Shown one piece after another: positions 1 to 28,406 of a stretch of DNA of 28,406 nt (position 1 is the first letter of the stretch; each line of letters begins with the position of its first letter). Source of the stretch: a virus. The notes under the pieces are model-generated. The model was not told where the DNA came from, did no database searches, and saw only the letters and a program-made list of their open reading frames with translations. Both the position numbers and the translations under genes were made by a program. Where the stretch lies: positions 1-28,406 of the IMG/VR virus record IMGVR_UViG_3300037367_000025; one strand, given 5' to 3'.

Positions 1-807
1 CTTCAGCTCCTGCTCGCGAAGGTGCATCTCATCGAACACGGCCGTCATGCGCTGCGCTTCCTCGATCTGCTTCGTGCGCATGTCCCAGATGTTCATCGAG
101 TCCTTGACGGCCATCTGCTTCTGATCGAAGGCATCGTTCGTCATCGTGAGCGCGAAATCCCGAGCCTTCTGCGCGGCATCGGCGCGGCTCGAGTACGCAT
201 CGAGCATGACCTTGTACATCTGCTGCTGTTGCTCGTTGCGTTCGCGGTACTCCTGCAGCTGCTCCTTCCACTTATCAAGCGCCGCCTTGAAATTCTCCTC
301 CGAGCCCTCGTTGATCCCCTGCGCCATGCCGTTCAGCGCCCCGAGCATGGCCGTGCCGGACAGGCCCGCCGCCTTGCCGCCGAGCGCCGCGAGGATGCCG
401 ATGATCGGCGCCGCCTGCATCGCCGTGCCGTAGAACACCTGGCGGGCTGGGTATTTCTGGAAGAGGTCACTGATTGCGGACTGCTGACGCTGAAGCTCGG
501 ACACCTCACCGGTTGCGAGATCGGCCTTCGACTTATCGGCCGACTCGAGCTCGGTTTCAGCGCCCTGCGCGGCCTGCTTACCTTGCGCGATCTGCGAATC
601 CAGCCCCGAGGTGTCCGGCGGCTGATAGTCTGGAATCTTCTGCGGGCGCAGCGACATCATTCCGGCGAGCATCGGATCCTGCGCCGGCTGCGCGGGTGAG
701 CCCTGAGGCTGCGGCGACGGTGCGGCCTGAGGCTGACCGGGAACGTTCTGAAGCGGGGGCGCGTACCCCGGCATCATGGAGGCAATATCGTCTTCGGTCG
801 TGCTCAT
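1..807 (-). CDS. Probable internal virion (ejection) protein, C-terminus beyond left edge
   Basis: An open frame of 269 codons runs from ATG at 807 off the left edge without a stop. The N-terminal 75 residues are Pro/Gln/Ala-rich. A hydrophobic Gly/Ala segment follows at about residues 125-155 (AAPIIGILAALGG). The rest is a long charged, Gln-rich helical region likely to form coiled coil (LDKWKEQLQEYRERNEQQQQ). The start codon overlaps the stop of the preceding gene by four bases (ATGA), so the two are translationally coupled. A long helical protein at the end of a podovirus-like virion operon fits an internal or ejection protein. No family was recognised, so the role is inferred from position and composition. 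Frame and start are secure. Confidence 0.7.
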   Translation of the reverse strand, partial: MSTTEDDIASMMPGYAPPLQNVPGQPQAAPSPQPQGSPAQPAQDPMLAGMMSLRPQKIPDYQPPDTSGLDSQIAQGKQAAQGAETELESADKSKADLATGEVSELQRQQSAISDLFQKYPARQVFYGTAMQAAPIIGILAALGGKAAGLSGTAMLGALNGMAQGINEGSEENFKAALDKWKEQLQEYRERNEQQQQMYKVMLDAYSSRADAAQKARDFALTMTNDAFDQKQMAVKDSMNIWDMRTKQIEEAQRMTAVFDEMHLREQELK

Positions 808-3020
808 GCCATACCGCCGTACGCGCTCGCCTCAGCCGCGCTCTGCTCGGCGAGGGCCTGCTGATAGGCCTGCTGCTGTTGCGGCGTCAGCTGGGCCGCC
901 GGCTCAGTCGGACCGAAGGGCGAGCCGCTGCCGGTGTACTGCTGAAGCGAGGCGAGGAGCTGAGAGAACCCCGACTCCTGCAGCGCGGACTGCGTTGGAT
1001 CGGTGAACGTGCCGCCCGCATCGACCGCCGCGCTCGACCCTGCGGTTGCGGCCTGGGCGTTGCCGAGATCGGTCGCGAGCGTGTCGTACTGAGACTGGTT
1101 CGCCATGACCGTGCCGTCAGGTCCAGGCAGGTACCATTCGCCCGTTGCGTTCGGGTTCTGAGGCGTCGCACCGCCGACGTAACCGTAGTAGCCGGAGTCA
1201 CCCGGAAGGAACGCGTAGGTCTGAGAGGCCGATGGGGCATTCGGCATCACGTAGCCCTGCCCGGAGACGTTCGTGATGTTCGCCTGCTCTCCAGTCTGCG
1301 TACCGAAAAGTGTGGAAGCATTGCCTTGCGCGAGCTGTGACTCCAATTGCGGATCGTTCGCTGCGTTCGAGGCGGATGGCACGAGGAACGGTGACAGGAA
1401 CGCAGCGGCCCCAAGGCCCAGGCCGAGCGCGGAGACGCCGGCCGCGGCGCTGGCACCCGCCCCTGCCGCTCCCGATCCTGCCCCGCCTGCACTTGCCGCC
1501 ACATCCGCTCCTGTATCTGCCGCCGCCCCTGCCCCCGCGGCGGCTTGCCCGCCAGCGCTAGAGAAATCCCCGAGCAAGTCTCCCACATCTCCGACATCGG
1601 ACCCCGTGTCGGCCGCGAGGCTCGTGAGGTCAGAGCCTCCAACATCCCCGAGCGCGCCGGTCGCATCACCGCTCACCCCATACCCGGTGTCGAACGCGGG
1701 CGTGATGCCGGTCTGCGCGCCCACATCGTAGCCGGGGGTCGCCGTGCCGAAAAGTGACTGGCTCGAGAAGTCCGTGGTCCCGAGATCAACCGACCCAGAC
1801 TGCTGCGAGCCGACCCCGGTCGCCGCGTTCGTGCTGCTCGATGGGCTCAGCGCGTTCTTGACGGCGCTGCCGACCTGATTGAGGAGCGAGTTTGTCGCAC
1901 CCGCGGCGGCACCAGAACCTGACCCGCCCTGGCCGCCTCCGGAAGTGCCACCTGAACTCGTGAACGCCTTGGCGATGCTGCCGAATAGGCTCTGCAGGCC
2001 GGCCGCGAGCTGGGTGTTCTGCTGCAGGGTGATGTTGACCGCATCCTCGACCGGCCCCATGCCAGCGCCGAACTCGGAAACCGCATTCGAGATCAGGCTC
2101 GAGTAGGTTGACTGCACGCCCTGGAGCGCGTTCTGAGCCAGCGTCGTATTGCCCTGGATGAGTTGCTGCGTCTGCTGCGTCGCATTGTTCTGGATCTGCT
2201 GGTCGTACATCGCAATCACGGAGGAGTCCGTGATGCCCTGGCTCGCAAGCTGCGAGCTGATCTGCTGCTGCTGTGCCTGCACGTTCTGCTGGATCTGCTG
2301 CTGCTGCGCCGGAGTGAGTTGCCCCGTGGAGTACTGCGTTGCAAGGCTCCCGAGGTTCTGCGCAGCCTGCTCCGACTGCCCGATCGCGCCACCCGTCACC
2401 GGAGCACCGGTCAGCCCCTGCTGGATCGCCCCGAGCTGACCGGTCGCGTTCTGAATGAGCGGCTGCGAGGGACCCGTGAGCTGGCTCGTGAGTGCGGCCG
2501 TCTGCGACTGCGCTTGGGATGCCTCGTACTCGCCCAGGCCCGCGAGTGTTGCCGCATCGAATGCCGGGTTAGACAGGACCGAGCCGAGGCCAGAGAGGAG
2601 CGAGCCCCAGTTGAGCCCGCTCGCGGCGGTTGCTGCAGTGCCCGCCGCCGATGCACCGGTTGTCGCCGTGCTGCCCGAGCCGAAGCCCGGGTCGAGATTC
2701 AACGGCGATGTGCCGGCGCCCGAGGTGTAGCCCGTGGGGCCGTTCAGGCCCATGGATCCTGTCGCCATCGTCGAGTACGAAGGCAGTGCTTCACTGCTGC
2801 CTTCGGGCGTTGCGCCGGTGTACCCGGCAGGCGCGGTGATGCCACCGGTGCCGTTGAGTGCCGTCGGCCCGGTCGCAGCCGTGGGGGTAGCAACCGCTGA
2901 GCCTCCGGATCCCCCGGCAATGCCAGTGAGTCCGTACGGGTCACTCGAGCCGTAGAGCTGCGATTGCGGGACCGAGGAGGTGTCCGAGGAGCCCGAAGCG
3001 TTGATGCCTGAGATCGCCAT
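804..3020 (-). CDS. Low-complexity Gly/Ala/Ser/Gln-rich virion protein, probable internal protein
   Basis: The protein has 738 residues if it starts at ATG 3020, which shares one base with the upstream stop (TAATG). A GTG at 3035 in the same frame is less likely. The first 110 residues are Gly/Ser/Thr-rich. A Gln-rich amphipathic region follows at about 150-360, with runs such as TPAQQQQIQQNVQAQQQQ. A long Gly/Ser/Ala tract comes next, with one hydrophobic Ala/Gly/Leu stretch, and the C-terminus is again Gln/Ala-rich. This composition is common among podovirus internal or ejection proteins, but no catalytic motif is visible. It sits between a smaller virion protein and the coiled-coil protein, overlapping both by 1-4 bases. 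The function is inferred and the coding call is firm. Confidence 0.7.
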   Translation of the reverse strand: MAISGINASGSSDTSSVPQSQLYGSSDPYGLTGIAGGSGGSAVATPTAATGPTALNGTGGITAPAGYTGATPEGSSEALPSYSTMATGSMGLNGPTGYTSGAGTSPLNLDPGFGSGSTATTGASAAGTAATAASGLNWGSLLSGLGSVLSNPAFDAATLAGLGEYEASQAQSQTAALTSQLTGPSQPLIQNATGQLGAIQQGLTGAPVTGGAIGQSEQAAQNLGSLATQYSTGQLTPAQQQQIQQNVQAQQQQISSQLASQGITDSSVIAMYDQQIQNNATQQTQQLIQGNTTLAQNALQGVQSTYSSLISNAVSEFGAGMGPVEDAVNITLQQNTQLAAGLQSLFGSIAKAFTSSGGTSGGGQGGSGSGAAAGATNSLLNQVGSAVKNALSPSSSTNAATGVGSQQSGSVDLGTTDFSSQSLFGTATPGYDVGAQTGITPAFDTGYGVSGDATGALGDVGGSDLTSLAADTGSDVGDVGDLLGDFSSAGGQAAAGAGAAADTGADVAASAGGAGSGAAGAGASAAAGVSALGLGLGAAAFLSPFLVPSASNAANDPQLESQLAQGNASTLFGTQTGEQANITNVSGQGYVMPNAPSASQTYAFLPGDSGYYGYVGGATPQNPNATGEWYLPGPDGTVMANQSQYDTLATDLGNAQAATAGSSAAVDAGGTFTDPTQSALQESGFSQLLASLQQYTGSGSPFGPTEPAAQLTPQQQQAYQQALAEQSAAEASAYGGMA

Positions 3021-3799
3021 TAGAATACGGCCCACGCCATGCTGATGTTGTTGCTCAAGATGCCCTTCGTACCGCTTGCTGTCCAGCCGGAGGCGCTGGC
3101 GTTAAGTTCGAACTGAAGAAGATTTGCCGTGGTAACGGTCGCCGTGACGCACGATGTGGCTGTCAACTGTGTGGAGTTGTTCTCGAAGAACGTCGTCGGC
3201 ACCGCTACGCGCTGATTGGTCGTCGTGGGCGTGATGGCGGTCGGGATTCCGGAGAGCGTGAACGTCGCGCCGTTGCTCGCTCCGGTCGCTGGGCTAATGC
3301 TCGCGAGGACGATTCCCCCCGTCTTGAACCACGTGAGAGTGAAATTCACCGTCCCAGAAAACCCACCGGCCGCGATGACCAGAGAACTCGTGCCGGATGA
3401 TCCGGATGATGAGGCCCCGAGGATCTGAAAGTACGTTCCGTCGTAGATGAACTTAACGACACTGCCCGCGACGAGCTGCCCGACGAGTGGAGATGTCAGG
3501 TCCTGATTTTTAACCGTGACCGCGCCGAGTGATCCGACGGTGAGCGTCACGGACGAAGAGGTCGTCGTGTTGGCGATCAGCACCGTGACCGCAAGTCCGG
3601 CGATCAGGCTTGCGGTGAGCCCGGTCGACAAGAGCACAGCAATGGCGTTGACAGACCCCGAGTCAGCGAAGAAGTTCTCGTACGTCCCGAGATCATTGAG
3701 CGCGCCGGCGGCATTCGTGTTGTTCGTATCGAGTAAGGACAGCGTCCACGGAGGCGGTGAGCCCGCGAAGGTCGTCGGTGTTGCAATTGGCTTTGCCAT
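3020..3799 (-). CDS. Virion structural protein, beta-rich, function unknown
   Basis: The protein has 259 residues from ATG 3799, which overlaps the upstream stop as TGATG. A longer reading to 3859 would run 60 bases into the upstream gene and is unlikely. The sequence is rich in Thr, Ser, Val and Gly with alternating hydrophobic positions, typical of beta-sandwich phage proteins. It includes VKFIYDGTYFQILGA near residue 113, a phrase often seen in phage fibre or collar proteins. The C-terminal half (GGFSGTVNFTLTWFKTGG onward) looks like a second beta domain. Position after the nozzle-like gene suggests a tail or fibre-associated part. The exact role is not recognised. Confidence 0.65.
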   Translation of the reverse strand: MAKPIATPTTFAGSPPPWTLSLLDTNNTNAAGALNDLGTYENFFADSGSVNAIAVLLSTGLTASLIAGLAVTVLIANTTTSSSVTLTVGSLGAVTVKNQDLTSPLVGQLVAGSVVKFIYDGTYFQILGASSSGSSGTSSLVIAAGGFSGTVNFTLTWFKTGGIVLASISPATGASNGATFTLSGIPTAITPTTTNQRVAVPTTFFENNSTQLTATSCVTATVTTANLLQFELNASASGWTASGTKGILSNNISMAWAVF

Positions 3800-4149
3800 C
3801 AGTGAATCCCGAAATACTGATCGAGGTCCCCGTGCAGGAGCGCGTGATACTGCTGCCACGCGCGCACGGCTTGCTCGTCACCAAAGTCGAGGCTCGAAAG
3901 GCCCACGGTGGGGGATTGCCCCGAGGATCCTATGATCTTTCGCAGCGTCGAGTGCCGCACAGCGTGGCGCATCAGCCAGTCCTGCGTGACCGGACCGGTG
4001 AGATCCTGACCGCCGAGTGATAAGCCGGTCTTGCCGAGCGCAGCCTCGTAGGCAATGTGGCGCATGTGATGCTGCATCTGGAAGTGGCTCTGCGTCGAGG
4101 AGCGCATCTGCCGCTGCGGCCAGAAGAGCGTTGCGTTCGAGATCGTCAT
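3799..4149 (-). CDS. Small conserved-looking virion-operon protein, unknown function
   Basis: The protein has 116 residues, is His/Gln-rich at the N-terminus (residues 12-32) and is otherwise mostly helical in character. It starts at ATG 4149, overlapping the stop of the nozzle-like gene by four bases (ATGA), and ends in a TGATG overlap with the next gene. Tight coupling on both sides supports it as a real gene. No motif or family was recognised. It may be a small tail-assembly or connector-associated protein, inferred only from position. Confidence 0.65.
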   Translation of the reverse strand: MTISNATLFWPQRQMRSSTQSHFQMQHHMRHIAYEAALGKTGLSLGGQDLTGPVTQDWLMRHAVRHSTLRKIIGSSGQSPTVGLSSLDFGDEQAVRAWQQYHALLHGDLDQYFGIH

Positions 4150-5741
4150 ACGCGCCAGCGCTTGCCGAGCTTGTAGTCGATCGCAAGGGTGTGAAGCTCG
4201 AAGTCATACCCTGAGGAAACAAGCCGCAGCCCCACGTGACGCGCGTGCATCGCGGGAGGCTTACCGAAAAGAAGCACGAGCCCTCCGGTGATCCATCCGC
4301 CGGTCACACCGGCCGAGTTCTGCCACGATCCCGTGACACCCGCCGAGTTCATCCACTGACCGGGCGTCGTGGGTTGGTTCATCATCGTGATCGGCAGGGA
4401 CTGCGAGTCCGTATCCGCGTACAGGACGAGCGAGGTTCCGTACTGAAAGTAATCCGCCTCGACTCCGGCCTGGATCAGCTCCTTGTCCTGAACCTCATCC
4501 TCCATCGGGTAGAGCTTCGTCCAGGCAGTTGCGTTCGGTGAGGTCGTCGAGTCCCCGAAGATCTGGTACAGCGTGTTACCGCGAAAGCCAAAAAGCGCGG
4601 GAACGTTGTTCAAGATTCCGGTGACGATGAAGGTGAGCGCACCGAAGTTCGCGAACCACCACACGTCCGTCGATGTCTCGACTCCAGTATTCGCATTCGT
4701 CCCATCGTTCGAGAACCAAAGCGCGATGATCGTGTTGGAGCCGAAGATCGGGTCGTTCAGGCGCTTGATGAGAAACGCACCGCAGAGGATGTTCTCGACC
4801 ACTACCTGCCCGGCACTGATCGTCTGGCTGAAGTCCAGGTACTGCCAGGTGCCATCGATATCGGTAGATGCCTTGGGCGCATCCACACCGATCAGCGTAT
4901 GGATCCCATACGGACTTGCGAACATCACGTTGCGGTCGTACGGGATGACCGAGGCCGGCTGGTCCGAGCCGATGAGCGCTTGCAGGTTCTGATTCGTGAA
5001 CACTGGAGTCGGAGGATTCGCGCCCGTTGGCACGTACACGTCCGATATCGCGTTTATCCCGGTCGTCGAGAAGATGTACAGATACCCGTTCGCCGCGATG
5101 AGCCGATAGACTACCGAGCGTATGGTCGGGTCAGTAAGGTTGGTGGCCGCCGCACCGTTAGCCGCCGTCCAAGAAGCCGCGCTGTAGTCATCGACGCCTG
5201 AGTTGTAGAGGACGCGGCCTTCTGCGATCCAGACTCGGCTTTGGTAGACCGCGATGGCTTGCCCAGCAGATGGGACGCCAGTACCTGTGATCTTGGCAAA
5301 CGTCGTTCCGTCATAGTTGTAATACCCGGTTGAGTCGATGAATAGAATCTCGGTGTTCTTCCACTGCGTACACTGCGAGAGCGCACCCGAGAGAAGGTTG
5401 CCGACGTTCACCTGGGCGGAGGTCTTCGCGACGATGTTGTAGAAGAAAACCTTCCCCGTCGTTGCGAAATTGACGAGGTACTCGGTGCCGTTCAAATTCA
5501 CGCCCTGCGACCAGTAGATCTCATCCGAGGCGTACGGGATCAGAGGCTGGGAGATATTCGGTACGACGTGCGCGTTCTGTGGGCCGATCGGGATGATGTT
5601 CTCGAGGTTGTAGAAGTAGTCATCCTCGATCGCCGTGCGCGCCGCACGGGTGTACACCCCGTTGAAGTTCGTCAGGTACTTCGACAGCAGCGGCCGCTCT
5701 TCCTTCTGCGAGTCGGTCGTCTTTTGAGGAATCGCCGGCAT
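4146..5741 (-). CDS. Probable tail nozzle / DNA-stabilisation protein (beta-propeller-like)
   Basis: The protein has 531 residues and is beta-rich. Recurrent short strand-turn units carry aromatic and Gly/Asn residues (TEYLVNFATTGKVFFYN, TEILFIDSTGYYNYDG, NGYLYIFSTTGINAIS, FGFRGNTLYQIFGD), as expected of a beta-propeller. It directly follows the adaptor-like gene, the same order as adaptor then nozzle in T7-like and P22-like phages (known from those families). Near residues 462-490 a short unit, NSAGVTG followed by W, is repeated twice. The start ATG 5741 shares a base with the adaptor stop (TAATG). The end overlaps the next gene by four bases. The nozzle assignment is an inference from fold style and gene order; the coding call is secure. 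Confidence 0.6.
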   Translation of the reverse strand: MPAIPQKTTDSQKEERPLLSKYLTNFNGVYTRAARTAIEDDYFYNLENIIPIGPQNAHVVPNISQPLIPYASDEIYWSQGVNLNGTEYLVNFATTGKVFFYNIVAKTSAQVNVGNLLSGALSQCTQWKNTEILFIDSTGYYNYDGTTFAKITGTGVPSAGQAIAVYQSRVWIAEGRVLYNSGVDDYSAASWTAANGAAATNLTDPTIRSVVYRLIAANGYLYIFSTTGINAISDVYVPTGANPPTPVFTNQNLQALIGSDQPASVIPYDRNVMFASPYGIHTLIGVDAPKASTDIDGTWQYLDFSQTISAGQVVVENILCGAFLIKRLNDPIFGSNTIIALWFSNDGTNANTGVETSTDVWWFANFGALTFIVTGILNNVPALFGFRGNTLYQIFGDSTTSPNATAWTKLYPMEDEVQDKELIQAGVEADYFQYGTSLVLYADTDSQSLPITMMNQPTTPGQWMNSAGVTGSWQNSAGVTGGWITGGLVLLFGKPPAMHARHVGLRLVSSGYDFELHTLAIDYKLGKRWRV

Positions 5742-6403
5742 TACATGCGCCTTGACATGTAGGGGTTACGGATGATCCGAGTGCGCCAGGCCTTGCAGCA
5801 GCGCTTCAAGATCTCCTCGTACTGCTTGAAAAAAAACATCGCCTCACCGTGTGCCTGCATCCTGATCTTGGCCTTGTATGCCGCGTAGTACTGCACCGGC
5901 TCCTGGAATGGCTGGGGGATCTGCTCAGGATCGGTGTCGAGCACCAGGGCATTGGGGTTGATAGCAAGGTCGAACTCACAGTTGTAGGTCTGGTTCGGAA
6001 CGTACGCGATGTTGATCGTGTTCGCACCGACCCGCGACATCGCGATCGGCCAGTCGACGTAGTTCACCCAGCCGCGCATGAAGGCATCCATCTCCGTGTA
6101 CGGGACATCCTGCATGCGGTAGCGCTCGTTGTTCACGAGCACCGTGATCCCCATGACATCGACGTAGGTCGTGTTGAACGGGGTCGGAAGGTAGGTCGGC
6201 AGGTTGTAGGATTCCTGCCCGGAATTGAGCGTGAGGGTCGGGTAGGTGTTGGTATTGATGACCTGGCGCAGGGCTTTGGTCTCCTGCGCCACGCGATTTC
6301 GCGCCTCGTTGATGTAGTTCGCTAGCTGCGCAGTCGACCACAGCTGCGCATTCGGGTCATCCAGGAGATCCTGCACCTGCGGAATGTAAGTGCTGAAGAG
6401 CAC
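5741..6403 (-). CDS. Head-tail adaptor protein (podovirus tail-tube A-like)
   Basis: The protein has 220 residues and starts with GTG at 6403. The N-terminal helical segment (IPQVQDLLDDPNAQLWS, then a LANYINEARNRVAQET helix) is the typical opening of phage adaptor proteins that bind under the portal. A beta-rich middle follows, and then C-terminal helices with a basic end (CCKAWRTRIIRNPYMSRRM). The adaptor links the portal ring to the tail nozzle. Its gene lies six bases after the preceding stop and is coupled to the nozzle-like gene by TAATG. The family resemblance is fairly clear, but no homologue could be searched. Confidence 0.7.
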   Translation of the reverse strand: MLFSTYIPQVQDLLDDPNAQLWSTAQLANYINEARNRVAQETKALRQVINTNTYPTLTLNSGQESYNLPTYLPTPFNTTYVDVMGITVLVNNERYRMQDVPYTEMDAFMRGWVNYVDWPIAMSRVGANTINIAYVPNQTYNCEFDLAINPNALVLDTDPEQIPQPFQEPVQYYAAYKAKIRMQAHGEAMFFFKQYEEILKRCCKAWRTRIIRNPYMSRRM

Positions 6404-6409
6404 GTCGGA

Positions 6410-6943
6410 TCATTTCTTGCCCTTCACGGGCTCAACGCGTCGCGGCATATGGGCGAGGGGGTCCTCGGGACCGATCGGTACAGGTGGCAACCGACCGGCC
6501 CCGGCTCCCTCCGCCGACGTACCCGGAGCGACCCGCGGCGTCGAAGGTTCGGTGGCATCGAAAACGGTCTCGAACTCCGGCGCGATGTTCGGGTCGGTCT
6601 GCGGCTTGAACCGCACGACGTTCTCGAAAGGCGGGAGCTCGTCGATGGAGATGGTCTCTGCAAGTTTCTTCATGGCAGCTTTAAGTTGCATGCCGTCTTT
6701 CAACCACCCGAGGCGCAGGAGCGCTCGCTCCCTGATCTCCTGCGCGTCCTTGGGGGTGTACTCGAGGGTAGGATTCAACCAGCCGAAGATGTGCGTGACG
6801 GCGATGTTGTGAAGCTTCAAGGCCTCGCCCGGCTCCCACAGGTAGTCGCGGCCGTCGTACCGGCCCTCGACGGTCTCGGTCAACGACTTGTTCGTGACGA
6901 GCTTGAACTCGTCCGGATTGAAAAGCAGTGACTGGCCGCTCAT
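6410..6943 (-). CDS. Hypothetical virion-operon protein
   Basis: The protein has 177 residues. The N-terminal half is mixed alpha/beta and includes KDAQEIRERALLRLGWLKDG around residues 65-84. The C-terminal 55 residues are Pro/Ala/Gly-rich and end in a basic tail (EPVKGKK). It starts at ATG 6943 in a TAATG overlap with the upstream stop and ends six bases before the adaptor gene. Genes at this place between capsid and adaptor are often head-completion or neck proteins, but nothing in the sequence proves that. It has no recognised domain. Confidence 0.6.
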   Translation of the reverse strand: MSGQSLLFNPDEFKLVTNKSLTETVEGRYDGRDYLWEPGEALKLHNIAVTHIFGWLNPTLEYTPKDAQEIRERALLRLGWLKDGMQLKAAMKKLAETISIDELPPFENVVRFKPQTDPNIAPEFETVFDATEPSTPRVAPGTSAEGAGAGRLPPVPIGPEDPLAHMPRRVEPVKGKK

Positions 6944-7650
6944 TAGTTCACCATGCTCACGTGTGAGGTCGCGGTCGTACCGGATGCCCAGATGCCGCAG
7001 GTCGCCGCACAGCCGAACGCCATGCCGGTTCCGGAGGCGGCGATCAGCGTGCGGTACGTCGGTGCGGTGGCGGGCGTGTAGCCGCCGGGCAACGCTGGGG
7101 TCGACAGCTGATCCAGGATGACGGCCGTCTGCGTGGCATCGTACTGCACGACGCAGTTCGCGGCGAAGTTGCAGAAGAACACCCCGCCCTCAAGCTGCGG
7201 TGGCGGCTCGACGGTCACGACGGCCGAGATCGTCTGCGTCGGCCCGCCCGCGAATCCGGACCCGAAGCTCGCGACGAAAGGCGGATAGAAGACCGGGATC
7301 ACGGTCGTCGAGGTGACGGTCGCGGTCGAGATCGTCGACCAGAACGTGAAGGTCGTCGTCGATGGGATCGAAAGGATCCGGAACACGTTGTTGATCAGCA
7401 CGCCGGTGCCGGTGATCGCCGAGGTCGAGCCACCAAATGAGACGAAGTAATTCGGGGGCACACCCGCCGCGGGCGTCATCGTAAGGCCGTGCACGGCGTT
7501 CGTCGTGAACGTACACACACCGCCCTGGCTCAACGTCGCGGAGTTGGCGTTCGAGAAGGTTGCCCCAGCGCCTGCCGGGATCACGAACTGCGCGATGGCA
7601 AGCTCGGTCTCGAGATCCAAGCCGCCAGCGGGAAGACGAAGAATGGACAT
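6943..7650 (-). CDS. Beta-rich protein downstream of the major capsid gene, unknown
   Basis: The protein has 235 residues and is very rich in Thr, Ser, Ala, Val and Pro, with repeated Thr-Val strand-like segments (TTTFTFWSTISTATVTSTTVIPVF). No signal peptide is seen. It is the first gene after the major capsid protein, 50 bases further on. Head decoration or cement proteins and minor structural proteins are often found there, so a virion role is likely. The start ATG 7650 follows a hairpin-containing spacer. I do not recognise the family. Confidence 0.6.
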   Translation of the reverse strand: MSILRLPAGGLDLETELAIAQFVIPAGAGATFSNANSATLSQGGVCTFTTNAVHGLTMTPAAGVPPNYFVSFGGSTSAITGTGVLINNVFRILSIPSTTTFTFWSTISTATVTSTTVIPVFYPPFVASFGSGFAGGPTQTISAVVTVEPPPQLEGGVFFCNFAANCVVQYDATQTAVILDQLSTPALPGGYTPATAPTYRTLIAASGTGMAFGCAATCGIWASGTTATSHVSMVN

Positions 7651-7666
7651 GGTTTAGCTCGCTATG

Positions 7667-7695
7667 ATCTATCCGTAAGTGCTAGTTTTTTCACG
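7667..7695. terminator. Weak hairpin in the spacer after the capsid gene
   Basis: The 50-base gap between the capsid stop and the next gene contains a 6-bp inverted repeat (ATCCGT and ACGGAT) about 16 bases apart. On the plus strand the second arm is followed by TTTTAAA, so it could stop antisense transcription. On the minus (coding) strand no U-run follows, so it is more likely an attenuator or mRNA-end structure there. The stem is short, so confidence is low. Confidence 0.25.
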
Positions 7696-7700
7696 GATTT

Positions 7701-8732
7701 TTAAATGGTGTTGAATAAAAATTGCGTGCCCGTGCTTCCGACCGTACCCACGCGCACCGTCGTGCGGGGCTTCGCGCACACAAGCTCAAGGAGACTCACC
7801 ACACCGCCGATGAAGCCGATCTGGTACACGGGCAGGAGCGATTCGAACCCGGTGAAGGCGAAGTTCGCCATCTGGTGGAAATACAGCTGCATGTAGTTCG
7901 AGTTCCAAACGTACATGACCCCTTCAGGACAGTACGGATCGCAGTACACCGGCACACCGCCCACATCGAGCGCGCGGAAGAGCGAGCGCGGCCGATCCGC
8001 ATCGGTGTCAAAGGAGGTGCCGGGCGAGATCTGGTAGGACTCAAGGCCGGCGTAGTCGTTTGCGACCAGGCGCTCCCAGGTCCCCATGCCGAGCATCGCA
8101 GCGGTCGGCATCTCCGCACCGTACTTCTGGGCGCCCATCATGTACTGAAGCAGCAGCGCGCGCGTCGGGGCCACACCGCCCGCGGAGTACACCTTGCCCT
8201 GCCAGAAGGTCGAGGCCGAACGGTTGATGTTGCCGTACGAGCTCGCATTCGTGCCGTCATCGATCGCAGCGTTGAAGCCGATCAGCTGCTGAGTGTTCGT
8301 GACATTGACGTAGAGCGCTTGCGAGAGCACATCGACGGTCGAGTTCGTTGAGTCGTTGAACACCGCCTCGATGCGAGGAATGATCGCATGATCGGCCTGG
8401 ATCACAGCTTCGAAGCCATAGAACGGAATCGGGGTCACGAGCCCCTTGAGATTGAACTCCGCCGGCTGGATACCCTGAATGTTCGCCGGCTGGCTGAAGG
8501 AGGCATCGAACCCGACCCACTGCGGGATCGTGAGCGCCTGACCCTGCACCGGCACGGTGATCGATGAGATGCCCCCGCTCGCCGTCTTCGCGTGCTGCAT
8601 GAGAGCTGCGATCGTGGGCGATGCCGAGTACAGCTGCACGTACACGGTCGGAAGGAATCCGCGTCGTGTAATGGCCTCGTACTCCGCGAATTGCGGAGCA
8701 CTGCTCGGCATAATTCCGCTCTGAAATGGCAT
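7701..8732 (-). CDS. Major capsid protein
   Basis: The protein has 343 residues, within the usual size range for HK97-fold phage coat proteins. The C-terminal portion (NSNYMQLYFHQMANFAFTG, then LLPVYQIGFIGGVVSLLELV) is typical of phage major capsid proteins. The mid-region (IPRIEAVFNDSTNSTVDVLS) resembles their spine helix. It forms the icosahedral shell. The gene comes straight after a coiled-coil scaffold-like gene, the classical scaffold-capsid order, and precedes the neck/tail genes. The start ATG 8732 gives MPFQSGIMPSS; the Shine-Dalgarno match is poor (a GAG-rich stretch lies further upstream). Assignment is by family resemblance plus context. Confidence 0.85.
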   Translation of the reverse strand: MPFQSGIMPSSAPQFAEYEAITRRGFLPTVYVQLYSASPTIAALMQHAKTASGGISSITVPVQGQALTIPQWVGFDASFSQPANIQGIQPAEFNLKGLVTPIPFYGFEAVIQADHAIIPRIEAVFNDSTNSTVDVLSQALYVNVTNTQQLIGFNAAIDDGTNASSYGNINRSASTFWQGKVYSAGGVAPTRALLLQYMMGAQKYGAEMPTAAMLGMGTWERLVANDYAGLESYQISPGTSFDTDADRPRSLFRALDVGGVPVYCDPYCPEGVMYVWNSNYMQLYFHQMANFAFTGFESLLPVYQIGFIGGVVSLLELVCAKPRTTVRVGTVGSTGTQFLFNTI

Positions 8733-8800
8733 ATCGGCAACACTCTGCTCTCAGGACTTAGCGCCTGATTGCTGGTCGCTCGATAGTAGAAACCGACGGG

Positions 8801-9325
8801 CTACTGAATCCGCCCGCCTCGCAATTCCTTGAGTACCTTCTCCGCTTCCCTCTGCCGCCACGCGACGGGATCGGCCCACATCTCTTTCACATCCGGGGTC
8901 TTGAACGTCTCGAAATCAGACGGCGTGGGTTCGGCGAGCATCTGATCCTGCCGCAGCACCTTGATCGCAAGGTCATAGTTCTCATCGGTCGAGGCCATGC
9001 CGTGCCTCTCCAGCACCTTGACGACATCCTCGACAGTGAGCCCTGCGTCTGTGACCTTCGCGTGCAGTTCCTTCTGCTTCGACTCGGCGCGCAGGCGCTT
9101 GATCTCAGCTTCCTGATCGGCGAGCTTCTTCGCGGTCTCCTCGCGCAGCTGCTTCATCGAGTCACGCACTTCGAGGTCGGGGAACTTGATCTTCTCATCG
9201 ACCTGCGTGATCGCGCGCTTCGTCGCCTCGGCCGTCTTCGGATTCGTGAGCAGGAGGTCGAGCAGCTTGCCGCGATTCAACTGCTGGCGCTGCTCGGGCG
9301 AGAGATCTTCTAAGCTACTAGCCAT
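8801..9325 (-). CDS. Scaffold-like protein (coiled coil)
   Basis: The protein has 174 residues and is strongly charged and helical. Residues 55-90 form a long Lys/Glu/Gln coiled-coil segment (REETAKKLADQEAEIKRL). Residues 95-125 (TDAGLTVEDVVKVLERHGM) resemble a helical domain common in phage scaffold proteins. The Leu/Arg-rich C-terminus ends in ELRGGRIQ and could be the coat-binding part. Scaffold proteins direct procapsid assembly and leave the head before or during packaging. Position 68 bases upstream of the capsid gene supports this. The start ATG 9325 is preceded by a weak AGG. Confidence 0.7.
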   Translation of the reverse strand: MASSLEDLSPEQRQQLNRGKLLDLLLTNPKTAEATKRAITQVDEKIKFPDLEVRDSMKQLREETAKKLADQEAEIKRLRAESKQKELHAKVTDAGLTVEDVVKVLERHGMASTDENYDLAIKVLRQDQMLAEPTPSDFETFKTPDVKEMWADPVAWRQREAEKVLKELRGGRIQ

Positions 9326-9349
9326 TTCGAAACCTGTTTGGGTTGACTC

Positions 9350-9478
9350 TCAAGCCTCGATGAGGCCCTGCATTTGGCGGATCGCCGCGTACGTGGGGTG
9401 TTGCTGCATCGTAATACCGGCGTCCCTTGCTGCGCACGCCGCGATGAGAGGATCGCGAATTGCTGCGTGGCACGTCAC
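9350..9478 (-). CDS. 42-aa protein between small head gene and scaffold
   Basis: A 43-codon frame starts with GTG at 9478, overlapping the upstream stop by four bases (GTGA), and ends with TGA at 9350, 24 bases before the scaffold start. The product (starting MTCHAAIRDPLIAACA) is Ala-rich and helical, and includes MQQHPTYAAIRQMQGLIEA. Coupling to its neighbour and filling an otherwise empty gap support it. It has no family assignment. Confidence 0.5.
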   Translation of the reverse strand: MTCHAAIRDPLIAACAARDAGITMQQHPTYAAIRQMQGLIEA

Positions 9479-9684
9479 TTCACCGGCACCCGGCGCTGGG
9501 TCGACTCGGGGGATTTCACATCCATGGTCGACTGCTCGAACCCACGCTTATCACCAGAGGTGAGCCCGCCGATCTCCATGTACCGGCGAGGGTTCATGAT
9601 GTTGCCTTCGCGAAGTTCGTTGGTCAGCGGGTCGCGGATCTTCAGCGAGTCCGCGGGCATGAAGAGTCGTCGCTGTGCGGGCAT
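9475..9684 (-). CDS. Small 69-aa protein in the head operon
   Basis: The protein has 69 residues, is basic and hydrophilic (MPAQRRLFMPADSLKIRDP, ending TQRRVPVK), and has no membrane segment. An AAGGA Shine-Dalgarno sequence lies nine bases before the ATG at 9684, which sets the start. It is coupled to the following 42-aa gene by GTGA. Genes of this size between portal and scaffold may be head-assembly accessories. The function is unknown. Confidence 0.6.
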   Translation of the reverse strand: MPAQRRLFMPADSLKIRDPLTNELREGNIMNPRRYMEIGGLTSGDKRGFEQSTMDVKSPESTQRRVPVK

Positions 9685-9747
9685 GTGCTTGTCCTTACTC
9701 CGGGTACACCGGATAAAGCGGGTGCCGGTATGGGTACGGGAGGATGT

Positions 9748-10104
9748 TCACGCTGCCATCCCCTGAGGCTGCGGCGGCGCTCCTTGAGGCTGTTGCTGAC
9801 CTTGCGGTTTTGGCGGCTCACCGGGGCCGACGAGTTCTGCGATCATGCGCTTGATCTCGGCGCGCGAGAACTCCGCCGTCTCCTCTTCCTCGTCGCCGAA
9901 CTGCTCGGTGAGCTTGGCGCGTGCCGCGAGCAGCGCGTCGCGCTCTTTGGTGTTCTCGGCGAATTTCTGCATCGCCCGGTCGAGAAGCTTGATCGCATGG
10001 TAGGCGTCTAGTTTCGCGGATGCGAAATCGCCCTCGGGAGCTTGTGGGGTGAGCATGCCCGTCGATGCAGGCGCGTTGCCTGTCGGATCGGGTGCGTCTG
10101 GCAT
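9748..10104 (-). CDS. Small Gln/Pro-rich protein, first gene of the scaffold-capsid unit
   Basis: The protein has 118 residues from ATG 10104. A TTG at 10122 in the same frame, with GGGGGAA directly upstream, would add six residues and cannot be excluded. The middle (residues 35-90) is a charged helix with a DEEEE cluster. The C-terminus is Gln/Pro-rich (PKPQGQQQPQGAPPQPQGMAA). It lies just downstream of the promoter at 10148-10177, so it is probably the first gene of the scaffold-capsid transcript. A head-assembly role is inferred from position only. Confidence 0.6.
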   Translation of the reverse strand: MPDAPDPTGNAPASTGMLTPQAPEGDFASAKLDAYHAIKLLDRAMQKFAENTKERDALLAARAKLTEQFGDEEEETAEFSRAEIKRMIAELVGPGEPPKPQGQQQPQGAPPQPQGMAA

Positions 10105-10147
10105 GGACGCTGATTTCGGCAAGATTCCCCCAAGTCAGTTGCGCCGA

Positions 10148-10177
10148 AGACTAGGGGCAAGCGTGACAGAAAGTCAA
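10148..10177 (-). promoter_or_regulatory. Candidate sigma70-type promoter for scaffold-capsid genes
   Basis: On the minus strand TTGACT (10172-10177) is followed after 18 bases by TAGTCT (10148-10153). The -35 box matches the consensus at five of six positions; the -10 box matches at three. It lies 26 bases before the first possible start of the 118-aa gene and immediately after a hairpin. This is the only promoter-like site seen inside the virion module. Confidence 0.4.
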
Positions 10178-10178
10178 G

Positions 10179-10203
10179 AGGCGCCGTTTGAAGTCCGGCG
10201 CCT
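10179..10203 (-). terminator. GC-rich hairpin between portal and capsid units
   Basis: A perfect 8-bp inverted repeat (AGGCGCCG and CGGCGCCT) encloses a 9-base loop. On the minus-strand transcript it is followed by CTTGACTTTCTGT, not a clean U-run. It could act as a weak terminator, a processing site or an attenuator after the portal transcript. It abuts the candidate promoter. Confidence 0.4.
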
Positions 10204-10232
10204 TAAGGTGGGTCGAAAGGAAGTCGCACCGA

Positions 10233-10262
10233 TTAACGGTGCCGTCGGCCACGGCGAGCCAT
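10233..10262 (-). other. Tiny 9-codon frame with a strong ribosome site (possible leader peptide)
   Basis: In the 230-base gap after the portal gene, AAGGAG lies seven bases before an ATG at 10262 that opens the basic peptide MARRGRRHR and then stops. An in-frame ATG at 10310 would give 25 residues. A ribosome site this good on so short a frame suggests a leader peptide or a remnant gene. Nothing else coding is seen in 10123-10355. Confidence 0.3.
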
Positions 10263-10355
10263 AGCGATCTCCTTAGCTGTCGAACGGTGTCGCTCTACGC
10301 CTCCGCACATCTTTCGAGTGCGATCTGACGCCCGCTAAGGACGCCGAACTTGAAT

Positions 10356-12125
10356 TTACGCCGTACCCTGGGGCGGTGCAAGTCCGTTGCCGGCGGGCGG
10401 TGCCGGAGGACCCTTGCCCCCGTGCGAGCGTTTGGCCGCGATCTGCGCGCGCTTCAGATCCATCTCCTCTTTGTGCTCGGCGGCTTGCTGCGGGACGATC
10501 TTCTCGCGGTAGGCTTTCTTCAACGCTGGCCGCATCGGCACATCAATGAGGTCGAGCAGCTCCTCGCCATCGATGATCTTGCGATCCAAGAGTGCGAAGG
10601 CCTTCTGCTCGTTGTTCTCGACGAACACCGGGGAGTTCGTGTGCCCGTCGACATTCGCGTGGAAGTCATCCGGGAACTGCTGCGCGAAAAAGGGTGACCC
10701 GCCTTCTGACTCCTCGCGCATCGCGCGCTTGTCGTAGCGCTTCATGAGCTCAACGATGAGCTCCGCCGCCTCATCGAGCGCCTCCTCGATCACGAGTGCG
10801 CGGTCGCGCACGCGCGTTGAGCCGAGGTTAGATAGAAGCTGCGCGTGCTTATCCGAACGCACCCCGGTCGCGCCCTTGCCCTGGTTGATCGCGGGCAGGC
10901 CCGATAGCTCATCAAACATCTGATCGATCACCTCGATGTCGTGCCACAGATCAGGCGGCAGCTCGGGAGCGACCGACTGCACCGTGGCCGATGGCGAGTC
11001 GACCGACAGAAGGCCCGTCGGGGTATCAAGCGCGTACTGCATCTCCTCCGGGATACCACCGTTTGCACCGGTCACGTATGCGGGCGGATGAGCCTGCTTT
11101 CGTAAGATGTGAAGGATATCCCCCATGCGCTCGTTGCGCAGGTCCTGCAGGGGCGTGAGCTTTTCGACTTCGGAGTGACCCCAGAAATAATCATAACTCG
11201 GGTTCATGCACACTTCGACGTAGGGGATGCGGTGCTCTAAGAAAATCCTCTCTATCGGCCGGTCCCAGATACAGATGTTCGGTGTGACGTAGGTCACGAC
11301 CCGATAGTCTGCGACCTCATCATCGTAGACGTAGAGTTCGGTCCCCTCTATCAGATCGACTTTAGTCGATGGCCGATACAGTGTGGTCAAGGGTTGAGAG
11401 AAGACATTCGCGTTGCCGGTGACCGAATCACCCTGGATTGCAGTCACGATGAGACGGTCGACGGGGTTCGCGTCCGCCATGGCATCATTCTCGTGCCCGC
11501 CCTGCACCTGATCCATGATCTCTTTGATCTGCTTGGGAGTTTTACCGCCTGATTTAAGGTTATTCCGCAGCTCGGACGCCGAGAGGTGGAAGCGCTCGGT
11601 GAAGGCTTCCTGGCGTTTCAGTTTGTCCTTGTCCTCTCTGAGTACACCGAAGTTGTGCGGCTCGACGACGAACGCCTGGATTGCAAAGCCCTCCTCCAGT
11701 TCTTTCTTCTCGTTTATTTTCTTGTAGAGCTTCGGACGAAACTTGAGCAGCACCTTGCCGTACGGGGCCGACCAGCGCACGGCCTGCTTGAATTCCTGAT
11801 CGATGCCCGTGTCGTTCCACTCCGACTGCAAGCGCTCGGTCATCGGCGGGACTTTCTCCTGCTCCTGCGCCGGCACCGAGGGACCCAAGCTGATCGTAAA
11901 GCGCGTCGTCTCCGGTGAGAACATGAACGAGGACAGTTGCTCGCAGTGGGGCAGCACCTTGTTATAGCGCACGCCCTGATTTAACGCCCGATCCTCGCAG
12001 CCGAAGAGATAGTACGAGCGCATCTGCTTGTAGAACTCGCGCCGCGATTCCTGCGTTGCGCCACACTTATTGATGAGGTCCTGATAGAACGTGTCGCGCT
12101 CGGCAGAATCCGACGGGATGATCAC
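10356..12125 (-). CDS. Portal protein
   Basis: The protein has 589 residues, the size of podovirus portals. The N-terminal region (CEQLSSFMFSPETTRFTISL) and the central part (PSYDYFWGHSEVEKLTPLQD, followed by a QDLRNERMGDILHILRK helix) are typical of portal proteins that form the dodecameric ring at the head vertex. It is helical after residue 380 with a DELSGLPAINQGKGATGVRS segment, and has a Pro/Ala/Gly-rich basic tail. It starts with GTG 12125 in a GTGA overlap with the upstream gene and lies one gene after TerL, its packaging partner. Assignment by family resemblance and context is strong. Confidence 0.88.
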   Translation of the reverse strand: MIIPSDSAERDTFYQDLINKCGATQESRREFYKQMRSYYLFGCEDRALNQGVRYNKVLPHCEQLSSFMFSPETTRFTISLGPSVPAQEQEKVPPMTERLQSEWNDTGIDQEFKQAVRWSAPYGKVLLKFRPKLYKKINEKKELEEGFAIQAFVVEPHNFGVLREDKDKLKRQEAFTERFHLSASELRNNLKSGGKTPKQIKEIMDQVQGGHENDAMADANPVDRLIVTAIQGDSVTGNANVFSQPLTTLYRPSTKVDLIEGTELYVYDDEVADYRVVTYVTPNICIWDRPIERIFLEHRIPYVEVCMNPSYDYFWGHSEVEKLTPLQDLRNERMGDILHILRKQAHPPAYVTGANGGIPEEMQYALDTPTGLLSVDSPSATVQSVAPELPPDLWHDIEVIDQMFDELSGLPAINQGKGATGVRSDKHAQLLSNLGSTRVRDRALVIEEALDEAAELIVELMKRYDKRAMREESEGGSPFFAQQFPDDFHANVDGHTNSPVFVENNEQKAFALLDRKIIDGEELLDLIDVPMRPALKKAYREKIVPQQAAEHKEEMDLKRAQIAAKRSHGGKGPPAPPAGNGLAPPQGTA

Positions 12126-12625
12126 GAGCGCCGCTCCCGCATCATGCGCGTCGCACGGCGCAAGTGCGTCTGCGCACCGGAGCTGATCTCCTTGATGGAG
12201 GGGTAGCGCTGCACGTAGGAATTGCCGGACTTCACGAGCGGCCCGCGAAGGGCGCGCACATCGTAGTTCGGTGCGCGCTCACCTGCCTGTGCCCAGCCTT
12301 GCTTGCCGCCGAACATCTTGCCCGTGTCGCCCCAGTAGGGTTTCTGCTCACCGATCTGGCGCGCGCCGCCGGAACTCGTCGGTGTGTTGGACATGACCGA
12401 AGAGCCGTCCTTGTCGCCGCGCACGTCGGTTAAGTTGTAGTCCGCCGCGAGCTGCCGGCGCACAGCATCCGTATTGGCGGTCGAGGAATGCCTGATCGAT
12501 GGCGGTGAACGAAACTCCATGACCACGAACTTCGGTCCGCAACCGTACGGACAGCGCGGTGAGTCCTCGAAGGACTCGAATTCGTGATCGTGAAACGTGC
12601 AGCGCCACTCGCGATTAACGGCCAT
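12122..12625 (-). CDS. Small protein with N-terminal zinc-ribbon-like motif, between TerL and portal
   Basis: The protein has 167 residues. Cys9, His12, His14, Cys25 and Cys29 (WRCTFHDHEF, then PRCPYGCGPKF) could form a metal-binding knuckle. The rest is hydrophilic and probably partly disordered, with a basic end (LRRATRMMRERRS). GGAGG seven bases before ATG 12625 sits inside the last codons of terL and fixes the start. It is coupled to the portal gene by GTGA. Position between TerL and portal suggests a packaging or head accessory role, which is an inference. Confidence 0.65.
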   Translation of the reverse strand: MAVNREWRCTFHDHEFESFEDSPRCPYGCGPKFVVMEFRSPPSIRHSSTANTDAVRRQLAADYNLTDVRGDKDGSSVMSNTPTSSGGARQIGEQKPYWGDTGKMFGGKQGWAQAGERAPNYDVRALRGPLVKSGNSYVQRYPSIKEISSGAQTHLRRATRMMRERRS

Positions 12626-12628
12626 GAC

Positions 12629-14470
12629 TTACCTCCGCGGGACGTTGTACACGCGCGCCGCGATGTTCGGGTTCAAAGGCTTAGGCACAATCCCGACCGT
12701 TGTCAAGTAGTTGCGCACCGAGCGGCCGAGCACGGTCTCAGCCGGCGGCTCGAGCTCGACTCGTTGGTCCTCGGGGATCCACACGATGTTCTGCGAGATC
12801 ATCCGCGGGCGAAGCTGATCGTTCCAGGCCTTTACCGCAAGGGCGGCGGCGATCACCCGGTCATCGTGCGCGTCGGAGGTCGCAGCGATCCGGCCCTCAT
12901 CGCGCACCACGGCTTGCATCTCATCGAGCAGGAAACGCGAGTGAGGCACGAAAATCCCGCGCTCGAAGTTATCTTTCATCAGGCCCATGTAGGTCTCTTT
13001 GATCCGCTCGGTCGTAAGCGTGTGCTTCCCCTGCGGCCGAGCATTCATCGAGTCCTCGCGCGCGTAGAGGAACTCCGACATCCGTCGCACCACATCGCGC
13101 ATCCTAAGATCAGGCCCAGGCTTTAACCCCGGGCGAATCGCACGGCCAGCCATGCGACGTAAGTTCTCGATCTCCTGAAATACCGCAGTCCCTGGCCCAT
13201 TGATCTCTATATTATAGAGGCACGGCTGATAGGCGCCTGCGAGATAGACGATCACCCACGCGAACGTGTACGGGGACAGATCAACGGTGCAGTACTCTGC
13301 GACCTGCTCGATCCGATTGGCGTAGCATCGAAGCACTGTCGCAGCGAATCGGTCAGCAGTCTCTGATGAGCCATACGCAGGATCCGCACCCAGCACGTAG
13401 TACGCCCCGCGCACGGGCTCGGCATAGATCCGAAGGTGTGCGCGCGCATCTTTGACATCCTCCAACTGCGTATCGGTGAATTCCTGGCCGAAGTGAAGCC
13501 GAAAGCCATCCGGGGTGCGCTCGCCCAGCACTCGCCGGTAGTGCTCGGTCATCGCCTGACCGGTGAAGTACTTCGAGCCCGAAGCTTGGAACGCATCCTC
13601 AGGCAGGGTCGGGTATTCCTGCAGGAGCTTGATCTCATCGTCGATCTTCTCCGCTGCCATCCAGCGATACCAGGCGATCTGCTCATCATCGAGCTCGACC
13701 CCGAACTCTTTTCGCACCCTCTGGTAGCGCTGGCGCTCATCACCCGAGAGCTTGCCCTTTGAGCCCCAGAACTTGCGCCACAGCTGGGAGTTACGCGCAA
13801 GGCGATAGGTCTCGTTCGACCACCAGCCAATGAAGATCGTCTTGATGGTGGAGGACTGCTTGGCGCTCTCCCACATGCGGTAGAAATGATTGAACGAATT
13901 CGCGGTCGATTCCCAGATGAAAAACCGCATCGGGTTTTTCTCAGCCATCGAGGACTTGAGCGAATAGATCTGCTCCGGGTCGCCCCAGAACGCGGTCTCG
14001 GTACAGTGACAGAAGGACACCGCGGAGGATCGGCCGAGTACCTTCGCGCTCGTCTCTTTCAAGCCCGCGACCTTGTACTGCAGCATCGAGCGGTTCTCGA
14101 ACACGAGCTGGTTGCGGTTGTGCTGAACGATCGGGACTTTCCACTCGTTCGGCAGTCCCTCGTACATCATCTCGAGCTTCGCTCTGAAGTCCTCGCGCGC
14201 CGGATCATCGTGCGTGACGATGACACCGGGGGTGCCGGGATACTTCATGACGAAGAAAAGATCCCAGGCAAGGAGCGCGGTCGAGATGCCGTGCTGGCGA
14301 GCTTTGAGGACTACGAACTCGTGCTGATCCTCGACGAGTCCTATTTGAATCTCATCGAACAGGCGCTGCTGCGTGCCGAGCCAATGTCCGCCCAGCTGGA
14401 TCTGGCCGCGCTCCTTGGTGTTGATCGAGAGCGCGGAGGCGAACTCCAGGAACTGCCGGAAGTCAATCAC
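12629..14470 (-). CDS. terL: Terminase large subunit
   Basis: The protein has 613 residues. The ATPase domain shows a Walker A-type loop at about 56-64 (KARQHGIST) and a Walker B/catalytic acid region around 151-158 (VSFCHCTE). The RNase H-like nuclease domain shows acids at Asp363 (LGADPAYG), Glu422 (YNIEINGPG) and Asp536/537 (SDAHDDRVIA). TerL cuts concatemers and drives DNA into the prohead through the portal. The start is GTG 14470, overlapping the upstream stop (GTGA). No separate small subunit was identified; the preceding 61-aa protein is shorter than usual TerS. Assignment is confident from motifs. Confidence 0.92.
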   Translation of the reverse strand: MIDFRQFLEFASALSINTKERGQIQLGGHWLGTQQRLFDEIQIGLVEDQHEFVVLKARQHGISTALLAWDLFFVMKYPGTPGVIVTHDDPAREDFRAKLEMMYEGLPNEWKVPIVQHNRNQLVFENRSMLQYKVAGLKETSAKVLGRSSAVSFCHCTETAFWGDPEQIYSLKSSMAEKNPMRFFIWESTANSFNHFYRMWESAKQSSTIKTIFIGWWSNETYRLARNSQLWRKFWGSKGKLSGDERQRYQRVRKEFGVELDDEQIAWYRWMAAEKIDDEIKLLQEYPTLPEDAFQASGSKYFTGQAMTEHYRRVLGERTPDGFRLHFGQEFTDTQLEDVKDARAHLRIYAEPVRGAYYVLGADPAYGSSETADRFAATVLRCYANRIEQVAEYCTVDLSPYTFAWVIVYLAGAYQPCLYNIEINGPGTAVFQEIENLRRMAGRAIRPGLKPGPDLRMRDVVRRMSEFLYAREDSMNARPQGKHTLTTERIKETYMGLMKDNFERGIFVPHSRFLLDEMQAVVRDEGRIAATSDAHDDRVIAAALAVKAWNDQLRPRMISQNIVWIPEDQRVELEPPAETVLGRSVRNYLTTVGIVPKPLNPNIAARVYNVPRR

Positions 14471-14652
14471 TGTGATCTGTTACGCGCCCAAGTGAATCCG
14501 CCGAGCAGCTGATCGCAGCTTGCGCACGTTACCGTTCCGTCGTCGTTCAAATAGAAGAATTGAGAACCGCAGGGATGTTGCCAAACGCCGTCGATAGACT
14601 CGTGGAATGTCTTCGACCCGTCTGGGTGCTCCCAGAGCATGTCAGCCATCAC
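14467..14652 (-). CDS. Small Cys/His protein upstream of terL
   Basis: The protein has 61 residues from GTG 14652 (ATG 14649 is the next codon). Three cysteines (28, 43, 46; CASC) and several histidines suggest a small zinc-binding fold. It overlaps the previous gene by 11 bases and terL by four. TerS is usually larger and carries a helix-turn-helix, which is not seen here, so a terminase small subunit role is only a possibility. Confidence 0.55.
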   Translation of the reverse strand: MMADMLWEHPDGSKTFHESIDGVWQHPCGSQFFYLNDDGTVTCASCDQLLGGFTWARNRSQ

Positions 14653-14950
14653 TGCCGCTCGAGCGCTTGCCCTTCTTGATCCCCATGAGGGTGCGTACGG
14701 CCTCGATCTTCTTCAGCTCCTCTTTCAAGCGCGCCTCCTCCTGGTCGAGCTTCTGCATCATCTGCTTGCCCTTAGCCATCGCCGGGTGCATGCCGCCGCC
14801 TTGCTGGGGCATACCGGGGCGCCCCTGCGGCATACCCGGACGGCCTTGCGGCTGGGGCATCCCGCCCGGAGGCTGCCCAGGTTGCATACCGGGCTGCTGT
14901 GGCATACCGCCAGGCTGGGGCATTCCCGGTCTCATTGGTGGCATCGGCAT
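14642..14950 (-). CDS. Met/Pro/Gly/Gln-repeat protein with C-terminal coiled coil
   Basis: The protein has 102 residues. Residues 1-55 are an imperfect Pro-Gly-Met-Pro-Gln repeat (PGMPQ, GRPGMPQ units), predicted disordered. Residues 58-97 are a charged helix (DQEEARLKEELKKIEAV) likely to dimerise. AAGGAG seven bases before ATG 14950 overlaps the stop of the 804-aa gene and decides the start. It might be a virion-associated linker or a small-terminase substitute. Neither can be shown from sequence. Confidence 0.6.
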   Translation of the reverse strand: MPMPPMRPGMPQPGGMPQQPGMQPGQPPGGMPQPQGRPGMPQGRPGMPQQGGGMHPAMAKGKQMMQKLDQEEARLKEELKKIEAVRTLMGIKKGKRSSGSDG

Positions 14951-14960
14951 CGCGCGCTCC

Positions 14961-17375
14961 TTATATGTTAGGTACGACCACGGTCCCGGGGATGCTCGTC
15001 GGTCCCAGGGACAGCGTCAACTGCACGATTGTGCCCTGGATCACGAACTGATTCTGCGGGACCGACTGCGCGATCACGGTGCCTCCAGGGCTCGAAGAGA
15101 TCGCGAACAGATATTTCCCCATCGAGATCCCAATCGACATGAGTGCGGTCACGGCCTGCTGGGCGGTGAGCCCGATCACTCCAGGCATCGGCACCGCACC
15201 CATGGGATACCCGGGGCCGGTCGAGCACACGAGCGTGACGACGGTGCCCTGGATCGGAACGACGGTACCCTGAGGGGGATTCTGCGAGATCACATAGCCC
15301 GCAGGAACGGTGGGGTCGGACTGATAGGTGATCACGACATTAAGCCCTGCGGCCACGATCGCTGCGACCGCGGTATCGATCTGGACCGGCAGCGCTCCCG
15401 GGCCGTTTGAGACGGTGATCGTGATCAGCGTGCCGAAGGCGACCGGGGTGCCGGCGACGATCGACTGGCTGATCACAAGGCCCGCCGGCACGGTGAGCGA
15501 GGCGGCAAGGGCAATCGCAACCGTGAGCCCCGAGGTGTAAAGCGTAATCACCGCGTTGTACTCGAACGGGTTGCCGCTCGTCACATCCGGTACCAACGTC
15601 TGCGCGGCCGTTGCGACGAGTGTGATCGTGAACGTATTCGAAACCGCGGAGGAGGGCTCGGTGTTAGATCCGGTGATCTGCACTGAGTACACTCCCGCGA
15701 CCATCGCGCCCGATTGCTCGATCAGTGAACCGGTGAGCACGAGGCCAGAGCCGGCGAGGCCCGTCGCGGAGTACGAGGTTGCGTACTGGAAGTACGGTGA
15801 GACATCGAAGTTCGGCCAGTTCCCGTTCGTCAACTGCGAGGGCGGATTGGGGATCGGTCCATTGAATGCGACCGGGTTCGGCGACCCGGTGACGACGATC
15901 GAGAACGGCGCGAGCGTCGCCGAGTCGGTGTACGAGTCGGTCGCCTGAACGAGGAGGTTCGTCGTGGAGCCCACGACCGTCGGTGTGCCCGTGATGAGCC
16001 CAGTCGATGATGCGATCGTGATGCCAGTCGGTAGAGGATTCCCGCTCCCGGACATCGACCAGGTGAGGATATTTCCACCGGTCGGATCCGGATTCACGAA
16101 ATCGTTCGCGATCGGGATCGATGCGATCGCGACGTTCTGCGCATAGCTCTGGTTCGGCACCGTGCCGATCGCCTGCGGGAACGGGGCGTGCAGGTCCCAG
16201 GTGAAAAGCGCCGACCACACCCCGCCCGTCCAGTAGCGCCACTGACACTGACTGATCTGGTACGCCCAGGCGAAGGTGCCATCGGTGCGCAGCGAGAACG
16301 TGTTCGTGAAGCTCGGGTTACTCACGATCGTCGTCTGACACTCGATCTGCGCGCCGTTCGGGATATCGGTCGGGGTGTCGTAGAACCTCGACGGCTTATT
16401 CAGCACATCGAACGTGAGCGCCGCGAGCGTCGTCGTGTTCACGCTGAACACGTTCGCCGCCTTGTTCAGCGTGATCGCAAACGTCCCAGTCGCCGAGCCG
16501 TTGTTCACGGTGAGCGTGCCGGTACCATACGGCAGGTTCCCCTGCACCACCGTGATCGTGATGCTGGTCGTCGACTGCGAGGTGATCGTCTGTGTGACGG
16601 TGACGCCCGAGATCGTGATCTGGACCGTGTTGCCTGAGCTTGCGAAATTCGATCCCGCGATGATCACTCCGGTTGCACCCGGTGAGAGCGCACCGACGCT
16701 CGTGATCGCAGGGTTCGAGGACTGCGTGCCGGGGTTCAGCACGATCACAAGTCCCAACGGGAAGTTCGATGTGCCCCCGGTGACGACCATCGATCCTGCG
16801 GGCACCGTCGCGGCGGTTGCCTGCACGAAGTAATCCATGATCGTTGAGATCGGATGCGCGCCCGACAACGACTGCTGGTCGACCCGGTTCACATAATTCG
16901 TGGTCGTATCCGCAATGCTCGTCGTCGCAGCCGAATACGCGCTCATCGCAAGGCACAGACAGCCGTTCGCACCCGGCAGCGGCAAGGCCGGATACTGCAT
17001 GTTCGTCGAACTGTACGAGGCGTGCGCTGAGACACCGAAGAGGCTCGCAAGCGCAGGCGCCGAGCCGCCTCCGACCCACACCCACACGGCGACCGTCACG
17101 GCCACCTGGCTCGAGTCGGTCCCGAGCGTCGGGTTCGGCTCGCTCGAGCCTGCGATCCAGCCGTACAGGCGCTGGTACGCCCAACTCTGATCGGCGATCG
17201 TGTACGCGTTGCTGCCCGACGTCGGCGTGACGCACGTGAACGACACGTTATACAGGCGCTTCCAGATCACGATCGCTGCGCCCGCCGGCATCCCCGCAGG
17301 CAGTACGCAGGTCGGTGCTGTCGTGCCGTTACCGCTGATCGTCCCTAACCCGTACAGCTCCCACTGTGAGGCCAT
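14961..17375 (-). CDS. Large secreted-style virion protein with IPT, Ig-like and PASTA domains (fibre/receptor or wall-binding candidate)
   Basis: The protein has 804 residues and is modular. Residues 1-220 form an N-terminal domain of unknown type. Residues 223-303 resemble an IPT/TIG domain (PAITSVGALSPGATGVIIAG). Residues 405-496 resemble a putative-Ig He_PIG domain (GITIASSTGLITGTPT). Residues 500-590 form another beta domain. Three PASTA-like repeats follow at about 595-660, 661-721 and 727-792, each with the PAG-VISQ-P-G-V--G--V-----GPG pattern. PASTA domains bind muropeptides or peptidoglycan in bacterial kinases and PBPs (known). The last residues, VVVPNI, match the opening of a further PASTA unit. 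Adhesion to the host wall or surface is the likely role. Position upstream of terL, away from the other tail genes, is unusual. Confidence 0.7.
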   Translation of the reverse strand: MASQWELYGLGTISGNGTTAPTCVLPAGMPAGAAIVIWKRLYNVSFTCVTPTSGSNAYTIADQSWAYQRLYGWIAGSSEPNPTLGTDSSQVAVTVAVWVWVGGGSAPALASLFGVSAHASYSSTNMQYPALPLPGANGCLCLAMSAYSAATTSIADTTTNYVNRVDQQSLSGAHPISTIMDYFVQATAATVPAGSMVVTGGTSNFPLGLVIVLNPGTQSSNPAITSVGALSPGATGVIIAGSNFASSGNTVQITISGVTVTQTITSQSTTSITITVVQGNLPYGTGTLTVNNGSATGTFAITLNKAANVFSVNTTTLAALTFDVLNKPSRFYDTPTDIPNGAQIECQTTIVSNPSFTNTFSLRTDGTFAWAYQISQCQWRYWTGGVWSALFTWDLHAPFPQAIGTVPNQSYAQNVAIASIPIANDFVNPDPTGGNILTWSMSGSGNPLPTGITIASSTGLITGTPTVVGSTTNLLVQATDSYTDSATLAPFSIVVTGSPNPVAFNGPIPNPPSQLTNGNWPNFDVSPYFQYATSYSATGLAGSGLVLTGSLIEQSGAMVAGVYSVQITGSNTEPSSAVSNTFTITLVATAAQTLVPDVTSGNPFEYNAVITLYTSGLTVAIALAASLTVPAGLVISQSIVAGTPVAFGTLITITVSNGPGALPVQIDTAVAAIVAAGLNVVITYQSDPTVPAGYVISQNPPQGTVVPIQGTVVTLVCSTGPGYPMGAVPMPGVIGLTAQQAVTALMSIGISMGKYLFAISSSPGGTVIAQSVPQNQFVIQGTIVQLTLSLGPTSIPGTVVVPNI

Positions 17376-17378
17376 GAC

Positions 17379-18650
17379 TTACTGCGGCAGGCCCGAGGGG
17401 TAGGCGGTGTTCGTCAACGGATTCGCATCGATGAACGGCAGCACGCTCGTCGACCAGTCCGCGGCGTTACTCGTTGACTGCCTCGCCCAGGCCATGAAGT
17501 GCTGCTGCACTGTGCCGTTCGCCCACGCAAATAACTGCGCCGGCGTCGCGTTCCCGCCATTGAACTGCCCGCCGTAAATATCCGGGGTCTGCACCTGCCA
17601 CATCCCGGGCAGCACACTCGGCTGGCCCGGTGAGGGCGGCAAGAGCTTCATCGACCCGGGGAACTGCCCCGTGTAATAACACACCCCGTCGGTGCCGTTG
17701 TAGTTCACGCCCCCGACGGTGTTCGTCGTCTGATAGAGCGTGTCCGGCCCGCCGAACCCCGCGCCCGCCGCGACCAACGCATTCCCGAACGCTACCTTAT
17801 CCGCGAGCGCGACTCCGATCCAGTTGAACTCGACCGAGAACACCGTCTTCGTCCACGCTGCCGCCATCGTCTGTGCGAGCGACACCTGCCCCGCGGTCCA
17901 GGACGTATTCGAATACCCATACGGCCCATAGATCGACTGAAAATTCGGGATGTTCCCCGCATCCGAGGGCAAGCTCTCATCGTTCGCCGTGATCCACGCG
18001 AGTGCCGGGTGGCCGTTCAGATTCCCACCGGTCGGTGAGGCAAGCCAATTCAACAGCAGCGCGTACTCAGCAAGGAGCGCCGTGTTCGACTCCATCAATC
18101 GCGTCACACCCGGGGTCTGACCGGTCGTCGAGCCCGTGTACACCCCGCCGATCTCAGACTGCACCGGTGAGCTCAACGAGCCGGCGGTCTGAAACTGCGG
18201 ATTCCAATTCGGATCCGTCGGTGAGTACCAGTAAGAGGGCAGGATCGCACTCTGATCCGAGTTGAAAAAGATATCCGTGATGATCTCAACCGCGAGATAC
18301 CGCGGAGTGCTCAGGCCGTGCAGGTACGCCAAGTCCTGCGCGATCGGAGCGGTCGTGTACTGGCGGTAGCCGGTGAAAAACGCACTGATCGGGATATAAA
18401 GCAGATACCCCGCAAGGTGCGGATGCGCGTTCCCGTTCGAGGTCGGAATATCCTGCTGATACGTCAGCACGCGCTGGCTGAACGGGGCCGTCGACAGCCC
18501 CCGACTCAACGCACTGTAGTGCTGGCCGGGCAGAGTGAGCGGCGGCCAGACCTTCTCGCCGCCCGATAGCGTCTGCGAGGGTGCGGTCTCACGAGTACCC
18601 GTCGAGTCCGCAATCGCCTGGATCGCGTTGACACCCGTGCGTGAAACCAA
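17379..18650 (-). CDS. 423-aa protein, unknown; possible enzyme fold; start uncertain
   Basis: The open frame gives 423 residues from a TTG at 18650 that lacks a Shine-Dalgarno site. The sequence alternates hydrophobic strands and helices (HLAGYLLYIPISAFFTGY, RYLAVEIITDIFFNSDQ, ALLLNWLAS then HPALAWITANDES), which could be a TIM-barrel-like hydrolase, but no catalytic motif was recognised. An ATG at 18703 with GGAG upstream, placed directly after the preceding stop, opens an out-of-frame 11-codon peptide and stops at 18668. The present frame stays open above 18650 and also reads well there, so an indel or frameshift near the start is suspected. It is coupled to the 804-aa gene (three-base gap). 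Depolymerase or lysis enzyme are possibilities only. Confidence 0.6.
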   Translation of the reverse strand: MVSRTGVNAIQAIADSTGTRETAPSQTLSGGEKVWPPLTLPGQHYSALSRGLSTAPFSQRVLTYQQDIPTSNGNAHPHLAGYLLYIPISAFFTGYRQYTTAPIAQDLAYLHGLSTPRYLAVEIITDIFFNSDQSAILPSYWYSPTDPNWNPQFQTAGSLSSPVQSEIGGVYTGSTTGQTPGVTRLMESNTALLAEYALLLNWLASPTGGNLNGHPALAWITANDESLPSDAGNIPNFQSIYGPYGYSNTSWTAGQVSLAQTMAAAWTKTVFSVEFNWIGVALADKVAFGNALVAAGAGFGGPDTLYQTTNTVGGVNYNGTDGVCYYTGQFPGSMKLLPPSPGQPSVLPGMWQVQTPDIYGGQFNGGNATPAQLFAWANGTVQQHFMAWARQSTSNAADWSTSVLPFIDANPLTNTAYPSGLPQ

Positions 18651-18705
18651 ACGAGCCGCGGTGCGGCTTAGCCTCGCTGCAACGCGCCTCTGAGCGCGGA
18701 CATGG

Positions 18706-18867
18706 TTAGAACTCCAGCGTGAAGGGGCAGGCGTACACGTGCAGCAGCTGCGTCACCTCGTGCTGTGTACTGCCCAGGCGATACGTGCATTCCCACAGGC
18801 CGATCGAGATGATCGATGAGTGCGTGAGAAATCCGGTGACGAAAATTACTGTCAGCAAGCGCTTCAT
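18706..18867 (-). CDS. Small secreted-like protein (53 aa)
   Basis: It starts at ATG 18867 with GGGAG seven bases upstream. That site decides against a longer reading to 19008, which would overlap the HNH gene. The N-terminus MKRLLTVIFVTGFLTHSS looks like a signal peptide or membrane anchor. The remainder holds two cysteines (CTYRLGSTQHEVTQLLHV, then ACPF). It overlaps the HNH stop by four bases (ATGA). It may be an envelope-directed phage peptide. The role is unknown, though a lysis-related function would fit its size and export signal. Confidence 0.6.
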   Translation of the reverse strand: MKRLLTVIFVTGFLTHSSIISIGLWECTYRLGSTQHEVTQLLHVYACPFTLEF

Positions 18868-19241
18868 ACTCTGCTCCCTTTGCGTAAATTGCACGTAGGC
18901 CTCATCAGTTGCAAGTTCCCTCGTACGTGCTCCCCGCCGTGAGCGAGCGGCACCCGATGATCCACGTGATATTCCCACCTCACATCGCGCCCACACCCGC
19001 AGGCACACTTCCAGCCCTGACGCTCCCCCATCTGGCGAATATCCTCCTCGGTCACACGCTCGCGGCGCGCCAACTCGAGCATCTCGCGCCGGCGAGCTCG
19101 ATCCTCAAGCCGCTTCGGCTTCAGACACTCCAGACACTGCGCGCGCAGACTCCCAGAACCGTTCTTCACGAACCAACCCAGCGGCCGGGACTCACCGCAC
19201 CCGAGGCATACCCTACGCAGCGGGCTAGCGGCGTATTCCAC
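18864..19241 (-). CDS. HNH endonuclease
   Basis: The protein has 125 residues. An N-terminal zinc-binding pair lies at Cys12/Cys15 and Cys36/Cys39, and a basic helix at 43-62. The HNH core at about 79-121 has HVDHRVPLAHGG, NLQLM and TCNLRKG, giving His/Asp-His, Asn and the second metal-site cysteine. Family members nick or cut DNA using one metal ion. In phages they are either packaging-associated partners of terminase or free-standing mobile nucleases. Here the gene lies in the late operon but five genes before terL. The start is GTG 19241, overlapping the RHH gene by 17 bases with a weak ribosome site. Confidence 0.85.
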   Translation of the reverse strand: MEYAASPLRRVCLGCGESRPLGWFVKNGSGSLRAQCLECLKPKRLEDRARRREMLELARRERVTEEDIRQMGERQGWKCACGCGRDVRWEYHVDHRVPLAHGGEHVRGNLQLMRPTCNLRKGSRV

Positions 19242-19419
19242 TTTGCGTCAGCACCTTGGCAGGCAATGAGCTGTCCTGAGATGGAGGATCTACCCACCTT
19301 TGATGCCATTCTTTGAGTACGAAACGCACCTGGGCCGGCAATGAGCGGAAGTTCTCCGCAGCATCATCCCTCAAGGCCTGAAGAATGTCTCCGTCAATGT
19401 CCAGCCTAACTTCAGCCAC
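19225..19419 (-). CDS. Ribbon-helix-helix (Arc-like) DNA-binding protein
   Basis: The protein has 64 residues from GTG 19419, fixed by an AGGAGG site nine bases upstream. A longer frame to 19641 has no supporting start. The N-terminal strand AEVRLDID, followed by helices DGDILQALRDDAAENF and LPAQVRFVLKEWHQRW, is the ribbon-helix-helix pattern of Arc/CopG-type repressors. These bind DNA as dimers through the strand. The C-terminal 20 residues are polar. It is the first gene after the repeat-rich non-coding region and so a good candidate regulator of the late operon or of that region. Confidence 0.7.
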   Translation of the reverse strand: MAEVRLDIDGDILQALRDDAAENFRSLPAQVRFVLKEWHQRWVDPPSQDSSLPAKVLTQSGIRR

Positions 19420-19544
19420 TAGTTTGTACCTCCTCTGGGAAGTATGGCGTATTTTTTTGGGGAAGAAAAGCGTGTTGGGCACCAGGACATTCACGCGCGC
19501 GGCCCATTTTGTGAGCCAGGGTCCGGCGCGCTCTGGTACCACTA

Positions 19545-19667
19545 CTAGACGGCTTCTTGACAGAAAATGCCATTTAACATAATGGTTATTATGCGCATTA
19601 CAATTAGAAATATCATTAGAATCATCAGATTGCGACCACACTCGGCCATCTGAGCATGTGCAGACAT
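19545..19667 (-). CDS. Possible 40-aa membrane peptide
   Basis: A frame from ATG 19667 gives a peptide with a polar start (MSAHAQMAECGRN), a hydrophobic stretch LMILMIFLIVMRIITIMLNG and a short tail. It could be a small one-span membrane protein. The upstream GGTGA is a modest ribosome site. The frame lies in AT-rich DNA, where hydrophobic codons arise by chance, so this is a weak call. Confidence 0.25.
   Translation of the reverse strand: MSAHAQMAECGRNLMILMIFLIVMRIITIMLNGIFCQEAV
19557..19583 (+). promoter_or_regulatory. Possible plus-strand promoter in the control region
   Basis: A perfect TTGACA (19557-19562) is followed 15 bases later by CATAAT. The spacing is short of the optimum of 17, and no plus-strand gene follows closely, so it might make an untranslated or antisense RNA. 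Low confidence. Confidence 0.2.
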
Positions 19668-19689
19668 GGGATCACCGTCGCATTTAGGC

Positions 19690-19805
19690 AATGGTGCGAT
19701 GCAGAAAGTGTAACGTGTAACGGGAAAAAGGGGGGGGATTTGGAGGATGGCTGGAACGAGTAAGCAATTGTAACTGAAAATATTACAATGCTGCATCGCA
19801 CCATT
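19690..19805. repeat. 15-bp perfect inverted repeat, arms 86 bases apart
   Basis: The arm at 19690-19704 (AATGGTGCGATGCAG) is the exact reverse complement of 19791-19805. The enclosed 86 bases hold three TGTAAC hexamers (19709, 19716, 19769), the G8 run and a shorter ATTGTAA/TTACAAT dyad. It could form a cruciform or large stem-loop, or be paired protein-binding sites. Confidence 0.8.
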
Positions 19806-19833
19806 CCAGGGTCAAATATTTCTATATATATGT

Positions 19834-19907
19834 GTTACATGTGTTACATCTGTTACAGAGTATAATAATCAAGAGGTTGCAATTGTAACGGATGTAACGG
19901 ATGTAAC
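19834..19907. repeat. Two mirrored triplets of 9-bp-spaced GTTACA/TGTAAC elements
   Basis: GTTACA occurs at 19834, 19843 and 19852. The reverse complement TGTAAC occurs at 19884, 19893 and 19902. All steps are 9 bases, and the two sets are symmetrical about 19870/19871. The right set lies inside the final codons of the primase-helicase gene. Iterated, regularly spaced short sites like these usually bind an initiator or repressor. Confidence 0.8.
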
Positions 19908-22085
19908 GCGAATCCAAGCCCTGAACACCGCCTCTCGTTCCCTAACTGTCACGCTGCGCCATCCGATCGAGCGCATGACCTTTCCGAGACGCTTCTGGGC
20001 CGCCTGAGTGTGGTCTCGAGCGTCTGTGATTAAGAGGGCAAGTCCTAAGATCTCGGATGATTTGATGCGATCGACCTTGTGCGCCACCAAGTAGGATCGG
20101 ATTGCGTTCTCCCACAGGTCGACGTCGCGGCGGTCATCTTGCAGCTCACGCGCGGTCTCAACGGGCACCTCGTGCCAGTTCTCCCCCTCCTTGTAGCGGT
20201 GCACCGCCTCGGCGAAGAGTTGCTGGCGGTTTGAACTGATCCATTGCAAGTCGATAACGCCGCATTCGACGGGCCACATCCGGCGCATGCCCGTTTCTGA
20301 CCTATTCCAGTCGTCTCGATTGGTGCTGCCCGCGAACACGCACATGCGCGGGTGCTCCTTAGAGACATGTCCGTAGGAGGCCCTGTAGTAGTCAGTCTGA
20401 CGCGATATCTCGGCCTTGGCTGCATCCGGGTTGACGCCTTGAAATTGGGCGAGCTCCTCGAGTTCGATGAGAAGTTTGCCGCGCATGCACTGGTAGAAGT
20501 CGAGCCTGCCCACCCGATTGGTGCCTGAGTCGTACCAGCGCTTGCCAACGAGCGCGATGAGTGCCTCGGTCTTGCCACGGCCCTCTGGACCTTCGAACAC
20601 CGGCATGTGATCGGCCTTGCATCCTGGGCTATACACGCGCGCGACCATCGAGGTGACGAAGCAGCGGCCCACAGCGCAGGCGTAGGCTGATGGCTTAACG
20701 CCCCAGCCGAGGTTGAGCATTTGCTCAAGGCGATAGGTGCCATCCCATTTGAGCGATTCGAACCACTCGCGCGGCTCGTTGCGCATGTGTTGGCACGCTA
20801 TCCTTAGCACTGCGTCGGCGACCGTCTGGCGGCCGATTGTATACAGGCCCACTTGATCTGTCTGGAGCACTTGCTGCAGCGCAAGAGTGTCGGAGTCCTC
20901 CCACTCTCTGAGCCGCTGCTGGTCATCGAACGTGAATACCGTGTTTCTGAACTGATCCCAGTGGCATGCGGGGAAATCGTTTGGTCGCTCGTGGCGCGAC
21001 GCCTCAACGAAACGCGCGACGTTGTGCAGGTTACCGTGCGGCCGTCCGCGCCCGTCTCGAGTGAACCCCCAGCGCTCCCACTGCCCAGCGAGGCCCCCAG
21101 AGTGAGGTGGGCTAGGCTCTGGGACCGGGTCGGGCCAGTTCGCCTCAGCAGCGCTCTGGAGCGAGCGAGTCGCGAACGGTTTGCAGTGCTGCTCGCAGAA
21201 GGCGTTGATATCGCGCGCGACCCACCCTTCGGCGATCGCATCGGCGATATCCCAGCCCTCGGGCTTTGAGTCCGGCGGATAGGCGACGATTAAGACCGTG
21301 CAGGCGCGCTGCGCGAGATACGAGCCGAGCCACACCATCGCATCACGCCCGGGAGCGTCGTTGTCAGGCCACAGAACCACCGTGCGGCCGGTGAGCCAGA
21401 ACCAGTCGGTTTTGCGCACTGCCGCTGCCCCGTTGCACCAGGCCGTGCAGGCAGCCGTGTCGATGAGCGCGGCGCACCGATCAGCCTTGCGTTCGCCCTC
21501 GAATATCCACACCGGCAGTTCCTGCGCGGCGAGCACCTCAGGTAGGCGGTAGGGCACGTGCGAGGAGGTTCCACGTGGAACCCACCGCTGCTTGATGCGC
21601 CGCCACGGCAGAAACGTCTTGCCGGGGTCGGTTCCGGAGCCCGGATCACCCGGCACGCGGTAGCGAGACTGCACGTAAAGGCCGCGGCGGTGCTCATCGC
21701 GGTACAGGTACGACTCCTCGGGCGCGCCGAGCTTCGGGTGCGGCGGCGGCCACTGCCCTTCCGGGATGTACTCGATGTCGCACTCGGCGGGCTTGCGGTC
21801 GACGTGCGGATCGAGAGCGCGCGCAGCGTCTGACTGGCTGATCTGGTGCATCGCCGCATACAGGGAGATGAGATCGCCGCCCTTGGCCGATTCGTCGGCG
21901 AAGTCGTGCCACGCGCCGGTTGCAAGGTCGATGGAGAGCGACTTGCCGGGCTCGCCTTGAAGGTTCCCGACGTAGAAATGAGACCCGTTGGGCTTGCCCT
22001 TGGGGAACCACGATTGCAGCAGCTCACGGGCCTTACCGATCAGGCGCGCGTTGAGCAGCCGGTAGTCGACCGGCGCGATGGCCAC
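19869..22085 (-). CDS. Bifunctional TOPRIM primase / VapE-type (virulence-associated E) helicase
   Basis: The protein has 738 residues. Residues 30-95 resemble the phage primase N-terminal fold (GAWHDFADESAKGGDLISLY) but lack the zinc-ligand cysteines. The TOPRIM primase core shows Glu196 (FEGERK), Asp241/Asp243 (WPDNDAPG) and Asp279 (DIADA). The C-terminal ATPase has Walker A at 499-506 (GPEGRGKT), Walker B at 538-545 (LLIELEEL) and a sensor region (FAGSTNRDDW), as in the VirE/VapE family. It would prime and unwind DNA at the replication fork. It starts with GTG 22085, five bases after the HTH gene. The C-terminus (VTSVTSVTIATS) is encoded by the repeat array. Confidence 0.85.
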   Translation of the reverse strand: MAIAPVDYRLLNARLIGKARELLQSWFPKGKPNGSHFYVGNLQGEPGKSLSIDLATGAWHDFADESAKGGDLISLYAAMHQISQSDAARALDPHVDRKPAECDIEYIPEGQWPPPHPKLGAPEESYLYRDEHRRGLYVQSRYRVPGDPGSGTDPGKTFLPWRRIKQRWVPRGTSSHVPYRLPEVLAAQELPVWIFEGERKADRCAALIDTAACTAWCNGAAAVRKTDWFWLTGRTVVLWPDNDAPGRDAMVWLGSYLAQRACTVLIVAYPPDSKPEGWDIADAIAEGWVARDINAFCEQHCKPFATRSLQSAAEANWPDPVPEPSPPHSGGLAGQWERWGFTRDGRGRPHGNLHNVARFVEASRHERPNDFPACHWDQFRNTVFTFDDQQRLREWEDSDTLALQQVLQTDQVGLYTIGRQTVADAVLRIACQHMRNEPREWFESLKWDGTYRLEQMLNLGWGVKPSAYACAVGRCFVTSMVARVYSPGCKADHMPVFEGPEGRGKTEALIALVGKRWYDSGTNRVGRLDFYQCMRGKLLIELEELAQFQGVNPDAAKAEISRQTDYYRASYGHVSKEHPRMCVFAGSTNRDDWNRSETGMRRMWPVECGVIDLQWISSNRQQLFAEAVHRYKEGENWHEVPVETARELQDDRRDVDLWENAIRSYLVAHKVDRIKSSEILGLALLITDARDHTQAAQKRLGKVMRSIGWRSVTVREREAVFRAWIRVTSVTSVTIATS

Positions 22086-22090
22086 GCCCG

Positions 22091-22273
22091 CTACACCGTG
22101 AGGTCGATACGCGCGAGTCGCTCGGGCAGGTCCTCGGGCACGCGAACGCTCCCCGCCGCGTAGGCCCTGACGGTTTGGTGTTTGAGCCCCAGGTGCTCGG
22201 CGAGCTCGCGCTGCTTGAGACCGTTCGAGCGAAGAAACCTGCGCAAGTACGCGAGCCGCCGATCGTTTTTCAT
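22091..22273 (-). CDS. Cro-like helix-turn-helix regulator (60 aa)
   Basis: The protein has 60 residues from ATG 22273. An upstream ATG at 22363 would overlap the VRR-NUC gene and has a ribosome site too close to it. Residues 20-41 (LKQRELAEHLGLKHQTVRAY) form a classical helix-turn-helix like those of XRE/Cro proteins. Small size without an oligomerisation domain suggests a Cro-type repressor. It lies downstream of the promoter at 22313-22342 and just before the primase gene. It is a candidate to bind the inverted repeat at the divergent promoter, by inference. Confidence 0.75.
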   Translation of the reverse strand: MKNDRRLAYLRRFLRSNGLKQRELAEHLGLKHQTVRAYAAGSVRVPEDLPERLARIDLTV

Positions 22274-22312
22274 GGCCGAGACCCGCCGAGTTATGTTGAA
22301 TGGGAGCTCGTT

Positions 22313-22342
22313 GGTATACGCCTTATCATGTTGAGCCGTCAA
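22313..22342 (-). promoter_or_regulatory. Candidate sigma70-type promoter for HTH regulator and primase
   Basis: On the minus strand TTGACG (22337-22342) is followed after 18 bases by TATACC (22313-22318). The boxes match consensus at five and four positions. The site lies 40 bases before the HTH start codon and overlaps the end of the nuclease gene. It would let the regulator and primase be expressed apart from the upstream helicase-nuclease pair. Confidence 0.5.
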
Positions 22343-22694
22343 GGAAAAGAATGCGCCGGGCATCCTCTTGCGATCGAGCGATCCCCGAGAGCCCGCCGGC
22401 CTCCTCGACGACTGAAAGGAACCGCGCCTGCTCGTTCGTCACGCGCCCCGTGGGAGATTTCGCCTCGATGGCGGTGAAGACGGCGAGCAGCTGCCCGAGG
22501 TGACCGGGCGTGACACGGATAGAGCGCCAGCCGATGAGGTCTGAGAGACCTGGGACGCCCACGGTGAGGTATCGCCCGTCGGCGAGTTCGTAGGTACCCG
22601 ACTGCATGCGAAACAAGCGCACCGGCCCGCGCGAGACGGCAAGGCGGATCGCCGCGAGGGTGTCACGTTCTGCGAGAGCGTTGTCGTGCGGCAA
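22326..22694 (-). CDS. VRR-NUC domain nuclease
   Basis: The protein has 122 residues, the size of phage stand-alone VRR-NUC proteins. The restriction-endonuclease-like core shows GVPGLSDLIG with Asp52, IEAKS with Glu77 and Lys79, and TNEQARFLSVVEEAGG with Gln89, ending with IARSQEDARRIL. This family cuts branched or flap DNA and often partners SF2 helicases in phages (known). The start is a TTG at 22694, inside the end of the helicase gene (32-base overlap), with no clear ribosome site, so the first residues are uncertain. It acts with the replication and recombination proteins here. Confidence 0.82.
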   Translation of the reverse strand: MPHDNALAERDTLAAIRLAVSRGPVRLFRMQSGTYELADGRYLTVGVPGLSDLIGWRSIRVTPGHLGQLLAVFTAIEAKSPTGRVTNEQARFLSVVEEAGGLSGIARSQEDARRILFLDGST

Positions 22695-24060
22695 GTAGGC
22701 GTCGCGCCCAGGCCTCGGGGTGTTTGAGCCTACGCCTGCGCCCGAGATGGATCAACGCTTCGAGCGTACGCGCTTGGCCTTGCTCCTGGCGCTTGCGCCG
22801 CGCGGCGAGTTGGTCCGCGGAGAGGGTGATTTCTTTAAGTTCACCCGCGCGCTCCACAACCGTGCGAGGCGAGGAGGCAAATTCGGCTCCGCACTCGCTA
22901 CAGACCATAGAGCGTGCGGGTGAAGCTGCGAAACACGCCGGGCAGATGCGAATGCCAGCTCTAAAGACAGCACGCTTAACACGCGGATCGCTGCGAGATA
23001 AGGTCCACGATCGAGTCTCAGTAGGTAGTCCGAATCGATGCACGTTGCCGGCGTGGTCGAATAGTACAGATACGGACTTGCCGGGAAATGGCCGCAGAAT
23101 TCGACCCGTTTGCTGCAAAAAGAGGCCAAGGGACTGCGTGGGACGAAGCGAGATACCCACCTCGATCGCGGGCAAGTCGAAGCCTTCGCTAATGAGCTCA
23201 CAGCTCGTAAGTATCGTGAGCCGTCCGGCGCGAAAGTCGGCGACAAGCGAACGTCGATGTGAAGCTTCGAGCGAGCCATCGATACAGGCGGCCGGGAAGC
23301 CACGATCGCGAAATGCCTGCGCGCGGCCTCGTGCTGCTTGAACGCTAACATCGAAGAGGACCGCGCGCTTGCCGGGGGTGTGGCGGATGTAGTGCTCGAT
23401 GGCGTCCCCGGTGACGTGCGGTTTGCCTGTACGCGCCTCCAGTTCCGCCGTAACGTAGTCACCGGCGCGGCTGTGCAGGCCTTGCGTGTCGATCGTGGGG
23501 GGCGCGTAGACTTTGCAGGGGCTGAGGTAGCCATCGTGAATCAGTTCCTCGTAAGTGGGTCCGACGACGAGTGAGTCGAAGTGCTCGGCAAGCGACTCAC
23601 CGGATAGACGCACCGGGGATGCGGTCACACCGAGCCGGCGCGCGCCCGCGAAGCGCTTGAAAACCGCTGCCCAGGAGTTCTGCCCCGCGGCGTGGTGCGC
23701 CTCATCACAGATGATGAGGTCCGGGGGCACGATGAGGTCGAGACGGCGTACGAGCGTCTGGACGGAGGCGACATAGACCTGCTCGCGGGCGCGGTAGTCG
23801 TAGTTCGCCGCGATGAAGCCGTGGCCTACGCCGGTCTCAGCGAGCGCGCGTGAGATCTGCTCGACGAGCTCGGCGCGGTGGCACAGGATAAGGACCCGAT
23901 TGCCGCGCTCTGCTGCACCGCGACAGATGGCAGCGAAGGTGAGGGTTTTGCCGGACCCAGGCGGTGCGACGTAGAGCACCGATTTCGCACCGCGTCTGAA
24001 CTCGGCTCGCGTGCGCTCGAGCGCGTCGAGCTGGTAGGGCCTAAGTGTGATGGTTGACAT
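22663..24060 (-). CDS. SF2 DEAH-box DNA helicase with zinc ribbon
   Basis: The protein has 465 residues. Motifs in order: LRPYQ at 6-10, Walker A at 32-39 (APPGSGKT), DEAH at 119-122, TAS at 145-147, the helicase C lobe, and motif VI at 316-323 (QTGRILRP). A four-cysteine zinc ribbon follows (Cys372, Cys375, Cys386, Cys389), then an Arg-rich C-terminus. It is an ATP-driven helicase of the kind found in phage replication modules, where it may restart or remodel forks. It starts at ATG 24060, whose codon overlaps the divergent plus-strand promoter. It is followed by the VRR-NUC gene in the same direction. Confidence 0.88.
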   Translation of the reverse strand: MSTITLRPYQLDALERTRAEFRRGAKSVLYVAPPGSGKTLTFAAICRGAAERGNRVLILCHRAELVEQISRALAETGVGHGFIAANYDYRAREQVYVASVQTLVRRLDLIVPPDLIICDEAHHAAGQNSWAAVFKRFAGARRLGVTASPVRLSGESLAEHFDSLVVGPTYEELIHDGYLSPCKVYAPPTIDTQGLHSRAGDYVTAELEARTGKPHVTGDAIEHYIRHTPGKRAVLFDVSVQAARGRAQAFRDRGFPAACIDGSLEASHRRSLVADFRAGRLTILTSCELISEGFDLPAIEVGISLRPTQSLGLFLQQTGRILRPFPGKSVSVLFDHAGNVHRFGLPTETRSWTLSRSDPRVKRAVFRAGIRICPACFAASPARSMVCSECGAEFASSPRTVVERAGELKEITLSADQLAARRKRQEQGQARTLEALIHLGRRRRLKHPEAWARRLLAARQRSRRT

Positions 24061-24082
24061 GCAGTGACGATGAGTGTATATC
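24054..24082 (+). promoter_or_regulatory. Divergent early promoter (sigma70-type)
   Basis: TTGACA (24054-24059, perfect) is separated by exactly 17 bases from TATATC (24077-24082). Transcription would begin near 24089, upstream of ATG 24115, which supports that start for the first plus-strand gene. The -35 box overlaps the start codon of the divergent helicase gene. On the opposite strand TATACA (24075-24080) with TTGCCT (24096-24101), 15 bases apart, could be a weaker divergent promoter. Confidence 0.65.
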
Positions 24083-24086
24083 GTCA
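24065..24086. promoter_or_regulatory. Inverted-repeat candidate operator over the divergent promoter
   Basis: TGACGAT (24065-24071) and ATCGTCA (24080-24086) form a perfect 7-bp inverted repeat with an 8-base centre. It covers the -10 box of the plus-strand promoter and the candidate minus-strand -10. Size and position fit a dimeric HTH repressor site. No second copy was found upstream of the HTH gene. Confidence 0.5.
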
Positions 24087-24114
24087 GTCTCGCTCAGGCA
24101 ACTTGGATAGCACG

Positions 24115-24291
24115 ATGAATGCGAACACGCCCGTTGATCCAGCTACCGCTGCTGCACCGCAAATGCTGGCCGTGCTCGAGGAAGCCCGCCAGATGTTCGT
24201 CGACCTCACACACCTGTACAAGGTCGGCGGTCCGAGGGAGATGATCGCGAAGATCGATGCCGTTGTGGCTAAGGCGACGGGCGCCAAGTGA
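24115..24291 (+). CDS. Small hypothetical protein, first gene of plus-strand early operon
   Basis: The protein has 58 residues from ATG 24115. A GTG at 24064 in the same frame would lie upstream of the predicted transcription start, so it is rejected. The product is Ala-rich and helical (AAAPQMLAVLEEARQMFVDLT) with a basic C-terminus. It is coupled to the recombinase gene by GTGA. It may be a small accessory protein of the exonuclease. The function is unknown. Confidence 0.6.
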   Translation: MNANTPVDPATAAAPQMLAVLEEARQMFVDLTHLYKVGGPREMIAKIDAVVAKATGAK

Positions 24292-25184
24292 AAACGAACC
24301 TGATCGAATTCGAATCCGAAGCCGAGTGGCTCGCCGCGCGGCACAGGGATATCACGAGCACCGAGGTCGCCGCGCTCTTCGGCCTCTCGCCTTACCACAC
24401 TGCGTTCGACCTCGCCGTGCAGAAACAGCTCGAGCAGGCGCCGACCCTGCAGGACTCTGACCGCATCCGTTGGGGTCGACGGCTACAGGATACGATTGCG
24501 CAAGGCGTGGCGGATGACAAGGCCTGGAAGATCGCCGCCATGGACCTGACCTACGCGCGTCATCCGTCGGTGAAGCTCGGCGCATCGTTCGATTATCTCA
24601 TCGACGGTGATAACCCCGGGGTGCTCGAGATCAAGAACGTCGACTCGCTGATATTCTTGAAGGACTGGGAAGAGAACGAAGCGCCTGCGCACATCGAACT
24701 GCAGTTGCAGACGCAGCTTGAACTCATGGATGTCTCCTGGGGCTGCATCGCAGCGTTCGTCGGCGGCAATCGGCTGGAGTATCGCCACCGAGAGCGAGAT
24801 CTCGAAGTCGGCGCGCGCATCATCGCGAAGGCGTCCGAGTTCTGGGAACTGCTCGATGCGGGTAAGCTCCCCGATCCGCTGATGCCGGAGGACGCCGCCA
24901 CGCTGATCTCGCTCTATCAGTACGCCGAGGCCGGGAAGGTTTACGACGGCCTCAGGGACTCAGAGCTACACGAGTACTGCATGCAGTACGCAAGCGCCGC
25001 GCAGGCCGAGAAGTTCGCATCCGAGGAAAAGGAAGTCGCCAAGGCTCGGATCCTCGAGCGCATCGGCTCGGCCGAGAAAGCGCTCGGCAGCGGGTTCAGG
25101 GTCTCGGCGGGCATGGTTCCCGAGACGCCGGTGCAGTACGTACGCAAGGCGTATCGCAGTTTCAGAGTGACGGAGAAGAAATGA
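24288..25184 (+). CDS. YqaJ / lambda-exonuclease-type recombination nuclease
   Basis: The protein has 298 residues. The N-terminal motif ITSTEVAALFGLSPY corresponds to the family's GGSD-type start. Asp102 (GASFDYLI), Glu114 and Lys116 (LEIKN), and the Gln-rich motif HIELQLQTQLEL at 135-146 form the PD-(D/E)XK active site. The glutamate usually seen in the preceding G-x-x-L-E motif is Gln66 here (WGRRLQD). The enzyme resects double-strand ends for single-strand annealing. Its usual RecT partner lies 1.8 kb downstream. It starts with GTG 24288, coupled to the upstream gene, and is followed by an ATGA-coupled small gene. Confidence 0.85.
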   Translation: MKTNLIEFESEAEWLAARHRDITSTEVAALFGLSPYHTAFDLAVQKQLEQAPTLQDSDRIRWGRRLQDTIAQGVADDKAWKIAAMDLTYARHPSVKLGASFDYLIDGDNPGVLEIKNVDSLIFLKDWEENEAPAHIELQLQTQLELMDVSWGCIAAFVGGNRLEYRHRERDLEVGARIIAKASEFWELLDAGKLPDPLMPEDAATLISLYQYAEAGKVYDGLRDSELHEYCMQYASAAQAEKFASEEKEVAKARILERIGSAEKALGSGFRVSAGMVPETPVQYVRKAYRSFRVTEKK

Positions 25185-25366
25185 GCGCCGATAAATCTTT
25201 TTCAGAACCTTTTTACAATATCGTTGGCTGGATGGTATTCGGCAAGGATTTGGCGGATTCAGCCATGTACAACCTCAATCAGCGCGAAGAAGCATTCGAT
25301 GCGGCACGACGATGGGGCGATAGCATTGTTGCCGTCATACAGCACCCGGATACACCAAAGTCATGA
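25181..25366 (+). CDS. Small hypothetical protein (61 aa)
   Basis: It starts at ATG 25181, overlapping the recombinase stop by four bases, and overlaps the next gene the same way. The product (starting MSADKSFSEPFYNIVGWMVF) is a soluble alpha protein with NLNQREEAFDAARRWGDS. Base composition drops toward AT at its start, marking the beginning of a lower-GC accessory run. No domain was recognised. Confidence 0.6.
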   Translation: MSADKSFSEPFYNIVGWMVFGKDLADSAMYNLNQREEAFDAARRWGDSIVAVIQHPDTPKS

Positions 25367-25650
25367 ACAAGCCAAAGCTTCTATCACCGCAGGACCTCGA
25401 ATCATGGCGGGCAATCTGCCGCGACGGTTTACTTGGCAGCCAGGGCAAACTCACCCTAGCCGCCGGACTGGTTCATGCGCTATCGCATATTGAAGTATTG
25501 GAGGCTGATGCTGCCCGCTACCGATGGCTCCGCGGGCGTCCTCACTCGGACATTGCGGCTTGCTGGTATCTGCCAGACAACGAGCCGCCACCAGTTGGTG
25601 AGGCCGCATTGGATGAAGCTATAGACCGCGCTATGAAGGCTACCTCATGA
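25363..25650 (+). CDS. Hypothetical phage protein (95 aa)
   Basis: The helical N-terminal half includes HALSHIEVLEADAARYRWLRG, a phrase often seen in small uncharacterised phage proteins. The remainder is acidic. It is coupled to both neighbours by ATGA overlaps. A DNA-metabolism accessory role is possible from context. No function is known. Confidence 0.6.
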   Translation: MNKPKLLSPQDLESWRAICRDGLLGSQGKLTLAAGLVHALSHIEVLEADAARYRWLRGRPHSDIAACWYLPDNEPPPVGEAALDEAIDRAMKATS

Positions 25651-25958
25651 ACGACGGCACCACGATCAGCACCTTCCAGCTTTTCCAGATGTTCCCGGAC
25701 GCGGAGAGCGCCCGCGTGTACCTGGAAGGCCGCGAAAACTCAAGGGAAGCCATGAACAAGCATGTAGAGCTACTGAGCGTGCAGCCCGTCGTGACGGGAT
25801 GCGAGTGGAGCACAGACGAAGAAAGCGACAGGTGGGAAACCACTTGTGGGAAAGCGTTTGTGTTCAACGAAAATGGGCCAATCGCCAACGGCTTCGAGTT
25901 CTGTCCCTTCTGCGGCCTTTCACTTGATGAACTGCCATACCTAGATGCTGATGAGTAA
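25647..25958 (+). CDS. Small zinc-ribbon protein with transposase-like N-terminus
   Basis: The protein has 103 residues. Cys52, Cys67, Cys86 and Cys89 (GCEWS, TTCGKAF, FCPFCG) form a zinc ribbon like many small phage proteins. The first 28 residues (FQLFQMFPDAESARVYLEGR) resemble the opening helix of IS1595-type transposase zinc ribbons, so it may be a composite. It is coupled upstream by ATGA. The next small frame starts inside its last codons. The function is unknown. Confidence 0.6.
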   Translation: MNDGTTISTFQLFQMFPDAESARVYLEGRENSREAMNKHVELLSVQPVVTGCEWSTDEESDRWETTCGKAFVFNENGPIANGFEFCPFCGLSLDELPYLDADE

Positions 25959-26052
25959 CGGGAAGGGAGTCATGTATATAAATCCCTTTCAGATGCTCCC
26001 GGCCGAGATGCCGGACGCCGAGCAACCGCTGCTAGAGATGGAGGTTGCATGA
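25951..26052 (+). CDS. Micro-protein sharing the MYINP segment (copy 1)
   Basis: A 33-residue frame runs from ATG 25951 (MSNGKGVMYINPFQMLPAE onward). A second start at ATG 25972, inside the 24-bp repeat, has GGGAG just upstream but only three bases away. It ends with an ATGA overlap to the next gene. The segment GKGVMYINP matches the 41-aa micro-protein 500 bases downstream, with identical DNA. Its coupling supports translation. Confidence 0.45.
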   Translation: MSNGKGVMYINPFQMLPAEMPDAEQPLLEMEVA

Positions 26053-26252
26053 ACACACCGCTCACCCAAGGAACGCAGGCCGATCTATCGCGGGCCGAGC
26101 GTTTGACCTATGTCCTGCTATACCAAAGCAGCGGCCATTTCCGCGAATTCGTAGACCGGCGACGCTTCTATGGCTACTCGAAACGCGATATCTGGGATGC
26201 CTACTCGGAGTTGATGGATGGAAACGAAGACTATCGCCAAGCGCGCTTTTGA
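26049..26252 (+). CDS. Small hypothetical protein (67 aa)
   Basis: The protein starts at ATG 26049, four-base overlapped with copy 1 of the micro-genes. It is an Arg/Tyr-rich alpha protein (SGHFREFVDRRRFYGYSKRD). The next gene begins 35 bases before its end. No domain was recognised. It belongs to the cluster of small early proteins. Confidence 0.55.
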   Translation: MNTPLTQGTQADLSRAERLTYVLLYQSSGHFREFVDRRRFYGYSKRDIWDAYSELMDGNEDYRQARF

Positions 26253-26466
26253 CCATTACGTCGCCATCAACGAGTTGGCTGCTATGGTGGCTCTCGGTCA
26301 GGGCCGCATTGTATGTACCGGCGACCTGACGGAACTGCAAATCAACGAGGCGCGCATCGAGAAGCGAATGTACGTGGCCCCAGACGGCATAGGCTATGTC
26401 CTGCTGCCGTGGTCACTCAGCACGGCGAAGGATCGTAAGCGCGAGGAGTGTATACATGGCCTCTGA
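26218..26466 (+). CDS. Small hypothetical protein (82 aa)
   Basis: ATG 26218 is preceded by GGAG at seven bases, which supports this start despite the 35-base overlap with the upstream gene. The product is helical at the start (IAKRAFDHYVAINELAAMVA) with a strand-rich middle (GRIVCTGDLTELQ). No family was recognised. Confidence 0.55.
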   Translation: METKTIAKRAFDHYVAINELAAMVALGQGRIVCTGDLTELQINEARIEKRMYVAPDGIGYVLLPWSLSTAKDRKREECIHGL

Positions 26467-26581
26467 CGCCAACCGTTTCTCAAAGGGAGTCATGTATATA
26501 AATCCCAAAGAGAAGGCCCTGTACTCGGGCACACTCTTGGCGGAGGAACCGAGCACAGGGCCGTGGTGGGGCTTCAGTTAA
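26456..26581 (+). CDS. Micro-protein sharing the MYINP segment (copy 2)
   Basis: The protein has 41 residues from ATG 26456, with AGGAG seven bases upstream, a clear start that rules out the longer reading from 26396. The product begins MASDANRFSKGVMYINPKEK and ends in WWGFS. It contains the second copy of the 24-bp repeat. It overlaps the previous gene by 11 bases. The function is unknown. Confidence 0.5.
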   Translation: MASDANRFSKGVMYINPKEKALYSGTLLAEEPSTGPWWGFS

Positions 26582-26609
26582 TCAGCCCAACTTACGGAGA
26601 TAACTGTAC

Positions 26610-26780
26610 ATGGCGCTATACGTGAATGGCAACTACCTGACCCAAGCTGGAGAAACAAGCGAAATGATCCTCACAGCCATCGGTGCGGCAACGGTCCTTT
26701 ATTTCGCCTACAAGTTCGTGTGCATCTGCGAGCGGGCGAGGTACCAGCGCGGCTGGCTCTCGGAGAGCGATGATGGGTGA
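26610..26780 (+). CDS. Small single-span membrane protein (56 aa)
   Basis: ATG 26610 has GGAG ten bases upstream. Residues 19-40 (MILTAIGAATVLYFAYKFVCIC) form one membrane helix, followed by a basic stretch (ERARYQRGWLSE), so the C-terminus probably faces the cytoplasm. It overlaps the next gene by a few bases. A role in host takeover or superinfection control is possible. A holin role seems less likely because this is an early-type operon. Confidence 0.6.
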   Translation: MALYVNGNYLTQAGETSEMILTAIGAATVLYFAYKFVCICERARYQRGWLSESDDG

Positions 26781-27018
26781 GAAAACCGATTTCGCAAAGC
26801 TCGAGGGGCGCTCGTGCCGCGCCTGCAAGTACTACGACACCGTGACATCGGTGATCGCAGCGCAGGCGCAGAGCGTGTGCCGCTTGGAGCCCCCGCGAGT
26901 GTTCGCCCAGCCGGTTGCGGTGTCTGGCGCGCAGGTTCAGTGGGCCTCGACGACGTTCTGGCCTGCGGTAGCCTCGACTGATTTCTGCTCACACTTCACG
27001 CAGAGGATGGATTCATGA
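26773..27018 (+). CDS. Small Cys-rich, metal-binding-type protein
   Basis: The protein has 81 residues from ATG 26773 (GGAG seven bases upstream; ATG 26770 is the alternative). A longer reading from 26683 lies inside the membrane-protein gene. Four cysteines, in RSCRACKYY, SVCRLEPP and DFCSHF, could bind one zinc ion. It is coupled to recT by ATGA, so it may be an accessory of the annealing protein. The function is unknown. Confidence 0.6.
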   Translation: MGEKTDFAKLEGRSCRACKYYDTVTSVIAAQAQSVCRLEPPRVFAQPVAVSGAQVQWASTTFWPAVASTDFCSHFTQRMDS

Positions 27019-27827
27019 GTAACGAGTCTCCAAACCCGCTTGCGATCATCTCGAAATCGATCCTGCAGCCTGGATATCAGAACCTCATCAAGCAGGTGCT
27101 GCCATCTGATCTGTCGGCGGACAAGTTCACCGCGGCGACCCTTGAGGCTTTGAAGCGCTCACCAAAAGTCTTCGAGGAGTGTGACCGCCAGTCGGTGTAC
27201 AACGCGATCGTCGATGCCGCGCGCGACGGCCTCGTGCCCGATGGCAAGCAGGGCGCGCTCGTGCCATTCAGCAGCAAGAGCGGCAAGCGCTGCCAGTGGC
27301 TCATCATGCCGCAGGGCATCCAGGACAAGCTCGCAAAGCAGGGTGTGTCGATCTACGCGGTGTCGGTCTACGCGAACGATGACATTGTGATCTGGAACGA
27401 CGACACGGGCCAGCACGTGCGCCACGAGCCAGAGGTGTTCGGTGATCGCGGTGAGTTCGTTGGCTCGTTCGCCTGTGCGCGCACGAAGGAGAACCGCACG
27501 TATATCGAGGCGCTGAGCGTGAACGACATCGCACGGGTGCGCGCGGTCTCGAAGCAACAGAAGGATGATGGCCCGTGGGTCGTGTGGTTCGAGCGCATGG
27601 CCGAGAAATCCGCGCTCCACCGCTTGGCCCGCCGCCTGCCCAACGTGCACCTCGAGGATGACGAGGAGTTCAAGGAGGCTCTGAAGCCTGCCGTCGTGAT
27701 CGACCCGGCTCCGGAGGCACCGAGGCCCACTCGCCCGAAGGCCCTGCAGGCGGTGATCGACTCAACCCCGGAGCCAACGCCGCCCGAGCCCTCGGTGTCG
27801 GAGCCTCGCCCTTCGGAGCCGCTGTAA
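27015..27827 (+). CDS. recT: RecT-family single-strand annealing protein
   Basis: The protein has 270 residues. The core, residues 1-225, shows RecT features (SVYNAIVDAARDGLVPDGKQ, GALVPF, MPQGIQDKLAK, then WFERMAEKSALHRLARRLP). The C-terminal 45 residues are a Pro/Glu-rich tail (PEPTPPEPSVSEPRPSEPL), probably disordered. RecT anneals single strands made by the YqaJ-type exonuclease and drives phage recombination. It starts at ATG 27015 (ATGA) and ends in a TAATG overlap with the HTH gene. Assignment by sequence and partner gene is strong. Confidence 0.88.
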   Translation: MSNESPNPLAIISKSILQPGYQNLIKQVLPSDLSADKFTAATLEALKRSPKVFEECDRQSVYNAIVDAARDGLVPDGKQGALVPFSSKSGKRCQWLIMPQGIQDKLAKQGVSIYAVSVYANDDIVIWNDDTGQHVRHEPEVFGDRGEFVGSFACARTKENRTYIEALSVNDIARVRAVSKQQKDDGPWVVWFERMAEKSALHRLARRLPNVHLEDDEEFKEALKPAVVIDPAPEAPRPTRPKALQAVIDSTPEPTPPEPSVSEPRPSEPL

Positions 27828-28018
27828 TGAGCGATCTGACAACCCGCGAGGCGGCGCAGTTTCTCGGCGTGAACGCCGCAACGGTCTCGAACTGGCGCTC
27901 GCGTGGGGTGGGGCCGGTGTTCAGGAAGATCGGCCGGCTCGTGCGTTACCGCAAGGCCGACCTTGAGAAGTACCTGCGCAGTCGCCCGGACCTTGCGCTC
28001 TACGCGAGTCAGCGATGA
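27827..28018 (+). CDS. AlpA/Xis-like MerR-type HTH protein
   Basis: The protein has 63 residues. TTREAAQFLGVNAATVSNWR followed by GPVFRKIGRLVRYRKADLEKYL is the winged-helix HTH_17 pattern of excisionase and AlpA-type proteins, covering residues 4-52. These bind DNA to direct excision or to activate transcription. No integrase is seen in the window, so an excisionase role is not proven. It starts at ATG 27827 (TAATG with recT). Confidence 0.75.
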   Translation: MSDLTTREAAQFLGVNAATVSNWRSRGVGPVFRKIGRLVRYRKADLEKYLRSRPDLALYASQR

Positions 28019-28095
28019 GCGCTCTGCGTTGCTGGCTCCTGCGCTGGCGTCAGAAGCGAGCCGTGAAGGCGTGGCTACGTAGTGCGAAGCGATGA
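28015..28095 (+). CDS. Basic 26-aa micro-protein
   Basis: The frame runs from ATG 28015 (ATGA overlap with the HTH gene) to TGA 28095. The product, beginning [20 protein letters not shown], is very basic with Trp/Leu residues, resembling an amphipathic helix. It is coupled on both sides. It may be a real micro-protein or a translational bridge. Confidence 0.4.
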
Positions 28096-28127
28096 CCGCA
28101 GAAATCCGAATCAAGAGGCAACCATGA
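28092..28127 (+). other. 11-codon frame bridging two genes
   Basis: ATG 28092 overlaps the previous stop by four bases, and the frame ([11 protein letters not shown]) ends by overlapping the next ATG by four bases. It may be a leader peptide that couples translation of the pentapeptide-repeat gene, or chance. Low confidence. Confidence 0.25.
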
Positions 28128-28406
28128 ACTTTCAGATCACCAATCGTTTTTCCGGCGCCGTGATGTTCGAGTGCGAGCTGTCGGCCGAGATCGCGGGCTC
28201 ATCTTACGGGCTGCGACTCGGGTTCGCCGTGAAGAAGGCTGTTGAAGCGGGCGCGAACCTGGCGGGCGCGAACCTGGCGGACGCGTACCTGGCGGGCGCG
28301 AACCTGGCGGGCGCGAACCTGGCGGACGCGTACCTGGCGGGCGCGTACCTGGCGCGCGCGAACCTGGCGGACGCGAACCTGGCGGACGCGTACCTGGCGG
28401 ACGCGT
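28124..28406 (+). CDS. Pentapeptide-repeat protein, truncated by right edge
   Basis: It starts at ATG 28124 with AGAGG five bases upstream. Residues 1-42 form a non-repeat N-terminal part ([20 protein letters not shown]). From residue 43, ten complete A(N/Y)L-type pentapeptides follow ([20 protein letters not shown]) before the edge. The family folds as a right-handed quadrilateral beta-helix. Some members mimic DNA and inhibit gyrase (known). The repeat codons are almost identical, so the array is young. The role here is unknown. Confidence 0.8.
28250..28406 (+). repeat. 15-bp tandem DNA repeat encoding pentapeptides
   Basis: Ten full 15-bp units and part of an eleventh run to the window edge. 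Units differ mainly at the first codon (GGC, GAC or CGC) and the third codon (AAC or TAC), while GCG, CTG and GCG are fixed even at wobble positions. This points to recent expansion by slippage or recombination. Confidence 0.85.

Follow-up and report, generated by a model that had tools for sequence, protein, structure and literature searches.

The window analysed here, a virus record of 28,406 nucleotides (28.4 kb), encodes a probable phage surface protein, genuine but not the only one of its kind, specified by a single uninterrupted open reading frame of 804 codons with three PASTA modules. We judge it a little better than even that this protein is an accessory rod of the virion surface in which the PASTA units serve as interchangeable display modules with weak adhesion, and we infer both its presence on the virion and its adhesive character. 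As we picture it, an Ig-like rod (TIG, He_PIG, and further beta-rich sequence) would be lengthened by the three PASTA units; the uncultivated tailed phage would produce it jointly with a 423-aa partner and display it on its head or tail. The PASTA units, as promiscuous display or adhesion modules, would thereby extend the rod and bind the host surface weakly and multivalently at adsorption. The features discussed below are collected in Table 1.

Table 1. Features of the window (nucleotide positions) and placement of PASTA genes at other phage loci
Feature	Position	Strand	Remark
PASTA protein, 804 aa	14961..17375	-	Neutral; K+R 1.2%
N-terminal region, residues 1-220	16716..17375	-	No detectable family
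TIG/IPT-like Ig fold	16485..16712	-	Sub-threshold Pfam match
He_PIG Ig-like domain, residues 408-496	15888..16154	-	Pfam
PASTA unit 1, residues 595-657	15405..15593	-	33.8 bits
PASTA unit 2, residues 667-718	15222..15377	-	39.4 bits; begins without the customary VPxVxG
PASTA unit 3, residues 728-789	15009..15194	-	29.3 bits
VVVPNI at the C-terminus, suggested opening of a fourth unit	14964..14981	-	Predicted disordered
423-aa gene	17379..18650	-	K+R 2.8%; ends 3 nt ahead of the PASTA gene start
102-aa gene 3' of the PASTA gene	14642..14950	-	Pro/Met/Gly-rich plus charged helix
terL	12629..14470	-	phrog_2, 3.7e-13
Portal	10356..12125	-	phrog_156, 8e-10
Major capsid protein	7701..8732	-	phrog_9953, 9e-27
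PASTA gene of L029, L030, and L058	Downstream of terL and portal		PHROGs-typed neighbours
PASTA gene of L045	Downstream of portal		PHROGs-typed neighbour
PASTA gene of L043	Directly upstream of terminase genes		Neighbours terL and portal
PASTA gene of L048	Between capsid and portal		Neighbours MCP/protease and portal
PASTA gene of L053	Before capsid gene		Neighbour MCP
PASTA gene of L057	After tape measure		Neighbours terL, MCP, and tape measure
PASTA gene of L055			Neighbours head closure and ejection proteins
PASTA gene of L046			Neighbour endolysin
PASTA gene of L040	After tail fibre		

The Pfam PASTA model (PF03793) matched the protein with a total of 80.3 bits (E = 1e-22), and each of the three units separately exceeded the curated cut-off of 23.2 bits (29.3 to 39.4 bits), which bears out the three domains claimed in an earlier note on this DNA. 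The nearest sequence type of the array turned out to be the PknB/Stk1-type PASTA. The units share 35 to 44% identity at the protein level and only short matches at the DNA level, and by their sequences appear to be old copies. AlphaFold2, supplied with an alignment of IMG/VR phage PASTA units, modelled residues 655 to 804 as two alpha-beta-beta-beta units, corresponding to units 2 and 3, with a pLDDT of mostly 80 to 92; the whole 804 residues modelled without relatives gave an uninformative result (pLDDT 32). When the model of units 2 and 3 was used in a Foldseek search, the best 30 PDB matches were all PASTA-bearing proteins (PknB, PrkC, StkP, PBP2x, PBP1, and PonA2), with a TM score of up to 0.89 against single PknB units. 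At the level of predicted structure, the PASTA fold of units 2 and 3 is confirmed, and the refutation that the earlier note had named, a structure prediction showing no PASTA fold, therefore did not come about. Unit 1, which lies above the Pfam cut-off, is assigned to PASTA from its sequence only.

The IPT and Ig-like domains also proposed earlier fared unequally in the profile search: He_PIG (PF05345) scored 43.2 bits, above its curated cut-off of 24 (E = 5.6e-11), while TIG/IPT (PF01833) stayed below threshold at 19.3 bits versus a curated cut-off of 20.9 (E = 2.5e-5 over the window). The N-terminal region gave zero matches among 50,697 phage records, and neither the whole protein nor a kinase PASTA array significantly matched any family of PHROGs v4. 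The low Lys-plus-Arg content of the protein is similar in other beta-rich late-module genes of the window (e.g., 0.4% and 1.3%). One late protein of 743 aa (804-3035, minus strand), with just 0.4% Lys and Arg, is rich in Gly, Ala, Ser, and Gln and has no PHROG or Pfam match.

The array shares its fold with the sensor region of PknB, PrkC, and StkP and with the PASTA domains of PBP2x and PBP1. Unlike these kinases and penicillin-binding proteins, however, the phage protein has no kinase, transpeptidase, or membrane segment and almost no Lys or Arg. The Pfam family search found neither a kinase nor a transpeptidase domain, and the Stk1 model (NF033483) reached 68 bits, far under its cut-off of 450. 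A contig called viral in error, with a piece of a bacterial kinase or PBP on it, would have precedents, since both INPHARED PASTA matches inspected (L012 and L013; MT835764 and MT836719, "Bacteriophage sp.") proved to be full bacterial PASTA kinases rather than phage proteins and likely represent cellular contigs. For the window, such contamination has a negligible probability and was rejected, because the contig carries terL, portal, capsid, and primase/helicase genes and the PASTA protein contains no kinase or PBP domain.

In addition to these genes, the record encodes RecE- and RecT-like proteins. The PASTA gene lies on the late strand two genes upstream of terL, with the portal and capsid genes further on, a setting that supports the phage origin and the virion-module neighbourhood assumed earlier. 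The placement "next to terL" was nearly right, as only the 102-aa ORF sits between the two genes. The 423-aa gene on the other side yielded no family, phage relative, or credible PDB match, and its product is likely a partner of the PASTA protein. Elsewhere in the window, a 138-aa ORF (19225-19641, minus strand) scored below threshold as FitA-like ribbon-helix-helix (19.4 bits versus 27), and a pentapeptide-repeat protein begins at 28160-28406 (plus strand) and runs off the contig end.

A DNA motif scan of IMG/VR added about 15 PASTA proteins in which no kinase motif is present. Ten of these (L029, L030, L043, L046, L047, L053, L054, L055, L057, and L058) were profile-scanned; PASTA was above the cut-off in all ten and a kinase family in none. 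Of those with a neighbour typed by PHROGs, most lie in phage structural modules. The ten proteins thus resemble the one described here in carrying PASTA without a kinase motif, and differ from it in having one or two confirmed units, no He_PIG (0/10), and other N-termini. At a further locus, L048, a 131-aa protein (4533-4928) located between capsid and portal has only a short N-terminus besides its single PASTA unit and is a small candidate for PASTA display on heads. Independently of the IMG/VR scan, phage PASTA-fold proteins were found by structure in BFVD, namely the "PASTA_pknB domain containing protein" of uncultured Caudovirales (A0A6J5NDH4, A0A6J5KNS9, A0A6J5NY54, and A0A6J5NCK4) and a Siphoviridae "PASTA domain" protein (A0A8S5MTT6); their sequence identity to the protein studied here is low (18 to 24%), and the likeness seen is that of the PASTA fold. 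The premise that PASTA repeats normally belong to kinases and penicillin-binding proteins holds for cells but overlooks phages, in which such proteins recur. A second DNA motif scan (VPDVVG...) was discarded, as it returned no PASTA and mostly antisense-looking frames of what is apparently another abundant phage gene. The motif VPDVVGxT matches more than 100 viral contigs (L059-L178), mostly in a stop-containing frame that looks antisense to one abundant phage gene, and is a trap for motif-based PASTA censuses.

The sole close relative found, L011, is identical to the window from about 13 kb to the window end, including the PASTA gene; it represents the same strain and therefore provides no independent evidence. 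Between 10.2 and 12 kb (10224-12000, the portal gene), about 90 bases differ between the two, reflecting either strain variation or recombination. No PASTA was found in the closest annotated terL relatives (two Manatee Spring phages, 41%), in three other viral terL relatives, or in the scanned DNA of MAG terminase relatives. In the terL relatives with a readable flank (L016-L020 and L022), the slot upstream of terL was occupied by other genes, some of them enzyme-like. Since the relatives checked carry other genes in this slot and no PASTA, the PASTA cassette is accessory in this lineage, and for the same reason the slot may hold cargo rather than structure.

A non-virion role, in which late or cell-borne accessory cargo would alter the cell surface or disturb host PASTA kinase signalling, agrees with this varied slot and with the mimicry of kinase sensors by PASTA domains. 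We consider it improbable, as the gene lies on the same strand as the packaging genes, the PASTA of other phages sits within capsid and tail modules, and the N-terminus has no strongly hydrophobic segment as judged by hydropathy only. The virion rod is favoured by the profile matches and the PASTA fold, by the way PASTA recurs among the virion genes of unrelated phages, by the Lys-plus-Arg content shared with beta-rich late genes, and by the late-strand site near terL, portal, and capsid, while the varied slot in relatives and an N-terminal anchor domain matching no family argue against it.

The function suggested in the earlier note, a wall-targeting adhesin, is only plausible. In a specific form of this proposal, the array would bind host peptidoglycan or lipid II and so anchor the virion to exposed wall. 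The same fold does bind such ligands in cellular proteins: in PrkC, only one of the three PASTA units binds muropeptide, with Arg500 required for the DAP contact (PMC3601408), and PknB binds mDAP lipid II through residues that include those of the linker (PMC6428115); the PknB/Stk1-type sequence of the phage array points the same way. PASTA domains do not, however, bind muropeptides intrinsically (review, PMC3601408), and the phage array contains no Arg and a single Lys in 210 residues. The mean number of Lys plus Arg per unit was 0.24 in 17 PASTA units of other phage loci versus 5.9 in the control, which was small and biased and comprised eight units taken from two bacterial kinases. This composition speaks against carrying over the known DAP contact but does not weigh against other ligands. 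The MAGs with terL relatives, which belong mostly, not solely, to Gram-negative phyla (binning is unreliable), may also count against wall-specific binding, which we regard as unlikely. Less probable than either this or the cargo role is a broader proposal, that PASTA is a general phage virion display fold whose low-charge units would detect nascent peptidoglycan or lipid II, so that virions would adsorb preferentially to cells that grow or divide. It is from the PASTA binding literature and the Arg and Lys counts that we prefer the display rod over the peptidoglycan adhesin and the non-virion cargo.

The array had further been described as ending in a cut-off fourth unit, represented by the last six residues, VVVPNI, a description that was not confirmed. 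The letters are real, and the GP-to-VP spacing equals that separating units 2 and 3; a VPN[IV] end is expected in ~0.2% of shuffles of the last 12 residues (a hand estimate for a post hoc test). However, these residues had a pLDDT of about 44 in the AlphaFold2 model, and the PASTA stop codon TAA abuts a ribosome-binding-like GGAG followed by the ATG of the 102-aa gene, so that this site overlaps the stop. Read-through (VPNI*GARDADATNE) gave a 4.4-bit PASTA match that ended at once, and nothing else PASTA-like was found past the stop. A recent shortening from four or more units, with VVVPNI as a remnant, would be compatible with any of the proposed functions, and the register of VPNI and the read-through score agree with it. 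We nevertheless hold it doubtful, as no further PASTA-like sequence follows, the next gene begins immediately, and the PASTA protein of L055 likewise stops about 13 aa after its final unit, in MVPLI; such tails may therefore be normal. Judged from the sequence, the loss of a fourth unit is possible, and a once longer array is weakly supported.

The literature that we found treats PASTA as a cellular wall-sensing fold, and searches on phage PASTA returned no description. Because PHROGs v4 also gave no matching family, while BFVD already lists some such proteins, phage PASTA is poorly documented but already present in databases. A close parallel is with the Ig-like domains of phage virions, reportedly described by Fraser et al. 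in 2006, which are proposed to hold weakly to the host surface as the phage adsorbs. Those domains are likewise modular and occur in the head and tail genes of various unrelated phages; the present protein differs from them in that its last three units have the PASTA rather than the Ig fold. The repeated presence of PASTA within capsid and tail modules, in environmental phages unrelated to one another, suggests that it is an exchangeable surface module, as is the case with Ig folds.
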